A stretch of 64,000 nt of DNA from assembly GCA_024239075.1 (NCBI GenBank), contig JANBVI010000066.1, forward strand, positions 1 to 64,000, in the 5' to 3' direction. Source of the DNA: Fischerella sp. CENA71. GTDB taxonomy: Bacteria > Cyanobacteriota > Cyanobacteriia > Cyanobacteriales > Nostocaceae. This document shows, one piece after another, positions 1 through 64,000 of this stretch. Position 1 is the stretch's first letter. Every line of letters begins with the position of its first letter. The translations under genes were made by a program, and so were the position numbers. The notes beneath the pieces are model-generated. The model did no database searches. It saw only the letters and a list, made by a program, of their open reading frames with translations, and was not told the DNA's origin.

Positions 1-280
1 CCGATTCTTAACTCTTCAAGTAGAGTCAAGAATTCATGAAAAATGCTTATACTGCAATTACTAAGCAAGAATTAATTATATCAGTCCCTAGTCTTAGACC
101 TGCTGGGGACTTTTTCTAATTTATGATACATTGACTATCAGACATACATCAAAACAAATGGTAGTAATTTAAGTATTACTTGCGGCTAATTAATAATTAG
201 TACTGTTGGTAGATTGGTTATCAATATTGAGACTGTTAATCTGTATTTGTTAGTAAAAAACGTTTACCAAATTCAGAACA

Positions 281-550
281 ATGAACATTCTTGCTTGGAT
301 TGTTTTAGGTTTAATCGCTGGTGCTATTGCCAAAGCTATCTACCCTGGTCATCAAGGCGGCGGTATTTTGGGAACAATTCTTTTAGGAATCATTGGTGCA
401 TTTGTTGGTGGTAGTCTAGGCGTATTCTTCGCTACGGGACGCTTTGCCTTAGCAGCCTCAACTCTGAGCATTCCCGGTATTGTAGTAGCGGTTCTCGGTG
501 CAATTATTGCTGTTTTTGTGTGGAATGCATTAAGTCGTCGTACTGTGTAA
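281..550 (+). CDS. GlsB/YeaQ/YmgE-family stress membrane protein
   Basis: An 89-residue very hydrophobic protein with about three membrane segments. It starts MNILAWIVLGLIAGAIAK and carries a glycine-rich stretch (GGGILGTILLGIIGAFVGG), the hallmark of the GlsB/YeaQ/YmgE 'transglycosylase-associated' family of small inner-membrane proteins linked to general stress. No enzymatic activity is established for the family. The gene stands alone and is followed by a hairpin plus T-run at 632-673. The family call is based on this glycine and hydrophobic pattern; the physiological role here is unknown. Confidence 0.85.
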   Translation: MNILAWIVLGLIAGAIAKAIYPGHQGGGILGTILLGIIGAFVGGSLGVFFATGRFALAASTLSIPGIVVAVLGAIIAVFVWNALSRRTV

Positions 551-631
551 GCAATTAAATTTCATTTCATTTATAGTAAAAGTCGCTTAAGCCATTTCAC
601 TATATTTTCTCCCTGAATTTAAATAAAACAG

Positions 632-673
632 TAGCGCCTGCCTGTATTGAGGTTGGCGCTATTATTATTTTTT
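632..673 (+). terminator. Intrinsic terminator after the GlsB-like gene
   Basis: TAGCGCC (632-638) pairs with GGCGCTA (655-661) and is followed by a T-rich tail (TTATTATTTTTT). It lies about 80 nt after the stop of the GlsB-like gene in the same orientation. Confidence 0.6.
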
Positions 674-814
674 AATCACACACTATTTCTGCAATTATAA
701 AATGCGATCGCTCGTAGTATATAGTTTATACAATCATCTTGGTTAATCTTCAGCCTTAACTCAATTGTGCTGTACTATAATCCAACCATTACCCTTACTA
801 CTATAATGTTTGCA

Positions 815-1066
815 ATGGAATTTAATATTATTGATATAGATTTATCCACACCTCCTACTATTTATAGAACCAACAACCCTGATCACTACGGCAAATTGGC
901 AATTGATTTTATGCCTGAAACTTCCCCCACAATCGCCAGCTTTGATAACTTGCAACAAGTAAAAGACTGGTTAGTTGATAAGTTTGGAGAAGAACAATAC
1001 CGACAATGGTTTCCATCAGGATTAGCTGAAAAATTACCTGGAGGTCAAGTCAATCACGTTAGCTAA
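815..1066 (+). CDS. Hypothetical acidic small protein
   Basis: About 83 residues from the ATG at 815 (an ATG at 806 and a GTG at 767 are in-frame alternatives). It is soluble and acidic, with a central DFMPETSP segment and a C-terminal part rich in aromatic and charged residues (VKDWLVDKFGEEQYRQWFPSG). No transmembrane segment or known motif is recognised. The reading frame is open and converges with the HD hydrolase gene downstream. I do not recognise the family. Confidence 0.5.
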   Translation: MEFNIIDIDLSTPPTIYRTNNPDHYGKLAIDFMPETSPTIASFDNLQQVKDWLVDKFGEEQYRQWFPSGLAEKLPGGQVNHVS

Positions 1067-1130
1067 TAACTTCATATCAAATAATCAACACAAAGTTACT
1101 AGCTGCGTCACTATCCTCTAATGTAGATAT

Positions 1131-1691
1131 TTACTCAATAAATGCCTTGTAATCTTCAATTTTTTTAGCCAAACGTGAAGCTAAAAACGAACTTGCATCC
1201 TTGAGCGCTTCATAAATCTCAATAGCTTCCTCTCGATATTGAGTAATTTTGTCTTGAGTCCAGTAGTGTGGTGGCGCTTGTAGATTACTAATTCTATCCG
1301 CTAACTTTACCATCCATATTTCTGGTGGTTGCTCTTTTATCCTTCGCAAACTATCTGCCATCTGAAGATGTTTTGCTAAACTTTCATCTTTTGTTAAGGC
1401 AAGTACACCATTAGCTACAGCTTCATCAAATTCAGTTTTGATTTGCTCAAAAGTTGTATTGGTATCTTCAATCGTGTCATGTAAAATTGCACATTGAAGT
1501 GCTAAATTACCATCATATTCTTGTTCTACATTTAAAGCAGCAATTACTTCCATGCTCACAAAGCTTAAATGCATAATGTAAGATATTTCTGTACCTGGCA
1601 CTTTCTGCCCTTGATGGGCGTGTGCGGCAAATTTGTAGGCTTTGATATAAGTATCTTGTGACCAGTTTTGTAAACTTTGATATATTTCCAT
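1131..1691 (-). CDS. HD-domain (p)ppGpp hydrolase-like protein (SAH/MESH1 type)
   Basis: A 186-residue stand-alone HD phosphohydrolase resembling the hydrolase half of RelA/SpoT. Visible metal-site motifs in order are HAHQG (about residue 24), the YIMHL helix (about 38), the HD pair in ILHDTIEDT (71-72) and KLADRISNL (129-137). There is no synthetase or TGS/ACT domain, so it fits small alarmone hydrolases, which would remove pyrophosphate from (p)ppGpp-like nucleotides in the cytoplasm. Specificity for ppGpp over another nucleotide cannot be read from the sequence. Start chosen at the first ATG. It is monocistronic between convergent and divergent neighbours. Confidence 0.75.
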   Translation of the reverse strand: MEIYQSLQNWSQDTYIKAYKFAAHAHQGQKVPGTEISYIMHLSFVSMEVIAALNVEQEYDGNLALQCAILHDTIEDTNTTFEQIKTEFDEAVANGVLALTKDESLAKHLQMADSLRRIKEQPPEIWMVKLADRISNLQAPPHYWTQDKITQYREEAIEIYEALKDASSFLASRLAKKIEDYKAFIE

Positions 1692-1817
1692 TTATGCTTG
1701 CAATAACAATAAATTTATAGTCAAGTAATTTGGTACACTATATATTGTAAATTAGCAGCAAAATAACAATTTTTAAGTATAGTAAATAATCTGAAACTTA
1801 GGATTTTTAACAAAATT

Positions 1818-2237
1818 ATGAAAACAAAACACAATTATTTCATTATCTTTGACACTTCAGAGGGAGCGTACTTGTGTTTGAATCCTGATAACAAAGGTTT
1901 ATTAACTTATTCAACCCCAAAACAAGCTTGTGATGCTTTTGAGTTGGGCTACAAAGAGCGTTATCAACAGCCTTCCTCTACTTGCTCTACTAGTGCAACA
2001 TTGCATTGGTTAAACCTACAACCATTTGTGGTAGCTTTAAGTGCCAGCCTAAGCCCAATGGAAGTGTTAAAGGCGCTCTCAAATTCAGATATCCCAGACC
2101 TAAAGGTGTATTCTCTGTCTAGCGCTGCTGTGCGTCATGTTAAGGGAGCTAAAGTTGATTTAGAAACCTGCCGCCATTATGAAGTATCAAAGGTAGAGTT
2201 GACTAACTCTAAATGGTGGCAAGAAGAACCTACTTAA
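1818..2237 (+). CDS. Hypothetical protein, 139 aa
   Basis: Open frame from the ATG at 1818. The product is soluble, with a serine/threonine-rich middle and a C-terminal half containing ALSNSDIPDLKVYSLSSAAVRHVKGAKV. No catalytic motif or membrane segment is seen. It is divergent from the HD-hydrolase gene and converges on the HNH gene. I do not recognise it. Confidence 0.55.
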   Translation: MKTKHNYFIIFDTSEGAYLCLNPDNKGLLTYSTPKQACDAFELGYKERYQQPSSTCSTSATLHWLNLQPFVVALSASLSPMEVLKALSNSDIPDLKVYSLSSAAVRHVKGAKVDLETCRHYEVSKVELTNSKWWQEEPT

Positions 2238-2302
2238 TTCATCATAGCTATCAATATTTTGCTTTAACCAATCTGTCTGCAACCCATAACGGTCTTATTG
2301 TT

Positions 2303-3466
2303 TCAAAACCTCGCTAGGTTACGAGATGAAGCCACAATGTCAATGAGGTCAACAACAGCAGCAGACAGTGCCTCAGAAAACGAAGTAGTGTTGAAAGCAA
2401 CAGTTGAAAACCTGACAGCCACATCTTCTAAAAGTGCCACTGAAAGTGATTCGGATGTGCTGTAGTGCCTGTATGCCAACTCAAAATAAGGCTGTGCTTG
2501 CTGCAATCTAGATTGTGAGGGTAGGCGATCGCGCTTTTTGTGTGAATTAAAGTCTGGGTCGGCAGGTACTAAATTCCAAAGTTCGTTAGTAGGATAAACC
2601 GATATAGGCAAGAGGTGGTCTAAATCATACCGAGTGCCAGAAGTAATTTGTTTTTCTGTCCAAGGACAAACAAATTCTTTGCCTTCCATTAGTAGCAGAT
2701 CAACATTATTGCGCTCCCAGCTTAAAGGTCTGCGGTTATCGGGTCTATCGGTTAATAGCTGGTAAATATAGCCTCGGTTTACTTGAAGTTGATTTTCCTG
2801 CTGTACTTTTTCTGTAAACAGACACCATTCGTGAATGCAGAGCGCTTCAATCCACAATGACATTTCCTGAAAGGTTTGCCACAATTCAGCTTTAATTACT
2901 AAACACTTATCTTGCGCTTGAGTGCTGGGAATTGCTACAACTTGACTGTTAAGCTCTGTAAATTTCATAGGTTTAGCAAACACAGTCCAATTGCCCGGGC
3001 CAGCATGTTGAACTGGCATTTCAATAGCCTTGCTAATAGCAGTGATGGTATTGCTGTAAGCTTTCTGCAAAGATTCGGGATAGGTTTGAAATTTTCGCGG
3101 AACTCTTAGCTCGTTGATGAGGAAAAAGCCATCGCTGGGGCTTGAGGTTCCACCCACAATTGATTCCCATTCACAGCGTAGTTTCTCTAACTGGGGGCGA
3201 AACAACATATCATTTCGCAATCGACCCTTTAGTGTTGCTCGTTGTCCTTGCAAGATGGGTTCGCTGGGTTTGACAAACGGCCAATAGTAAGCCACCCAAA
3301 ACTGTGCTAGTACTCGCAATGGCACTGCTACATCACATTGAAGATTTCGCAGATCGGGGAAGCTGAGAACAACATCATTAATCGCACGTAACAAGGCGAT
3401 TTTATAGCTCGTCACCTTGTTATCGTGTTTGAGAATTGTACTGATAATGACGCTTCCCGATGACAT
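2303..3466 (-). CDS. HNH-type endonuclease domain protein
   Basis: A 387-residue protein with a C-terminal HNH-like module: YDLDHLLPIS (DH at 283-284), an asparagine in NELWNLVP (about 298) and SHKKRDRLP (HK at 309-310). This matches the beta-beta-alpha-metal fold in which the first His is the general base, and suggests a DNA-cutting activity. The N-terminal about 260 residues are of unknown type and may provide target recognition. It is the second gene of a reverse-strand pair, 17 nt after the 81-aa gene, so probably co-transcribed. A restriction or defence role is an inference from domain type and accessory context. Confidence 0.65.
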   Translation of the reverse strand: MSSGSVIISTILKHDNKVTSYKIALLRAINDVVLSFPDLRNLQCDVAVPLRVLAQFWVAYYWPFVKPSEPILQGQRATLKGRLRNDMLFRPQLEKLRCEWESIVGGTSSPSDGFFLINELRVPRKFQTYPESLQKAYSNTITAISKAIEMPVQHAGPGNWTVFAKPMKFTELNSQVVAIPSTQAQDKCLVIKAELWQTFQEMSLWIEALCIHEWCLFTEKVQQENQLQVNRGYIYQLLTDRPDNRRPLSWERNNVDLLLMEGKEFVCPWTEKQITSGTRYDLDHLLPISVYPTNELWNLVPADPDFNSHKKRDRLPSQSRLQQAQPYFELAYRHYSTSESLSVALLEDVAVRFSTVAFNTTSFSEALSAAVVDLIDIVASSRNLARF

Positions 3467-3483
3467 CGCAGAGGTTAAAAACG

Positions 3484-3729
3484 CTACTCTATAATATCCC
3501 CCCCGTTTTCATCCCGCTTCACCTCCACCACCTTCACATTAAATCTTTCCCACTCCTGCACAGTAAACCCTGCTTCGGTTTCGTCGGGATATCTGGTTGC
3601 CATTATTTGCCATGCAGCTTCTTCTGTCTCAGCCTTAATATAGTGTCCCTGTCTGGCTTCGATGTTATCTCGACCAAGACAGTCGTGCAGGTATAATGCG
3701 TTACGTGTACATCTGTATTCTTTTTGCAT
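3484..3729 (-). CDS. Hypothetical 81-aa protein upstream of HNH gene
   Basis: Small soluble protein beginning MQKEYRCTRNALYLHDC and containing YIKAETEEAAWQIMATRYPDE. The gene sits immediately 5' of the HNH nuclease gene on the same strand, consistent with a two-gene operon. The spacing suggests a functional partner, but no domain is recognised. Confidence 0.55.
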   Translation of the reverse strand: MQKEYRCTRNALYLHDCLGRDNIEARQGHYIKAETEEAAWQIMATRYPDETEAGFTVQEWERFNVKVVEVKRDENGGDIIE

Positions 3730-3743
3730 AATGTTATTGATAA

Positions 3744-4400
3744 TTAAATAGCCGACTTTTTCTCCTCTAAATCGGTTGGTCTTGGTACAAACAACTGTGG
3801 AAACACAAGTCCAGAGCGGTGTTTGTAGTCAGTAAACTCAGGGTAGCGAGATAGAGACTTATCTTTTTTGAGCATATTTGGAATAAATATCGTGATGATA
3901 AAACCTCCAAGAATCAAGAATGGAAGCCAGTGTTGAGTCAGCATGGCAAAGGCACTATAAATAAATATCTCCCCTAGATAATTGGTATTGCGACAACGAG
4001 CAAAGAAACCTTCTGTAATTAGTCCTGGTTGATACTTGAGGGTAAAGTACTTTTGGGCATCGCTGGTAAAGTGCAAAAATACACCCAAGATGTTCAAACA
4101 GATAGCTGCTGCTACTAATGGAAGTGATGGTATAGTGCCACTGCTAATTAAAATAAACGGCGCTATCCAGTACAAGCACACCAACCCAAAGACAACAAAT
4201 CCCTGAATAATAGAAATTTCTTGTTCCCATTGTTTATCCGGGTAAATACGGTCTTTTAGTAACCATAAAAAACCATAAGTACCATGCAAGGCTAGATAAA
4301 TCCAACAACCAAGGGTGAAATTTTGGTATAAAATCATCAGTCCTAAAATTACCCAAAAGGTAAGTCCTTTGCTCAGATTGATAGCATGTTTGGCTTTCAT
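3744..4400 (-). CDS. Integral-membrane methyltransferase-like protein (ICMT/DUF1295 type)
   Basis: A 218-residue protein with about five membrane segments. The C-terminal block GLITEGFFARCRNTNYLGE followed by hydrophobic helices and SRYPEFTDYKHRSG resembles the isoprenylcysteine carboxyl methyltransferase / phospholipid methyltransferase / steroid 5-alpha-reductase-like superfamily, where the (R/G)xPNYxGE-type loop and a final Y-x-x-Y/R segment bind SAM or NADPH. Substrate and reaction type cannot be distinguished here. It lies 14 nt upstream of the 81-aa gene on the same strand, so could head the HNH operon. Confidence 0.6.
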   Translation of the reverse strand: MKAKHAINLSKGLTFWVILGLMILYQNFTLGCWIYLALHGTYGFLWLLKDRIYPDKQWEQEISIIQGFVVFGLVCLYWIAPFILISSGTIPSLPLVAAAICLNILGVFLHFTSDAQKYFTLKYQPGLITEGFFARCRNTNYLGEIFIYSAFAMLTQHWLPFLILGGFIITIFIPNMLKKDKSLSRYPEFTDYKHRSGLVFPQLFVPRPTDLEEKKSAI

Positions 4401-4454
4401 AGCGGCAATTTCCTATCCCATGTACCTTTAGAACTTTAACAGTTGTCTGTTGTA

Positions 4455-5420
4455 ATGATTAAAGACCTGGCTTACTATGTTAAAAAGTTTTCTCCTAAAT
4501 CAGCATCTAACAAAATTGGCTTAAACGTTAGCTCTGGCGCTCCCAATAAACCCCTACTGCTGCTATCTGTCATTGAAATGATAGCAACTGAGCAGATAAC
4601 GCTAAACCAAATTCCCTTCAACGCCGAACTCATCGCCACATTTCTCAAGCTGTGGAGCCATTTGGAGCCAATACGCAAACCAGATATCGGATTGCCGTTC
4701 TATCATTTGACTAGCGACGGATTTTGGCATTATCAAATGAAGGTGGGGTTTGAATCACTAATTGCTGCCAAAGTCAAAATCAGAACCCCCAGCACCATTA
4801 GAGAAACCGTTGAGTATGCTTACTTAGATAATGAACTTTGGTCACTACTGCAAAACCAGAGCGATCGCACTGTCCTAACCCACACACTCATTAATTCGTG
4901 GTTTAGTGATCGCACTTCTGACATTGAGCCACTACTAAAAGTCAACGCCTTTGCTGAGTTACAACAACAACTGCAACGCACTGGTGGCAAAGTTTACAAA
5001 CCAGAAGAATTAGAAGATGAGCAAGTTGTAATTGTGCGGGATGGTGCATTTCGTAAGCTGGTTGTCGCCACCTACAATTACCGTTGTGCTTTTTGTGGTC
5101 TGCAAATCCTTGATACCAAGGGTCAAAATATCGTCGATGGTTCCCACATCAAACCTTTCTCCCAGTTCTACGACGACCGCATCAATAACGGGCTTTCTCT
5201 GTGTAAAAATCATCACTGGGCATTTGACCGCTTTTGGTTCACCCTTAACGATGACTACACCATCATCGTTGCTGACAACCTACGGGAGGACTCACCCAAT
5301 ACCAAACCGATGCGGGAATTTAGGGGCGATCGCATCATCTTACCCAGCCAGCAGCAGTATTATCCAAGGCTTGATGCTTTAGCATGGCATAGAGAGGAAT
5401 TTTTGAAGCGTGCTGCGTAG
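4455..5420 (+). CDS. HNH endonuclease (restriction-endonuclease-like)
   Basis: Start placed at the ATG at 4455 (a TTG at 4443 is the in-frame alternative), giving about 321 residues. The C-terminal module has RCAFCG, a downstream VDGSHIKPFS and NNGLSLCKNHHWAFD, a classic HNH nuclease with a structural CxxC zinc pair, as in stand-alone putative restriction enzymes of the 'HNH_2' type. The N-terminal about 180 residues are likely a specificity domain. No adjacent methyltransferase of the DNA type is visible, so if it is a restriction enzyme it would be of a modification-dependent or solitary kind (inference). Confidence 0.75.
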   Translation: MIKDLAYYVKKFSPKSASNKIGLNVSSGAPNKPLLLLSVIEMIATEQITLNQIPFNAELIATFLKLWSHLEPIRKPDIGLPFYHLTSDGFWHYQMKVGFESLIAAKVKIRTPSTIRETVEYAYLDNELWSLLQNQSDRTVLTHTLINSWFSDRTSDIEPLLKVNAFAELQQQLQRTGGKVYKPEELEDEQVVIVRDGAFRKLVVATYNYRCAFCGLQILDTKGQNIVDGSHIKPFSQFYDDRINNGLSLCKNHHWAFDRFWFTLNDDYTIIVADNLREDSPNTKPMREFRGDRIILPSQQQYYPRLDALAWHREEFLKRAA

Positions 5421-5535
5421 GGTGTAGGTTTAATGAGCAGCTGCGCCCAGGCGATCGCACTTTGATAAACTGCAACAATGTCGCTTTGATCGATAATATA
5501 CAGGGAATCTAACTCTTAATTGTAGAACGCAGTTG

Positions 5536-6402
5536 ATGACCAAAAAGCCTAAAGGTTGGTACAAGCAAATTGTTATTCGCCCCGTCGTGCATGTGGACGG
5601 TTACGAAAGCTATGAGAAAATGTGCGGTCATGTTGCTGATATTTACTACTCTGCGGAAGAACAAGAACTACAACGTAGATTAATAACTGACCCTGGAGAG
5701 TCAAGGTATATTACTCTCTACACACTTTTTAAAGTCGCTCAAGCTAAATGTCCTGCTTATTGGGTGAACAAAGATTTACTTGAAGCACTCATGCAATCGG
5801 TGTTAACTGTCGAAGTTGACAGTCTAAATTGGGCAATGAAAACGGGGTTTTTTATGTTGCCCAAAGGTGTAATTCTTTCTCCAGAAAACAAGAGCGTCGA
5901 TGCTATTTTTTGGTATTACGATAGTGAAGCCGATATTCTTTATTGGACAGCAACCGATGGAAGCAGTTTCTTTTGTCGCAGATTTAAACTTAACGCACAA
6001 AAACTTACTTATACCGATTCTGAAGATATTGATCCTAAAGTAGTCAAGGGATTTAATGAATATCTACACTCAATTTTCCTACGCTTAATTTTGATAATGG
6101 AATGCCGTTCTGAATTTGTAGATGCTGAAGAACAAAGGCAGAAAGTGACTATTAATAAAGGTTTTGGCAAAGCGCAAGCACAAGATTTTTATCAACCACT
6201 TTGGCTTGGACAAGGATATCGACTCAAGCGCGAAGGGATGCAAAGCAGTGAAGGCAGTAGTGGTAAACAAGGTGGAACTAAAAGCCTCCATTGGCGTAGA
6301 GGCTTTTTACGCAATCAACCTTATGGAGAAGGTAGACAGCAAAGAAAACTAGTGTGGATAGAACCAGTTTTAGTAATGGGCGGAGATGGAAATGGAATTT
6401 GA
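5536..6402 (+). CDS. Hypothetical plasmid/phage-type protein, 288 aa
   Basis: Start at the ATG 5536, with a TTG immediately before it. The protein is soluble and has a distinctive basic C-terminal block, KSLHWRRGFLRNQPYGEG followed by RKLVWIEPVLV. HWRRG plus WIEP endings recur in proteins from phages and mobile elements, but I cannot name the family. Its stop codon overlaps the start of the next gene (TGATG at 6400-6404), so translation is likely coupled. It heads a run of same-strand small accessory genes. Confidence 0.55.
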   Translation: MTKKPKGWYKQIVIRPVVHVDGYESYEKMCGHVADIYYSAEEQELQRRLITDPGESRYITLYTLFKVAQAKCPAYWVNKDLLEALMQSVLTVEVDSLNWAMKTGFFMLPKGVILSPENKSVDAIFWYYDSEADILYWTATDGSSFFCRRFKLNAQKLTYTDSEDIDPKVVKGFNEYLHSIFLRLILIMECRSEFVDAEEQRQKVTINKGFGKAQAQDFYQPLWLGQGYRLKREGMQSSEGSSGKQGGTKSLHWRRGFLRNQPYGEGRQQRKLVWIEPVLVMGGDGNGI

Positions 6403-6581
6403 TGAAGACCCAAACAACCCTTGAGTATTTAGTTAAGCAATTGGTAATAAAGTTTGCCGAAATTAATGGTTATGAAATTAAACCATATATGGATATTCTA
6501 AAAATAGAAGACCCAAGGATTAAGGTTTGGCTAGAAATGGCAGTGAATATTTCTCCATCGATTGAGTTTATTTTTGAATAA
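6402..6581 (+). CDS. Hypothetical 59-aa protein
   Basis: ATG at 6402 overlaps the upstream stop (TGATG), which decides this start. The predicted protein MKTQTTLEYLVKQLVIKFAE... is short, mixed alpha/beta and without known motif. The overlap supports it being real. Confidence 0.45.
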   Translation: MKTQTTLEYLVKQLVIKFAEINGYEIKPYMDILKIEDPRIKVWLEMAVNISPSIEFIFE

Positions 6582-6606
6582 TAAATGTTGAAGATTAAAA
6601 TTTAAA

Positions 6607-7047
6607 ATGAACACACTACAACTAAAATTAGGGGATAAAGTAGGGGTATTTTTCTACGATGATTGGCGTGGTAGTAAAGCCATAATTGATGAAGTTATAC
6701 ATATTTCATCTAGTGGTACAATTACTCTAAAAAATGGTACTCGCTACAACCGAAATGGAAGAGAAGTAGGTGCTTTGGGTGAGGCAACTTATCTGTGTAC
6801 ACCAGAGAAAGCGCAGGCGATTATTGATAAAGCTTCCGCACCACCACAAGATAAAGAAGTTATAGATACAGTAGACCCATTAGAAAAAAGACGCGCTAAA
6901 GCAACTCAACTAGCTGTCAAGTCAGCAATTCAAGCTCTAAATCAGTACGGATGGTATGCTAATGTTGATGGTCACATGGATGTTATGGAGTCAGAGATTA
7001 AGCAAATAATTGAGAAATATGTAAGTGAACACGAACCTATTAGCTAA
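6607..7047 (+). CDS. Hypothetical protein with a beta-rich N-terminal half, 146 aa
   Basis: Begins MNTLQLKLGDKVGVFFYDDWRG and continues with alternating beta-like segments (IIDEVIHISSSGTITLKNGTRYN) resembling a small SH3/KOW-like barrel. A helical, charged C-terminal half follows (KRRAKATQLAVKSAIQALNQYGW). Same strand and close spacing as its neighbours. Family not recognised. Confidence 0.5.
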   Translation: MNTLQLKLGDKVGVFFYDDWRGSKAIIDEVIHISSSGTITLKNGTRYNRNGREVGALGEATYLCTPEKAQAIIDKASAPPQDKEVIDTVDPLEKRRAKATQLAVKSAIQALNQYGWYANVDGHMDVMESEIKQIIEKYVSEHEPIS

Positions 7048-7082
7048 AAGTTTAGTTATTTAATTAATTGAGGATAAATTTT

Positions 7083-7322
7083 ATGTTGGAACCAAATGAA
7101 GAGGGAAAAGTTAGGCTATATTTCACTGAAGATAAAATTTGTATTGGTTCGTATCGTGAAGTAGAAAAGTATGAACGAGAAACCAAAAACAGCTATTGGG
7201 CATCTGAATTTTTTGAATTACCACCAGACTACAACCCAATTTGTAAAACAGCAGATGAAATTAGGTTAATTGTGAGAGAAGTACTTTTATCAAATTTGTT
7301 GAAAAAAAGCTTGGGTTTGTGA
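7083..7322 (+). CDS. Hypothetical 79-aa protein
   Basis: Start chosen at ATG 7083 because GAGG sits just upstream; a TTG at 7068 is in frame. The protein is acidic, with LYFTEDKICIGSYREVEKY and a C-terminal helix. Its TGA overlaps the ATG of the following HTH gene (TGATG at 7320-7324), suggesting translational coupling. Confidence 0.5.
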   Translation: MLEPNEEGKVRLYFTEDKICIGSYREVEKYERETKNSYWASEFFELPPDYNPICKTADEIRLIVREVLLSNLLKKSLGL

Positions 7323-7720
7323 TGGAATCTTTAGAGACACTTCAAGTTATTCATCTAGCAGTTGAAACTTTGGGAAAAATAGAGAATTTATCAATCAATG
7401 ATAATATTAAATAACAACTTACCAATAAAGTTTTAGAAGCAATTGGTATTGAGCAACAAAAAGTTAAAAAATTCACCAGAGGCAGTCAGCAAAAAATCAT
7501 AGAAGCTCTACGTGAATTAGGTGGTCAAGCAGTTCGTAGTCAGATTGTTGAAGCAACTGGTCTAGACCCGAAGGCTGTTAGTTCTTTATTAAACAAATTA
7601 GTTAAACTTAAGAAAGTAGAGAAAATTCCTATTCAGAAATTTGAAGATGTTAGTAAAAAAAATGGTAGAGGTTTAGACCCTGATTACATGTATTTTCTTT
7701 TCAATAAAAATGATGATTAA
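7322..7720 (+). pseudogene. Winged-HTH protein gene with internal stop codon
   Basis: A frame of 132 codons opens with ATG overlapping the upstream stop and continues to TAA at 7718-7720, but codon 31 is TAA (7412-7414). On both sides the frame is protein-like. The part after the stop (QQKIIEALRELGGQAVRSQIV then ATGLDPKAVSSLLNKLVKL) reads as a winged helix-turn-helix of the replication/regulatory type. There is no obvious restart ATG with a ribosome site immediately after the stop. Most likely a recent nonsense mutation; a truncated 30-aa peptide or a re-initiated C-terminal HTH fragment are alternatives. Confidence 0.6.
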
Positions 7721-7786
7721 ATGCTGTTTGTTGATTAATACCCAAATATGTATTACAGGCGTTGTACGATAAAAAGAAGACAGCCA

Positions 7787-8023
7787 ATGACAGTTAAAGA
7801 ACTTATCGAAGCACTACAGCAATGCCATCCTGATGCTCAAGTTTTCTTTTCAGTTGATTTTGAATCTTCAGAAGGCGGCCCTATAGCTGTTGAGCATGAA
7901 GTGATGTGGCGAAGAGAAAAAGGCGACACAGAACATCCTGGTAAAGTTTACCTTCATAATAATAAAAGTCATTTTTTTAATCCAGATGGAACTCCCACCG
8001 ACGATAACTTTATGTTGACCTAG
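7787..8023 (+). CDS. Hypothetical 78-aa protein (MTVKELIEAL type)
   Basis: Start at ATG 7787 rather than the upstream ATG 7748. The N-terminus MTVKELIEALQQCHPDAQVF matches a recurrent phage/plasmid small-protein pattern in which a helix is followed by a beta strand. Acidic, soluble, no catalytic motif. Function unknown. Confidence 0.55.
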   Translation: MTVKELIEALQQCHPDAQVFFSVDFESSEGGPIAVEHEVMWRREKGDTEHPGKVYLHNNKSHFFNPDGTPTDDNFMLT

Positions 8024-8038
8024 TTTCACAACACTAAT

Positions 8039-8554
8039 ATGAATAACAACTTAGACCGTCTACTTGAGAAAATCAAAGAACAAGCTGAATTAATTGATAA
8101 ACTTAACCAACGTTCTGATTTTCGCTTTAGGAGTAATCAAGCGTTAATTTTAGAATATGGGCAAGCTTTTACTAAAACAATAAAGCCACCATTTAAAGGC
8201 AAGATTAAATCCTGCTTTGAAAACTGCTTTCAAGCATTATTGAAATACCCAAATTTTCATTATTGCGAAGGTTTTGCTATTGATGATGAATTACCACTTG
8301 CAGTATCTCATGCTTGGCTTATTAATGAAACAGGGGAAGTAATAGACCCAACTTGGATAGGTGAGCAATATAAAAATAGTACTTATTTTGGCGTGGCATT
8401 TGACCAAGAATTTGTGTTTGAATTTGCCAGAAAAATTAAGCACTATGGAATCCTAGATAGCGACTACAGGAATGATCATCAACTACTACGTGAAGGATTT
8501 CCACCATCAGCACTGCATCCTACATTTCATTCTTCTACGAGCGTGACTGAGTGA
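8039..8554 (+). CDS. Hypothetical protein, 171 aa
   Basis: A soluble protein with an N-terminal helix (NLDRLLEKIKEQAELIDKLN). A central block has a conserved-looking Cys-His arrangement: FENCFQALLKYPNFHYCEGFA, then SHAWLINETGEVIDPTW. Cys/His/Asp in this order with 'GEVIDPTW' recalls papain-like or transglutaminase-fold proteins, but this is a weak resemblance. End of a run of same-strand accessory genes. Confidence 0.5.
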   Translation: MNNNLDRLLEKIKEQAELIDKLNQRSDFRFRSNQALILEYGQAFTKTIKPPFKGKIKSCFENCFQALLKYPNFHYCEGFAIDDELPLAVSHAWLINETGEVIDPTWIGEQYKNSTYFGVAFDQEFVFEFARKIKHYGILDSDYRNDHQLLREGFPPSALHPTFHSSTSVTE

Positions 8555-8673
8555 AATATTTTTGGGCGCGATCGCACTTGGGCGTGTTGATGTGAGATTT
8601 GAGGTGTGACAATTCGGGAAACTATTGTTCTGTTCTTGTATAAGAAGATTAAGTCCATATTCTGCTTCAATTT

Positions 8674-10803
8674 ATGCTACTGGACTTCTCTAGTCAAAAT
8701 CTCCGTGGTCGCTCCTTTAGAGGTCAAAACCTTGAGGGGGCGAACTTTAGCGGTGCAGATATACGAGGTGCAGATTTTAGTAAAGCTAATTTGAGAGGGG
8801 CAAACTTCACGAGTGCTAAGGCTGGACTGCAACGTCGGTGGGCAATTTTCCTAGTTCTTGTCTCATGGTTGTTGTCGGCACTATCAGGATTATGCTTGTA
8901 TGTCAATGGTTATTTTGTGTCGCTAATTTTTGATACCCAGAGCTTAGAGAAACAGATCGCGGGCTGGACTGCCTTAATCGTATCGATTGCCGTCTTTTTC
9001 CTCATAATTCGCCAAGGAGTAGCAGCCTTCGCCGTCGCCGTCGCCGGAGCCATTACCGTCATCGGAGTCTTGACTGTGGGCATCGCCTTCCGCCTCATCG
9101 TCTCCTTCAACGGAGTCTTGGCCGCGGCCATCGCCTTCGCCTTCCCCTTCGCCTTCGCCGTCACCGTCGCCCTCCCCTTCGCCGTCGCCGTCACCGGAGC
9201 TGTCGCTTTCCCCTTCGCCTTCCCCTTCACCGTCACAGTCGCCGTTACCGGAGCCGTCGCCTTCCCTTTCGCCTTCCCCTTCACCTTCCCCTTTGCCGTC
9301 GCTGGAGCCGTCCCCTTCCCCTTCCCCTTTGCCGGAGCCGTCGCTGGAGCCGTCGCTGGAGCCTTCGTCGTCACCGGAGTGTTAACAAGCATTTACATTG
9401 GTTGGCGAGCAATGAAAGGAGACGAAAAACATTCTTGGGTTCACAATATTGCTGTTGCCTTTGCTGCTACAGGAGGTACAAGCTTTCGTGGCGCTAACTT
9501 AACTGATGCTGATTTCACAGGAGCCACTCTCAAAAGTACAGATTTCCGAGGCGCTACATTAATCCGTACTCGTTTCCAGCAAGTCAAAATGCTTGACCGT
9601 ATTCGCCCTGGTCAAACTTATCTTCAAAAGGCAGAAGTACGTCAATTATTAGTCACAAGGCTGGGACAAGACAAAAAGTTTGACCGTCAAGACTTGCGAG
9701 GAGTCAATTTACAAGGGGCTAACCTAACAGATGCCAGTTTTATTGGCTCTAATCTGAGTGAGGCATCTTTGGAAGATGCAGACTTATCCAGAGCGAAGTT
9801 AGTACAGACACAACTGGACAGAACTGACTTCACAGGCGCTACTCTCACCGGAGCCTACATTGAAGATTGGGGCATTACCAGTGACACAAAGTTTGACGGG
9901 GTGAGGTGTGAGTACGTTTATATGCGCCTCCCCACTAAAGAGAACCCTGACCCTCTTCGTAAGCCGGACAACCTACAAGAAGTTTTTGCAGATGGGGAAT
10001 TTGGAGATTTCATCAAACCAATTGTTGATACCCTCGACCTCTATCACAACTCTGGTGTTGACCCTCGCGCTATCGCGATCGCCTTTAAACAACTAGCAGA
10101 AAATAATCCAAATGCAGAACTAGAAATTGTGGCAATGGAAAAACGAGGTCAGGATAAGTTTTTACTTAGAGCCAAGACAGCAGAAACTGCTAATAAGTCT
10201 GAATTAAGTGCTGAATATTTTGATACTTACAATGAGATAAAAGCCTTAACAGCACGAGAAATAAAATTATTAGTAGCTGAAAAAGAGAATCAAATTCGCA
10301 GATTAGAAAATATGGTACTGACGGCGCTAGAGCGCCCTAGCTTTTATTCAAATGTTGAGCAGGTAGGTTTTATGACTAACAACCCCGATGGGATCTCTCA
10401 AAATATGAGTGGTGGTACAATGCACGGCGGGATGCAAGCAGCGCAGGGCGACCAAAACCAGCAAACTATGGAGACTAATGTCACTGCATCTGACGACAAG
10501 CAGCTAACCAAAGAAGACGTAATTCGGATGCTGGCACAGATTGAAGAGATAATTCGCAGTGCAGAACTACCACCAGATACCAAAGAAGAAGCAACTCTAT
10601 ACTTAGGCGCTGCTAAAAAAGCAACTGAAAAAGAGCCACCGAACAAGGAGGCAGCACAAGTTAATCTTAAAAGTATGGCTGATACTTTGGAAACTGCTTC
10701 CAAGACAGTCACATCAACTAAGAGCCTTTGGGAAAATGTCAAACCAATTCTCAAAGAATTACCGGGATGGCTTGGTGTTGCAAAAAGTTTCTTTGGATTT
10801 TAG
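8674..10803 (+). CDS. Pentapeptide-repeat membrane protein with C-terminal signalling motif (candidate effector)
   Basis: 709 residues. Order: pentapeptide repeats (A(N/D)LxG type, about residues 8-48); hydrophobic segment; a low-complexity region built of V/A/F/P/G (about 117-239) likely spanning the membrane several times; further pentapeptides (about 270-305 and 345-405); a coiled-coil region; then SGGTMHGGMQAAQG (579-592) and a helical tail ending GWLGVAKSFFGF. The GGMQAAQG motif recurs in the partner NACHT ATPase, whose start is 12 nt downstream, and in a CHAT/nSTAND pair at 61.4-64 kb. I infer a membrane-acting effector triggered by the NACHT protein. The low-complexity region uses GCC/TTC/CCC codons unlike the rest of the gene. 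Confidence 0.75.
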   Translation: MLLDFSSQNLRGRSFRGQNLEGANFSGADIRGADFSKANLRGANFTSAKAGLQRRWAIFLVLVSWLLSALSGLCLYVNGYFVSLIFDTQSLEKQIAGWTALIVSIAVFFLIIRQGVAAFAVAVAGAITVIGVLTVGIAFRLIVSFNGVLAAAIAFAFPFAFAVTVALPFAVAVTGAVAFPFAFPFTVTVAVTGAVAFPFAFPFTFPFAVAGAVPFPFPFAGAVAGAVAGAFVVTGVLTSIYIGWRAMKGDEKHSWVHNIAVAFAATGGTSFRGANLTDADFTGATLKSTDFRGATLIRTRFQQVKMLDRIRPGQTYLQKAEVRQLLVTRLGQDKKFDRQDLRGVNLQGANLTDASFIGSNLSEASLEDADLSRAKLVQTQLDRTDFTGATLTGAYIEDWGITSDTKFDGVRCEYVYMRLPTKENPDPLRKPDNLQEVFADGEFGDFIKPIVDTLDLYHNSGVDPRAIAIAFKQLAENNPNAELEIVAMEKRGQDKFLLRAKTAETANKSELSAEYFDTYNEIKALTAREIKLLVAEKENQIRRLENMVLTALERPSFYSNVEQVGFMTNNPDGISQNMSGGTMHGGMQAAQGDQNQQTMETNVTASDDKQLTKEDVIRMLAQIEEIIRSAELPPDTKEEATLYLGAAKKATEKEPPNKEAAQVNLKSMADTLETASKTVTSTKSLWENVKPILKELPGWLGVAKSFFGF
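9024..9390 (+). repeat. Simple-sequence expansion (GCCGTC/TTCCCC units) inside the pentapeptide gene
   Basis: Nested repeats of GCCGTCGCC, TTCCCCTTC and ACCGGAGCC occupy about 365 bp in frame, encoding alternating V/A and F/P/A residues. The stretch is far more C-rich than flanking coding sequence, as expected for slippage-driven expansion with protein-level tolerance for any hydrophobic residue. Confidence 0.8.
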
Positions 10804-10815
10804 TTTTACTAGCTT

Positions 10816-12984
10816 ATGACTCAGCCTGTGCCTCCTGAAAACAACCCACCATCACAGCCTGAAGCTGGTATTCAGCAGCAGGCTGAAAATTCAAATCTGG
10901 GTGGTGGGATGCAGGCTGCTCAGGGTAATAACAATATCCAAATTCAAGGAGATAATAATTTTTTCAACAATACTCTGAATTTTATTTTAGGACGTAGGGA
11001 TAGTAGTGAATCACTAAATTCCAGAGACCGTGTACAACAAATATTGTTAAAACAAGTTAGTACTGAAGTTGAAAGTCGGATAAATAGTTCCCTACACAAT
11101 CGGGTTTATGTTGTTCTAGAAACAGAGCAAAATCCATCTCAGGTTGAGACTCTTTGGGAGATGGAGGTCAAAGTTGGTTCTAAACCTAAAGTTCGTTTGA
11201 AGAATACCGAAATTATCACAGTTTTTGACCAGCTAGATATTGCTGGTAGATTATTAATTTTAGGTCAGCCTGGTGCAGGAAAAACCACCATGCTCCTTAA
11301 GTTAGCTGAGGAACTAGTAAAACGTGCCAATAAAAATCCTACAAAACCTATACCAGTACTATTTTCTTTACCTTCTTGGAAAAAAGGTAATCAAAGTATT
11401 AAAGATTGGTTAGTTGATCGACTAAAAGATAAATACGGTGTGCGGAAAGATATTGGTAAACAGTGGGTAGATAATCAAGAAATTATACCCTTACTAGATG
11501 GTTTAGATGAGTTAGCAGCAGAACGTCAAGAACAATGTGTTAGAAAAATTAATGATTTTCTACACACTGGATGGAGCAATCCTTTAGTTGTTTGTAGTCG
11601 GATAGAAGAGTATCAACATTATGCTACTTTACTACAACTAAATAACTCGCTGGAATTACAGCTTTTTACCCAAGAGCAAGTTTATGGATATTTACAAAGC
11701 ACGGAGAATTTACAATTGTGGAACAGCATTAGCCATGATGCTGATTTAAGCCAGTTAGCTAGAACACCACTTTTATTAAATGTTATTGTTCTTTCTGCTC
11801 AAGAAATATCACAAGAAACTTGGCAGCAGTTCAAGTCCTCTGAGGAGCGTTTAAGTTATCTATTTGATTCTTATATTCGTAGGATGCTTAAACGTCCTTA
11901 TAAGGATAAAAAACAGCCTAAGCAAGAAAATACTCAACGCTGGTTAGGTTGGTTGGCACAGCAATTAATTGAGGAGAATACGACGGATTTTTTGATTGAA
12001 ATAATACAGCCGTATTGGTTGAAAAAGCAAATTCAAAAGTCTGTTTATAATTTCATTGTATGGGGAGTTGTATATGGACTGATTTACGGACTGATTTATG
12101 GGCTGATTTCTGGGTTGGTTTCTGCGTTGATATATGGGCAGATATATGGGCAGATTTACGGGCTGATTTACGGACTGATTTTAGGGTTGATTGCTGGGTG
12201 GATTGGGTTAATTTCTGGGTGGATGTATGGGCAGATATCTGGGCTGATTTATAAGCTGATTTCTGGGCTAATTTCTGGGCTGATTTCTGGATTGATTTTA
12301 GGGCTGCTTTATGGGATGTTTTCTGGGCTGTTTTCTGGGCTAATTTCTGGGCTAATTTCTGGGTTGATTTCTGGGCTAATTTTAGGGCTAATTGGAGATA
12401 AAATTCAAACCGTTGAAAATCTAAAGTTTTCTATTAATAAGCTTTTAGATGGGCTGATTTCTGGGCTAATTTTAGGGCTGATTTCTGGGCTAATTTTAGG
12501 GCTAATTTCTAGTAAGATTTCTGGGCTATTTTTAGGGCTAATTTTAGGGCTAATTTCTGGGTTATTTTGGGGAATTGATGGGTTAGAGGTTGAGAGCAAA
12601 ACTATTCCTAATCAAGGAATTTATCAATCAGCTATTAACGCTGTTATTATATCAGTAGTAACTTGTTTATTGGTTGCACCATTATTCTTTTTTATAATTC
12701 CAATAATTATACAATCTAAAATTAATGTAGAACAAACTTTAATTTATAGTTTGGTGTGGGGATTATTTTTGGGAATATTCCATGGAATATCCAGAAGTGG
12801 AACGCCTGCTATTAAACATTTTGTTTTGCGCGTAATTCTTTGGTCTAACGGCTACATCCCTTGGAACTATGCCAAGTTTCTCGACTACTGCACCAATCGC
12901 CTATTTCTGCAAAGAGTCGGTGGTGGCTACCGCTTCATCCACAAACTGCTGCAAGACCACTTCGCCCAAATGCCGTTTGAGTAA
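10816..12984 (+). CDS. NACHT-family STAND NTPase with tandem-repeat membrane region
   Basis: 722 residues. The leader carries GGMQAAQGNNNIQIQGDNN (30-48). A NACHT ATPase follows: Walker A GQPGAGKTT (150-158), Walker B LLDGLDEL (226-233), and a CSRIEEY sensor-like block. Then a long region (about 415-585) of GLISGLIYGL-type repeats, strongly hydrophobic and probably membrane-embedded, and a C-terminal block GYRFIHKLLQDHF typical of NACHT conflict proteins. NACHT NTPases act as oligomerising signal switches. Twelve nt separate it from the pentapeptide effector gene, so the two are almost certainly one operon. No LRR, WD or TPR sensor is seen, so the repeat region or tail may sense membrane disturbance (inference). 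Confidence 0.85.
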   Translation: MTQPVPPENNPPSQPEAGIQQQAENSNLGGGMQAAQGNNNIQIQGDNNFFNNTLNFILGRRDSSESLNSRDRVQQILLKQVSTEVESRINSSLHNRVYVVLETEQNPSQVETLWEMEVKVGSKPKVRLKNTEIITVFDQLDIAGRLLILGQPGAGKTTMLLKLAEELVKRANKNPTKPIPVLFSLPSWKKGNQSIKDWLVDRLKDKYGVRKDIGKQWVDNQEIIPLLDGLDELAAERQEQCVRKINDFLHTGWSNPLVVCSRIEEYQHYATLLQLNNSLELQLFTQEQVYGYLQSTENLQLWNSISHDADLSQLARTPLLLNVIVLSAQEISQETWQQFKSSEERLSYLFDSYIRRMLKRPYKDKKQPKQENTQRWLGWLAQQLIEENTTDFLIEIIQPYWLKKQIQKSVYNFIVWGVVYGLIYGLIYGLISGLVSALIYGQIYGQIYGLIYGLILGLIAGWIGLISGWMYGQISGLIYKLISGLISGLISGLILGLLYGMFSGLFSGLISGLISGLISGLILGLIGDKIQTVENLKFSINKLLDGLISGLILGLISGLILGLISSKISGLFLGLILGLISGLFWGIDGLEVESKTIPNQGIYQSAINAVIISVVTCLLVAPLFFFIIPIIIQSKINVEQTLIYSLVWGLFLGIFHGISRSGTPAIKHFVLRVILWSNGYIPWNYAKFLDYCTNRLFLQRVGGGYRFIHKLLQDHFAQMPFE
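12060..12570 (+). repeat. 12-bp tandem repeats (GGGCTGATTTCT) in the NACHT gene
   Basis: Degenerate copies of GGGCTGATTTCT and GGGCTAATTTTAGGG follow one another in frame over about 500 bp, with one break near 12400-12450. They encode GLIS/GLIL/GLIY units. The period is a multiple of three, so unit gain and loss would keep the frame. Confidence 0.85.
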
Positions 12985-13051
12985 CATTAGTAAAGAGAGT
13001 CTGAAGACTATACCACACACTCATTCATGCATAGGCGATCGCTTCTTATAA

Positions 13052-13162
13052 TCATGCCTTTTTAGCTTTGGGCAATGTCCAGCAAATACCAGAAGACAAC
13101 ACCACACTTGCAACAGCAGCAATCAGAATAACTTGAACGGCATCAGTTAAATAAACAGTCAT
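13052..13162 (-). CDS. Single-span 36-aa membrane protein
   Basis: MTVYLTDAVQVILIAAVASV then VLSSGICWTLPKAKKA. One hydrophobic helix followed by a basic tail. The start is fixed by a strong ribosome site (GAGGTAA, 6 nt upstream on the reverse strand). Size and topology are like small cyanobacterial photosystem or regulator peptides, but I do not recognise the sequence. It lies alone between the NACHT gene and the next forward gene. Confidence 0.5.
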   Translation of the reverse strand: MTVYLTDAVQVILIAAVASVVLSSGICWTLPKAKKA

Positions 13163-13367
13163 TTTTGTTACCTCAATTTTTGATTTCTACAAATATCTTC
13201 AAACTAGACAGGCAATTCTCCAGATATCTAATTGTGATTTAGGACAGTCAAGTATGTGATTTTGGTCTAATCATTGTCAGAAATCCCTGCTGTAGGAAGC
13301 GATCGCCCCTCTAATTCGCTTGTCAACTTCGTCACTACATAGTACATTTGTTCTATCAAGAGAAACC

Positions 13368-13396
13368 CCCCACCTCAGACGTGGGGTTTTATTTTT
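13368..13396 (+). terminator. Intrinsic terminator hairpin
   Basis: CCCCAC (13368-13373), loop CTCAGAC, GTGGGG (13381-13386), then TTTTATTTTTT. It is 384 nt after the NACHT stop on the same strand; no nearer forward gene is visible, so it may end the pentapeptide/NACHT transcript or an unannotated RNA. Confidence 0.6.
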
Positions 13397-13468
13397 TAAT
13401 CACCTGTAAGAAGAAGCGATCGCACCCCTAATTCGGGAATCCTGGTAAAAGTTGCGTTCCCTGACCTC

Positions 13469-13825
13469 ATGAAACAATTATTGAATTTCTTTAAACCCAA
13501 ACCAGCCCAACCGACTATTGAAAGCTACGGGCAAACTACAAGCGGTGTTGACCAAGAGCAGATTCAATTGGTGATGGAGTGGCTGTTTGCTAGTTTGTTT
13601 GCTGCGGGGTACTTTGGAAAGTCACATATCATTTGGTACAACAGCGATAACCACGACCCCAGTTTAGAGCAAGCTGTTAAGAAAGTGATGAAGCGGGATG
13701 AGCCTATTTTTCTGTACCGTTGTGGTGGCAGAGTGCAGCCGCCGCCGCATGGATATTACTGGCGGATGATGGGCGAACATCCATCGATGCGAATTTATCA
13801 ATTGGAGATAAAGGATAATGGATGA
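13469..13825 (+). CDS. Hypothetical protein, 118 aa
   Basis: Soluble protein starting MKQLLNFFKPKPAQPTIESYG with a central helical segment (QIQLVMEWLFASLFAAGYFG) and a C-terminal half rich in aromatic and glycine residues. No known motif. Possibly co-transcribed with the Cys-rich gene 29 nt downstream. Confidence 0.5.
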   Translation: MKQLLNFFKPKPAQPTIESYGQTTSGVDQEQIQLVMEWLFASLFAAGYFGKSHIIWYNSDNHDPSLEQAVKKVMKRDEPIFLYRCGGRVQPPPHGYYWRMMGEHPSMRIYQLEIKDNG

Positions 13826-13854
13826 TTTTTGGGAAAAACTACAATTAAGCCACC

Positions 13855-14277
13855 ATGCCTAAAATCAAGATGTGCGATCGCTGCTTGTTCTACTCCTACG
13901 ATTACCTGATTGTCTGTGCTGTCCATCCCACAGGGCCAGATGATGACACTTGCCTTGATTTTCGTCCTGACCCCGAACTAGAGGGTAAACAATTTATGGA
14001 TTTTTTAGGGATTGGTGGGAGCGATGACCAAGAACTATGGGAACCCCAAGGGGCGAGGTATGTTGATGGCGAATTGGTTGTAGAGCGTGTAACTTATAAC
14101 GGCGAAGAAATTATTCAGCCGCCGCAGCGCTGGACGAGGGAGGAACAGCTGTATCTTCTGGATAACCACCCCCTATTTACAGGTAAGTGTCCTGCTTGTG
14201 GTGCTGAAATGGAGCGGGACTATACAACACGGGTGCATTGGGATTGTGAGTGTGGGTGGATGGATGATAGCGTGTAG
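13855..14277 (+). CDS. Cysteine-rich putative zinc-binding protein, 140 aa
   Basis: Two potential zinc sites: CDRCLFYSYDYLIVC...C in the N-terminal 35 residues, and a C-terminal ribbon CPACGAEMERDY...CECGW. The centre is acidic. Zinc ribbons of this kind often mediate nucleic-acid or protein contacts; no enzyme domain is visible. Its 3' end overlaps a possible reverse-strand membrane gene. Confidence 0.55.
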   Translation: MPKIKMCDRCLFYSYDYLIVCAVHPTGPDDDTCLDFRPDPELEGKQFMDFLGIGGSDDQELWEPQGARYVDGELVVERVTYNGEEIIQPPQRWTREEQLYLLDNHPLFTGKCPACGAEMERDYTTRVHWDCECGWMDDSV

Positions 14278-14544
14278 AGCGATAGTTAAAAGAGCGATAC
14301 TCCTATAGAGAGTGGCTGCCACCATCGCCGAGCGCATTTTCTTATTCAAAACGTGCCGATGAAGAGCAGCATACGTGAGGGTGATAATGATTGGGACAAT
14401 AATCGAAACAATGATAATAAATCCCGTTTTACCAAACTTAATTTCTTGACCATCCATTCTGAGAAGGGCTATCACACCTGCGGTTGCCATCAAAACCCAT
14501 ATAGTTCCGATTAGGATAAAAATAATGAATGCCGAGTCATTCAT
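14173..14544 (-). CDS. Possible small membrane protein
   Basis: From ATG 14544: MNDSAFIIFILIGTIWVLMA and a second hydrophobic helix (TGFIIIVSIIVPIIITLTYAAL) give two plausible membrane spans. The last 35 codons overlap the convergent Cys-rich gene and look like chance coding, so the true end may be questionable. Real gene status is uncertain. Confidence 0.35.
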   Translation of the reverse strand: MNDSAFIIFILIGTIWVLMATAGVIALLRMDGQEIKFGKTGFIIIVSIIVPIIITLTYAALHRHVLNKKMRSAMVAATLYRSIALLTIALHAIIHPPTLTIPMHPCCIVPLHFSTTSRTLTCK

Positions 14545-14724
14545 AGTATTTTTTATGATGAGATAAAAGCTATACTCCGTCAAAAGCATTTTTCTGTTTT
14601 AGCAACGAATTTTCATCTATCTACAGGTGTGGTCGAACTGAGCCAGAGTTTGATCAAGTCGGGCAGTCAGGTAGATAAGCGATCGCACTTAATTTAACAG
14701 TATCTATAAACTCCAAAACTTCTT

Positions 14725-15642
14725 ATGCCTCGGTTTACCAGGTTAATCATAAATATAGTCATCTTGGCAGCATTGTTAATTATATCGGGGCAGGTTTGGG
14801 CGCAGAATTGGCGTCCTGTTCGTGGCGGTATCCCTTTTGGTATCAGTGGTATGACTCTACTAGGGCAGCAAGATAATTCCTTAGATTTTCTGATTGTTCA
14901 TGATAATAAACAAAAAAACCAAGGTCGTTTGGCAATCATTAGTATCAAAGGTAAAAACCAACCAGAATATTTCCCTTTAAATTGGCCAAATAATATAGAA
15001 TTGCCCATTGATTTAGAGGCTTTAACATTTATTCCAGGAAAAATAGACTCTTGTTTTATAGCTTTAAGTAGTTCTGGCAAAGCTTACTATATCAAGTTGG
15101 AGCGTTCAAAAAATACCATCTCGCTAATCAAGGAATTTGATTTACCAAACATTACTCAAACAAGTAATTTTGAAGCATTTGCTCTGCAAAATATAGAAGG
15201 TAAATTAGTTGCTGTTTGGGGCCACCGAGGTGAAGGGGAACAGCCAGCAACTATTTACTGGGGAATATTAGATTTAACTAGGTATAAAATTACTCTTATT
15301 GGTGATGCCAGTCTCAAAGTACCGTTTCCATCTGGCAATGTTCGCCATATTTCGGATCTTAAAGTAGACCCAGCCGGAATTGTGTACATCACCTCAGCCA
15401 GCGATCCTGGAGATGATGGCCCTTTCCAGTCAGCTGTATACGTTGCTGGTTACATCGGATTGAGTGGTAACAAAATAGCATGGCGTCCCAATTTAAGACT
15501 TGTTCCGCTCTACCGCTTTGATTACCACAAGATTGAAGCTATAGAACTCGTTCCAGGTGCAGAGGGTGGTGTCTTTGTTGGTACGGATGATGAAAATTTG
15601 GGTTCCTATGTCTATAGTTTGGGCGGAAGTAGCTCCCGGTAA
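14725..15642 (+). CDS. Secreted beta-propeller-like hypothetical protein
   Basis: 305 residues with an N-terminal signal peptide (hydrophobic core LIINIVILAALLIISG, likely cleavage after VWAQ). The mature part is beta-rich with repeated short segments (LDFLIVHDNK, GRLAIISIKG, PEGGVFVGTDDENLGS-like turns), suggesting a propeller-type fold, probably periplasmic. No catalytic residues stand out. It is monocistronic. Confidence 0.55.
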   Translation: MPRFTRLIINIVILAALLIISGQVWAQNWRPVRGGIPFGISGMTLLGQQDNSLDFLIVHDNKQKNQGRLAIISIKGKNQPEYFPLNWPNNIELPIDLEALTFIPGKIDSCFIALSSSGKAYYIKLERSKNTISLIKEFDLPNITQTSNFEAFALQNIEGKLVAVWGHRGEGEQPATIYWGILDLTRYKITLIGDASLKVPFPSGNVRHISDLKVDPAGIVYITSASDPGDDGPFQSAVYVAGYIGLSGNKIAWRPNLRLVPLYRFDYHKIEAIELVPGAEGGVFVGTDDENLGSYVYSLGGSSSR

Positions 15643-15740
15643 AGGATGATTTCCACAAAGCGATCGCAATCTCTGATTTAATAATACATAAGTACTATAA
15701 AAATTCATAACTATCCAGTATAATGACCGCGTGCCACCGA

Positions 15741-15808
15741 ATCAGTTACCAGTTATCAGTTATCAGTTATCAATCTGTTAACTGTTCACTGTTAACTGAT
15801 AACTGTTA
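15741..15808. repeat. CAGTTATCAGTTA repeat cluster
   Basis: Tandem CAGTTAT units followed by the inverse TAACTGATAACTG form a potential stem in front of the helicase gene. The same AACAGTTATCAGTTA string reappears near 19587-19600 and 31375-31391 in intergenic DNA. Such short repeats are common between Nostocales genes. Confidence 0.65.
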
Positions 15809-15814
15809 AAAGTG

Positions 15815-18082
15815 ATGACCACTGCACCAAATCAAACGCATCAACAAATAAATGTTACTCCCAAGCACGAATCAATTACGGGGGTAGTGGAACGCCTGAC
15901 TTATTACAGCGAAGAGTCAGGTTACACAGTGGCACGGTTACAACGTCCGGGTGCTAAAGAACTAACTACGATTACTGGTAACTTTGCTGATATCCAACCA
16001 GGGCAGACACTACAACTAACTGGCTTTTGGCGCGAACACCCGCAGTATGGCCCCCAGTTTCAAGTCATCAACTATAAGGAAACTAAACCAGCAACACTTA
16101 CGGGAATTGAGAAATACTTGGGCAGTGGTCTAATTAAAGGTGTTGGTCCAGTCACTGCAAAACGGATTGTTGCTCACTTTGGTTTAGAAACCCTTGACAT
16201 TATTGAAAACCAAATTGAGCGTTTAGCTGAAGTTAACGGCATTGCCAAAAAGCGCATTAATATGATTAAGAGCGCTTGGGAGACACAAAAAGCCATCAAA
16301 GAAGTAATGGTTTTTTTGCAAAGTCATGGCGTTTCCACTACCTATGCAGTCAAAATTTATAAGCAGTATGGTGATAAAGCGATCGCGATTGTAACTAACA
16401 ACCCCTACCAACTTGCTGCTGATATTTACGGTATTGGTTTTCTGACTGCTGATAAAATTGCCCGTAACTTAGGAGTACCACCTGATTCTGAATTTAGATA
16501 TCGTGCTGGTATCACTCATGTTTTAAGTGAAGCTGCCGAGGATGGACACTGTTATTTACCACAGCCAGAACTGATACAGCAGGCGATTAAACTACTAATG
16601 AGTGAATCTCATCAACCAACAGAGCAAGCTCTAGCACCAATTATCCAAAAAATGACTTTAGCTTCGGAACTCGTCAGAGAAAGTGCTACTGATAAAACAC
16701 TGCTTTGCTACAAACCTACATTCTTCTACACGGAACAAAACCTTGCACAATTAATAAGCGATTGCGCGGGGCGCAGCGCCCTGACGGGCGATCGCACACT
16801 TGCTCCAATTAACCCTGATATCCCTCGTGTTCGTTCCTGGATTGCACGGTTTACCCAGGCCCGTAAAATCGAACTTTCACAGCAGCAGCAAGAAGCTGTG
16901 GAGGTGGCCGCTTATTCTAGGGTAATGATTCTCACAGGTGGCCCGGGCTGCGGTAAAACTTTTGCTACCCGTACTATTGTTGAATTATGGAAGGCGATGG
17001 GTAAATCGATTGCTTTGGCTGCACCCACAGGACGCGCCGCCCAAAGGTTAAGTGAAATGACGGGGTTAGAGGCAAAAACGATACATCGCCTCTTGGAATT
17101 TGACCCTAGAACCATGAGCTTTAAGCGCGATGAAAAAAATCCCTTACCTCAAAAAGCACTGGTAGTTGATGAAGCCAGTATGCTGGATTTATTTTTGGCA
17201 TACTCTCTTATTAAAGCCTTGCCAGAAGACGGTCAGCTGCTATTGGTAGGAGATATTGACCAACTGCCATCTGTGGGGCCAGGGAATGTACTTGCTGATA
17301 GTATTAATTCGGGCAAAGTAAACGTTGTACGCCTCACTCAAGTTTTTCGTCAAGCGCAAAGTAGTAGAATTATCACCGCCGCCCACCAAATCAATCGCGG
17401 TCAATATCCAACAATCGAACCTATTTCAGATACTCCCCAAACCGATTGTCTGTGGCATGGTGGCGGACATCAGCCAGAACACGGGGTGCAAGCAATTTGT
17501 GAATTAATTGATGGCTTAATTCCTTCCCTTGGTTTTAACCCCATCACCGATGTGCAGGTGCTCTCTCCCATGAGTCGGGGATTGGTCGGTACTCGCAACC
17601 TTAACCAAGTACTGCAACAGCTAATTAACCCACCTAGCCCCGAAAAGGTGGAGATTACTAGGGGTGGTAGTACGCTGCGAGTGGGTGACAAGGTTATTCA
17701 ACAAACCAACGATTACAACCGGGAAGTTTTTAACGGTGATGTCGGGTTTATTACCAAGATTGATACTGAAGAACAAGAAGTTTCGGTACAGTACGCAGAA
17801 CGGGAAGTCAACTATGACTATGCAGACTTAAATGAAATTGCTCTCGCCTGGAGCGTTACCATACACAAGTCGCAGGGGTCTGAATACCCGGTGGTGATTC
17901 TGCCTTTGTACACGCAACATTACATGATGCTTAGTCGTAACTTATTTTACACTGGGCTGACACGAGCTAAAAAGCTAGCGATTGTGATTGGCTCAAAAAA
18001 AGCCATTGGTATGGCTGTACGCTCAGTAAATAAACAACAACGCTACACCCAGCTTGCTAAAAGGTTAGGCACAAACCCGTGA
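15815..18082 (+). CDS. recD2: RecD2-like SF1 DNA helicase
   Basis: About 755 residues from ATG 15815 (GTG 15812 also possible). The N-terminal OB-like region GVVERLTYYSEESGYTVARL and helix-hairpin-helix segments (GVGPVTAKRIV; GIGFLTADKIA) are typical of RecD2/TraA-type helicases. The ATPase core has Walker A GGPGCGKTF (about 375), Walker B VVDEASMLD, and a C-terminal TIHKSQGSEYP plus GLTRAKK motif. A 5'-3' helicase in recombination or repair, without RecB/RecC partners. A GC-rich insert-like segment at 16757-16800 adds DCAGRSALTGDRT before the core. The last base of the stop codon is the first base of an inverted-repeat element. Confidence 0.88.
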   Translation: MTTAPNQTHQQINVTPKHESITGVVERLTYYSEESGYTVARLQRPGAKELTTITGNFADIQPGQTLQLTGFWREHPQYGPQFQVINYKETKPATLTGIEKYLGSGLIKGVGPVTAKRIVAHFGLETLDIIENQIERLAEVNGIAKKRINMIKSAWETQKAIKEVMVFLQSHGVSTTYAVKIYKQYGDKAIAIVTNNPYQLAADIYGIGFLTADKIARNLGVPPDSEFRYRAGITHVLSEAAEDGHCYLPQPELIQQAIKLLMSESHQPTEQALAPIIQKMTLASELVRESATDKTLLCYKPTFFYTEQNLAQLISDCAGRSALTGDRTLAPINPDIPRVRSWIARFTQARKIELSQQQQEAVEVAAYSRVMILTGGPGCGKTFATRTIVELWKAMGKSIALAAPTGRAAQRLSEMTGLEAKTIHRLLEFDPRTMSFKRDEKNPLPQKALVVDEASMLDLFLAYSLIKALPEDGQLLLVGDIDQLPSVGPGNVLADSINSGKVNVVRLTQVFRQAQSSRIITAAHQINRGQYPTIEPISDTPQTDCLWHGGGHQPEHGVQAICELIDGLIPSLGFNPITDVQVLSPMSRGLVGTRNLNQVLQQLINPPSPEKVEITRGGSTLRVGDKVIQQTNDYNREVFNGDVGFITKIDTEEQEVSVQYAEREVNYDYADLNEIALAWSVTIHKSQGSEYPVVILPLYTQHYMMLSRNLFYTGLTRAKKLAIVIGSKKAIGMAVRSVNKQQRYTQLAKRLGTNP

Positions 18083-18226
18083 ATAAATCAGCCCAGCCCT
18101 ATTAATCTATTTCGTGGGATTTATATATTTTTCAAGGAGGAGCAAAAACGCTTTAAGGCGTTTTTGCGTAGACGCAACGCGGCTTCCGAAGGTGGGCTGG
18201 GCTGATTTATTTATTGGAGATCCCTT
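18082..18226. repeat. Inverted-repeat element downstream of recD2
   Basis: AATAAATCAGCCCAGCCC (18082-18099) is repeated perfectly inverted at 18194-18211, giving a 130-bp element. Inside is a hairpin (CAAAAACGC at 18153-18161 with GCGTTTTTG at 18168-18176). GGAGATCCCTT follows at 18216-18226. It lies between the convergent recD2 and psbA genes. Form suggests a MITE or a bidirectional terminator. Confidence 0.7.
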
Positions 18227-18288
18227 AGAGGAGAGCCTAATAAAGACAATGACTAAAATTCATTAAAATTTGTTAGATATAGAAACTT

Positions 18289-18317
18289 AAAAGCGCCCCT
18301 TTTTAGAGAGCGCTTTT
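18289..18317 (-). terminator. Probable psbA terminator
   Basis: GCGCTTTT (18310-18317) and AAAAGCGC (18289-18296) pair on the reverse strand 40-68 nt after the psbA stop; a short T run completes the distal arm. Confidence 0.55.
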
Positions 18318-18356
18318 GATTTAGTTTGACGCCATTGTTTGCGTTTTGATTAATTA

Positions 18357-19517
<1,161 letters not shown>

Positions 19518-19597
19518 TTACAAAAATTAATCAAGCTACTTAACTTTTATAAAGACAATATCAACTATAGGCAAAGCTTATTTAACAGTTATCAGTT

Positions 19598-19710
19598 AAG
19601 GGATCTCCAGAAAATAAAATGTCCCGCCCTATCAAATATATTTCGGCTCAACCCAAGGACTGGTGGGCGTTGCGCCCCCAGGCGCAACGCGAGGGCACCG
19701 ACATTTTATT
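19598..19710. repeat. Inverted-repeat element upstream of psbA
   Basis: Left arm AATAAAATGTCCCGCCCT (19613-19630) and right arm AGGGCACCGACATTTTATT (19692-19710) are imperfect inverted copies. Inside is a perfect 10-bp hairpin GCGTTGCGCC / GGCGCAACGC (19667-19676, 19681-19690). AAGGGATCTCC (19598-19608) precedes it and is the inverse of 18216-18226. A related core occurs at 57760-57778. Confidence 0.7.
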
Positions 19711-19818
19711 ACGAGGATTGGCCTAACAGCGAGTAATTTAATTTGATAAGCGATCGCTCCCTTCTAAGTTCTGGAGGATAATCACTCATAGATCGCACTA
19801 TCTACTGATTAATACCCA

Positions 19819-20217
19819 ATGACAGACACCCCAATTGTTGACCAGTTAAAAAGTGCAGCTGATGGTTTATTCATGATGAGTGAGTCGGAATATCCCTTAG
19901 AAGTATTCTTGTGGGAAACCAAAGCACCTGCCACACCAGAAAAAGTCCTACAACAAACTAACCACTCCCCAGACACACCCGTCAAAGTTGTGGGGGTTGA
20001 TGATTTTTTTAGTGTGGCAACAACCGAGGAAGATTGGCATGGGGAAGAAGAGAAAGAAACTGTCGCCAAGTTCCAAGCCCTGGTGCAAACAATCAAAGAT
20101 AACCTAAACAACCCCCAGGTATATCGCGTGGGGGAAATTGAGATTGATGTTTATGTGGTGGGTGAAACTCCGGCAGGTAATTTAGCAGGGGTTTCTACTA
20201 AGGTTGTGGAAACCTAA
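19819..20217 (+). CDS. nuiA: Nuclease A inhibitor (NuiA-like)
   Basis: 132 acidic residues: PIVDQLKSAADGLFMMSESE, then PLEVFLWE, and a central TTEEDWHGEEEKE segment, matching NuiA, the cytoplasmic inhibitor of the NucA nuclease in Anabaena. NuiA binds the NucA active site through its acidic C-terminal part. The gene converges tail-to-tail (7 nt apart) on the NucA-like gene, which supports the pairing. It would protect the cell from nuclease that has not been exported. Confidence 0.85.
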   Translation: MTDTPIVDQLKSAADGLFMMSESEYPLEVFLWETKAPATPEKVLQQTNHSPDTPVKVVGVDDFFSVATTEEDWHGEEEKETVAKFQALVQTIKDNLNNPQVYRVGEIEIDVYVVGETPAGNLAGVSTKVVET

Positions 20218-20223
20218 AAATAA

Positions 20224-21393
20224 TTAGCTCTCACACCCAATGCCGTCTTTATCTTTGCCATCAAAGTTATGAGGGTCAGGAGGCAGGACTTTAAACTTTC
20301 TTTCGGAAATGTCTTTGCAATTTAAATCTGGTGGTGGCGGTGGAATGCACACATCTGGATATGCCGAGTCACAATTTTGTCCTTGCTGATTGGTTGTTAC
20401 CTGCTTTGGTTCTACTGCCTCAGTCTGTTTGGATGTCTTGGGCTGAGTCTCATTTGGCACAAAAGTATTAACAGGTGTGGTTGTCACTCTTGGGCGTGGT
20501 GGACTAACTACCACATCATCAATTTTTGACTCAATACTTGTTTGAATATTTGGAGAAATATTAGAGAGAAAGTCATAGCCTGTGAGTTTTTCTAATTCGT
20601 CAACGCTGACTTTATAAGTACTCCAATTATTGTCTAGTTGCTGCTTGTTGGGGATATTCACCGCAATGACACGAGTATTAGCAGTAATATCGCCAATCCC
20701 AACACCAGGGCGGTCTAAAACCACAATCACCTTCCAAGTTGATGCGGGAATCGTGACTTTACCTTTGAGTGGTTGACCTTGACTGCCTAATGGCCCTGCA
20801 ATTATATAAAGTTCCTTGCCTTGCTGCACCAGTTCCCTAGAATAACTTTCCAAACTCTCCCAAGTGTTGCGGTTATTGTCGGGTGTTTGGGGCATCATGT
20901 TTGTCATTAAAAACGTCGCTGAGTTATCCTCAACTGTTTTGGTACGGTCAGCCGACGGTGCAACATGACCCTTGTCGTACCCTGAGCCAGAATACATAGT
21001 GGGAGTTACCCGCAAAAAATTAGCAGCTAAAGTGCTATCGGGTCTAAAGTTATTTTGTCTGTCAGTACTTCCCAGCCATGACTGATTTAATTGCCAACTC
21101 ACCCAGTTGGGAGTGCCTTTGCTGTTGTTGTAGGACAGCGCATACTGGGGCTTAATCATCAAATAATTATCAGGATTGTCAACACTTGCAGTAGCCCCAC
21201 TGGGATTGCCTAAAAGCAAATGAGCGCTTGTTGGGGGTCTAATTGGTGTTGTGAGCTTTGGTGTTGACTGCGGTTTTTGTGTAGTTTGTGGCTGTTGTAC
21301 TGTTGGTGGTGTCTGGGTTGGAGTACACCCAATCAACAATGCAACTAGAACCGCAGTAGCAACTAATACCCGCGCACGACCAATCAGAAACAT
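20224..21393 (-). CDS. nucA: NucA-like DNA/RNA non-specific endonuclease with Excalibur tail
   Basis: 389 residues from ATG 21393. A lipoprotein-type signal (VALLIGC, Cys23) precedes a proline/threonine-rich linker and the NucA nuclease domain. The domain shows HLLLGNPSG, SGSGYDKGHVAPSADR (His143 general base), LMTNMMPQTPDNN (Mg-binding Asn165) and LTGYDFLSN. The canonical DRGH motif is DKGH here. About 100 extra C-terminal residues, absent from the 274-aa Anabaena NucA, end in an Excalibur-like calcium motif (CKDI...DGKDKDGIGCE). It likely degrades extracellular or periplasmic nucleic acids, kept in check inside the cell by the neighbouring NuiA. Confidence 0.88.
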   Translation of the reverse strand: MFLIGRARVLVATAVLVALLIGCTPTQTPPTVQQPQTTQKPQSTPKLTTPIRPPTSAHLLLGNPSGATASVDNPDNYLMIKPQYALSYNNSKGTPNWVSWQLNQSWLGSTDRQNNFRPDSTLAANFLRVTPTMYSGSGYDKGHVAPSADRTKTVEDNSATFLMTNMMPQTPDNNRNTWESLESYSRELVQQGKELYIIAGPLGSQGQPLKGKVTIPASTWKVIVVLDRPGVGIGDITANTRVIAVNIPNKQQLDNNWSTYKVSVDELEKLTGYDFLSNISPNIQTSIESKIDDVVVSPPRPRVTTTPVNTFVPNETQPKTSKQTEAVEPKQVTTNQQGQNCDSAYPDVCIPPPPPDLNCKDISERKFKVLPPDPHNFDGKDKDGIGCES

Positions 21394-21747
21394 GAACTTA
21401 TATGAAAGCAACTTTGTCTAACTCTCCTTTTAGCAGCTATGCTGGAAACTCGCCCTTATATCAAATACCACTACGCAGCACAAAGAAGAAAGCAAGTATT
21501 GCAAAATTATTACAAAGTATACAGGTTGTAGGTGCGATATGCCATCCGGCACGCTACGCGATCGCTCTTAAGATAAAAGCGCTGCACTACTTTGTTGTCA
21601 CAGAAAAAGGGCCAGATCGCTCACCACACCCAGCTGTACAATTTCTACACTTGGTACAGAAGCGAGTGTAGAAATGACCCCAACTGAGCGCGAATCAATA
21701 TCGCTTTTCATCTACAATCAGTTTATTGCTATCAAATTTGATATCGA
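21394..21747. other. Intergenic region without convincing gene
   Basis: 354 bp between the divergent nucA and the next forward gene. It contains a HIP1-like site and a short palindromic segment (GCACGCTACGCGATCGC near 21549). A forward 89-codon frame overlaps the nucA start and looks spurious. It likely holds the nucA promoter; no clear -35/-10 pair is seen. Confidence 0.4.
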
Positions 21748-22305
21748 ATGCCTGACCAAAAATCCCCACCAAGCGAAATGATTCGCGTCCCTACTGCCTT
21801 GATTGGTGTAGTCAGAGAACTATCGCGGCTACATCGGCAAGGGCATACAATTGCCTTGCTGCAAGCCTTAGAGGAATTAATTAAAGAATTTGATAGCAAT
21901 ATTGATATCAGTTTCACAGCAGGTAGTAAATCAGTTAAACAGCTAGAAGAGAAACTGGAGAAACTAGAATTTTATCTTGCTGATCAAGGCTCCTCAGTAG
22001 AGACAAAACTAGAAGCTATCACCAAGAAGCTGGAACTAATTGAGCGAGCGATCGCCTCTGGAAGATTGGGCAACAGCAAAGGGCGAAGACAAACAGCGTA
22101 CCCGTACCAACAAATACAAGTTGAACTACAACCCAGGACAAACTCTAGCCTTGCCGCAAGACTTGGTGTTACCCCGACTGGCCTGATTGTAGAAACAGAG
22201 AAATTAAGCGCCAAAGAATTTATCAGTTGGTCGCGTAACCGTGACCCTATGAGTGTGGGGTGGGAATGGGATGCTAGAACTGAACTTTATCATCCAGTGA
22301 AATAA
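21748..22305 (+). CDS. Hypothetical coiled-coil protein next to integrase
   Basis: 185 residues. An N-terminal segment MIRVPTALIGVVRELSRLHRQG resembles small DNA-associated proteins that precede integrases on cyanobacterial plasmids. A heptad-like coiled coil follows (KQLEEKLEKLEFYL, VETKLEAITKKLELIERAI). The basic C-terminal half ends SWSRNRDPMSVGWEWDA. It lies 57 nt before the tyrosine recombinase on the same strand, so may be an accessory or directionality factor. This is an inference from position. Confidence 0.5.
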   Translation: MPDQKSPPSEMIRVPTALIGVVRELSRLHRQGHTIALLQALEELIKEFDSNIDISFTAGSKSVKQLEEKLEKLEFYLADQGSSVETKLEAITKKLELIERAIASGRLGNSKGRRQTAYPYQQIQVELQPRTNSSLAARLGVTPTGLIVETEKLSAKEFISWSRNRDPMSVGWEWDARTELYHPVK

Positions 22306-22362
22306 TTTCAACTGTCCCCCCTGAGTGGTTTAATGAAAGAGCATTCAACATAAGAATCAGCA

Positions 22363-23211
22363 ATGTTGAATAGTCCCACTACCCTCAGCAACACTGAACT
22401 CGTTGATTTGTGGCTACACGGCAAAAGTGCCAACACTGTTGACGGGTATCGTCGCTATGCCGAAAGATTTTTTCGCCACATTGGCAACAAGCCTTTAAGT
22501 GAATGCACCCTCATGGACATTCAAATGTGGTCAATTACCCTTGGGGGTAGCAATAACTCTAAGCGGGTAGCCGTGGGAGCCATCAAAAGCCTTTTTTCGT
22601 TTGCTAAACAGTTAGGTGTCATCTCATCCAATTTGGGAATACTAGTTAAGCCCCCAACAGCAAAAAACAGATTGGCAGAGCGAATTTTAACTGAATCGGA
22701 AGTACAACAGGTAATTAATAACACCACCAACGGACGCGATCGCGCGATTATCCGTTTACTTTATTTTGCAGGGTTACGGGTAAGTGAATTGTGTGGTTTG
22801 AAGTGGCGTGACCTCAAAGCCAGGGGTGACGGCGGACAAATCACAGTGTTTGGTAAAGGTGATAAAACCAGAACTGTGCTAGTGGGGAAAAGTATTTGGC
22901 GTGAGATACAAGAGTTAAAAGGCAACTCACGTAAAGATGACCCGGTGTTTGTTTCCGCGAAAGGCGGTCATCTGTGCCGGAGTATGATTTTTCATATAGT
23001 AAAAAATGCCGCGAAACGTTCTGGACTTGAAGGAAATGTTAGCCCCCACTGGCTTAGGCATAGCCACGCATCACATAGTCTTGATAGAGGTGCGCCGATA
23101 CACCTATTACAGAAAACACTAGGGCATAGTTCGGTGGCAATTACTGAAATGTACCTCCACGCCAGACCGACTGATAGTAGTGGGTTGTATTTACCAGATG
23201 ATGATGAGTAG
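22363..23211 (+). CDS. Tyrosine recombinase (XerC/D-like integrase)
   Basis: 282 residues with an N-terminal SAM-like core-binding domain (about 10-95) and a complete catalytic domain: Arg139 in FAGLRVSELCGL, Lys in GKGDKTR (about 165-168), HWLRH (His229, Arg232), LGHSS (His255) and the nucleophile Tyr264 in TEMYLHARP. It joins DNA by strand exchange through a 3'-phosphotyrosine. It could act in plasmid dimer resolution or cassette integration. No att site was identified. Confidence 0.9.
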   Translation: MLNSPTTLSNTELVDLWLHGKSANTVDGYRRYAERFFRHIGNKPLSECTLMDIQMWSITLGGSNNSKRVAVGAIKSLFSFAKQLGVISSNLGILVKPPTAKNRLAERILTESEVQQVINNTTNGRDRAIIRLLYFAGLRVSELCGLKWRDLKARGDGGQITVFGKGDKTRTVLVGKSIWREIQELKGNSRKDDPVFVSAKGGHLCRSMIFHIVKNAAKRSGLEGNVSPHWLRHSHASHSLDRGAPIHLLQKTLGHSSVAITEMYLHARPTDSSGLYLPDDDE

Positions 23212-23238
23212 CGTCCGATTTTACGCGTGAGGTTTTTG

Positions 23239-24489
23239 ATGAACCGCTTACTAACACCCTCAGAACATTTAATGTGGTTGCTAGCTTGTGATAGACCAAT
23301 CAATGTGGTGCTGTCTGCCACGATTAGAGGTGCAATAAGTGTTAATCAGATTACGGAGGCTCTGGGTTGGATACAGCATCGCCATCCAATACTTGGGACA
23401 AGAATTATCATTAATCAGCAACAGCAGCCACAATTGGTGTCAGAGGGTGTACCGACGATCCCTTTACGGGTGATTGAACGTCAAGATGAAGAACACTGGT
23501 GTCAAGAGATATCTGCACAACTGCTGAGTCCTTTCTGTTGGAGTGAGGAGCCATTAGCACGGGTAGTCTTGTTGCACTCCCCTGATGTTTCTGAACTGCT
23601 AGTGACTTATCACCATATTGCAGACGGGTTATCTGGAGCTTACCTAATGCGAGATATTTGGTGCGAAATCACAAAATCAGGAAGTTACCGAGAGCCATTG
23701 CCAGAAATCCCCCCTATTGATCAACTATTGCCTCCTGTGATCGGGGACGGACAAAAAAATGCCGTTGATTTTGATTGGGGGGTTGAGGTTGATTCGACTA
23801 TCCAATTAGATGAAGCTTTCCATGAAAGATTTCACGTACTCCATTGGTATTTTTCTCCAGAAGAAACTAATAAATTAGTTGCTCGCTGTCGGCTTGAGCA
23901 AACTACTGTTCACGGGGCTTTGTGTGCTTGTTTCCTGTTGTCGCTCGCTGTTGAAACAAGTTCATCAAAGGAAACACATCTCAAATGTCTCTCTCCCTTT
24001 AATCTCCGTAATTATCTCACTATTGCTGTTGGTGAAAACTTTGGAGAATATATTGCTCGCGTGGTAACTTCTCACTCGTTAAATCAACAGACTCAATTTT
24101 GGGATTTAGCCCGTCAGGTGAAGCATCAAATTAATCAAGCAGTAGTGGATAAAACAATATATGAAGGCGGCTCAAAAGCGAAATCGTTTCTCAATACCAA
24201 ACCTGACAAGATTAAGGTACGCCAGTATGCGAAGAATATTACAAGTTCAGATATCGCAATCACTAATTTAGGACGCTTAGAGATACCAGTTCATCAGGGA
24301 GGATTAGAATTAGAAAAACTTTATTTTACAGTCACAGGATTCAGGCATCAACCAATAATTGTTGCCATTGCAACAACTGCTGGAAAAATGTGTGTAACCT
24401 TTCGATATCAGGAGTCGTTAATACCTTCGGTGAGCGCACAAAGAATCAATCTTAAAGCTGTGGATAAACTACGTCAGGCAGTCGAATAA
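23239..24489 (+). CDS. Condensation/PapA5-like acyltransferase
   Basis: About 416 residues from ATG 23239 (GTG 23227 upstream is weaker). The HxxxD acyltransferase signature is YHHIADGLSGAYL. The N-terminus MNRLLTPSEHLMWLLACDRP and HRHPILGTRI match condensation-like acyltransferases (PapA5/alcohol acyltransferase group). C-terminal DIAITNLGRLEIP corresponds to the conserved DFGWG-like region of the fold. Such enzymes move an acyl group onto an alcohol or amine, often in lipid or specialised metabolism; the substrate is unknown. It stands without other biosynthetic genes, only 28 nt after the integrase. Confidence 0.75.
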   Translation: MNRLLTPSEHLMWLLACDRPINVVLSATIRGAISVNQITEALGWIQHRHPILGTRIIINQQQQPQLVSEGVPTIPLRVIERQDEEHWCQEISAQLLSPFCWSEEPLARVVLLHSPDVSELLVTYHHIADGLSGAYLMRDIWCEITKSGSYREPLPEIPPIDQLLPPVIGDGQKNAVDFDWGVEVDSTIQLDEAFHERFHVLHWYFSPEETNKLVARCRLEQTTVHGALCACFLLSLAVETSSSKETHLKCLSPFNLRNYLTIAVGENFGEYIARVVTSHSLNQQTQFWDLARQVKHQINQAVVDKTIYEGGSKAKSFLNTKPDKIKVRQYAKNITSSDIAITNLGRLEIPVHQGGLELEKLYFTVTGFRHQPIIVAIATTAGKMCVTFRYQESLIPSVSAQRINLKAVDKLRQAVE

Positions 24490-24831
24490 TCTAAAAAGAT
24501 ACCAACTGCGATCGCCTTTATGGTTTTGGGCTTGGGGAGTAGCGATGCTCCTACGGAGCCGCTAGGCGATCGCACAAGCGCATAAATGCACCAGTGCCGC
24601 AAACTGGATCAGGGGAGTTCCCGGAGCGATGCTCACTCTTGAGCCGCGGAAGCGATCGCTCCTCTTACCAGATAATTACTGAAAAGATTTTCCTTACACG
24701 TTTGTGCTGCATTTTGTCATAGATGAAGCAAAATAGTTAGGAACAATTATCGTTGTTGGAACGATCCTGATTTGATAACTTGATTTTTGTGATAACCAAC
24801 AGCATCTGCCAATTTTATCAAAGGTTTTTCA
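24490..24831. other. HIP1-rich intergenic region with a methylase-motif relic
   Basis: 342 bp with several HIP1 palindromes and GC-rich short repeats. Reverse-strand sequence at about 24582-24612 reads DPVCGTGAFM, the DNA methylase motif, without a surrounding frame. A parallel copy lies near 27257-27300. No gene is seen. Confidence 0.45.
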
Positions 24832-25761
24832 ATGTGGTTAAAATTTGGTGTAAATTCCGACGGTAATTTAGTAAGTATTGAAGATGTTACCAGGGGAAAA
24901 ACTTCACTAAAATGTCCCTATTGTGGTAGTGGACTAACTGCTAAAAAAGGTAAAGTCAAAGAGCATCATTTTGCTCATAACCACGAAACTTGCCGTCGGG
25001 TTGCTAAGGGTGAGTTTCCAGTTTTACCATTTTATGACAACTTTAATATCCATGTATCTAGTAAGGATTTAGAGCAATTAAAACTACTTTGGCAAGAGTA
25101 TGGCTCAAAAAATTACCCAATTGATGCTCACGTTTGTTTTCCTGGTTTATTAAAAGCAGGGATGTTGAGGAAAAATGTCTACACAGTTTCCAAAGCTTAT
25201 GAATTTACTAATTTAGGTAAAATTCCTGTTGGCGCATTAGAGCTAATGCACTTTAACGAAGTGCAAGAGCCATTATTGCAGAGTAAATTACTAAAACTAG
25301 AGCTATCTGTAGCACATGCGAAACACAAAAAATCTCCAGACTTATCATATAAGCTAACTGATTTACAACTGTATCGCGCCCAACTCAAACGCATTTTATC
25401 TTGTACTCTGTATTTTTTAGAGATTCAAACTTCAAAGAATACTTTATACAAAATAGGAGTCACTACAAGACCGATTAAAGAGCGAATAGCAGAAATCAAA
25501 CAAGATTTGCTTGCCCATTATCAAACTGTTGCTCCTGTGGTGCTAGGAAGTTGGAATCACCGAGGAAATGTAGAAAAGTATTTTAAACACCGCTATCGGA
25601 AATTTAATCACCCCATTGGTAGTTTGACAGAATACTATAAATTCAATTGTGATGATATCAAAACCGTGTTGTCTGACCTACAACAGATGAAACCAAAAGT
25701 ACTATCTCCACATGAAATAGATATTCTTGAAGACAAACCTAGCCTTGTCATTATGCAATAG
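24832..25761 (+). CDS. CoiA-like zinc finger plus GIY-YIG/T5orf172-type protein
   Basis: 309 residues. The N-terminus has a zinc knuckle CPYCGSGLTAKKG followed by HHFAHNHETC, as in CoiA-type competence/nuclease proteins. The C-terminal half contains YFLEIQTSKNTLYKIGVTTR (Y...KIG replacing GIY-YIG) and RGNVEKYFKHRYRKF with Glu, matching T5orf172-like GIY-YIG nucleases. A DNA-processing role on an accessory element is likely; catalytic competence is uncertain. Confidence 0.6.
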   Translation: MWLKFGVNSDGNLVSIEDVTRGKTSLKCPYCGSGLTAKKGKVKEHHFAHNHETCRRVAKGEFPVLPFYDNFNIHVSSKDLEQLKLLWQEYGSKNYPIDAHVCFPGLLKAGMLRKNVYTVSKAYEFTNLGKIPVGALELMHFNEVQEPLLQSKLLKLELSVAHAKHKKSPDLSYKLTDLQLYRAQLKRILSCTLYFLEIQTSKNTLYKIGVTTRPIKERIAEIKQDLLAHYQTVAPVVLGSWNHRGNVEKYFKHRYRKFNHPIGSLTEYYKFNCDDIKTVLSDLQQMKPKVLSPHEIDILEDKPSLVIMQ

Positions 25762-25935
25762 TGAGGCTGGTAATGCTTTTGTCTGTGCTATTGCAACAAT
25801 CAATAGTTATTGAAAAGTAACTGTTTGAGGTCATGGAATTATGCAATCGCTCTTCCTGGTAATGTGTCTATTTTAGATAAAAAGACTATCACTACATATT
25901 AAAATCCTAGAACTCCCGCAATAAGTAAGCTGACA

Positions 25936-26232
25936 ATGAAGTTTAACCCAACGCTTTACCCAGATAATTGGTCAGACCTTGCTCTAGCAGTTAAACAAGA
26001 GGCTAAGTGGTGCTGTCAAAAATGTGGGTTGAAGTGCATTTCCCCTGGTGAAGATACTTCTAAACTGACTCGCTCCGAAAGAATGAAACGCACACTACAA
26101 ACCCATCATTGGGACAGAAACCCATCTAATAATTGTGCGGAAAACCTGATTGCGCTTTGTAGTGGGTGTCACCTTTTTTACCATAAAGGCGGTAAGTCTA
26201 ATGTTTCGCCAGGGCAGTTGTCTTTGTGGTAG
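25936..26232 (+). CDS. Small HNH endonuclease
   Basis: 98 residues: CCQKCGLKC (zinc), then LQTHHWDRNPSNNCAENLIALCSGCHLFYHK, giving the H-H-N-H arrangement of compact HNH nucleases such as homing-type or phage enzymes. The whole protein is essentially the nuclease domain. Not linked to a recognisable intron. Confidence 0.8.
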   Translation: MKFNPTLYPDNWSDLALAVKQEAKWCCQKCGLKCISPGEDTSKLTRSERMKRTLQTHHWDRNPSNNCAENLIALCSGCHLFYHKGGKSNVSPGQLSLW

Positions 26233-26292
26233 GGGCTTTGGTAAGGTGCGATCGCTTCCGCGTACCGGAGGTTTATCGCTTCCACTCAAACC

Positions 26293-26316
26293 CAAAAACC
26301 CAGTCTTGTGACTGGG
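26293..26316 (-). terminator. Intrinsic terminator for the reverse SnoaL-like gene
   Basis: CCCAGTC (26299-26305) and GACTGGG (26310-26316) form a perfect 7-bp stem; on the reverse strand the stem is followed by TTTTTGGG. It lies 140 nt past the SnoaL-like stop. Confidence 0.5.
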
Positions 26317-26455
26317 CTTAAGTTGGGGTATATCCCCGTGCTTTATTTATAGAAGTTAGTTATAAGTTGCTTGTCTATTAATTACTACGACGGCGCGGTT
26401 GGTGATTTCGGAAAATTGGGAATGATGTTGAGAAGATTGATTGAGTGCGATCGCG

Positions 26456-26863
26456 TTAGGTAGTGGCTGCAAACAGGGGTGTTGTATCAGTGTAGAGCCT
26501 GATAGAAGTCACGCTGAGTGCTTGGTTGCGGTCGGTGATGGCTACTGCTGGAATTGTTACAACCTTTCCATCGTTACGTTTGTAATGATTTAAGGCTTCA
26601 AGGACAAAAGACGAATCACTACCATAAATGTTCAGTAAGTCGTGTTCCAAGCTATCAAAGGTAGTCCAGTAATCAGAAAGTCCCTGCAAAATGGCAGATT
26701 TACCCCGAACAGGAGAATTATTGTTAGATTGCATGACACAATCATCTGCCAGAAAACTGCCGTATACTTCAATGTTTTTGGTATCAATAGCCTGCAAGTA
26801 GGCGAGATACCACTCATAGGTTTTGGGTGAAAGCTGATTGATTCTAAGCTTGTCGGTTTTCAC
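26456..26863 (-). CDS. SnoaL/NTF2-like protein
   Basis: 135 residues from a GTG with AAGGAG nine nt upstream. WYLAYLQAIDTKNIEVYGSFLADDCVMQSNN then VRGKSAILQGLSDYWTTF is the typical helix-plus-cone pattern of SnoaL/NTF2-fold proteins, which bind or isomerise small ligands. Specific function cannot be inferred. Monocistronic. Confidence 0.7.
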   Translation of the reverse strand: MKTDKLRINQLSPKTYEWYLAYLQAIDTKNIEVYGSFLADDCVMQSNNNSPVRGKSAILQGLSDYWTTFDSLEHDLLNIYGSDSSFVLEALNHYKRNDGKVVTIPAVAITDRNQALSVTSIRLYTDTTPLFAATT

Positions 26864-27005
26864 TAATCACTTCTCCTTACCACCCAACGATTTTATAAGC
26901 ACCTCTTGTTAACGCCATCAGCACTTTATTGTCAAGCCTTGTTGACCGATTGTAACAATATTGTTATATTAGTTTACATAAGATAACAAATAAAGGAAAC
27001 GAGTT

Positions 27006-27176
27006 ATGTATACAACAGTTAATGAAGACGGCGTTTTAAATAACTACGCAACTGAACCCAAGATGTACTATGCTGAGTACCCTGCAATTTGGGAACAACG
27101 CAAATACGTTATCCAAGCTGTTTTTGCATCTTTAATTGTTACTACTCTAGTTTTGGTTGGTTTTAGTGTTAGCTAA
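27006..27176 (+). CDS. psb34: Psb34/Ssl1498-like small thylakoid membrane protein
   Basis: 56 residues with AAGGAAAC before the ATG. NEDGVLNNYATEPKMYYAEYP followed by one C-terminal membrane helix (IQAVFASLIVTTLVLVGFSVS) is the pattern of Psb34-type, HLIP-related single-span proteins that associate with CP47 during photosystem II assembly. Recognition is from memory of the N-terminal NN(F/Y)A.EP.(M/V)Y motif and topology. A terminator follows at 27209. Confidence 0.6.
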   Translation: MYTTVNEDGVLNNYATEPKMYYAEYPAIWEQRKYVIQAVFASLIVTTLVLVGFSVS

Positions 27177-27208
27177 GATTTTCAAATTATCGCTATATCT
27201 GTGCTTTA

Positions 27209-27235
27209 CCTCGGTAGTTAACACCGGGGTTTTTT
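27209..27235 (+). terminator. Terminator after Psb34-like gene
   Basis: CCTCGGT (27209-27215) pairs with ACCGGGG (27223-27229, one G-T), followed by T6; 33 nt after the stop codon. Confidence 0.7.
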
Positions 27236-27256
27236 GTTGGGGTGCGATCGCTTCTA

Positions 27257-27300
27257 ACACAAATGCACCAGCACCGCAGGCTGGGTCAAAGAAGTGAGGC
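27257..27300 (-). pseudogene. Relic of DNA methylase motif (DPACGAGAF)
   Basis: On the reverse strand about 13 codons read FFDPACGAGAFV, the N6-adenine methylase signature, with no flanking gene. A degenerate copy (DPVCGTGAF) occurs at about 24582-24612. Confidence 0.35.
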
Positions 27301-27352
27301 CAGAGATCAGTTCTTAGAGGAAAAGGCGGTCATAGTGCGATCGCCTAAATAT

Positions 27353-27418
27353 TGAGTATCCACATATCCAAATACGCGGATACTCAAGTATGCAGATACT
27401 CAGATATTTAGATATTCA
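27353..27418. repeat. GATACTC/GAGTATC repeat array upstream of parA
   Basis: GAGTATCC (27354) and GGATACTC (27378) are inverted copies, followed by AGATACTCAGATATTTAGATATTC. At least three GATACTC units plus weaker GATATT units occur in 66 bp. Position about 400 bp before parAB is suitable for a centromere-like or operator site. Confidence 0.55.
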
Positions 27419-27476
27419 CTACTTACTTAATGGGCAAGACTCCTTTTTAATTTGAATATTGGGCAAAGGCGATCGC

Positions 27477-27683
27477 TCACCTAATCACCATCTTCAAATG
27501 TTCCATCTGCGGATGTTGCCAGCCTGAGCTAATTGCCTTGGGCATTACGTGCCAACGCCCAAATGCTAAGTCAAAGGCTCGTTTATTCACCTTCTCCTGA
27601 GTTTGTGGTTGCTTGTACTGCTGAACAATCTCTTCAGTTTCCAGCAGTTGGTTGACTTCGACTATTTGTGAATATTTGGTCAT
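27477..27683 (-). CDS. Hypothetical 68-aa protein divergent from parA
   Basis: MTKYSQIVEVNQLLETEEIV with KRAFDLAFGRWHVMPKAISSGW. Soluble, helical, no known motif. Lies between the GATACTC array and parA, transcribed away from parA; could be a regulator of the partition locus, but this is only positional. Confidence 0.45.
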   Translation of the reverse strand: MTKYSQIVEVNQLLETEEIVQQYKQPQTQEKVNKRAFDLAFGRWHVMPKAISSGWQHPQMEHLKMVIR

Positions 27684-27811
27684 AGTGTGACGCTACTCGA
27701 AGTACTATCAATAAACAAGTCATCTCATTAAAAAACTGATACTATTGCAGCTATTGAAAAGTGAAAGTCAATCGTGACAGATACTAAGCGCAGTGAAAGC
27801 AGTGAAAAATT

Positions 27812-28453
27812 ATGATTATCGGGCTGACTAACCAAAAGGGGGGCGCGGGGAAAACCACTGTATCTGGGCATCTGGCATACTGGTTAAGCCAACGCGGGAC
27901 AGTGATTGTTGTAGATGCAGACGCACAGCAGAGCAGTACAAACTGGATGAAAGACCTGCAACTGCCGTGTAAAACAATGATAGACCCGGATGATTTGTTT
28001 GATGAACTTCCAGTGCTGGCAGAACAATATGATGCTGTAGTTGTGGACGGACCAGGTAGTTTGAGTGAAACGACAAAAGCAATTTTATCCAGATGTGATC
28101 TAGCTCTAGTACCCTGTAAACCAGCAGGGTTAGATATGCACAGTACATCCAAGATGGTACGAATATTGCGACAAGCCAGAGAATTACGTTCAGGAATGCC
28201 CCATGTTGGTTTGTTCCTCAACCAAGCCAAAAAAGGAACTGTATTACTTAAGGATGCTCAACGCGCTCTCTCAGAAAAAAATACGGGGTTTCCTTTACTA
28301 AAAACAATGGTGTATGACCTTCAGGTAATTGCCGACGCACCAGGGCAAGGAACCACCGTTTGGGGACTACCCGGTGCAACAGCCAAACGCGCAGCCAAAG
28401 ACTTTGAGGAACTTTTTACTGAAGCCTTGGGGGTAGCCAATGGCAAGAGATAG
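27812..28453 (+). CDS. parA: ParA-family partition ATPase
   Basis: 213 residues with deviant Walker A NQKGGAGKTT (7-16), VVDADAQQSST (switch region) and VVDGPGSLSE (Walker B). It is the short ParA type lacking an N-terminal HTH, as in type Ib plasmid systems. It moves plasmid DNA by ATP-dependent nucleoid binding with ParB. Its stop overlaps the parB start by 14 nt, so the two are translationally coupled. Confidence 0.9.
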   Translation: MIIGLTNQKGGAGKTTVSGHLAYWLSQRGTVIVVDADAQQSSTNWMKDLQLPCKTMIDPDDLFDELPVLAEQYDAVVVDGPGSLSETTKAILSRCDLALVPCKPAGLDMHSTSKMVRILRQARELRSGMPHVGLFLNQAKKGTVLLKDAQRALSEKNTGFPLLKTMVYDLQVIADAPGQGTTVWGLPGATAKRAAKDFEELFTEALGVANGKR

Positions 28454-29345
28454 AAGAATGGTAGAAGAATTTATCTTTAGGGATGATGCTAACCAGACTA
28501 AGGCTACTATGCCCCTAAGTTTGATTGTGCTACCCCAGGAGGAACTGCGCTACTACATCGACCCAGAAGAAGTAGAAAAAATTGTTGCTTCTGCTAGAAA
28601 AAACGGCATTCTGGAACCGCTTTTAGTTCGTCCTATCCCTGGTAGTGAGCAACATGAAGTAGTAGCAGGGGCGAAACGCTACAGAGCAGCCCAGATTCTG
28701 GAACTTGCAGAAGTCCCTGTTGTTGTCCGCGAACTTAATGATGAAGATGCCCTAGAAATTGCCCTGATTGAAAACTTTGCTCGTTCGGCATTAACTGACC
28801 TAGAAGAAACAGATGGAGTTGTGCGGCTGTTGGCTGTCAAGCTCAAAATCTCACCCCCAGAAGTACCACCACTGCTGCATCACATTCAAAACCAACAACG
28901 AGGCAGAACTTCTGCCAATAACGTTATTGGCAATGATGTAATTGCTGTGGTGCAATCTTGTTTAACATCTTTAGGCAACATCAAACTAGATTCATTTATC
29001 AGTAATCGCCTGCCCTTGCTCAATTTACCCAGCGACATTTTAGAAGTTTTACGCCAGGGGAAATTGGAGACAAGTAAAGCCAAAGCGATCGCACGAGTTA
29101 ATGATGAAGAAACCAGAAAACAACTTCTTGAAGATGCTCTAGCCCACAATCTCTCGTTGAATGAAATTAAGCGCAAAATTAAAGAAATTGAGCAGCAGTC
29201 AAAAAGCGAGTCACCATCTTTAAAAGACCAAGTTGATGATACTTTCCAACGCTTCAAAAAAGCTAAAGTGTGGGATGACCCCAAGAAAAAAACCAAAGTA
29301 GAGAAGCTGTTGGCACAGTTAGAAGCATTGATGAAAGCAGATTAA
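28440..29345 (+). CDS. parB: ParB/RepB/Spo0J-family partition protein
   Basis: 301 residues. The N-terminal ParB/Srx nuclease-like/CTP-binding domain shows YYIDPEEVEKIVASARKNG, EPLLVRPI, VVAGAKRYRAAQ (the GERR-like box, here GAKR) and ALIENFARSALTDLEE. The middle is a less typical HTH region, and a charged C-terminal coiled-coil (KRKIKEIEQQSKSE) follows. Co-translated with parA. Candidate binding sites are the repeats at 27353-27418 and 29508-29710. Confidence 0.85.
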   Translation: MARDRRMVEEFIFRDDANQTKATMPLSLIVLPQEELRYYIDPEEVEKIVASARKNGILEPLLVRPIPGSEQHEVVAGAKRYRAAQILELAEVPVVVRELNDEDALEIALIENFARSALTDLEETDGVVRLLAVKLKISPPEVPPLLHHIQNQQRGRTSANNVIGNDVIAVVQSCLTSLGNIKLDSFISNRLPLLNLPSDILEVLRQGKLETSKAKAIARVNDEETRKQLLEDALAHNLSLNEIKRKIKEIEQQSKSESPSLKDQVDDTFQRFKKAKVWDDPKKKTKVEKLLAQLEALMKAD

Positions 29346-29507
29346 TTGAGAAATTGTAGTGGAAATTCAATTGGCTATTATTGGCATCAGCCTATGTGGA
29401 GTTTTTCGCGCTTTAGTGAAGGCGATCGCAAGGGGAACTAATTGTTTTTGTAAGAAAAAAGTTAAATATACTACATCTGTAATCAGTAAATACAGAAGAA
29501 TTATTGA

Positions 29508-29710
29508 CCAGACAATTAAATAAATGGCAAAAACTTCACAAGACAACTGGTAATTGTCCGCTAGTGTCTGCCGGACTGTCGGCTCGACAATTTTAATAGT
29601 AGGGCAGACAACGAGATATTGTATGGCAGAAAACGCACCAGACAGCACACCAGACAGTACCAACAGTACGGCAGACAATGATATTTGTCCGGCAGACGAC
29701 AGACAAAATA
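29508..29710. repeat. GCCAGACAA / TTGTCTGGC repeat cluster A
   Basis: At least seven related units: CCAGACAATT (29509), TTGTCCGC (29555), TGTCTGCCGGAC (29566), GGCAGACAAC (29603), CCAGACAG twice (about 29639, 29651), GGCAGACAATGATATT (29671) and GGCAGACGACAGACAA (about 29691). The array starts in the non-coding stretch after parB and runs into the first 30 codons of the next gene. Similar units recur at 38102-38256. Confidence 0.65.
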
Positions 29711-30309
29711 ATGATATTTTTTCAAAAATTTCTATATTAGAATTACAAAAAAAATATGGCATTGGTCGTGACTCGTTGTATGGTCGGATGCGTTACCTCC
29801 AGATAGCGACCTACAAGATCAAGGGTAAGGCTTATCTGGATGCCGAGCAGGTAGCGCACATGGACGGACTACACGACCACATTCAGGCGACCGGAAAGAT
29901 GGAAGGTTATCCAATACCAGAACCATCAGGCCCCAGACAAGAGGAACAAGAAGCAGAACAGACAACTGCATTGGTAGAGATTTCTGAAGAAATTACAGTC
30001 TCTAACAATCAGCAAATTGAAAACTCACCGACTGCAACTTACCCAACTCCTGTAACTGCCACGATATCAAGAGCAGATGTTGAGCAAATTAAAGTAGAAG
30101 CACAGCAACGGGTGAAAGCAAAGCGGTTGGCTGTAATTCAAGTTGCTAAAGCTTATGAGGAAAACCCTGATTTACTGCCAGAAGATATTAAGGCTGAGAT
30201 AGAAGCGGCAGAAATGGCAGCAATCAGTACGCCACTAAATCACAAGCCCTACTATGAGGGAAACGCCCTAGCTCAGATGGTAATCCAAGATTTAATACTC
30301 AGCAGCTAA
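29623..30309 (+). CDS. HTH-like hypothetical protein after parAB
   Basis: 228 residues from ATG 29623 (a TTG at 29554 is in frame). The first 35 residues are a low-complexity D/S/T/N tract encoded by the repeat cluster. Then ILELQKKYGIGRDSLYGRMRYL resembles a MerR/excisionase-type HTH with KGKAYLDAEQVAHMD as the wing. A long charged helical tail follows. It may bind the repeats in its own 5' end, acting as autoregulator or partition accessory factor (inference). Confidence 0.55.
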   Translation: MAENAPDSTPDSTNSTADNDICPADDRQNNDIFSKISILELQKKYGIGRDSLYGRMRYLQIATYKIKGKAYLDAEQVAHMDGLHDHIQATGKMEGYPIPEPSGPRQEEQEAEQTTALVEISEEITVSNNQQIENSPTATYPTPVTATISRADVEQIKVEAQQRVKAKRLAVIQVAKAYEENPDLLPEDIKAEIEAAEMAAISTPLNHKPYYEGNALAQMVIQDLILSS

Positions 30310-30344
30310 CCATCTGGGGAATATCGCCAAAGTGGCTAACTTTT

Positions 30345-31370
30345 TTGGCAATATTTTTAGTAAGTAGCATTGTTACAGTTAGCGGAGTCTCTTTTATTTC
30401 GTTGGTGGCAACCTTGGTTGGAAGTGCGATCGCATTATTTCCTAAGCCGAGCTTATTCTCTAGGAATGACAAGGCAATAACTGAAAACTCAAGCTCTGTG
30501 GCTGTTGAGTTAGAACCACCAGATAGTTTTGCAACTGTCCAGTCTGCACAAGTTGGAAACTCTCGACTTTATCGACAATCTGAACTCAACCGGATCAAGG
30601 CTTCACTTTTGGCTAATGGTGCAATTTTGGTAGTGGGCGAAGAAGGAAGCGGGAAATCTACTTTGGCTAATGCTGTGGTGGAAAGCTTGCAGGAAGACGG
30701 CTTTACACTTGCCTTTATTGAACCTGCTACACCCAAGCAGATGTTAAAAGAAATAGCCGAACAGTTGGGGGTGGAGACTCAAAATTTGGAGGGTAAAACT
30801 TTAACAGCTGACCAATTGAAACGAGCGATCGCCACCTATTTAAGTAACAACACGGCTTTTTTAGTCATAGACGATGCCCACGTTTGTGAAGCAAAATTTC
30901 GGTTGTGGTTAAAACAACTACGCCGGGAAAATATACCTATGTTGTTACTTGCCACCGACCCACCCCGTAGTGATGTGTTTATTTCTATCCCCCGGATTGA
31001 ATTAAAACCACTACCAGAGTATGCAATTCGGGAAATCATGGTGCAAGCGGCCGCCGAGAGGCAAATTAACCTTAAACCCTCTGAGCTTGCCAAACTGCAA
31101 GAACGCGCCGGGGGCAATCCCATGCTGGCAATGCGAGCCGTAGACGAAGAATACTTAGGACTGGAGATGGAAGGAGCTGATCACAGGAGATATTTTGACA
31201 TCACGCCTCTAATACTCTTAGTAGGCGTTGTATTTGTCGTTATGCGGTTTATAGGCTTAGGGACTTCGGATCAGGCATTGTACATTTTTGGAGGTATCGC
31301 CGCGGCCATTTTCCTCGGTCTTTCCCGCCTCTTGTATAATCTGCCACGCGAAAGTCAGAGGATACGGTAA
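30345..31370 (+). CDS. Membrane-anchored AAA ATPase (ExeA/TniB-like)
   Basis: About 341 residues from a TTG; start uncertain. The N-terminal hydrophobic stretch (FLVSSIVTVSGVSFISLVATLVG) anchors the protein. Walker A is GEEGSGKST, Walker B FLVIDDAHV, with LLATDPPRSDVF and FERAGGNPML-like sensor region. C-terminal hydrophobic helices (LILLVGVVFVVMRFIGLG; YIFGGIAAAIFLGLS) give two further spans. Related ATPases power secretion or DNA transfer. It sits in the forward run after parAB. Confidence 0.65.
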   Translation: MAIFLVSSIVTVSGVSFISLVATLVGSAIALFPKPSLFSRNDKAITENSSSVAVELEPPDSFATVQSAQVGNSRLYRQSELNRIKASLLANGAILVVGEEGSGKSTLANAVVESLQEDGFTLAFIEPATPKQMLKEIAEQLGVETQNLEGKTLTADQLKRAIATYLSNNTAFLVIDDAHVCEAKFRLWLKQLRRENIPMLLLATDPPRSDVFISIPRIELKPLPEYAIREIMVQAAAERQINLKPSELAKLQERAGGNPMLAMRAVDEEYLGLEMEGADHRRYFDITPLILLVGVVFVVMRFIGLGTSDQALYIFGGIAAAIFLGLSRLLYNLPRESQRIR

Positions 31371-31456
31371 TCAGTGAACAGTTATCAGTTAGCATTTACC
31401 TTACACCCCTACACCCCTACACCCTTCCTTATACCCCTACACACACTGTAAATATA

Positions 31457-32500
31457 ATGCTTGGGATTTCGCATCTGTTGATTAGTGGCACGGCTACATC
31501 ATTATTATTGGGAACTGCTAGCCCGACTATCATTGCTGTGGGGGCGATCGCTGGTCTTGTTCCTGATATTGATATTTCTACTTCTCCGGCGGGTCGTGTT
31601 CTTCCGTGGGTGAGTGCATTTTTTGAGTCAAAAATGCCTCACCGCAGTTGTACCCACAGTTTGGTTGCGAGTGGAGTTGTAGCAGCTGTTGGGTATGGAA
31701 TTGCCCTTTTCAATCCGCGAATAATCAACCTCATCCACGCTCTAAATATTGGCTATACCTTTGGCTGGTTTGCTGACGTGTTCACCCGTGGCGGCGTCGA
31801 GATGTTCTGGCCTTCCCCGGTGCGTTGTGTATGTCCTGGAAATCGTAATCTCCGCTTACGGACTGGGAGCAATGCTGAATATTTTGTGTTGGTGGTGTTA
31901 GTTGCGATCGCTCTGGGGGTTTTCAATATCAACAACTCAGGCGGTTTATTTACTCAGTTCAACAGACTAATTGCTTCCCCGTCCGGTGTACAGCATATCT
32001 ACAACGAATCTGGCAGTACGCACTTGATTAAAGCCAATATTAAAGGAGTGCGGACAAGCGATCGCTCTAAGGTTGTTGGTCAATTCCTTATTATTCAAGC
32101 TCAAGGCACAGGCTTTTTAGTCCAAGCTGACGACGGCAGGATTTACAAGGCATCAACTGAACCAGATGCCCAAATTTTCTTAGAGGAAATCACCGCCGAT
32201 GTAGGAAAGCCAGCCATCACCAATATTGAAGCTGTGACACTAGAAGATGAACCAATCAACGCTGCACTAGAGAAATTTAAACGCACTGGTGCAATGGTCT
32301 TTGTCAGTGGTCAGTTATCAGTTGACAGTCTAGACGAAGTAACTTTGCCTCGTGACCCTTACCAATTCCCTTACATCAAAGCATCTGACACTACACTTAC
32401 CCTAGAAGCTGCACCGCTTGGAATTGTTCAAAGTCAGTTGGGTGAAGAATTCGCCATAGGACAGCTGCAAGTGAAGGTTATCAATACCAGCAGTCAATAG
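31457..32500 (+). CDS. YdjM-like membrane metal-dependent hydrolase with C-terminal extension
   Basis: 347 residues. The N-terminal about 140 match the YdjM/LexA-regulated membrane hydrolase family: GISHLLISG (His), GLVPDIDIS (DxD), PHRSCTHSL (HR..TH) and several membrane spans, with DVFTRGG. The remaining about 190 residues are a soluble beta-rich domain not usual for the family, possibly periplasmic. Function of YdjM-type proteins is not well defined. Confidence 0.7.
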   Translation: MLGISHLLISGTATSLLLGTASPTIIAVGAIAGLVPDIDISTSPAGRVLPWVSAFFESKMPHRSCTHSLVASGVVAAVGYGIALFNPRIINLIHALNIGYTFGWFADVFTRGGVEMFWPSPVRCVCPGNRNLRLRTGSNAEYFVLVVLVAIALGVFNINNSGGLFTQFNRLIASPSGVQHIYNESGSTHLIKANIKGVRTSDRSKVVGQFLIIQAQGTGFLVQADDGRIYKASTEPDAQIFLEEITADVGKPAITNIEAVTLEDEPINAALEKFKRTGAMVFVSGQLSVDSLDEVTLPRDPYQFPYIKASDTTLTLEAAPLGIVQSQLGEEFAIGQLQVKVINTSSQ

Positions 32501-32566
32501 TCATTAGTCACAAAGTCAAAAGTTGTTTTCCCTTGTTCCCTATTCCCTACTCCCCAATTTTTAACC

Positions 32567-33649
32567 ATGCCTAAACCACTACCAGCGCCAACACTAAAAC
32601 CGAATCAGACAAAGAAACCTGCGGCCGAATCAACATCTGATGGCATTTTATTAGGTGATAAAGTCTGGTGGAATCCTACCAAGCTACCTAATGGCCACAT
32701 TGCCATTATTGGTGCATCTGGCAGTGGAAAAACCCAGACATTAAAAGCCATAGCGTATGAACTAACTCGCTTTATACCGAGTGTACGCTGCATTGTAATC
32801 GATTTTCACGGCGACCAAGAGCTTCCCGGCGAGGTTTGTTATCCACTCAACATGGAATCGCCTTATGGTATCAATCCCCTGGTGATTGACCTTGACACCA
32901 AAGGCGGGGGGCCATCACTACAAGCGATCGCAGTTGCAACCATCCTTAAAAAAGCTCTGGTGATGGGTGTTAACCAGGAAGGATTAATCATCGACATCCT
33001 GACCACCTGCTACAAGCAACGGGGAATTATTCAAGATGACCCCACGACCTGGAGGCGCGAACCTCCCACATTTGCTGATGTGCGAGAGGAAATAGACAGC
33101 AGGATTAAGAGTGGTTGCAAGGAATCCTCCAAACTTACGCTCAAATTGGCGGCGATGTTTGAGTATGGAATATTCACTCGGCCCCAGCCGTCGCTAGATG
33201 CTCAGATTATCCGTTTTGATTTGTCAGCATTGGGTAAGGTTCCTGGTTTGGGTGCGATCGCAGCCGAAGCTCTGATTAAACAGGTTATGGATGCTCACAG
33301 AATCCTTGGTGAAATTGAGGGGAAAATTCCTAGAAGTTACATATTTATTGATGAGTGTAAGGAAGCAAAAGATTCAAAAACACTAAATTTAGTATTTGCA
33401 GATGGTAGGAAATATGGGCTAGGTGCTGCGGTAGGCTCTCAAAAAAGAAAAGATATGAGCGATGACGTAATTATGAATAGTTCAACAAAAATTATTTTGG
33501 CAGTTGATCAAACTGAGGTTAAAAGGATAGCTAAAGATTTTAGATTTGCCGAAGGCTTGGTTGGTCAGTTACAACCATTAGAAGCTCTAGTGAGAATGGG
33601 TAGCAACGGAGAGAAATGTAAAATCAAGCCTTTTTATGAAAGAATTTAG
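32567..33649 (+). CDS. HerA/FtsK/VirD4-type ATPase
   Basis: 360 residues with Walker A IIGASGSGKTQTL, VIDFHGDQE (Walker B-like), IFIDECKEA and a C-terminal arginine-rich motif region VAVDQTEVKRIAKDF. This is the RecA-like hexameric pump fold used by conjugative coupling proteins and HerA helicases. It has no membrane anchor of its own. The next gene overlaps by 14 nt and encodes an inner-membrane fusion-like protein, so the two may form one complex. Confidence 0.75.
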   Translation: MPKPLPAPTLKPNQTKKPAAESTSDGILLGDKVWWNPTKLPNGHIAIIGASGSGKTQTLKAIAYELTRFIPSVRCIVIDFHGDQELPGEVCYPLNMESPYGINPLVIDLDTKGGGPSLQAIAVATILKKALVMGVNQEGLIIDILTTCYKQRGIIQDDPTTWRREPPTFADVREEIDSRIKSGCKESSKLTLKLAAMFEYGIFTRPQPSLDAQIIRFDLSALGKVPGLGAIAAEALIKQVMDAHRILGEIEGKIPRSYIFIDECKEAKDSKTLNLVFADGRKYGLGAAVGSQKRKDMSDDVIMNSSTKIILAVDQTEVKRIAKDFRFAEGLVGQLQPLEALVRMGSNGEKCKIKPFYERI

Positions 33650-34850
33650 TAGTATTAATTTACCTATTTATTTATGTATTGGGCTGATTGGGTTAATTTT
33701 ATTAGTAAAAAATAGCCCCCAAAATCAGCCTGTAATTGCTGCTAAATCAGAGAATACGAATACTGCAAAAGTAGAAACTCCCTCTAATATAGATGATAAC
33801 GAGGGAGATGATTCTGCGATCACAGTCCTTCAACAAAACCGTCCTCTAAGAATGACTCTATCCGTTGATAGCCCGTCATTTTTAAAGGTAAAAGTTGGTC
33901 AGGAAATCAAACAGGGTGACATTATTACTGATAACTCTATAGAACGAAACCGATTAAATAAACAGCGTCAAAGTTTACAACTACAAATTGATAATTTAAA
34001 ATCGAAAAATATTCCTAAACCCTTTGAACCCAAAGCGCCGCCGCAACTAGCAGCACTGCCAAGTGCAAATTTCCTAGAGGAAGAAAGTGCGATCGCTCAA
34101 GCTAAACTCAAACTGCAACAAGCTCAAAGCATTTTAGAAAGTCGCACAAAGCTATTAAATAGTGATAATCCTGAAGTACGTGCCGAAGGAGAAAAATCAG
34201 AATCAGCGCTTAATATTGCAGCTGAAAAAGTACAGGAGCAAGAAGAATTACTACGCTCGATGCAGGATATGAAACTGGAAGCGTCTGTACTGCGGCACGA
34301 AGAAGCAAAATTAAAACAACTTAATAGTGAAATGGAACAGGCCCGCAGTGGATTAGACCAGGCACGGGCGAAACTCAACGCGAGTGCGATCGCATCCCAA
34401 CAAGAGTTACAAAATCTCCAAATAGCTGTACAGATTGCCCAATCTGATTTGCAAATGGCAATGAGCAGGCTGGAAACTGCTAAATCTAACAGAAAGCTTT
34501 TAGAATATAATGCCTCCATCAATGCCGCGCAACGTATAGAACAGCAAAATCAATCCAATCTGGCCTACACTCGCCAGATGCAAGACTACGAGCAGCAAAT
34601 TCGAGACAGAGATTATCAGCTAGCACAGCTGCAAATCAGCCTCGCCGCTATTGACGACAAAATCAGTCAAATTCCTGTGGTGAAATCGCCCAAAACTGGC
34701 TATATCAGGAGAATCAAGCCTTGGGTAGGGAATAATGGCAAATATTCAACGGTGGTTACAATTAGCTCTAATCCTAAATCTGATGGGAGCGATCGCTCCA
34801 GTAATGGCACAAACTCCAGCCCCACCCCCAACCCAAAAACCAAACCTTAA
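33636..34850 (+). CDS. HlyD-like membrane-fusion protein
   Basis: 404 residues: one N-terminal membrane anchor (IYLCIGLIGLILLVKN), a split lipoyl-type domain (VKVGQEIKQGDIITDN before, VVKSPKTGYIRRIKPWVG after), and a long alpha-hairpin coiled coil (about 105-335) rich in Q/E/A heptads. This is the layout of periplasmic adaptors in type I secretion or tripartite efflux. The 3' end overlaps the next gene by 116 nt, a strong sign of coupling. Confidence 0.7.
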   Translation: MKEFSSINLPIYLCIGLIGLILLVKNSPQNQPVIAAKSENTNTAKVETPSNIDDNEGDDSAITVLQQNRPLRMTLSVDSPSFLKVKVGQEIKQGDIITDNSIERNRLNKQRQSLQLQIDNLKSKNIPKPFEPKAPPQLAALPSANFLEEESAIAQAKLKLQQAQSILESRTKLLNSDNPEVRAEGEKSESALNIAAEKVQEQEELLRSMQDMKLEASVLRHEEAKLKQLNSEMEQARSGLDQARAKLNASAIASQQELQNLQIAVQIAQSDLQMAMSRLETAKSNRKLLEYNASINAAQRIEQQNQSNLAYTRQMQDYEQQIRDRDYQLAQLQISLAAIDDKISQIPVVKSPKTGYIRRIKPWVGNNGKYSTVVTISSNPKSDGSDRSSNGTNSSPTPNPKTKP

Positions 34851-35775
34851 ACCAGTACAGCCACAACAAAATCAAGGGGAAGTGGAACAGACTCCAGAGG
34901 AGACAGAAGAACAGCCACAAGAGGAGCAAACCCAAGAAGAAGCGCAGCAAGCTGATACTGATGCTGACTCACAGCTTCCCAAGCCTGAACAAAACCCATT
35001 TAAGAAGCCTTCTATTGATGCCATTATTCAAAAAGAATTCAACGAGGATATGTGGCGAATTCTCAAAGGGGGTTTACCGTGCCTAGAAACTAGTGCAGTG
35101 TGTTTGCAGCAGTTGCAAGAAAGAGCGATCGCTCAAAGTCCCTTACTCAAAGAAATTGATACCCGTATTCAAGAAGCCAACGATAGAATTGATGAGGCTA
35201 AATCACGAAATCAGAGAAGTATTAAGCTTTCTATCCTCACCCCAGCGCTGCAATATTTACTAGGGCCAGCTACACAGCCAGGGCAAAGACAACAACGAGG
35301 GATGGGACTAATTGATAATATTGCTGCTGTGTTGCGTGGTGATGTTGGGATTATCAATGGATTGTTACGAGTGATTGGAATTCCACTTTTTCAGGGAGTA
35401 CAGGGAGGAAATGACCAAGCCCAAACCAGAGCGATCGCAATATCTGATTTGCAGGTAAAAATTGCAGAACTGCAAAGAAGTAGAGCGCAACTGGCAGAAC
35501 AAACCCGCGAGAAAGTAGCCGAGGCGTTGATTCAATTTGATGAGGCTCGAACAGAATACCAAACTTCTCAGGTTGTAGCAAGTAGGTCAATTGACCAGTT
35601 CAAAGTATTTGAATTGAGATACGTTAGGGGAAATTCAGATACAGAAACTTATCTTGTCCGTCAAAATCAGTTAGATAATCAAAAAGCCCAAACTTACAGA
35701 GCTTGGGCAAAAATGAGGCGGAGTTTATTCACAATCAAGCTACTTGTTTTGTCTGTAAAAGATGCGGAAATTTAA
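34735..35775 (+). CDS. Secreted TolC-like coiled-coil protein
   Basis: 346 residues with signal peptide (LQLALILNLMGAIAPVMAQ), a P/Q/E-rich linker (28-90), then helical domains. The last part (SRSIDQFKVFELRYVRGNSDTETYLVRQNQLD) resembles outer-membrane efflux TolC-type helices, although no complete beta barrel is evident. Together with the preceding HlyD-like protein it suggests an envelope-spanning device, perhaps for DNA or protein export. It ends overlapping by 4 nt the convergent secreted paralogue gene. Confidence 0.55.
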   Translation: MANIQRWLQLALILNLMGAIAPVMAQTPAPPPTQKPNLKPVQPQQNQGEVEQTPEETEEQPQEEQTQEEAQQADTDADSQLPKPEQNPFKKPSIDAIIQKEFNEDMWRILKGGLPCLETSAVCLQQLQERAIAQSPLLKEIDTRIQEANDRIDEAKSRNQRSIKLSILTPALQYLLGPATQPGQRQQRGMGLIDNIAAVLRGDVGIINGLLRVIGIPLFQGVQGGNDQAQTRAIAISDLQVKIAELQRSRAQLAEQTREKVAEALIQFDEARTEYQTSQVVASRSIDQFKVFELRYVRGNSDTETYLVRQNQLDNQKAQTYRAWAKMRRSLFTIKLLVLSVKDAEI

Positions 35776-36401
35776 TTTGATAGCCATTCTTTAGGCACAT
35801 ATCCTATACCATTTTTGCAAATTGGAGAACTACTTACATATGGCGCTTCTTGCCCATTATAAGTTTTTCCGTTAATAGTTATTTCTGAAACATCTAGCCA
35901 CCAATAAGCACCTAAAATCTTAGGCTTTTTCAAGACTGCAAAGCTACATTCATTAAATGTCACTCGCTGACTACCCGGACTATAGTAAATTACTTTATAA
36001 GCTTTATTTGGCTCTTTTAATATATATATATTTCCTTTAGAGTCTTTAAAATCAGAGCCGACTTCTTCACTAAGAGTTCCATTATTACAAGTTGGTGGAT
36101 TCATAGTCTGCAAGTCACTGACTAAGTTTACACTTGCAGAGAAAGGAGGCCAAACTTCATCTGCGTTATATGATATGATTCCAGACCCTTTTATTACTAG
36201 TAGCCCACAACTATCAGATATTAGAGCCTTTACAGTCGGCTTTGCCTGCATCTGTCCTGTATAGCTTCCTGGTTGACCGCTTAAATAAAAAGTATTTTCC
36301 TCAGATTGATAAATATAATTTCCCTTATAAGGAATTCCATAGGCTTTTGCTGAGAAAATTAAAAGAAAACTTAATACTAAAAAAATTGATTTTATATTCA
36401 T
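35772..36401 (-). CDS. Secreted two-repeat Cys protein, paralogue 1
   Basis: 209 residues from ATG 36401. Signal peptide MNIKSIFLVLSFLLIFSAKAYG, then IPYKGNYIYQ. Two repeats of about 70-80 residues follow, each with a central C-x-(6)-beta pattern (DSCGLLVIKGSG; NECSFAVLKKP) and a final NGxxYVP-like turn (CKNGIGYVPKEW). It is related to the two genes upstream. Probably periplasmic or surface-exposed. Family not recognised. Confidence 0.6.
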   Translation of the reverse strand: MNIKSIFLVLSFLLIFSAKAYGIPYKGNYIYQSEENTFYLSGQPGSYTGQMQAKPTVKALISDSCGLLVIKGSGIISYNADEVWPPFSASVNLVSDLQTMNPPTCNNGTLSEEVGSDFKDSKGNIYILKEPNKAYKVIYYSPGSQRVTFNECSFAVLKKPKILGAYWWLDVSEITINGKTYNGQEAPYVSSSPICKNGIGYVPKEWLSN

Positions 36402-36466
36402 GACGATTTTACTGTTCGTAGCCCATTCCAATTAATAGGAATTTCAGTTCTTATAGAGCCTGAATG

Positions 36467-37162
36467 CTATTGTACAAGTTTATAAAGAATTCCATTCTTG
36501 CAAAAGTCTGCTGGTCTACTTTGTAAGGAATTTAATGAATAGTCATCTGAGGGATATCCCTCACTATTGTAGTAGTAAAAATTTCCTAGATTAGAAACAG
36601 GCCACTTACCACTGTTTGTAATTTTCAAGATGCCACATTTGTTAGCTTTCATCATTCTTTTTGCAGGTCTTCCATCTTTTACTTCATATGAACCTTTGTT
36701 TAATCCAAATATGTAAAATGTATGAGAATAATCTCCATCTCTAATTCCTAATAATCCATATATACCAGAAGAAATTTGAGTCCATTTTAATGATGTATTT
36801 CTGTTTGTTCCGTTGCAAATTGTCTTCCCGTTCAAATATTCTTCATTAGAAAAGCCTCCTAGACTAGTGTTACTAAATGAAGCAGTATTTGAATAATCTA
36901 CAGGAGAGACAATTGTCATTGTTCCAGTAGTAGAAAACTTTTTTCCCCCTTCAAGCTGCTTAATTATAAGTACATTACACGTATCTGATGTAGAAAAAGA
37001 AGCTTTATTTGGTATATTTTCATAGGTAATATGAAGTATCTCTTCTGGTTTTAAACTTGATATATATGGAGTATTTTCAAAGTCTTTGTACACTTCTACT
37101 GACAATGCAGGAGATGAAATGCCTGCTATAAGTGCAAGTGTCGTAATTAAAAGTAGTTTCAT
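36467..37162 (-). CDS. Secreted two-repeat Cys protein, paralogue 2
   Basis: Start at ATG 37162 with AAAGGA nine nt upstream. Signal peptide MKLLLITTLALIAGISSPALS. The body shares the pattern of its neighbours: SDTCNVLIIKQ, ICNGTNRNTSLKW, NKCGILKITNSG, FCKNGILYKLV. More diverged and AT-rich. Same strand and spacing as paralogues 1 and 3. Confidence 0.6.
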   Translation of the reverse strand: MKLLLITTLALIAGISSPALSVEVYKDFENTPYISSLKPEEILHITYENIPNKASFSTSDTCNVLIIKQLEGGKKFSTTGTMTIVSPVDYSNTASFSNTSLGGFSNEEYLNGKTICNGTNRNTSLKWTQISSGIYGLLGIRDGDYSHTFYIFGLNKGSYEVKDGRPAKRMMKANKCGILKITNSGKWPVSNLGNFYYYNSEGYPSDDYSLNSLQSRPADFCKNGILYKLVQ

Positions 37163-37265
37163 CTTAATCATCCTTTAGTCAATAGTCATTGCAAAAAAAT
37201 TAGCGATCGCATAAATTCTCTTGGGAAAATTGAGGAGCGATCGCTGCTGACCTCAAAACTGATTT

Positions 37266-37910
37266 TTATGGCATCCAAGCAGCAGGGACGTAGCCGTAGG
37301 GAGTCCCGCTGATTGTACGGCAGTAAGGGGGGCTACCTGCGTTGGGGAGAGAAGAGAGGGTATAGCTGGTTGAATCAACTGAAAATGATCCTGGTAGTGT
37401 CTGTCCAGTGCTTGGTTTCAATACCCCAAATCCGCAGCCATTAACAGTCACGCTCCGAGTTGTAGGAGCCGGAAGTGATACTGATACAGCTGCCCCTGGT
37501 GTTTTTCCAACAATTACCACCTGGTTATTAGGGGTTTTAAAGTTAGTAGTCCGGGGTTCTGAAAATGAGCCGTTTACACAGCTAGGTAGAGTTTGAGTCG
37601 GTAAGGTTGAGGCATCAACTGCTGTTCCATCTACCTTTAGCCCTGTGAAACTCCCTGATGAAGGAGGTGAGATTCTCACTTCACCGCAAGAACCAGCTAA
37701 ACGCGCTGTTGGTTTATCAGAGCTACCCAAATTTACGCTGATTTTGCTTCCAGGAGTTGCAGAAAATACTACTACCTGATTACTACCATCCATCGCTTTA
37801 TAAACAGTTTGCCCATTGTAAGGAATAGCAAAAGCACTCAAAGGAGCGAATGATACACCAATTGCAGTAGTAGCGATTAATCCTGATTTAATTAGTTGAA
37901 GCTTTTTCAT
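37266..37910 (-). CDS. Secreted two-repeat Cys protein, paralogue 3
   Basis: 214 residues from ATG 37910. Signal peptide to FAPLSAFA, then IPYNGQTVYK as in paralogue 1. The internal duplication is clear: QVVVFSATPGSKISVNL...GSCGEVRISP and QVVIVGKTPGAAVSVSL...NGCGFGVLKP, each ending in a proline/Cys turn; the C-terminus is YGYVPAAW. Four conserved cysteines suggest disulphides. Function unknown; convergent with the export-like gene cluster, so could be a cargo or surface component. Confidence 0.65.
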   Translation of the reverse strand: MKKLQLIKSGLIATTAIGVSFAPLSAFAIPYNGQTVYKAMDGSNQVVVFSATPGSKISVNLGSSDKPTARLAGSCGEVRISPPSSGSFTGLKVDGTAVDASTLPTQTLPSCVNGSFSEPRTTNFKTPNNQVVIVGKTPGAAVSVSLPAPTTRSVTVNGCGFGVLKPSTGQTLPGSFSVDSTSYTLSSLPNAGSPPYCRTISGTPYGYVPAAWMP

Positions 37911-38101
37911 AATTACCAATATGAGAGTAAATATTTCTCTTTGTCTTTACAACATATTTGTCTATAATTGTATTTTTTAAAACAGTAAACGCACTGAATA
38001 ATAAGCTTTTTAATCAACAATATTCATATCGTTAAACTTAGAATTAATGCTGAGTTTATGTCAAAGAAATATGAATAATAGCTGTAAAAAATCAGTAATT
38101 T

Positions 38102-38256
38102 ATTGTCTGGCATACAGATAGATTAATAAATTATTGTATGGCATATAGTTATTAAGAAATTAGGATTGTCTGCTCAATAAAATCTACTCCTCCGGTAGAC
38201 AATTGAATAGTATTAAAAAGTGTCTGGTAGAGATAAAATAACTGTCCGCCAGACAC
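38102..38256. repeat. TTGTCTGGC repeat cluster B
   Basis: TTGTCTGGCATA (38103), TTGTATGGCATA (38132), TTGTCTGCTC (38166), GGTAGACAA (38194), TGTCTGGTAG (38221) and TGTCCGCCAGACAC (38243). The first three are spaced about 30 bp. The intergenic stretch 37911-38328 holds no other feature. Units match cluster A at 29508-29710. Confidence 0.65.
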
Positions 38257-38328
38257 ATGAAAATAAGGAAAGTTAGAAAATCAAAATTACTGGGCAAACT
38301 AATCAAAGTATCACAGCCCTGATATTCA

Positions 38329-38928
38329 ATGCTAAAAAAGCTCCTCAATAGCCCAGTGTTCTTACTTGCCTCTATAGCAATCATTGCTCTGGCTGCGGCA
38401 CATTCCCCCAAAACTAAATCAGTTGTAGAAGCGGCGGCGGATTCCACATCACCCCGCGCAATTTCTATGTCTGAACAGTGGTCAGTGGTATCGGTTGCTG
38501 ATGGGGACACCATCACAGTTAAACGCGATGCTGAAACTAAAAAAATCCGGTTTTGTGGGATAGATACAGTCGAGAAGCAACAAAAGCTGGGGCCACAAGC
38601 CAAGTCTTATCTGCAATCTCTTATTGACAAAGGAAATGGCACTGTTATAGTTATTCCCATCGAACAAGATAGGTATGGGAGAACCGTTGCTGAGGTGTTT
38701 GTAAAGCCGCGACCGGGAACGCCAGGATATCAGAGCGAAGAAGAGATATTTTTAAACGGTGAAATGGTTAGGGCTGGATTTGCCCGACACTATACTCGCT
38801 ACAGTGGTAACTGTCCAAATAAGGAAGTGATAGAACAGTCTGAGCTTCGGGCGATCAAAAACCGCGCTGGGTTTTGGAGCGACCCCAACGCAGTACCTCC
38901 TTGGGAATTTAGAAAGCGAGGGCGTTAA
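38329..38928 (+). CDS. Secreted thermonuclease (SNase-like)
   Basis: 199 residues with an N-terminal membrane/signal segment (FLLASIAIIALAAA). The SNase core shows VADGDTITVKRD (Asp58/Asp60), KIRFCGIDTVE (Arg74, Asp79, Glu82) and DRYGRTVAEV (Arg118), followed by EMVRAGFARHY. All catalytic positions are present. It likely degrades nucleic acid outside the cytoplasm. It is preceded by repeat cluster B, suggesting co-regulation with the partition region. Confidence 0.85.
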   Translation: MLKKLLNSPVFLLASIAIIALAAAHSPKTKSVVEAAADSTSPRAISMSEQWSVVSVADGDTITVKRDAETKKIRFCGIDTVEKQQKLGPQAKSYLQSLIDKGNGTVIVIPIEQDRYGRTVAEVFVKPRPGTPGYQSEEEIFLNGEMVRAGFARHYTRYSGNCPNKEVIEQSELRAIKNRAGFWSDPNAVPPWEFRKRGR

Positions 38929-38970
38929 AACGGCTAGAGGGCTGAGGAGATAGCGATCGCATCTAAAGGT

Positions 38971-39093
38971 GTGGTCAAATCCGAATCTGGAAAAGCCTTG
39001 GAATTATCGCAAGCGTTATCGCTGACCCTTAATGAAGTGCGATCGCACCTGTTGAATTTACCAGCTGCTTTGAGGCAGTATTGGGGAAAGTAG
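38971..39093 (+). pseudogene. Short orphan frame, possible gene remnant
   Basis: A 40-codon frame from GTG reads VVKSESGKALELSQALSLTL then NEVRSHLLNLPAALRQYWGK. It looks protein-like (two helices) but has no ribosome site and a HIP1 site inside. Probably the tail of a lost gene. Confidence 0.25.
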
Positions 39094-39133
39094 TTTAGTT
39101 GGTTGTGGGGCGATCGCCCATCCTTAACAAAAC

Positions 39134-39340
39134 CTAACCATGCCGCATTGATTGCGGTTTAGAAACAGCAATTTCCTCAACTCGTAGCAGCAACCTATTC
39201 CCCTGCTCATCTCTGCACTCAAAGAACATGCCCAAGCTGCGGCTATCCGCAGTACCGCGAATTGTAACCCGCCTGCCATACTGCGGCATCCTATGTTCTA
39301 TTATGTAAACCTTCTGCCCAATTCTAAAGGTAGTTGCCAT
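39134..39340 (-). CDS. Hypothetical 68-aa SH3/KOW-like protein
   Basis: MATTFRIGQKVYIIEHRMPQ, then GRRVTIRGTADSRSLGMFFE and NRLLLRVEEIAV. A beta-rich small barrel is plausible. A perfect 10-bp inverted repeat lies 14-40 nt before the start, consistent with tight regulation. Family not recognised. Confidence 0.5.
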   Translation of the reverse strand: MATTFRIGQKVYIIEHRMPQYGRRVTIRGTADSRSLGMFFECRDEQGNRLLLRVEEIAVSKPQSMRHG

Positions 39341-39353
39341 AGTGCAATTGTAC

Positions 39354-39380
39354 TATTGTACTAATTATAGTAGTACAATA
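39354..39380. promoter_or_regulatory. Operator-like inverted repeat
   Basis: TATTGTACTA (39354-39363) and TAGTACAATA (39371-39380) are perfect inverted copies separated by 7 bp, just upstream of the reverse 68-aa gene. Flanking partial TACTAT/GTACAAT copies extend the site. Spacing suits a dimeric repressor. Confidence 0.55.
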
Positions 39381-39473
39381 GGCAGGAGAATGGGGGCGAT
39401 CGCCCAATCCAAAAAGCTAGGTGTATAAGCTGGTAACTACCACTTGAGACTACAGAAAAGTACACTGATAAGT

Positions 39474-39677
39474 TTAAGCTGTTTTGCTGTTAGGTAAATT
39501 AGGAGATTCTGAATATGGTGGATCTACTAAACACTTTTGGGGAGTGCTTCCCATAGTTATGCGTAGTAAATGAGGAATTTCAAGAGTAATTGTGCCTTCA
39601 AACCCTACCAACATAGCAGCGAGAGTAGTTAGTATTACAAAGTACAAAAAATGGAATATTCGGCTTCTAGAATTCAT
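39474..39677 (-). CDS. Small single-span membrane protein, 67 aa
   Basis: ATG 39677 with AAGGAC eight nt upstream. MNSRSRIFHFLYFVILTTLA begins with a basic segment then one hydrophobic helix; the rest is proline-rich and soluble (GSTPQKCLVDPPYSESPN). Unknown function. Confidence 0.45.
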   Translation of the reverse strand: MNSRSRIFHFLYFVILTTLAAMLVGFEGTITLEIPHLLRITMGSTPQKCLVDPPYSESPNLPNSKTA

Positions 39678-40331
39678 GTTGAAGTCCTTTAGTGTGTGTT
39701 GATAGAATCTCAAAATCCTATATTTTTCTTTGGAGATGAAGCCGATAAAAATAAATACTATCTTTTAGTAACCTTTTACTCCGTACTAGTACTATGTTTC
39801 GTGCTAAAGTTAGTATCTAAGCAAAAAAGTACGGCTTGAATCTCAAAGAGTTAAAATATAGGTTTAGGGTTTTTATTTTGATTTACCCATCTAGTTTTAG
39901 CTCTGATTGCGTTGTGTTTATCTACTTAAGTTGCTGATTTACAGAGTCGCGCCATTTTAACCAACTATTTAGCACTTCGCAACACGTCAATCAGAACTAT
40001 CTAGATCAGGTAATACATAGCAATAACTTAAGTCTTAGCCCGTTTACAATGTATTAGGAAAAAATCTGTTGTCAAGAATGTAGCTTGTGTGGTGGTATGC
40101 GATCGCATCAGTCCAAATCAAAGATTGAGATAACACTGCGTCTTCCAATGCCCCTAATGATTCGAGATCGCGTCTTTGTTTTATTCGGACTTTCTGCGCC
40201 AGAACTTTGTCTAATTGGTTAATGCATAGGTTCTGAGATTTTTAGATTAGAATTTTTTCCCTACAAATTAATTATTTAAAAAATGAAGAGGTAGAAAATC
40301 AGGATACTTTCTTTTCATAGGCATTCTGTAG
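39678..40331. other. Intergenic region without a convincing gene
   Basis: About 650 bp. A reverse frame at about 40048-40222 (LDKVLAQKVRIKQRRDLESL onward) is protein-like but lacks a start codon, so may be a relic. Otherwise AT-rich with one HIP1 site. Confidence 0.35.
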
Positions 40332-40913
40332 CTACATACCTATAGGTCGGAAAAATGTTACTCGCAGAGCTTCTAGTGCGCGTTGACCTCGCTTGCGTAA
40401 AGTCTGCACCTGTACTAATTCACCTCTTGTGGCAAAAATTTGGGCAATTTCTTCCCAACTGAGGGATTGAAAATATCGCATTTTCAAAATTTCTTGGTAG
40501 CTAGGATTCAATAATTTCAATGCTTCATGTAACTCAGTGTAATTTTCCTCATATTCCGAACCGACTACAGTAACATCACCAGTGTACATAACCGGCTCTA
40601 AGGTAGTATTGTCACTAACCAGACTGTATCGCTTCTCAATCCGGCTAAGTTCATAGATAAAATTCAGCCCGGTTCTACGTACCCAGGCTTCTAAGTTGTA
40701 AATTTTCTTGCCTAGCTTAATTGCACAATCTAAGCGGCATATAACCTCCGCCATCACTTCCGCAGGCTGATAATATTTCAAAAGACCAAACTGGTGCAGG
40801 CGTATGAAAAAGTAATTGTGCATACGCTTGTAAAAAATCTTCTGTCTCAATTGTGGAAAATGACTCACTAGGATAGATGAGTATCCTAAATTTCTATTTA
40901 CAAAATCGGTCAT
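40332..40913 (-). CDS. Sigma-70-like (ECF-like) factor
   Basis: 193 residues. Region-2-like helix AEVMAEVICRLDCAIKLGKK then NLEAWVRRTGLNFIYELSR (compare the LxxWLxxIARNxxxD pattern of sigma region 2.4). The C-terminal LNPSYQEILKMRYFQSLSWE and EIAQIFATRG...VQTLRKRGQRAL are clear sigma region 4 with an HTH. The linker is unusually long. No anti-sigma gene is adjacent. It may read promoters on this element. Confidence 0.7.
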   Translation of the reverse strand: MTDFVNRNLGYSSILVSHFPQLRQKIFYKRMHNYFFIRLHQFGLLKYYQPAEVMAEVICRLDCAIKLGKKIYNLEAWVRRTGLNFIYELSRIEKRYSLVSDNTTLEPVMYTGDVTVVGSEYEENYTELHEALKLLNPSYQEILKMRYFQSLSWEEIAQIFATRGELVQVQTLRKRGQRALEALRVTFFRPIGM

Positions 40914-41778
40914 GTTCAGAGTCCCCCAAAATACAATCTTGTATTAAGCTTGTAGTATAAAAAATAGAAACAAATAACCGAGCAAACATTGATTTTTGAA
41001 TTTGAAAATCTAATTTTGGCTGTATTTGTTGTAGCTGAACAGTCAAGCCAAGCTCCACTTCTTTTGCGCTTTCTGCCTCTTGAAAGTTACAGGAGCTTGA
41101 AAAACCAGCCCAATCTACAAAAAACTCTCAAAACTTCTGTGTATCCCCCTTTGCCGTCCCTACTATAAAGAAATGATGTTTTGTCTATTGATGTGACTGC
41201 TATTTAGCTGACAGTATTTACATAAAAATACGAGTGTTTTTAAATACTAAAACCTTCTAAGTTAGGTCACTTAGAAGGTTTTTGACAAAGTATTGTAGTT
41301 AATTTTTAGCAGATGATTGTTTTTAAGTTATTACGATGTATTCCCAAGCAATGACTGTGGTCGCGAATTTCTCACAAGCGGTGCGATCGCTATTACCCAA
41401 ACCTTTATCGAGCTTAGATTTTGAGTGTTTTAGACACTACACCAATCATAACAGTATGTGAACGGGGTATTTTATCTCAAGTCTAAGTGGCATAAGCGTT
41501 TTGGGCTGGTCGTTTAAATTTTTGTGATAAATCCGGGTGGTGAGTATTGCAAATCTAAGATATGAATTACTGATAGTCTTGGTGTTATCGAAACAGGAAA
41601 GTAAGAAGTGTGAGAAAGCGATATATTGCGTTTTAATGGTGGATTTGCAATCGATTGTTTATACATCTCCTCCTTTACATTTGTATAAAAAATTTAGGTG
41701 ATTTACTATTTTTTTGAAACTCTTTACATTGTTCAGGTAGGGCGATAGTGTTTGAGAGATTCATCTTGCATATTAAGG
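40914..41778. other. Long intergenic region with an orphan terminator
   Basis: 865 bp with no supported gene. A 41-codon forward frame (41337-41462, MYSQAMTVVANFSQAVRSLL) is possible but unproven. The main feature is the strong hairpin at 41249-41283. AT-rich. Confidence 0.4.
41249..41283 (+). terminator. Strong orphan terminator hairpin
   Basis: AAAACCTTCTAAGT (41249-41262), loop TAGGTC, ACTTAGAAGGTTTT (41269-41282) and one more T: a perfect 14-bp stem. No coding gene lies within 330 nt upstream on the forward strand, so it may end a small RNA. Confidence 0.65.
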
Positions 41779-42246
41779 CTATATTAGATTTTTTATAGAC
41801 TCAAGAGTTTGAAAGTGTTTCCATGTGTCCTCCTCAAACTGCAAAATAGTTTTTTCATCAATTTGAAAATTTTGATTAACAATTTTTAATTCACTAAGGG
41901 TACGCTCATCAACCTCATTTATCCAATAATTGAGAGCATCATCAAATTCAGCTAATTCTAAAATTTTCAACATACATTTTGCTTGACTATCGTTTAGTCT
42001 TGGCAAGGATGATAGTTGAAGATATAAACGGGCTATCTCTATAAGCCAATAGTCATCATAGCTTTTTCTTTCTTCTGCTATATCATCCCATTTATTCTCG
42101 TTAATTAAATCTTCTTTTATCTCTGCATAAACTTTTTGATTCAAATCTTTGCGTAAGTATTGACGTGATATAGGTGAAAGCACGCGGATAATTTCTGTTT
42201 CCTTGAAATCTTGTTTAGCGTGCAAGTCCATAGACTTCTTATTCAT
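41779..42246 (-). CDS. Hypothetical helical protein, 155 aa
   Basis: From ATG 42246 (GTG 42282 upstream). All-helical, acidic: KQDFKETEIIRVLSPISRQY, then WLIEIARLYLQLSSLPRLND and QAKCMLKILELAEFDDALN. No membrane span or catalytic motif. Unrecognised. Confidence 0.5.
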   Translation of the reverse strand: MNKKSMDLHAKQDFKETEIIRVLSPISRQYLRKDLNQKVYAEIKEDLINENKWDDIAEERKSYDDYWLIEIARLYLQLSSLPRLNDSQAKCMLKILELAEFDDALNYWINEVDERTLSELKIVNQNFQIDEKTILQFEEDTWKHFQTLESIKNLI

Positions 42247-42787
42247 AGTAAACGCCTGCTCCAAAATAGGACATAGTTTCACATAAGACTTTTTGCAATA
42301 GTCATATTCAGAAGAACAAAACTAGAGACAAGAAAAAATAGACGAAATACTCAACTCCTCTGTCCACAATCTTCATATTTTGGGCTATGTGTCCTTGCTA
42401 GTTGCCTCTTGTTTTATGTACTAAAAGATAATGAAATTAATAAATAAAGTGTGACGTGATCTAAATTACAACTTTAATTTTTTATAACAAAATGTATTTT
42501 TTTATACTTTTATATATAAAGTGACTATTTCATGGTTCTCTAGAGCTAGGCTATACAGGGTGATAGACAATGCACTACTTACTTTTAAGGAACAATTCTA
42601 CGTAATTTACCTGCATTAATAGCTACATATAAACGTATTTATGTATTAATTTTACTTGTCAAAAAATAATGGTTCTTCAGTAGTTATTAGATATAGCTTT
42701 TAGTTAATTTTTAAGGAAAAGGTGCTCGCTTGTAGTGTCAGCATTAACTGGACTTTTGGGAGCGATCGCCCAATTAATTTTTTTGTT
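42247..42787. other. AT-rich intergenic region
   Basis: About 540 bp with long A/T runs and no supported gene or hairpin except one HIP1 site near 42763. It probably holds promoters for the reverse gene at 42246. Confidence 0.35.
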
Positions 42788-43372
42788 CTACGCCGAGCTT
42801 CCGCTTTCTCCTTGAATTACAGCAGCTGTAATTAAATGTGCCAAACGTAAAGCCTCTGGTACTTTGCCGCAGTCAGTTAAGCGTTGAAGCACCTTGGCTA
42901 CCACTGTAGGTTCTTCACCACTGACTTGGAAGAAAAAAGGTGAATAATCATAAATCGTACCCGCAAGCTGCAAAAGTTTCTGTCGCCGTTGAAAGTCTGG
43001 TAGACGACTCATAGCTTCATGGACAGCAACTAAATCAGGTTGGCGGCGCATCAAGGCAACGCAGGGTAATTGCAGGCGATCAGCTAATTCTGGAAGATTG
43101 ACCAAATTAAACCCACCAAACCCAATTCCATCTAGTAACAAGATATGTAATTGTGGTAGAAATTTTCTTCCAATCAACAACTTGCAGATTACTTCTGTTG
43201 CATCTAATCCATCTTGTTGTACATGTCCCCACACCATACCTTCAAATCGTGTTCCTGCACACACCACCCCAGCGATGGATACATTGCCGCCAGCACCCCG
43301 AATGAAAGGGGCATCATCGAAACCGATCACACGAATAGTACGATTGAGTTTAAGTAAAGATTCGAGTTTCAT
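42788..43372 (-). CDS. DUF99-family protein (endonuclease dU-like)
   Basis: 194 residues from ATG 43372. VIGFDDAPFIRGAGGNVSIA, then GVVCAGTRFEGMVWGHVQQD and ILLLDGIGFGGFNLVN are the signature blocks of DUF99, a small RNase-H/endonuclease-V-like family; an archaeal member cuts at deoxyuridine. A DNA repair or processing role on mobile DNA is plausible. It is the last gene of a reverse-strand series. Confidence 0.8.
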   Translation of the reverse strand: MKLESLLKLNRTIRVIGFDDAPFIRGAGGNVSIAGVVCAGTRFEGMVWGHVQQDGLDATEVICKLLIGRKFLPQLHILLLDGIGFGGFNLVNLPELADRLQLPCVALMRRQPDLVAVHEAMSRLPDFQRRQKLLQLAGTIYDYSPFFFQVSGEEPTVVAKVLQRLTDCGKVPEALRLAHLITAAVIQGESGSSA

Positions 43373-43390
43373 CAAGCTGTTGTTTGGTGG

Positions 43391-43675
43391 TTAAAGCGGC
43401 ATTTCGTCAATGCGCTTGACCCTAATAATTAGCTCACCTCCAAGGAGTTCAACTAGCTTTTTTACGGTTTCAAACCTTGCTTGCTCAGGATTGCGGACAG
43501 CTCTTCTGATGTTAGTGCTGAATTTTTTGGCAAGTTCAGCTGGGCTGAGGTCTGGATATTCAAGCTTGCCATATTCAACAGCTAGCTGGTAGTATGACCA
43601 GCCCTTTTTTTCCATCAATTGTTCAAGTGCGTTTTTTTGCTCTGTTGGTGGCTCAGACACGAGAATAGTTAACAT
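43391..43675 (-). CDS. XRE-like HTH regulator, 94 aa
   Basis: Central HTH: KKGWSYYQLAVEYGKLEYPD, then SPAELAKKFSTNIRRAVRNP, with FETVKKLVELLGGELIIRVK as the C-terminal part common to plasmid antitoxin-like XRE proteins. No toxin partner is adjacent unless DUF99, 18 nt downstream, plays that role. Likely DNA-binding regulator of the local operon. Confidence 0.65.
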   Translation of the reverse strand: MLTILVSEPPTEQKNALEQLMEKKGWSYYQLAVEYGKLEYPDLSPAELAKKFSTNIRRAVRNPEQARFETVKKLVELLGGELIIRVKRIDEMPL

Positions 43676-43739
43676 ATAGTTTAAAAATAAGCTTTTCTAT
43701 TTTAGATGAGCAGCTGCTCACAACAGCTGCTCGTGTGAT

Positions 43740-44555
43740 TTAAAAGGGTTCTTTAAGTTGCATGACTCGCTCTACCCAGGCGGGTGCTTTTTTGCCATTA
43801 CTAGGGGATAACTTGTTAAATTCCTCCTGCAATTGTTGTGGTGTAATGTCTGGTAATTGAGTTACAGCCCAAGCGATCGCATCCTCTTCTGATTTCCACA
43901 ACATCCACACTTCGCCCATCCAAGCACGTAGCTGGTAAGCAAAATCTTTACCTGGTTTGTGCCATGAGGTATCTTGCAGAGAAGGACAACGAGACTTAGA
44001 GATATAAAGAATGTGGTCGGCCGAAAGTTCACCAGCAATATCAAATTCATACTCGATACCGCTTGTTTGAATGGGGGCTGTACCAATTTTTTTGGGCTGC
44101 ATTTTGCCGTTTACTGGTGTCGTGTCCCATTCAGTTTTGCTCCGCATAGTGGCGATGATGTGGGCGTTACTCTTAACGATGGTGTCGATTAACTTTCGCT
44201 CTAGTGGTCGTACATCTTTCCAAGCAGAGAAACTGTTTTTGGCTTGGTCAACTAATTCAAGTTCGGCATACCAGGCATGAGTTAGAGAATCAATGATGAT
44301 AACTTCATAGCCTTCATACTCTGCTGTTTCAATTGCTTCGATATATTTGCTGGGGTGGTGTTGGTCAAGTTCGCAGACATCGAAGTTAAATAAATCAGCG
44401 TAACGAGATGCTGAACCGCGTTCGGTGTCTATTACAGCAATTCTCTTGCCTAGATGGGATGCCAGGGCAAGGGATGAGAAAGTTTTGCCACTACCAGCAG
44501 CACCACTAAGGGATAAGCGGACTCTGATTTGAGATTTAGTTGCTTTTTTAAACAT
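43740..44555 (-). CDS. Sak4-like RecA-fold ATPase (single-strand annealing/recombination)
   Basis: 271 residues. Walker A SGAAGSGKTFSS (18-29), AVIDTERGSASRYAD, VIIIDSLTHAWYAE (Walker B) and ATMRSKTEWD (motif) are typical of phage Sak4-type 'AAA_24' proteins, single-domain RecA relatives that aid recombination of phage or plasmid DNA. It follows a hairpin leader at 44567-44590. Confidence 0.8.
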   Translation of the reverse strand: MFKKATKSQIRVRLSLSGAAGSGKTFSSLALASHLGKRIAVIDTERGSASRYADLFNFDVCELDQHHPSKYIEAIETAEYEGYEVIIIDSLTHAWYAELELVDQAKNSFSAWKDVRPLERKLIDTIVKSNAHIIATMRSKTEWDTTPVNGKMQPKKIGTAPIQTSGIEYEFDIAGELSADHILYISKSRCPSLQDTSWHKPGKDFAYQLRAWMGEVWMLWKSEEDAIAWAVTQLPDITPQQLQEEFNKLSPSNGKKAPAWVERVMQLKEPF

Positions 44556-44566
44556 GGTTTTTCATT

Positions 44567-44590
44567 ACCCCAGCGTAATTAGGCTGGGGT
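44567..44590 (-). promoter_or_regulatory. 5'-leader hairpin before the Sak4-like gene
   Basis: ACCCCAGC (44567-44574) and GCTGGGGT (44583-44590) form a perfect 8-bp stem ending 12 nt before the ATG. One of several such hairpins in this gene block. Confidence 0.55.
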
Positions 44591-44601
44591 GCTACTGGTT
44601 T

Positions 44602-44820
44602 TTAGAAGTGGTCAAAAGTTACGGGTGCTGGACTAAAGCCAATCTCTAGCTGATAGTCGCGGTCATGCCAGCCAAGGGAGTACCAGAAGTTATCAAGGTA
44701 CTGCGGTGGTAGCCCATAGCTGCGATCGCTCTCTCCTATATCAAACCAGTAGATAATTTCGTAGTCTCGCTGTTCTTGCAGTTCTGCAATCTCTCGGTCA
44801 ATGTCTGCAATATTGTACAT
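44602..44820 (-). CDS. Hypothetical 72-aa protein
   Basis: MYNIADIDREIAELQEQRDY then SYGLPPQYLDNFWYSLGWHD. Helical N-terminus, aromatic-rich C-terminus. ATG preceded by GAGGTAAATC. Unknown; probably co-expressed with Sak4-like gene. Confidence 0.5.
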   Translation of the reverse strand: MYNIADIDREIAELQEQRDYEIIYWFDIGESDRSYGLPPQYLDNFWYSLGWHDRDYQLEIGFSPAPVTFDHF

Positions 44821-44850
44821 TTGATTTACCTCATGTTGTTTTTGGGGTAG

Positions 44851-44892
44851 CCGAGGGGGAAATCTTTGGTCGGATGGCTCCCCTCGGTTTTT
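44851..44892 (-). promoter_or_regulatory. 5'-leader hairpin before the 72-aa gene
   Basis: CCGAGGGG (44851-44858) and CCCCTCGG (44880-44887) pair perfectly. On the forward strand a T5 run follows, so it could also end transcription coming from the opposite direction. The coding start is 31 nt further on. Confidence 0.55.
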
Positions 44893-44942
44893 GATAATGC
44901 CCTCGCTTAATGGCTGTGGGTTGGCAGCCAGTAATTAGTAAG

Positions 44943-45350
44943 TTAGTATTTTGTATTCATGGTTAAATTTAAGGTTAATTGTTTGCAGTGAATTTCTTTG
45001 CGATGTTCGCGCTCTATCAAATCAAAAGCGTAATGAAGATGATGTGTAAAAATCCTCCAATCTCTTGGAACATTTACATTAAGTGAATCTTGGATATCTG
45101 CGTAATTATCAAGTAATTTACCCAGTTCAATCATGTGTGAATAGGTATCAAAAGCTAGTTCGTTAAGTTGCTGTTTAATTCTGCGTTTGGTACTGGCTTT
45201 TGCTTCTATCCAAAAAATGCTATTTCTCACTTCTAGATATTGTTGAGATAATGCGATCGCTATTTCTAAATGCTCCTTTGCAACTGCTAATTGTGAATAT
45301 TTGGGAAAATAATTGAGGGATACTGATAAAGCACAATAAGCTGCTTGCAT
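44943..45350 (-). CDS. Hypothetical helical protein downstream of ardA
   Basis: About 135 residues from ATG 45350 (an in-frame TTG at 45395 overlaps ardA). All-helical: YFPKYSQLAVAKEHLEIAIA, and TSKRRIKQQLNELAFDTYSH-like segments. Seven nt after the ardA stop, so same operon. No motif recognised. Confidence 0.5.
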   Translation of the reverse strand: MQAAYCALSVSLNYFPKYSQLAVAKEHLEIAIALSQQYLEVRNSIFWIEAKASTKRRIKQQLNELAFDTYSHMIELGKLLDNYADIQDSLNVNVPRDWRIFTHHLHYAFDLIEREHRKEIHCKQLTLNLTMNTKY

Positions 45351-45357
45351 ATTTGTT

Positions 45358-46110
45358 TTAGTGCCGATTAAAAATGTAGGTTTCTTTATATCCAACTCCT
45401 ACCGAATGGTACGAATCGATAAACCAATCACGAGCGATCGCACTCCAATCAATGTAAGATTCATTAATTCCGATTTCTTCCAACTTTTTTAGAGTGCCGC
45501 ACTCATCCCACATTTGATAAACAAAATCTTCTTCATCTTCATACTTGCCCAAATAACGCTCTTGGAAATCTTCTAAACTAGCATCACTGCTGTAATATTG
45601 ATAGTAAACAGCAAACGCTTTACCCTGTTCTTTTAATAAATTTGCTAGTTCTGAAACACGCTCTATATCTTCGCATTCATTAAGTTGAATACCTTGCCAA
45701 TTTTCATAATCATGTATCGCCCATTCTTCACACGATTCATCGTCTGCCACAGGCGACCAAGAAAGCATCCAATTAATATCTTCTTGAATTTTGTTACTGT
45801 CTTGGGTGGCATCAATCCAAAGTCCGTGTAAATGCCCGTTATTGTAAGCTGCCAAGCAAGCTACATATATTTTGGGTATATTTTCATCTGTGCATTCTCG
45901 TTCGTGTCTAGGGAATGGTAAACGGCATTTTAAACTGCTAACAATGGGAAAGCTGAAAGCAGGAAAACTTACCTGAGCTAATCCCACAGCTAATTCTAAG
46001 GCTCTAAAATCGATATTTCCAGAAATTAAAATGTTACCTAATCGCTCAACATTGTAAAGTTGTTCTGCCACGGCTAAGGCTTCTGTTTCTGATTGAAAAA
46101 TTAATTGCAT
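45358..46110 (-). CDS. ardA: ArdA-type anti-restriction protein with N-terminal extension
   Basis: 250 residues. The ArdA core starts IPKIYVACLAAYNNGHLHGL and continues DEEDFVYQMWDECGTL and WSAIARDWFIDSYHSV. It includes EEWAIHDYENWQG, the conserved anti-restriction motif region. ArdA mimics B-form DNA and blocks type I restriction enzymes during plasmid entry. The strongly acidic composition fits. About 75 extra N-terminal residues precede the core and are not usual for compact ArdA. Confidence 0.88.
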   Translation of the reverse strand: MQLIFQSETEALAVAEQLYNVERLGNILISGNIDFRALELAVGLAQVSFPAFSFPIVSSLKCRLPFPRHERECTDENIPKIYVACLAAYNNGHLHGLWIDATQDSNKIQEDINWMLSWSPVADDESCEEWAIHDYENWQGIQLNECEDIERVSELANLLKEQGKAFAVYYQYYSSDASLEDFQERYLGKYEDEEDFVYQMWDECGTLKKLEEIGINESYIDWSAIARDWFIDSYHSVGVGYKETYIFNRH

Positions 46111-46219
46111 TGGTCGGATGCCTTTAAATTCTGAGAGAATGAATGAAGGGAAAGGAGCGATAATCTACTTTTGTTGGGGCGATCGCTCTGGTTGAAGAGA
46201 AAGCGACCGCAGTTTTGTT

Positions 46220-46924
46220 TTACCAATCTTCAGGGATTTCTTCTAAAAACTCTTTTTCATAGAAAGATTGTTTTGTTTCTTCTAAAAATCTTTCTCTGCG
46301 TTCTGTGAATTGATATTCATACTGCCGCTGTGTCTCTGCTCCGAGATACTTCCACGCTGCAAAGATATGTTTATCTGGTATTTGTCCCTGGGTAATGGGG
46401 TTTAACATCAGATGCTTTGTTGCAACCACATCCTGGTCAAATGCCTTTTGCAATCCACTGTAGGCATGACAAGTACAGGTGATTTCATATTGATATAGTT
46501 TTACTTCGTAAAAATCCCCAGTGTTGCCCATTGCAATTAATTCGTCCCAGTTGTCCCCCGGCTGCAACTTGTAGGGATCGGCTTTTTCCCAAGTTCTTTT
46601 AATTAAGGTATCAACGTAATCAACCTTAGAAATAAAGCGAGAAATACCACGAATTTTAATAGTTTCTCCGCGCTTCTCAATCTTGTTGGGAATGTGGAGA
46701 TAAACAAAGTGTTTATAAACATCAATGGTGGCGTAATCAATTCCCATTTTTATTTGCTCTGGCAACCATCCCCACTTTTGCAGTAAAGCTTTGGTATTTT
46801 CTAGACTGTAAATATGTCGCAGTGCGTAATTTTCGCGGCTGTTTTCGTGCAATAAAGACTTGTGAAAATTAGAATAACTGTAGTTAGTCCGAGTATGTGC
46901 TTTTGCTGAAAAATTGTTTGTCAT
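46220..46924 (-). CDS. SWIM-like zinc-finger hypothetical protein
   Basis: 234 residues. YEVKLYQYEITCTCHAYSGL then VVATKHLMLNP resembles a SWIM domain (CxC...CxH), but the second Cys is replaced, so metal binding is doubtful. The C-terminus is helical and charged. Preceded by a hairpin leader at 46953-46979. Likely plasmid accessory gene of unknown role. Confidence 0.5.
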   Translation of the reverse strand: MTNNFSAKAHTRTNYSYSNFHKSLLHENSRENYALRHIYSLENTKALLQKWGWLPEQIKMGIDYATIDVYKHFVYLHIPNKIEKRGETIKIRGISRFISKVDYVDTLIKRTWEKADPYKLQPGDNWDELIAMGNTGDFYEVKLYQYEITCTCHAYSGLQKAFDQDVVATKHLMLNPITQGQIPDKHIFAAWKYLGAETQRQYEYQFTERRERFLEETKQSFYEKEFLEEIPEDW

Positions 46925-46952
46925 GGTTATTATCCTCTTTTAAACTGTTTTT

Positions 46953-46979
46953 TTAGTCCCGGATAAACCGGGGAACTAA
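46953..46979 (-). promoter_or_regulatory. 5'-leader hairpin before the SWIM-like gene
   Basis: AGTCCCGG (46955-46962) and CCGGGGAACT (46968-46977) pair with one bulge. The ATG is 30 nt further on the reverse strand after GAGGATAA. Confidence 0.5.
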
Positions 46980-46983
46980 TTAT

Positions 46984-47172
46984 TTAGAAGGGAACGTGAA
47001 AACAGTTAAAGAGCATTTGCACTGTATCTGGACTTAAAAGCAATTCACCGTTATCATCAGTTTTACAAATTAACCGCAAACTACCATCTTCTATACAAGC
47101 CCCAGTAACAGAAGCCCAAGCTTGAAGATGAGGAATGTAAATAGATACTGGTGAAACATTTGCTGTTTTCAT
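46984..47172 (-). CDS. Hypothetical 62-aa protein
   Basis: MKTANVSPVSIYIPHLQAWA then GACIEDGSLRLICKTDDNGE. Beta-rich small protein, ribosome site AAAGGATT. First gene of the reverse block; shares an upstream palindrome with the divergent SLOG gene. Unknown. Confidence 0.45.
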   Translation of the reverse strand: MKTANVSPVSIYIPHLQAWASVTGACIEDGSLRLICKTDDNGELLLSPDTVQMLFNCFHVPF

Positions 47173-47204
47173 TGTTAAAATCCTTTTAGTTATTTAATCA
47201 GTTG

Positions 47205-47227
47205 CCGGGGTTGCTGCCTCGGTTTTT
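47205..47227 (-). promoter_or_regulatory. 5'-leader hairpin before the 62-aa gene
   Basis: CCGGGG (47205-47210) and CCTCGG (47217-47222) pair with one G-T; forward-strand T6 follows. Contains AACCCCGGCAACT on the reverse strand, shared with the leader at 53867. Confidence 0.5.
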
Positions 47228-47239
47228 TCATATCTCTAT

Positions 47240-47259
47240 TATAGCTATTTTTAGCTATA
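47240..47259. promoter_or_regulatory. Palindromic operator-like site, copy 1
   Basis: TATAGCTATTTTTAGCTATA, an 8-bp perfect inverted repeat with a 4-bp spacer, between the divergent 62-aa and SLOG genes. A second degenerate AGCTAT pair follows at 47264-47277. Confidence 0.6.
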
Positions 47260-47306
47260 AAACAAGCTATTTAAGGCTATAATTATATAAAGATTAGGAT
47301 AAGAAA

Positions 47307-47765
47307 ATGCAGATAGCTTTCACAGGCCCCAGGCAGCTAACCAAAGCCCAGGAACACGATATACATGAGGATTTTGCTTACTTTATTAGCAACCACACCG
47401 CAGATTGGCATGTAGGAGACGCACCAGGGCTGGATAACTTTGTGCGGCAGGCTGCGGGCTACTACAACAAGCATCTGACGGTGTATGAGGTAGAAGGCAA
47501 GCAAAAGTGGCATTTTGCAGCACGTAGCAAGCGGATGATTGATGCGATTTCAACCCTGCCTGACACTTGGCTGTATGCCTTTCCAAATAAACCTTGCCCA
47601 GATCAGTGCAAACCTTGCAAAAGCCCCAAGGGCGGCGGCTCAGGCACTTGGCTAACGATTGCTTACGCCAAATACCGGGGCGTGCAAATCAGAATATTTC
47701 CTTTGGATGCGATCGCCCTTCCCAGCTGGTTGGAGCCAGAATGCAAGCAACTAAATTTGTTATAG
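47307..47765 (+). CDS. SLOG-superfamily nucleotide-binding protein
   Basis: 152 residues. MQIAFTGPRQLTKAQEHDIH, then WHVGDAPGLDNFVRQAAGYY (GDAPGLD loop) and GGSGTWLTIAYAKYRGVQIR are the Rossmann-like SLOG/DUF2493 signature (compare DprA/LOG), which binds nucleotide-type ligands. Such proteins occur in stress and conflict systems. It is flanked on both sides by the identical AGCTATA palindrome, so probably autoregulated. Confidence 0.7.
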   Translation: MQIAFTGPRQLTKAQEHDIHEDFAYFISNHTADWHVGDAPGLDNFVRQAAGYYNKHLTVYEVEGKQKWHFAARSKRMIDAISTLPDTWLYAFPNKPCPDQCKPCKSPKGGGSGTWLTIAYAKYRGVQIRIFPLDAIALPSWLEPECKQLNLL

Positions 47766-47830
47766 CGAGTGACAAGCTATAGAAAGCTTTAACAAAGCTT
47801 TACAATATAGCTAAAAACATCTCTATTTAT

Positions 47831-47850
47831 TATAGCTATTTTTAGCTATA
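47831..47850. promoter_or_regulatory. Palindromic operator-like site, copy 2
   Basis: Exact second copy of TATAGCTATTTTTAGCTATA, also preceded by CTCTATT, 66 nt after the SLOG stop. Additional AGCTATA half-sites lie at 47762-47815. Confidence 0.6.
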
Positions 47851-48308
47851 ATAGAAGAGTGGAAGGTTAAACGACGTGACACCGGAGGCAATGAACCCAG
47901 GCACGGGATGGGGGAAACGACAGGGAGCGAGTGAAGCCAACCACCGACAACTGACCCGTGACAGTTGTTGGCCAAAACCAGAGAACCAGTTTTCTAAGAC
48001 ACTCAGGCGGCGACACAACCAAACCTGGTGGCGATCGCCTCATAGTGTGGATCTAAAGCCTTTGAACGCACAGGTAGAAACTGATAAGTCGTGATGTTGT
48101 GCCTAAGCCACTGCCCCGCCACTACCAGGAACTGGCTGGCCAACCGCCAAAACCCACGCCACCAACCCGACGGCCCAGCCACAAGCCCACGAGACAACCC
48201 TTACCCCTTCCTTCTTCTTTTCTCTTCTTTTTCCTCCCGTGCGGTGCGGAGTGAAGCGGAACGCAGTGTAACGGAGTGGAGCGTAACGCAGCACGGCACC
48301 ATTGCGGA

Positions 48309-48380
48309 GCAAAGACCCCAAGAAAAAGGTATTGCACACGGAGTTTACGGAGTGTGCTAAAATACCTTTTTGGTCTTTGC
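48309..48380. other. 72-nt multi-segment hairpin
   Basis: GCAAAGACC (48309-48317) pairs with GGTCTTTGC (48372-48380); AAAAAGGTAT (48323-48332) with ATACCTTTTT (48362-48371); GCACAC (48334-48339) with GTGTGC (48352-48357). The loop is GGAGTTTACGGA. Three collinear perfect stems make chance unlikely. Confidence 0.75.
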
Positions 48381-48738
48381 GTAGCACTCCTGCGGCGTGG
48401 AACGAAGTGGAGCGCGGCAGGGCAAACGAAATGCGGAGCGCGGAACGAAGTGGAGCGCGTAGCAACAGCTTATAGAGAAAAGATATGAAAATGCGGAGCG
48501 CCACGCCAGGACTATAACACCCAACGAGTAACCAAAATGGCGCGGAGCAACAGCTAAAGACAGCGAAACAACAGAACGGAGCGGAGGGCTGGATGGCTGC
48601 GATCGCAAAATCCATAATTCCCACAAATGGCCTTTGTGTGAGCAACCATCGCCTGGAGTGGAGTAGCGCCAAGTGGAGCGATCGCATTCATTTGTATATC
48701 TGCAAAATCCCAAAAAAAGGGCCCGCAGGCCCAACGAA

Positions 48739-49161
48739 CTAGCTCACCAACCGCACACGCGACCCACGAGAAGCCCAACCAAGCTGCACCTCACCAACTG
48801 GAACCACAACAGGAACCGAAACCGCGAACCGACCAGGGCCAGCCGAGACACAACGCACCCGCACAGAACGACCAACAACACTGGCCCAGCGAGAAGCAAA
48901 CTCACTCGGCAGCGAATCAAACCACACCTCAGCCACAAAGCCAGTGAAAGCCACATCAGACTCACGCCAGCAGCACTCAACCGCGCCGAACTCAGCAGCC
49001 AACGAAGCAACGAAAGAAAAAGGAACAGAACAAGACACGAGACAAACTCCCAACGAAAGAACCAACCAGGAAACACCCCGGCTATTTTTTACAAAGCGGA
49101 GGGGCGCAAGGGCGGCGGTTGGGGGTTTGGGGGTTTCCCCCAAAAAATCAAAGCGTAGCAA
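48739..49161 (-). CDS. Doubtful reverse frame with signal-like segment
   Basis: The part from about 49080 down reads WLVLSLGVCLVSCSVPFSFV then FTGFVAEVWFDSLPSEFASR and VRVRCVSAGPGRFAVSVPVV, plausible as an exported protein, with G/T-ending codons. The first 25 codons cover a repeat-like GGGGGAAACCCCC segment and look non-coding. An opposite-strand frame overlaps. I consider it possible but unproven. Confidence 0.25.
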   Translation of the reverse strand: MLRFDFLGETPKPPTAALAPLRFVKNSRGVSWLVLSLGVCLVSCSVPFSFVASLAAEFGAVECCWRESDVAFTGFVAEVWFDSLPSEFASRWASVVGRSVRVRCVSAGPGRFAVSVPVVVPVGEVQLGWASRGSRVRLVS

Positions 49162-49402
49162 CCATTATTCCGCCGCTTGTGAAACCCTTGCGCCCCGTAG
49201 CCATAATGGAAAAGCCGGGGTAGCCTCAGTGGCGACTGAGCGCTCCTTGGGGCGGGGGGGACATCCTGACGCAGAGCCTGCGGCGCGGCAGGGTAAACAA
49301 TGCGAAGCAACCTTATAAAAAAAGCGATCGCCGTCCAACGAGTTAACTATCTGCAACGACAAGTTATGTTTTACCCTAGAAATATAGCTCGGTAAAACAA
49401 CT

Positions 49403-49828
49403 ATGAAAGTCTTAGAGCTAGTCCTAACTGCTGCTGCTGCCTTGTTTGTGTTAGTCACACCCGTTAAGGCAGCCGAGTATCAAGGAAAAAACATAGATGG
49501 TAAAAAGCTAGCTGCCGAAGCTTACTACTATGCAACTGGTGGGGTTTACGACGTTCAAGTCAGCTTCAAGGATAATCGAGCCACAATTTACTTTAATGGT
49601 GGATACCAAACAACTATCCAGTTAAATCAGCCTAAAATAAGCGATCCAAACAAAATTGAAGGCTATGGGAAACTAGGGCAGATTCCTCTGAGTGACACAT
49701 TTAGTATCGGCTTGGAGTTTGACAATAATGAAGTAGGCAATTCTCAACTGCTGCCATCTTCGCCTGGTGAAGGCTTCTGGAGAATTAGCTTAGACTCAAC
49801 AGAGTTCAACAACTTCATCAAAAAGTGA
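49403..49828 (+). CDS. Secreted hypothetical protein, 141 aa
   Basis: Signal peptide LELVLTAAAALFVLVTPVKA, likely cleaved after KAA. Mature part AEYQGKNIDGKKLAAEAYYY then TIYFNGGYQTTIQLNQPKI is beta-rich with a final FWRISLDSTEFNNFIKK. Periplasmic or secreted; unknown function. Stands alone after the GC-rich region. Confidence 0.6.
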   Translation: MKVLELVLTAAAALFVLVTPVKAAEYQGKNIDGKKLAAEAYYYATGGVYDVQVSFKDNRATIYFNGGYQTTIQLNQPKISDPNKIEGYGKLGQIPLSDTFSIGLEFDNNEVGNSQLLPSSPGEGFWRISLDSTEFNNFIKK

Positions 49829-49888
49829 TGTATATGCTTTAGTATTTGGGCGATCGCGCATTGTGTCTTTCCAAAAAAGTTTCGCCCC

Positions 49889-50380
49889 CTATTCTTGCAC
49901 CATCACTACCAGTTCTTGGAGCAGCGCATTGTTTATTCGCAGCGCCTCCTCACTCGTGGCTTCAGTTACCTCATAAGCTTGCTGCACTAGCTTTTGAACT
50001 TCTGTTGGTAGTGCTTCAAACTTTTCCGTATTCAATATGACCAACCGGCAACCAGGGTAGGGAGCAAAGTCACCAAAAGGCAGCATCCCATGTTTGATAA
50101 GAAGTTTGGACAGTAGCGTGATGGGATGGTAGGGTTTATCGTTGTCCTCACTACGATTGATAGCCGATGCCATGTAACCGCAGAACCAAGCTAGGGCATC
50201 GGTATCAGCAGATAATGCTGCTACAGTACCTGCCACCAATTGCTTGTTTAAATTCACAGGCAACGTGTCAAAAATTTTATCTAAAGCTTCTGGGTGGCGC
50301 TTGTGGCAATAGCGTACTACTTGCTCAACAAGTTTATCGATTTTGGTAGGTTGGGGTTGCCCAAATCCTCTGGTAGGCAT
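49889..50380 (-). CDS. Hypothetical helical protein, 163 aa
   Basis: MPTRGFGQPQPTKIDKLVEQ, with CHKRHPEALDKIFDTLPVNL and ADTDALAWFCGYMASAINRS. Entirely helical and soluble. No motif recognised; monocistronic. Confidence 0.5.
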   Translation of the reverse strand: MPTRGFGQPQPTKIDKLVEQVVRYCHKRHPEALDKIFDTLPVNLNKQLVAGTVAALSADTDALAWFCGYMASAINRSEDNDKPYHPITLLSKLLIKHGMLPFGDFAPYPGCRLVILNTEKFEALPTEVQKLVQQAYEVTEATSEEALRINNALLQELVVMVQE

Positions 50381-50517
50381 GGTAGGATTGTGCGATTGGA
50401 TACGTGGATTTTAGCTATGAATGTGGAATTAGAGGAGCGATCGCTTAAAGTATAGATAATGAAATCAACAATTTCTGAAACCGTTAGTCTATTTTGATAA
50501 ACATCTTTATCAATTAG

Positions 50518-51765
50518 TTATTTATCCATATCCCTAGTCATTTGGTAATCAACTCGTCTTTGTCTTAACCAATATCTAATACGCTCTGCTGCTTTATTAA
50601 TATCAGAGACATAATTTAACTTTTTATTAGAATTTATTTTTTGTTTTCTATCATCAGGCATCTTAAAATAAACAATTTTACCGTCCATAGTTGTTAGAGA
50701 TAATAAATCTCTATACTTTCTTTTTTCATCAGGATTTTGTTGATTTAATGAAGAACGTTCTTGAGTTTTTACAGAAACTATACTGTCAAAAAGATATTCA
50801 CAAGTTTCTTCATCTACATAATCGCCTTTAATAAAATTCCAATAGCATTTATAGTAAGAAAGAAAATTTTCACATAAAAGAATTACAAAACATTCGTAAA
50901 CTCCGTATCTATATCTTTCATCTAGACCTTTCTCTTCATAGAAATCATTTTCATCTATCAATAATTCTTTATACCTATTTTTAATTTTTTCTATTTCTCT
51001 ATCTGTGATGAGAATGTGGCTGTCTGAAGCTTCACGGGAATTAATACCAATAAATGAAATAATAGGGTTTTTATCAATTAATTCCTGTTCAATTCTTAAC
51101 CTATCTTTCGCTTGCTGAATTAGTCTTGATTTATCGTTTTCTAAGTATTCGTCTACTTGTCTTTCTAAATCAGATATATCGTAAATACCTGCATTTATCA
51201 TTTGTTCTTCCAATGATTCTATTTCATTTTGAGTTTGCTGACATAGCACTTCTAGCATGGGTATTTTTTTATCACACCAATACCGAACATTTTGCAATTT
51301 TTTGTATACATAAATTGAAATAATAATTGTTGTAATTATGATAAATATAACAGGGCTTTTTTTGATAAAAAAAGTCAAAATAGCTGCTAGTAATAATAAG
51401 ATTATAAATACTAATACAGATAAGAAAATAGCTAACCAGGTCTTATTTGTACGTATATAAATTAAAATAGTTTTTTCAAGTGCATTTAAAATAAATGTAA
51501 GTTTTGAAATTATTTGTTTTAAATCTATATATATCTCATTTAAAAAAGTGGAAAGTAATTCTTTTGTTAGAAAAGGAGGTATTGGAATTGGACGTGATAA
51601 AAAACGATCAATATCAAGTATAAGTAGTCTTGCACTGAGTAATTGTTTTTCGTAGTAATGTAATTTTTCTTTTAAATTATTTTTTACAACTTCTAGTTGG
51701 GGATAAGACTGATTTTCACGATATTTTTTGAGAAGATCGAAATATATTTTAATTAAAAATCTCAT
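50518..51765 (-). CDS. Two-span membrane protein with long coiled coils (operon gene 3)
   Basis: 415 residues. Helical N-terminal region (about 1-105), two adjacent membrane helices (about 107-155, IFLSVLVFIILLLLAAILTF and FIIITTIIISIYVYKKL), then a cytoplasmic coiled coil (CQQTQNEIESLEEQMINAGI) and an unknown C-terminal domain. Very AT-rich codons compared with flanks. Three nt after the zinc-ribbon gene. Possible membrane effector or anchor of a conflict-type operon (inference). Confidence 0.55.
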   Translation of the reverse strand: MRFLIKIYFDLLKKYRENQSYPQLEVVKNNLKEKLHYYEKQLLSARLLILDIDRFLSRPIPIPPFLTKELLSTFLNEIYIDLKQIISKLTFILNALEKTILIYIRTNKTWLAIFLSVLVFIILLLLAAILTFFIKKSPVIFIIITTIIISIYVYKKLQNVRYWCDKKIPMLEVLCQQTQNEIESLEEQMINAGIYDISDLERQVDEYLENDKSRLIQQAKDRLRIEQELIDKNPIISFIGINSREASDSHILITDREIEKIKNRYKELLIDENDFYEEKGLDERYRYGVYECFVILLCENFLSYYKCYWNFIKGDYVDEETCEYLFDSIVSVKTQERSSLNQQNPDEKRKYRDLLSLTTMDGKIVYFKMPDDRKQKINSNKKLNYVSDINKAAERIRYWLRQRRVDYQMTRDMDK

Positions 51766-51768
51766 AAA

Positions 51769-52368
51769 TCATCTATTTTTTTCTAGTGCTTTTACCAGTT
51801 CAGACATATTTTTATCATAAATAAGTGAGCTTAAATTGACATTTTTTACTCTGATTTTTTCACCAGGATTTATTAATTTATTGAGATATAAATAATAATC
51901 AGACTCTGTGAAATTGGTAAATTCCATGCAACGAGGTGTAGCACCATTAAGATAGTAAAAACAAAAATTCATAACTAATTCTAAAACCTTAATTTCCAAA
52001 GGAGTATAGTCTAAAGATTTTGAGTTACTCTGACTACAATTTTTTCCTCGTCTGATAGCTTCAAATATTACACGAGCATGACCAGGATGTAATTTTTTTA
52101 AATCATCTGATTTTTCAGAAATCCATTCTACAAGACTACAGAAACTGTCTTTATAGTTATCTAGTTTAGCTTGGGGGTTGATGATGAATTTGTCAGCATT
52201 TATCGTCTTAACATCTATTCCAATTGCTTCACTATTGTGAAGTGTTTGTAAAATTTGTATTTGCACATCAGGTGGTTTGTTGGAAACTTCTGTGATATTT
52301 GCACCACACTCAATGCAAAATTTGCCTGATAATGACAAATTTTTGTAACCGCATACTGGACAGTCCAT
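51769..52368 (-). CDS. Zinc-ribbon hypothetical protein (operon gene 2)
   Basis: 199 residues starting MDCPVCGYKNLSLSGKFCIE followed by CG: a CxxC...CxxC zinc ribbon at residues 3-22. The rest is helical, with LKKLHPGHARVIFEAIRRGK and LELVMNFCFYYLNGATPRCM. Located 12 nt after the Bell-like gene. May be an adaptor. No family recognised. Confidence 0.55.
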   Translation of the reverse strand: MDCPVCGYKNLSLSGKFCIECGANITEVSNKPPDVQIQILQTLHNSEAIGIDVKTINADKFIINPQAKLDNYKDSFCSLVEWISEKSDDLKKLHPGHARVIFEAIRRGKNCSQSNSKSLDYTPLEIKVLELVMNFCFYYLNGATPRCMEFTNFTESDYYLYLNKLINPGEKIRVKNVNLSSLIYDKNMSELVKALEKNR

Positions 52369-52380
52369 ATTCTTTTCTTA

Positions 52381-52830
52381 TCAACCGATGCTATCTATGT
52401 CTGCGCCTACAATATTCTTGCCTTGGTTGATGTCCTGTGTTACTTTTGCAGTTCCCTGATTTATTTTTTTAGCTTTCAATCCAGTAACATCCTCGACTTC
52501 AGCCATCTTTTGAATTATTTCTAACTTGGGACTCATTTCTTGAAACAATCTGGACAACTGGTCAAATAGTTCTTTATCCTGAGCTAACTTCTCTTGTAAA
52601 ATATCCTCCATAATTAATTGATAACGTTCTGGTTTCTTTTCAAAGTTTTTTAAGACATCCAAAGCCTCTTGATCTTCATCACTACTCCATCTCTCCTTGA
52701 GCTTCACAAAAATCGTTTTAGCTTTTTCATAACCATCTTGACCTGCGGCACCAATAAATTCTTCAGCGCCTTTTTTTACAAATGGCGTTAGAACTGCCAT
52801 GACGGCAGTTATGAGACTCATTAGTTCCAT
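52381..52830 (-). CDS. Helical Bell-like death-effector candidate (operon gene 1)
   Basis: 149 residues. The N-terminal hydrophobic helix LITAVMAVLTPFVKKGAEEF precedes GYEKAKTIFVKLKERW, DVLKNFEKKPERYQLIMEDI and AQDKELFDQLSRLFQEM. This order (amphipathic first helix, LK-R-W helix, L..FEKKPE turn, DxELFxxLxxL helix) resembles the Bell domain, a bacterial relative of HeLo/MLKL four-helix membrane-disrupting domains. The tail KINQGTAKVTQDINQGKNIV is a G/N/Q-rich motif in the position where such proteins carry amyloid signalling motifs. Assignment is by pattern only. Confidence 0.5.
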   Translation of the reverse strand: MELMSLITAVMAVLTPFVKKGAEEFIGAAGQDGYEKAKTIFVKLKERWSSDEDQEALDVLKNFEKKPERYQLIMEDILQEKLAQDKELFDQLSRLFQEMSPKLEIIQKMAEVEDVTGLKAKKINQGTAKVTQDINQGKNIVGADIDSIG

Positions 52831-52992
52831 TCTTATACTGTCACTAGCTAGCTAATACAATAATATACTCTAAATAGCTTGATTTCTAACAATGAAATGA
52901 CAACATTAAAGTTGCAGAAATGGGACTTACACCGGGAATTTACGAGGTCTTCTGTAAAAATAATAGCTAGTTGATTTCAGATTAATATCCTG

Positions 52993-53102
52993 TTATTCCA
53001 CCGCATCCAACATCGCCAAAATTTCCGCACTGGTGCTTTTTGTTGCTCTAACTCCTGAACTCGATTTAGTAACCGCTTGGGAATGTATTTTGATGACTTC
53101 AC
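52993..53102 (-). pseudogene. Frameshifted small gene remnant
   Basis: On the reverse strand GTG...VKSSKYIPKRLLNRVQELEQ QK runs open, then the natural continuation SAEILAMLDAVE-stop is in another frame. Together they would make a typical short helical plasmid protein. Likely degraded by one indel. Confidence 0.3.
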
Positions 53103-53115
53103 CAGGCGATCGCCC

Positions 53116-53382
53116 CTACTTTTCCTCTAAGAATCTTCCGTTGACTGCGCCCCGCTTTTCGAGCGAGGAAATCTTATCAGCGATCGCATTCAGTATCGCC
53201 GGGATTTGATCTGGTGAAGCGAGGTTAATTTGATATACTGTATCTGCGTTAAAATGACTAGTTCCAATTGTTACGTTTAGCGACGGTTCGCCCAGCAGGT
53301 GCTTTACCAGCTTTGGCTTATCTTCTGCGTTCAGGCGATCGCATTTTTCCATTATTTCCTTTAGATCGTCTGAGACAACCAC
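53116..53382 (-). CDS. Hypothetical 88-aa protein
   Basis: GTG start (ATG at 53352 is an alternative). DDLKEIMEKCDRLNAEDKPK then LVKHLLGEPSLNVTIGTSHF and DQIPAILNAIADKISSLEKR. Helical ends around a short beta segment. Located 28 nt downstream of the XRE gene on the same strand, so probably one operon. Possibly a toxin or antitoxin partner, but no family is evident. Confidence 0.45.
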   Translation of the reverse strand: MVVSDDLKEIMEKCDRLNAEDKPKLVKHLLGEPSLNVTIGTSHFNADTVYQINLASPDQIPAILNAIADKISSLEKRGAVNGRFLEEK

Positions 53383-53410
53383 ACCCTTAAATTTATCTTA
53401 ACGTTCTAAT

Positions 53411-53752
53411 TTATACTGCCATAGGTAAGTCTTTGTTGTCAGTCTTTATGCTTGCTGAACTTAAAGAAGCTGCCATAATTCGCAGTATCTCTGCTTTTTC
53501 ATCATTGCTGGCGCGGAGAATTAGCGATTTTAAATCCCGATTTACTGGGTTCAATTGTTGAAAAAAATAATCACGCGCATCTGGTGGTAATGCGCTTATA
53601 AGCTTTTCTAGGCTGTCGCTTTTGATCTGGTTTCGCCCCACCCTGAAATTAGAGATAGTTTGCTCTGTCAGTCCAGTTTTCTCCGCTAACCATGCGCCTT
53701 TAATTCCATATGCGGTCATGGTTTCGTTCAGAGCTTTACAAAATGTAACCAT
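53411..53752 (-). CDS. XRE-family HTH regulator
   Basis: 113 residues. N-terminal HTH FCKALNETMTAYGIKGAWLA then EKTGLTEQTISNFRVGRNQI is a textbook XRE/Cro fold, followed by LEKLISALPPDARDYFFQQL. Divergent from the rep-like operon, so may regulate it. C-terminal helix likely dimerises. Confidence 0.75.
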   Translation of the reverse strand: MVTFCKALNETMTAYGIKGAWLAEKTGLTEQTISNFRVGRNQIKSDSLEKLISALPPDARDYFFQQLNPVNRDLKSLILRASNDEKAEILRIMAASLSSASIKTDNKDLPMAV

Positions 53753-53866
53753 TATCTTGATGCTTATTTATACTAACATGCTATTTTTATAAGCGAGGTT
53801 ATACTTTCTTCTAAGAATATTAGATTGAGTATTCCTCAGCTTTAATATTAGCACGAAAACAAAATA

Positions 53867-53893
53867 GCCCCGGCAACTAGAGATTACCAGGGC
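53867..53893 (+). promoter_or_regulatory. 5'-leader hairpin before the rep-like operon
   Basis: GCCCCGG (53867-53873) and CCAGGGC (53887-53893) pair with one mismatch, loop contains CAACTAGAG. Preceded by an A-rich stretch, 26 nt before the ATG of a 30-aa ORF. Shares CCCCGGCAACT with the leader at 47205. Confidence 0.55.
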
Positions 53894-53918
53894 GAATTTT
53901 CAAACCTGTGGAAATAGT

Positions 53919-54011
53919 ATGACAAATCAAAAGTTTTCTCAAACGTCTAAGGACGGATCTTTAGGCGGTTATGATGTGCTAGCTGCAACCAGTAAGGGGG
54001 TGCAGCTGTGA
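53919..54011 (+). CDS. 30-aa leader ORF of the rep-like gene
   Basis: MTNQKFSQTSKDGSLGGYDV then LAATSKGVQL. Its stop overlaps the GTG start of the next gene (GTGA at 54008-54011). This arrangement usually means translational coupling that limits initiator synthesis. Confidence 0.5.
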   Translation: MTNQKFSQTSKDGSLGGYDVLAATSKGVQL

Positions 54012-54799
54012 CAGAGCAGTATTATCGATTGACACTCAACGATGCGATCGCTCTCTATAAATCTAATGACCTCACGGCCAAAGGTGCATTAAAGATTTGG
54101 GTTCGCATTCGCTTTAAAACTGGCTGGGAAGGATTTATTGATACAAAAGAGCTGCGTGAACTATTTGATATGCGCCGTTCTACATTCTGGGAAGCGTTGG
54201 GAAAATTGGAAGAAGAGGGAGAAATAGAGCTATCTGAACCTCACAAAATACACATCAAACGTTTAAGTGATTCGTCCGGAATTCCGGACGATGTCCAAAA
54301 TTCCGGACAGGTGTCCGGAAAACCGGATGAGTGTCCGGAAAACCGGACAGGTGTCCAGAATTCCGGACAGGTGTCCGGAATTCCGGACGATGAATCTTTA
54401 AAACCCTCACAACAAGCGGAAAGTAGCGAACCCCCAGATTTAATTCAAGATTTATATCAATCTTTCATTAACTCTCTCTCAGAGAGCGAGAGAGAGAGTT
54501 TTTTAAAATTTGGGTCAGAAAAAGCAGCCAAGTTACCATCACCCCCACAGCTGCCGCGAAAATGGATTGAGAAGAACTGGGAAGACATACAACGGGAGTG
54601 GTACAAATCTAGAGGTCAAAATATTCCTAAAGCTTCAAGTTGGGAAGCTGACCCCCGTACAACCAAATGGCTTGAAATATGTGAGCTGACACAAAACCCA
54701 TTACAATTTGCAGAAGGTGACAAAGAAAAACTGGATTTTGTGAAATGGGCGCTCAAAACTTGCCAATTTAGCTGGCTGAAAAAGGAAGGTGAATCATGA
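54008..54799 (+). CDS. Candidate plasmid replication initiator with internal iterons
   Basis: 263 residues from GTG. The N-terminus has a winged HTH: YRLTLNDAIALYKSNDLTAK, KELRELFDMRRSTFWEALGK then LEEEGEIEL. The middle (about 90-127) is encoded by six 15-bp TCCGG(A)...repeats at 54275-54388. The C-terminal region ends LPRKWIEKNWEDIQREWYK, resembling helicase-loader-type primosome regions. Genes with HTH plus embedded iterons are typical replication initiators, where the origin lies inside the gene. Overlaps the 5' leader ORF and the next gene (ATGA), so one operon. Confidence 0.6.
   Translation: MTEQYYRLTLNDAIALYKSNDLTAKGALKIWVRIRFKTGWEGFIDTKELRELFDMRRSTFWEALGKLEEEGEIELSEPHKIHIKRLSDSSGIPDDVQNSGQVSGKPDECPENRTGVQNSGQVSGIPDDESLKPSQQAESSEPPDLIQDLYQSFINSLSESERESFLKFGSEKAAKLPSPPQLPRKWIEKNWEDIQREWYKSRGQNIPKASSWEADPRTTKWLEICELTQNPLQFAEGDKEKLDFVKWALKTCQFSWLKKEGES
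54275..54388. repeat. Iteron array: six TCCGGAATTCCGGAC repeats
   Basis: Copies start at 54275, 54294, 54314, 54334, 54354 and 54374 (spacing 19, 20, 20, 20, 20). Units are near palindromes (TCCGGAATTCCGGA), linked by AGGTG or GATG. The 20-bp period is not a multiple of three, so the repeats are read in different frames as SGIPDD, VQNSGQ, VSGKPD, ECPENR. This points to selection on DNA, about two helical turns per unit. Confidence 0.85.
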
Positions 54800-55302
54800 G
54801 TATTGATGATCTGCCTATCATTGAGCCGCTACCAATTCGCCCTGAAGAATTGAAGAAAGATAAAGAAATTTGGCAGCCCAAATGGCAATGCTTCTGCTGC
54901 CAAGACACAGGGAAAGTGCGATCGCACCTCGTACGCCTAGTAATGCCCAATTACAACTCAGAGCGTGACAGATTCCCTATCTGTCAAAACTGTAATTTGG
55001 GGCATGACTGGATACACCTTGAGGGCAATTACGATAATCGACTCACACCAGATATTTGCCGCAAGCTTGACTCTTATGCCCGTGAAGATTGGCACAAGAC
55101 TGTGCAGCTCCAGTTTGAGGTGAGAAGAAAGCAAATTGAACTAGTTACTAAAGAAATTTCCCAATCCCACAGCTTGAGAAAGAGCGATCGCACCGACAAT
55201 GACAACCGCGAGGTGCAACAGCAAAAAGCTGAAATAGAGGCCACTAGCCCGCAATCGTGGACAGCTATGAGGAAAGCTTACTTGGGAGGAGATGATGAGT
55301 AA
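54796..55302 (+). CDS. Zinc-finger hypothetical protein of rep-like operon
   Basis: 168 residues. CFCCQDTGKVRSHLVRLVMP then RFPICQNCNLGHDWIH forms a CxxC...CxxC zinc module like the Cys-rich domains of DnaT/DnaC-loader partners in cyanobacterial phages. A charged helical tail follows. ATG overlaps the initiator stop (ATGA), so co-translated. Confidence 0.55.
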   Translation: MSIDDLPIIEPLPIRPEELKKDKEIWQPKWQCFCCQDTGKVRSHLVRLVMPNYNSERDRFPICQNCNLGHDWIHLEGNYDNRLTPDICRKLDSYAREDWHKTVQLQFEVRRKQIELVTKEISQSHSLRKSDRTDNDNREVQQQKAEIEATSPQSWTAMRKAYLGGDDE

Positions 55303-55771
55303 ATTTCAAGTAGGCGATAAAATCATTACCCCTGGTGGCAAAGTTGGTGAGATATGTCCCAGTTGCAAGCAACCACTACTGAATTTAAATGATGGTTGCG
55401 GCGTGTGCGGCTGGACACTCGAAAATTTCTTAGAGGAAAAGAAGGAGAGTAGAAAGCGATCACCCTCTTCAAAACGCAGACAGCGCAAGGGTTGTCTGTA
55501 TAAATACCTTGAAAATAAGAGGTTAAAAGATGGTCGTATTGTTTCTTACCCACGTGTAATAGGTGACAAACGCGACCCGGATAATCCGAAGCATTGGCGC
55601 TGGGGCTTTAACTGGGAGGAAAAAGTAGACGGGGAATGGAAGGGGCGGAGTATTGGATCGGTGCCGATAGGAGCGATCGCCATGATTCAATCAATGCAAA
55701 AACAAGGAGTTCCTTTAGAGGAAATAATTGAATTTATTAAGAAGTCAAAAAGCAAGTCGAGCAAATCTTAA
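55295..55771 (+). CDS. Zinc-ribbon hypothetical protein of rep-like operon
   Basis: 158 residues (ATG 55292 also possible). ICPSCKQPLLNLNDGCGVCG is a CxxC...CxxC ribbon; RKGCLYKYLENKRLKDGRIV then PKHWRWGFNWEEK follow. Overlaps the previous gene by about 8 nt. The KDGRIVSYPRV...HWRWGFNWEEK block recurs in my memory of Nostoc mobile-element proteins, without known function. Confidence 0.5.
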   Translation: MSKFQVGDKIITPGGKVGEICPSCKQPLLNLNDGCGVCGWTLENFLEEKKESRKRSPSSKRRQRKGCLYKYLENKRLKDGRIVSYPRVIGDKRDPDNPKHWRWGFNWEEKVDGEWKGRSIGSVPIGAIAMIQSMQKQGVPLEEIIEFIKKSKSKSSKS

Positions 55772-55986
55772 ATAAATTCCAGTTCATCTATAAAAACAAA
55801 TTCGCACTCAATTGGTGAGAGCCAAACAATAGCTGTTTTTTTAAGATACTTGCCTTGGCTCGTAGCGGAACTTCTACTATGAGATATAGTGGGGATTTTC
55901 CGAAAAATTTTTGTCTTTCCACCAACACTGCAAACTCTGCTATCGGGTACTCTGCTATCAGGTAGAGTCATGAGTTTTAACCACAT
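55768..55986 (-). CDS. Possible 72-aa hypothetical protein
   Basis: Convergent with the preceding gene (4-nt overlap). The C-terminal half KTKIFRKIPTISHSRSSATS then KKTAIVWLSPIECEFVFID looks protein-like; the N-terminal part contains a short duplication (DSRVPDSRV). No known domain. Confidence 0.35.
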   Translation of the reverse strand: MWLKLMTLPDSRVPDSRVCSVGGKTKIFRKIPTISHSRSSATSQGKYLKKTAIVWLSPIECEFVFIDELEFI

Positions 55987-56231
55987 TTTTTGGAAAAAAC
56001 CTGAAAGCTAACTGAACAAAACTTTTCTAAAGAAATTACCAGATTGGAAGCGTATTTGTCTCAAGGCTAAATTTTATAACAAAACTGATATAAGTTGCTG
56101 CACAAATATATCCTAATCAATAGGCTTGATGATAATTACTACTACATTTTCATCTGTAAATAATACTTATGATCATCTGATTCAATGGGTTTGAAGACAT
56201 AAATTGAAGAATAATTTATCAGCGAGTAATT

Positions 56232-56474
56232 ATGGATAATATCAAAGAAATTATCTTAGAAAACCTGCGTCATAGGGATAAAAATGCTGGAGAATTAAAG
56301 GATGTGTCTGATTGTAGTTACAGCATCCTTGATCAAGCCTTACAAACGCTTATTGATACAGAAGAGATTGAGCCAGGATGGAGTAATGACGATTTCCCTG
56401 TGAGAATTTACAAACTCAAGCGCCAAAAAGAATCTGTCCCCTTTTGGAGAAAGGAGCAATTTATTAACAAATAG
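56232..56474 (+). CDS. Hypothetical 80-aa winged-helix-like protein
   Basis: MDNIKEIILENLRHRDKNAG, then SYSILDQALQTLIDTEEIEP and DFPVRIYKLKRQKE. Length and order of helices plus beta wing suggest a small winged HTH. Unassigned; stands alone. Confidence 0.45.
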   Translation: MDNIKEIILENLRHRDKNAGELKDVSDCSYSILDQALQTLIDTEEIEPGWSNDDFPVRIYKLKRQKESVPFWRKEQFINK

Positions 56475-56641
56475 GTGGCAATTATAGATAAATCTGGGCT
56501 TTGGAGCTTTAAATTCATATAAATTCAGGAAAGGTCTTACCTCTAATTACAAACTCTTAACTTCCAAGATGCTGCTCACCTATTAATGCAGTTCATTACT
56601 TTACTAGCCAAATTGAAATCTGCTCAAACCCCCAAATAATT

Positions 56642-56836
56642 ATGATTGAAGTAAATCACATACAACTAGAAAAAAATTTAAATAATGTTAACTACCCACT
56701 CAGCAAACACGACTTAATTAAGTATGCTGAAGAAAAAGGTATTGATGAGAAAATTCTCCGAGCTTTGAAGAGGTTGCCTTCAAAACAGTATGAAACACTT
56801 GATGATATAAGCCATTCTCTAGTCACAAGTGAATAA
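56642..56836 (+). CDS. DUF2795-like small protein
   Basis: 64 residues. VNYPLSKHDLIKYAEEKGID then EKILRALKRLPSKQYETLDD matches the pattern of DUF2795 (P-s..eLi..A...g....vl..L..LP...Y.s..dv). Function of the family unknown. Confidence 0.6.
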   Translation: MIEVNHIQLEKNLNNVNYPLSKHDLIKYAEEKGIDEKILRALKRLPSKQYETLDDISHSLVTSE

Positions 56837-56926
56837 CTACTTGAAAAGGCGAATTTAACTTACAAAAAAGCTGGTGGTTAGGGGGACTCCTTAATAGCAA
56901 TTGCTCATTCCCACCTGACAAGACCC

Positions 56927-57358
56927 ATGACAGATGAACTACATGAAACCCTCATTGATATTATTCAGCGCTGGCTAGAACAAGATAGTGATCCACCAAG
57001 CTGCCGACTATTAACCCGCACTGTTTTTGTCACCGAGTTGGTCAGGCTCAAAAGCATTCTCAAACAAGAACAAACGACTTATCAAGATGCTAGCTTTCAA
57101 GCAGGCAATCGCTGGCAGCAATCCCTCCAACTTCGGGCAAGTCATAGTGAAGAATTAGTCAGCGTACCATTCCTCGCACAAATTAAGATCAAGTACGGTC
57201 TAGAACGCCTAAAAAAGCTAATTGATAGTGATGCTTTAGCAATTTATGTCAACTGGTGTAACCAGCGTGGATGGACAGATTTATTTGTGTATGAAGGGCG
57301 TTTCTGGGCTTTTCCTCCTTGCGCCGTACTGCCGCTCCCAATCTTTGAGGCTCCTTAG
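56927..57358 (+). CDS. Hypothetical protein, 143 aa
   Basis: MTDELHETLIDIIQRWLEQD, LLTRTVFVTELVRLKSILKQ and AIYVNWCNQRGWTDLFVYEG. Soluble, helical N-terminus and a short beta C-terminus. No known motif. Confidence 0.5.
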   Translation: MTDELHETLIDIIQRWLEQDSDPPSCRLLTRTVFVTELVRLKSILKQEQTTYQDASFQAGNRWQQSLQLRASHSEELVSVPFLAQIKIKYGLERLKKLIDSDALAIYVNWCNQRGWTDLFVYEGRFWAFPPCAVLPLPIFEAP

Positions 57359-58106
57359 CCGGAATTGAAACAGATTACTGACGATGATGGCGTACCTGAG
57401 TGCCCTATTCTAGCCAGTCCATCACAGCTTTGTAATGTGATCGCACTCCTGGGTATCTTTAATTATTGGGCTAAGTAGAACAGCGTAAATAATTAAAGGT
57501 TTGTAGTGACGCCTAAAGCTAGAGAAACTGTCACTGGTTTTGCGACTGTATTTGAACATGAAGGCGGACTTGATAACTGAGGTCGTGACCAGACGCGAAA
57601 AACAGTAGTGCGATCGCGCTAACAAAAACCTCCTGCTCGCACAGGAGGGAAGGAGTCTAGATTTGAAACATCTACTTTCACAAGTCTATTGAGCAAAAAT
57701 AAAAGCAATCTAAGCGCTTTGTCTGGTTTTTATTGCATATGGCCTTTCCAATTAATAAAATATCGGTGCCCTCGCGTTCCCACTCCTTTTTATTTCTTGG
57801 AAAGGTCTAAAACGAAAGCTAGACAGTACCTCCCGAAGAAGCTATAGCCTTGATTCTTTCGTTAAAATTGCACAAAACCACTGCGAAATTGATAAACAGA
57901 AGTAATAGTTATATTTAATTTCAAATTAACCAATTTTTTCTGGGGATATAAAATTAACGCCCAAGTTGTTTGGTGGGTGATGGGTGATTGGGCGCGATCG
58001 CTGTGTCCCATTCACCACAGAATTTCTTACTAATGGTTGTTAAGTCTAGCAATATCAATGGTTTTGAGAGCCATTATCGCGCACTGTTCTTGCGCGACAT
58101 TGGGAA
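57359..58106. other. Intergenic region with terminator and dispersed repeat
   Basis: About 750 bp without a convincing gene. It holds CCTCCTG/CAGGAGG (57629-57635 and 57642-57648), a reverse-strand terminator followed by TTTTTG, and an inverted-repeat element at 57741-57806. Confidence 0.45.
57741..57806. repeat. Short inverted-repeat element related to the psbA-upstream element
   Basis: GGCCTTTCCAATTAATAAAA (57741-57760) and the inverse of GACCTTTCCAAGAAATAAAA at the right end. The core AATAAAATATCGGTGCCCTC plus GCGTT matches the right arm of the element at 19692-19710 with one change. Confidence 0.65.
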
Positions 58107-58463
58107 CTACTGAGATAGATCCGGTTCGGTAACTTCTGGAAAACTCTGAAAATTGCGCCGTACCCAATCCATTCCCACTTCATTGTTCAACTTGATTCGT
58201 TGTGGTGTATTGGCATAAATCTTACTTAAAATTCTTGCGTCTTGATCTACGACTACATCAATCAACTTCAAAAGATTACCTTTAATTAAATGTGCAATCG
58301 GAGAATGTGCTTTCATGTACATCAATACAAACACACGAGATTGATGCTCTGTTTCTGGAAGATAGAAGTGGCATTCTTTCAGACTCAACAGCTTATTCTC
58401 GCCGTGCATCAATCCCATGAATGGGAAGAAGTTTTCTAAATGCGCTTCTAATACTTTTGGCAT
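58107..58463 (-). pseudogene. Truncated gene, possibly C-terminal part of a Rieske-type oxygenase
   Basis: 118 codons starting MPKVLEAHLENFFPFMGLMH and ending FPEVTEPDLSQ. DVVVDQDARILSKIYANTPQ followed by RIKLNNEVGMDWVRRNF resembles the C-terminal tail of aromatic-ring-hydroxylating (Rieske) oxygenases, where 'EDQxIxExQ' and a final YRRW-like segment occur. The ATG abuts a MITE-like element (58466-58710), so the 5' part has probably been cut off. Family call is weak. Confidence 0.4.
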
Positions 58464-58465
58464 TG

Positions 58466-58710
58466 CTAGTTGGCGTAGATATAGCCAAGCTGTTACGAGG
58501 GGTAAGTAGTATAAAATCTCCGTTTGTAGTATGCAGTAACATAGCTAAAATCCTTATTCTTTCCTGACAAAATTGTGGTAACTTTGGTTAATTGAAAACG
58601 ATAATGGTTGAAATAATTTTAGGTCTACCCATAGCTGAAAAGGATATACAGCAATGATTCCAGACTTACTTTGCCCCTTATAACAGCTTGGCTATATCTA
58701 CGCCTATTAG
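58466..58710. mobile_element. MITE-like element
   Basis: Inverted repeats of about 44 bp (58466-58509 and 58667-58710) share GCGTAGATATAGCCAAGCTG and continue with few mismatches. The 245-bp element contains no coding frame. It begins three nt from the start of the truncated gene at 58463. Confidence 0.7.
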
Positions 58711-58864
58711 TTTAGAGGTACAACGAAACAGTGCAATTGTACTTCTAGAAATAGTGTTTAGCAGTACATAACTAATGGGTGATTCCCGAAGTTGTATTTC
58801 AACACTAACAGAAAACTAAAAAGAACATACCCCACTGATAATCTAGCAAGCTAACGAAAAAAAA

Positions 58865-60535
58865 CTAGAGCGGTAAAACTTGCTAGAAAAGACCAAAAAT
58901 CTTGTAATGTAAGGATTACAGATAAAACAGCTGCATCAATGGCAAGAAAAAATTTGAAACCAGAAGCGACATCCTCTGAGGTAGTTGAATGCGTACATAA
59001 GTACTGCCCAGAATGTGGTCAGAGAATGTGGAACGAGTACAACAATCTCAGGCACGTAAGAACTCTAAAAGGAGTAGTACAACTGAGACTAAAAATTCAT
59101 CGTTGCCAAAATATGTCGTGTCAGAGGTATCGAATTGCATATCGACCAGAGCAAGAAGGTTCATGGATACTACCCCATCATGAGTTTGGCTTAGATGTAA
59201 TCGCGTTGGTAGGAGCATTACGTTATCAAGAGCATAGAAGTGTTCCACAAATTCATGCTCATCTCAAGTCCAAAGGTGTATGTATCAGTGAACGCAGTGT
59301 GACTCACCTTCTAGCAAGATACGACGAATTAGTTTCGTTATGGCTGAGGGATGTTTCAAGATTAAAAGCAATAGTCAAAGAACAAGGGCGGTTGATATTG
59401 GCAATTGATGGGATGCAGCCAGAAGTTGGGCACGAAGTATTATGGGTAATTCGTGATTGTTTATCTGGAGAAATATTACTTGCAAAAACATTACTATCTT
59501 CAAAAACAGAGGATTTAGCAACATTGTTACTAGAAGTAAAAAATATACTAGATGTGCCAATAGACGGAGTTGTCAGTGATGGGCAACAATCAATACGTAA
59601 AGCTGTTGAGGTGGCATTGCCCGAAATCGCTCATGGCTTATGCCATTTTCATTACTTAAAAGAAGCAAGCAAAATAATATATGAGGCGGATAGACACGCA
59701 AAGAAAGAATTAAAAAAGCATGTGCGAGGTATACGAAAAATTGAAAATAGTATACCGGATAATGATCAAAAAATGGCAGCAGTTGTAAGCAAGTATTGCT
59801 CGGCAGTTCGCGGGTCATTAACAAGTGATGGTCGTCCGCCTTTAGATGCATCCGGTTTAAAATTACAAGAACGTTTGACACTAATAGAACAAAGTCTCCA
59901 TTCATTGGAGAAAAAAAAAGCTGCCACAACAATTAATCAAGCTCAAACAGATTATTTCTAAGGGTCTTGAACAAACTTCAGCATTATTTACTCCAATCAA
60001 ATCGGCTTATGAGTTGGTTCATAAACCCGCAGATATTCTTGATCATGAAGATGATTTATTTGCTGATGAGGTAAAAGAAAACTATCAAGATTTAATTCAA
60101 AAAATGTCGGAGACAAAACACTTATTAGGTAGTTTCTCACAAGGTATAGAGCATTTTATCAAAGTCACAAAAAGTTATTGGTCTGGGCTTTTTCATTGCT
60201 ATGAAATTGAGGATTTACCTAGAACCAAGAATGATTTAGAGCAGACTTTTGGAGTTTTACGTCATCACCAACGTCGTTGTACTGGTCGTAAAGTTGCACC
60301 CTCATCACTCGTAATTCGCGGGTCAGTCCAATTAGCTTCTGCTGTTGCGACTAAATTTCGTTCTTTTACAGCAGAAGATTTATCACAAGTTTCTTTTTCT
60401 GATTTATCTGACCTACGTCATGATTTAAAAAAACATCATGAGGCGAGAATTGAGCAGTTTCAATTTCGGCGTAATCCCTCGCAATACTTGGCTAATCTTG
60501 AGAGTCTGCTTCTCTAGCAAGTTTTACCGCTCTAG
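58865..60535 (+). mobile_element. Insertion sequence, 1.67 kb
   Basis: Perfect 22-bp terminal inverted repeats starting CTAGAGCGGTAAAAC (58865-58886 and 60514-60535). The left flank is A8 and the right flank A7, compatible with a 7-8 bp target duplication in an A tract. One DDE transposase gene in two frames. An ISL3-like family is plausible from the N-terminal zinc finger, not proven. Confidence 0.85.
58939..60517 (+). pseudogene. DDE transposase interrupted by a frame change at an A9 run
   Basis: First frame 58939-59961 carries a zinc finger (CPECGQRMW...CQNMSCQ), catalytic Asp in LAIDGMQPE and Asp in GVVSDGQQS. The second frame (to 60517) continues QIISKGLEQTSALFTPIKSA and holds the Glu in NDLEQTFG. 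The switch fits A9 at 59911-59919: losing one A (or adding two) joins them into about 525 residues. It may be a mutation or use of slippage to control transposase level. Confidence 0.75.
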
Positions 60536-61414
60536 AAAAAAACCAGCAGCGGCAGATAATCTTGGCAACCTCACCAGCAGCTTTCGACCATCCGCTGCCG
60601 TAACGTGTGATTATTAGTACTATCTATAAAGTGTTCATGCTTAGAAAATAGGAACACAATATAAGAGAAGATTAGATTACAAAAATTTAATTGTCTTTTC
60701 AAAAAATTTTTTGAACGTGAGAATAGTGATTACGACAACAGTGAGTGGTTCCATTTTTTACTTCATAAGCGCGGTATCCTATTCAGTATCGGCTCACTTT
60801 TTCAGTTTTACCAACTTTCGATGATCGAGCATCGGGTAAAGTCTCTAGTGCAGACATACGAGAAACTCGACAGAACAAGAGTTAGCGATGCAGCCAGTAT
60901 GCCAGATTTTTTTGTTTTTACCAATTTTCGGTTAAAAGTTGGGATTTACAAAATATGGCGTTACTGAATTGAGGTATGAAATTGAAAAATCAGGCATTTA
61001 AAACTCTTATTCTCTGCGACTTAGTGACTCTGCGTGAGGCAAATTCATACTTTGAATCAGTAACGCCCAAAATATCTTTAAGGGCGTTTATTTTAAGTGC
61101 CTTCATAGTTGCGGGTTATTTTCGACGGCAAGCGAGCGAGCTTGTCAAAAATAACCCGCTATGAGTGTGCAGTATAACAAAATGCTCAAAAGTGTAATGC
61201 CGAATTACTTATAAGTTGAAACAATAACTATAATCTTTTTACTTTGATTGCGGAATTTAGAACAGAAACTGCGTAGTAACATACATTAGTCAATTTTGGT
61301 TTCACCTATAAGGATATGTAGAAAAGGTCAAAAGAACTTTAATACTGCATACTCTATTATCTTTGTCAATGCGTTAATACTAAATAATATATTTTCCACG
61401 AGTCAATCAACACC
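60536..61414. other. Intergenic region after the IS
   Basis: About 880 bp with no supported gene. Contains GCAGCGG/CCGCTGC inverted pair near 60546-60597 and a long hairpin at 61104-61163. A 62-codon frame at 60976 looks accidental. Confidence 0.4.
61104..61163. repeat. Long imperfect hairpin
   Basis: GCGGGTTATTTTCGAC (61111-61126) and GTCAAAAATAACCCGC (61144-61159) pair with one mismatch, extended by CATAG/CTATG. Loop GGCAAGCGAGCGAGCTT. Possible MITE remnant or terminator. Confidence 0.65.
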
Positions 61415-62434
61415 GTGAAAAAAATCCTTATATTATCAGCTAATCCAAAGAACACAGACAAGCTCCGCCTAGACCAAGAGGTGCGGGAAATCCAAGCAGC
61501 GCTCAAACTCGCTAAAAATCGAGAGCAATTTGAAATCGTCACTGCTTGGGCGATACGAGTTGAAGACTTGCGCCGTGCGCTGTTGGAACACCAACCGACT
61601 ATCGTTCACTTTTCTGGGCATGGTAATGGTAGTACTGGCTTAGCCTTAGAGAATAATTCTGGGCAGATGCAACTTGTGAGTACAGAATCCTTGGCAAAGT
61701 TATTTGGGTTGTTTCAGGACAAAATACAGTGTGTTTTACTCAATGCCTGCTATTCACAAGTCCAAGCAGAGGCTATTCACCAACACATTGATTATGTTGT
61801 GGGCATGAATCAGGCGATTGGGGATGTAGCTGCCATTGAGTTTGCTGTTGGATTCTACGACGCGCTGGGTGCGGGCAGACCTTATGAGGATTGTTTTAAA
61901 GTTGGTTGTGCTTCTATCGACCTACAGGGAATTCCAGAGTCAGAAACACCGATACTCAAAGCAAGGCAGCGTTTGCATTCTTTTTCTGCGATTGAAGAAA
62001 CAGAGAACAAAACCAAATTAGAGAAGAACAGCACTATGTCCGAACGAAAATCACAGCTTCCTTATAGTGGAATTTCTCAAAGTGTTAGTGGTGGTCGAAT
62101 GTACGGCGGAATGATTGCTACACAGGGGAACAATAACCAACAAACGATGACCAACTATACAACGCCTGAACAAAAGCATAATCTGGTACAAGCCGCCCAA
62201 GAAATTCAACAACTTTTGCAACACCTGGAGCAGATTTATCCTACTAAAAGTAGTGCTGAAAAAATGATGGTTGTTACTAAAGCTGTGGATGAAATTGAAA
62301 ATAATCCACCTTTGAAAGCCTGCGTGATAGGAGCTTTGAAAGCTGGTGGAACTGAAGCTTTCAAAGAACTAATTAACCATCCCTTAGTTAATATTATGAT
62401 GGCATCTATAGAAGGTTGGCAGGAGGCTGAATAA
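61415..62434 (+). CDS. CHAT-domain protease with C-terminal signalling motif (candidate effector)
   Basis: 339 residues from GTG. The CHAT caspase-like domain shows MKKILILSANPKNTDKLRLD, catalytic His69 in HFSGHG and Cys112 in LLNACYS. After a linker, SGGRMYGGMIATQGNNNQQ (226-243) matches the motif of the pentapeptide protein, followed by a helical tail KACVIGALKAGGTEAFKELI ending GWQEAE. CHAT peptidases act in caspase/separase-like cell-death or immune cleavage. The next gene encodes an nSTAND NTPase with the same motif at its N-terminus, so it is the likely switch. Confidence 0.88.
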   Translation: MKKILILSANPKNTDKLRLDQEVREIQAALKLAKNREQFEIVTAWAIRVEDLRRALLEHQPTIVHFSGHGNGSTGLALENNSGQMQLVSTESLAKLFGLFQDKIQCVLLNACYSQVQAEAIHQHIDYVVGMNQAIGDVAAIEFAVGFYDALGAGRPYEDCFKVGCASIDLQGIPESETPILKARQRLHSFSAIEETENKTKLEKNSTMSERKSQLPYSGISQSVSGGRMYGGMIATQGNNNQQTMTNYTTPEQKHNLVQAAQEIQQLLQHLEQIYPTKSSAEKMMVVTKAVDEIENNPPLKACVIGALKAGGTEAFKELINHPLVNIMMASIEGWQEAE

Positions 62435-62702
62435 GCTATTTGTAAGGCATTACTGCTAACAGTCAATAGAAAAATGAAAAAAGCTGATTAACTACTAAAT
62501 TGGCTGATTCTTACTAAGAATTTCGGCTCTTCAGTTCATTTTATGGAGCAGAATAATAAATAAAACCTAAACATAACCTGTATTCCTTATCGTGACTTGG
62601 TTGTAGGATTTTGAAACTTTCTATCAAACTGTGATTTTAATGTTCCACCATAAAACCAACGCAAGAATTAGAATTTCTTGACTTTTTAATAGTAAAAATC
62701 CC

Positions 62703-64000
62703 ATGAACAAACCTGAGTATCCTGAAGAAAATTTACCTCCTAACCCTCAGCCTAGTATTCAGCAAGACGCTGATAATGCCACATTAGCTGGTGGAATGCA
62801 AGCTGCAATTGGAGATGATAATATTCAGATTCAAGGTGATAGAAACACTATCACGCAAACTAAGATTCTGCAAATCTCTGTTGACGAGATTAAAACCCGT
62901 CAATTTATACAAACTTCTCCCTACAAAGGTTTAAAGAAATTTGAACTAGAAGATAAAGACTTGTTTTTTGGGCGTGACCAATTGATTACACAATTGGTAA
63001 AGAAGCTAGAACACAGAAACCTAATTTTACTCTTAGGAGCTAGTGGTAGCGGTAAATCATCAGTAGTACGTGCAGGATTAATTCCTTGGCTCTCACGAAA
63101 ATGGGGGTCACACTTTGTTCATCTGACGTTTACCCCTGACCAAGACCCTTTTGAATCTTTATATGCTAGCTTGCTCAGTAAATTTCCGCAAAAAGAAGCT
63201 CAAATTGCCCGTGAGGCGAAAGCTGATACTGTAACTCAGGTGGTGACAAAGCTAAAGCAATCAGAGTCTTTTTGGTTGATTTTTATTGACCAATTTGAAG
63301 AACTATTTACTACTACAACAGTTCTAGAGAAGCGTAACCAATTTATTAATGGGCTGGTGAAATTAAGCCAAAGAAAGAATAATTCCGTCAAAATCATGGG
63401 GACGATGCGGGCTGATTTTCTTGACAAGTTAAGCCCTTATCCTCAACTAATCAAAACGACTGATGATAGTCGTCCACTAATAGCAGAGATGCAACTTGAT
63501 GAGTTACGGTTGGCGATTGAACAACCTGCTGCTCATTATGGGGTAGTATTTGAAACTGGGCTGGTAGAGGAAATCATCAAAAATGTCCAGGGACAGGCTG
63601 GGTATTTACCTTTATTGCAGTACACTCTGAATCTACTATGGGAGACAGAAGTACAAACTGGCAGTATTCGTGACCGCACATTAAATACTAGTACTTACCG
63701 ACAGTTAGGCGGTGTCAGAGGTGCGCTTCAACAACGTGTAGATGGTATCTATAACGAATTACCAGAGGCTGAGAAGCGAGCAGCTCAGAGAGTTTTTCTT
63801 AAACTGGTTGGTATTAATGAGAATTCTGAAGCTGATACTGAAGGTCAGCCAGTTCTTAGAAGAGCTTTACGGTCTGAATTTAGCGATGAACTTGAGCAAA
63901 GTATGCTGGTAAAGTTGATCGATGAAAATTTATTAGTTAGTGACCGCCAGCCACAATCTCAAGAATCTACTGTAGAAATAGCCCATGAAATGCTGCTGAC
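62703..64000 (+). CDS. nSTAND1-type NTPase, partial (runs past window end)
   Basis: 432 codons are visible and the frame is open to the end. The leader PSIQQDADNATLAGGMQAAI then GDDNIQIQGDRN has GGMQAAIG at 30-37, as in the NACHT protein. Then SPYKGLKKFELEDKDLFFGR, Walker A GASGSGKSS (112-120), Walker B WLIFIDQFEEL (191-201), GTMRADFLDKL and EIAHEMLL at the end, the winged-helix entry. These are the signature blocks of nSTAND1 NTPases, usually followed by WD40 or TPR sensors. Located 268 nt after the CHAT gene. Confidence 0.88.
   Translation, partial: MNKPEYPEENLPPNPQPSIQQDADNATLAGGMQAAIGDDNIQIQGDRNTITQTKILQISVDEIKTRQFIQTSPYKGLKKFELEDKDLFFGRDQLITQLVKKLEHRNLILLLGASGSGKSSVVRAGLIPWLSRKWGSHFVHLTFTPDQDPFESLYASLLSKFPQKEAQIAREAKADTVTQVVTKLKQSESFWLIFIDQFEELFTTTTVLEKRNQFINGLVKLSQRKNNSVKIMGTMRADFLDKLSPYPQLIKTTDDSRPLIAEMQLDELRLAIEQPAAHYGVVFETGLVEEIIKNVQGQAGYLPLLQYTLNLLWETEVQTGSIRDRTLNTSTYRQLGGVRGALQQRVDGIYNELPEAEKRAAQRVFLKLVGINENSEADTEGQPVLRRALRSEFSDELEQSMLVKLIDENLLVSDRQPQSQESTVEIAHEMLL

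Follow-up and report, generated by a model that had tools for sequence, protein, structure and literature searches.

A short motif matched between adjacent pentapeptide-membrane and NACHT genes of a cyanobacterium suggests a two-gene signalling unit with exchangeable motifs

Bacterial amyloid signalling sequences (BASS), known from systems that combine a Bell-domain effector with an NLR, are reportedly the subject of Dyrka et al. 2020. As described in the parts of PMC7889193, PMC8086366, PMC12261475 and PMC9815663 covered here, a short motif is common to adjacent genes in these systems, on the C-terminal side of the effector and at the N-terminus of the NLR, and the systems occur in multicellular bacteria, including cyanobacteria. 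The Bell domain is the commonest effector, with CHAT and TIR as reported alternatives (PMC7889193, in the part covered). In fungal pairs (HET-s, PP, sigma and PUASM) the genes are likewise clustered, and the receptor motif is proposed to template the effector motif (PMC9815663 and PMC7889193, in the parts covered). A third relevant group is formed by the EAD/TRADD-N conflict systems of multicellular bacteria, in which a homotypic adaptor joins STAND NTPases and effectors (PMC8195603, in the part covered).

We analysed a stretch of 64,000 nucleotides from Fischerella sp. CENA71, hereafter the window, which is part of an 85.6-kb contig in a genome of 7.47 Mb. Two genes on its + strand, separated by 12 nt, carry the same motif, named X here:

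8674..10803, + strand: P1, effector-side gene, 709 aa; Pfam pentapeptide repeats (E=2e-35)
10378..10479, + strand: motif X, effector side, P1 residues 569-602; profile E=7.6e-16 in its own genome, the sequence itself being in the profile
10504..10800, + strand: tail A of P1, residues 611-709; predicted four-helix bundle (AlphaFold mean pLDDT 92.6, 19 sequences)
10816..12984, + strand: P2, receptor-side gene, 722 aa; Pfam NACHT (E=6.2e-8, residues 146-293)
10858..10959, + strand: motif X, receptor side, P2 residues 15-48; profile E=5.8e-15 in its own genome, the sequence itself being in the profile

P1 is composed of a pentapeptide solenoid, a membrane-helix region, a second pentapeptide solenoid, a linker domain, the motif and a helical tail, with hydrophobic stretches from residue 55 to 244. 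AlphaFold predicts the solenoids (residues ~1-50 and 271-390) confidently, and the membrane helices and the linker (413-562) with low confidence. The motif stretch has no predicted structure (pLDDT ~25-35, in a whole-P1 model that is poor, mean pLDDT 55.4), a low value that does not count as amyloid evidence. Pentapeptide models are the only ones for which P1 exceeds the Pfam cut-offs, the Bell profile lying outside the set of models searched. P2 has the motif near its N-terminus, followed by the NACHT NTPase, a long hydrophobic region of GLISGL-type repeats (hydrophobic segments from residue 413 to 638) and a C-terminal region; its NACHT domain scores above the curated Pfam cut-off (33.1 bits versus 26.7). 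Low-complexity, repeat-rich regions of both genes, at window positions 9040-9390 and 12050-12730, encode hydrophobic stretches, and by eye these DNA repeats appear prone to length change.

The pair resembles BASS in that the same motif lies in adjacent genes, at the effector and receptor ends described above, and in that the receptor is an NLR-type NTPase (NACHT). It differs in having a pentapeptide-membrane protein as effector, in the helical tail of ~100 residues that follows the motif, and in the exchange between motif classes that is indicated among relatives. This comparison was made by gene arrangement and published descriptions rather than by BASS1-10 profiles. As for the fungal pairs, several of their motifs have been shown to propagate as prions, whereas motif X is known from sequence, and Pfam and PDB comparisons revealed no sequence relation between the two.

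The first-pass annotation had placed the core GGMQAAQG at residues 585-592 of P1 and 30-37 of P2, in genes 12 nt apart, and these positions proved exact (nt 10426-10449 and 10903-10926). The two cores agree at 19 of 24 bases and are 453 nt apart. While the core stands as first described, the stretch common to both proteins is longer than had been thought: it spans ~34 residues, reads roughly GI.Q......GGMQA.[QI]G..N.Q and is rich in N, Q and G. No convincing relative was found in Pfam (2 of 27 members touch MCM4_WHD, best E 0.055), and none of solved structure among PDB sequences (one match, E=4.5). RHIM-type families were absent from the Pfam matches of the 27 members and from the PDB sequences, in searches where HMMER is weak on motifs so short. 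GGMQAAQG did not occur in the open full-text literature searched.

We built a motif X profile from seven motifs, which are the same seven copies that it finds in the genome itself (E<=10), all of them within three clusters of adjacent genes. Applied to 218 family genomes at E<=0.001, the profile yielded 131 copies in 51 genomes, and its column-shuffled version matched none of the 218. Same-strand neighbours no more than 1 kb apart numbered 41 and came from 30 of the 51 genomes, where random placement, with each genome taken as 7.5 Mb, would give 0.023; 95 of the 131 copies lie in clusters with copies at most 8 kb apart. A second-round profile gave 135 motif ORFs, 103 of them in loci that hold two or more. 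A single motif ORF is present in 32 of the 79 loci with a motif ORF, which counts against pairing. The median pairwise dN/dS of the motif codons, for pairs limited to 70-97% identity, is 0.19 on the effector side (186 pairs) and 0.26 on the receptor side (170 pairs), low values that fit purifying selection.

The 135 motif ORFs derive from 139 matches by keeping the best match per ORF at E<=0.01 and removing the duplicate copy of the second window pair. By a length rule of this analysis, ORFs were considered receptor-like (57) if the motif was preceded by at most 95 residues and followed by at least 200, and effector-like otherwise (78). Sequence clustering divides the effector N-parts into CHAT-type (30), pentapeptide-membrane (19), a 1240-aa type (2), a single one (1) and short ones (26), and two tail families (33 and 29 members) are each found with both CHAT and pentapeptide parts. 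Pfam assigns the receptor representatives to nSTAND1-WD40, NB-ARC-TPR, NACHT with pentapeptides, and iSTAND. Same-strand motif neighbours were ordered effector-receptor in 40 cases, receptor-effector in 6, effector-effector in 6 and receptor-receptor in 1, and three pairs were on opposite strands. Effector-receptor pairs less than 1.5 kb apart combine CHAT with nSTAND1-type proteins (18) or pentapeptide-membrane proteins with P2-like NACHT proteins (7). The pentapeptide-membrane protein is hence a recurrent partner in the motif-sharing pairs of relatives, and the linker domain of P1-type effectors is present in 137 of the 218 family genomes. Our results show that the effector/NLR arrangement with a common motif first proposed for this locus is real, recurrent and ordered (40 versus 6), and that the motif co-occurs repeatedly in a profile search (131 copies in 51 of 218 genomes, 41 close neighbours). 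The opposite case raised at the time, a low-complexity tail that is not enriched in adjacent pairs, does not hold, given the silent shuffled profile and the excess of neighbours. The motif shared by P1 and P2 is neither due to chance nor low complexity.

Some loci depart from the two-gene pattern. Seven motif X ‘receptors’ lack a P-loop, and the one searched carries a DctP solute-binding domain; these proteins (L114:4328-5650 and six similar loci) lie directly 3′ of a short motif+tail A protein. NB-ARC-TPR receptors with motif X in L077, L098, L099, L100 and L113 have no recognisable partner within the fetched stretch. Single-motif loci include five of the seven NB-ARC-TPR receptors, and the partner of such lone receptors is possibly located elsewhere in the genome. 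In L087 (8320-12120) and L089 (7830-11615), proteins of ~1265 aa bear motif X at their extreme C-terminus; for the one in L087, a Pfam search gave nothing at E<=0.001.

The genome itself contains further motif clusters, one of them near the end of the window and, like the helical tail of P1, absent from the first-pass annotation:

61415..62434, + strand: second effector of the window, CHAT (caspase-like) protein; motif X E=5.5e-18, core GGMIATQG from 62105, tail B from 62162
62703..64000, + strand, running past the window end: second receptor of the window, STAND NTPase; 1208-aa open frame, motif core GGMQAAIG from 62790, E=2.6e-16

The first of these proteins clusters with the CHAT-type effectors, whose representative L072 matches Pfam CHAT (E=2e-10). 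Its FSGHG starts at residue 66 and its LNACYS at residue 109, which we take to be the His/Cys dyad. The second clusters with nSTAND1-WD40-like receptors (representative L082: nSTAND1 E=3.3e-114, plus WD40). A third X cluster, on contig C61, comprises a P1 paralogue, a 150-aa motif+tail protein and a large NTPase, so that all seven copies of motif X in this genome lie in clusters with effector-type and receptor-type genes. On contig C8 there is another P1 paralogue, which has at its end not X but a motif named Y here (GNYNE..I.GDY). Y occurs three times in the genome, always within the C8 cluster: in this paralogue, in the gene after it and in a CHAT gene. Compared in 60-base windows, P1 and the C8 paralogue show 92-98% identity along ~270 bases of linker-domain sequence, and all similarity is lost abruptly in the few codons that immediately precede the motif. 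The CHAT proteins of the window (motif X) and of C8 (motif Y) are 55% identical over 383 aligned columns.

Motif Y is found in 52 of the 218 family genomes (E<=1e-4). In nine of 21 loci (L194, L196-L199, L202, L208, L209 and L212) a pentapeptide effector with Y directly precedes a P2-like NACHT gene with Y, and in L210 the effector has both X and Y and the receptor Y. We fetched 60 further loci (L213-L272) by the effector linker domain alone; they are 60 of the first 62 unfetched rows among the matches listed, G174:C10 and G083:C171 having been passed over. Two more classes came from these loci, V (VQGDNN-type repeats) and W (FDLxxAQFAGG..QIGG), and the pentapeptide-membrane effector carries at least four motif classes. 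Profile-profile comparison detects no relation among X, Y, V and W (probabilities 0.04-1.1%; the best, X/V, 1.1%, E=0.021), X and V having a QGxxN element in common. No receptor N-terminus was matched by two class profiles.

We then compared the classes of neighbours by searching the N-terminal 120 residues of each downstream ORF with profiles made from effector sides only. The class seeds were chosen after a listing of effectors and neighbours had been viewed, and the profiles contain effector sequence only. Among 98 effector ORFs (97 unique), 71 have a same-strand downstream ORF of at least 130 aa at -200 to 700 nt. In 49 of these 71 pairs both sides could be labelled, and the classes match in 48 (permutation mean 13.5, value reached in 0 of 100,000). 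Pairs of X and Y come mostly from loci found by motif, which inflates the matched X/Y numbers and does not itself create a match between neighbours. Restricting the comparison to the domain-fetched loci (66 effectors and 46 downstream ORFs, with 27 pairs labelled on both sides), 26 of 27 match (permutation mean 14.0, reached in 0 of 100,000): V/V 16, W/W 8, VY/Y 1, YV/V 1 and V/W 1. The domain-fetched set consists almost entirely of V and W, since loci that had been retrieved earlier through X or Y are not part of it. The lone mismatch, L262 (V versus W), has a receptor start that by eye is also V-like. Five effectors bear two classes and have a labelled neighbour; in each, it is the class closer to the C-terminus that agrees with the neighbour (VY/Y 3, XY/Y 1, YV/V 1). 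The 22 effectors outside the two-sided labelling include 12 whose class recurs at another place in the downstream protein, 9 for which no class was found in the neighbour and 1 unlabelled effector. With a variant set of profiles, whose V seeds included one X sequence, 47 of 50 pairs matched, or 49 of 50 if a match by any class was accepted.

Covariation specific to individual pairs could not be established inside class X: over 31 non-redundant pairs the matched identity was 0.357 and the shuffled one 0.345, and shuffles reached the matched value in 1073 of 20,000 cases for all pairs, 4970 of 20,000 for CHAT-nSTAND1 and 10,337 of 20,000 for pentapeptide pairs. With no finer pair specificity established, there may be cross-talk among the three clusters that carry X in this genome.

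How the classes are distributed over gene trees bears on their origin, with the caution that both trees are quick, of modest support and disturbed by gene conversion. The effector-domain tree (n=83) requires at least 35 changes of motif class, compared with a shuffled mean of 44.5, so that there is some clustering of class; its starred branches alone require 5 or 6 changes per class. On the NACHT tree (28 receptors, one receptor without class being omitted) class is not clustered, with 15 changes against a shuffled mean of 14.9. The closest relatives of P2 on this tree carry Y (L210) and V (L261).

We compared the DNA of locus pairs in 75-base windows, the pairs being picked by us from the trees. 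L199 (Y) and L221 (V) are similar over the last ~600 bases of the effector linker part (0.71-0.91), dissimilar from the motif through the tail and the gap to about receptor residue 50 (0.21-0.51), and similar again over the following ~350 residues of the NACHT protein (0.73-1.00). L194/L240 and L209/L142 likewise have a dissimilar cassette between similar flanks. Two pairs keep some similarity inside the cassette: L111/L194 in the tail, which belongs to one family in both (0.5-0.7), and L253/L267 at the beginning of the motif region (0.69-0.85). The window and L074, a congener with the same pair and the same motif, are similar in the cassette (0.72-1.00) and in the effector linker part just upstream (0.71-0.93), and less so in the NACHT part (0.37-0.71). 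The scatter of classes over the trees can be attributed, from these comparisons, to replacement of a stretch that spans both motifs between better-conserved flanks. They indicate that in relatives unrelated motifs were put on both sides together. In the window it would correspond to the following:

10350..10966, edges approximate, + strand: inferred exchange cassette, with effector motif, tail, 12-nt gap and receptor N-terminal motif

Taken together, our results suggest that the short motif is a plug through which the receptor switches on its partner. We consider it fairly probable that P1 and P2 form a two-gene unit in which a homotypic motif couples an NLR-type receptor to its effector by amyloid-like templating, leading to membrane damage. 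Conservation, class matching and replacement of the motif are what we observe; the steps of oligomerisation, fold, clustering and membrane damage we infer from BASS and fungal precedents (PMC7889193, PMC9815663, PMC12261475 and PMC8086366, in the parts covered). Once triggered, the NACHT protein P2 would oligomerise, and its clustered N-terminal motifs would adopt a self-propagating beta-arch, amyloid-like fold. This fold would template the unstructured motif of P1 between the linker domain and the tail, and P1 would then cluster in the membrane and damage it, causing abortive-infection-like death or growth arrest.

The motif might instead be a homotypic docking tag that still couples NTPase to effector, through a non-amyloid contact such as adaptor binding of the EAD kind or a small beta assembly. 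Indeed, the pairing and exchange data argue for homotypic recognition and not for amyloid as such, and EADs are homotypic adaptors in comparable systems (PMC8195603 and PMC10907252, in the parts covered). We nevertheless regard this as rather unlikely. The adaptors of EAD/TRADD-N systems are folded domains, whereas the P1 motif is a short stretch of ~34 residues, N/Q/G-rich and without predicted structure; furthermore, its placement on the effector C-terminal side and at the NLR N-terminus is the one described for BASS (PMC7889193, in the part covered). No EAD-named model was found among the Pfam matches of P1, nor among the best 25 of 26 for P2 (E<=1).

A different role for P1 would be that of a membrane platform that brings NTPase and CHAT protease to the membrane, or of a CHAT substrate, rather than of a killer. 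At the window locus and in the nine motif Y loci, the NACHT gene comes directly after the P1-like gene with no CHAT gene between them, which makes this role doubtful, even if in L145, L200, L206 and L219 a pentapeptide-membrane gene and the CHAT-type gene that follows share motif Y, with a further motif Y gene in L145 and L200.

It is also conceivable, if improbable, that the four-helix tail is the real effector, motif and tail being a minimal effector to which CHAT or pentapeptide parts are add-ons. Pentapeptide effectors in those same four loci (L145, L200, L206 and L219) stop 29-33 residues past the linker domain and have no tail, which speaks against it. Tail A is predicted to be a confident helical bundle, and short motif+tail A proteins directly precede DctP-like partners (7) or a large NTPase (3). 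In addition, the motif edge and tail A are the part that resembles a defence-candidate model, PADLOC PDC-M14B: it matches P1 residues 590-693 (E=2.1e-6), as well as two short motif+tail proteins, through positions 158-262 of 267, the match being partial only. P2 had no match to PDC-M14 models at E<=0.1.

Finally, it is very improbable that the matched motifs are a by-product of duplicated or co-transferred DNA with no functional coupling: the 453 nt between the cores are near enough for one moving segment and the DNA comparisons indicate joint movement, but within class X the effector and receptor motif sequences differ and yet keep their class, the motif codons have low dN/dS, and one class is found on different NTPase families and different effectors.

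Under the templating model, every class of motif would define a signalling channel of its own, and partners that belong to one class may cross-talk. As the effector motif lies at the 3′ end of its gene, the receptor motif at the 5′ end of the next, and the cores within ~0.45 kb, a single recombination can swap both; one such event would leave the pair matched. Matching could then be due in part to co-transfer of one DNA segment instead of selection. Whether filamentous cyanobacteria use a combinatorial code of homotypic motifs as orthogonal immune channels, with receptors and effectors rewired by recombination of two-gene cassettes, seems to us evenly balanced. If they do, a receptor could move to a new channel without losing its partner, both motifs being changed at once. 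These loci would be a natural experiment on how specificity is coded in amyloid-type immune signalling. As the same kinds of effector and receptor occur with at least four unrelated motifs, cross-seeding between classes tests the motif as an address. A common type of membrane effector would also join the list of NLR effectors, and the adjacency and order of such genes would have a simple reason.

By analogy with the described systems, the principle is that of BASS and already known. In the parts covered of the open literature searched, the source paper of BASS1-10 lying outside it, we found no effector of the pentapeptide-membrane kind, no motif followed by such a tail and no exchange of a two-gene cassette. 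Bacterial motif exchange was not a title subject among the matches listed from the open full-text literature, where PMC8195603 (covered in part) was the only match for ‘pentapeptide repeat’ with ‘amyloid signaling’.

Relatives of the C-terminal part of P1 are present on 27 PLSDB plasmid records. Window positions 27812-33649 contain, by eye, ParA-like and ParB-like genes and a conjugation-type P-loop ATPase, gene content that suggests that the contig is a plasmid. On this plasmid-like contig, an intact ORF of 360 aa at 18357-19439 resembles, also by eye, psbA (photosystem II D1).
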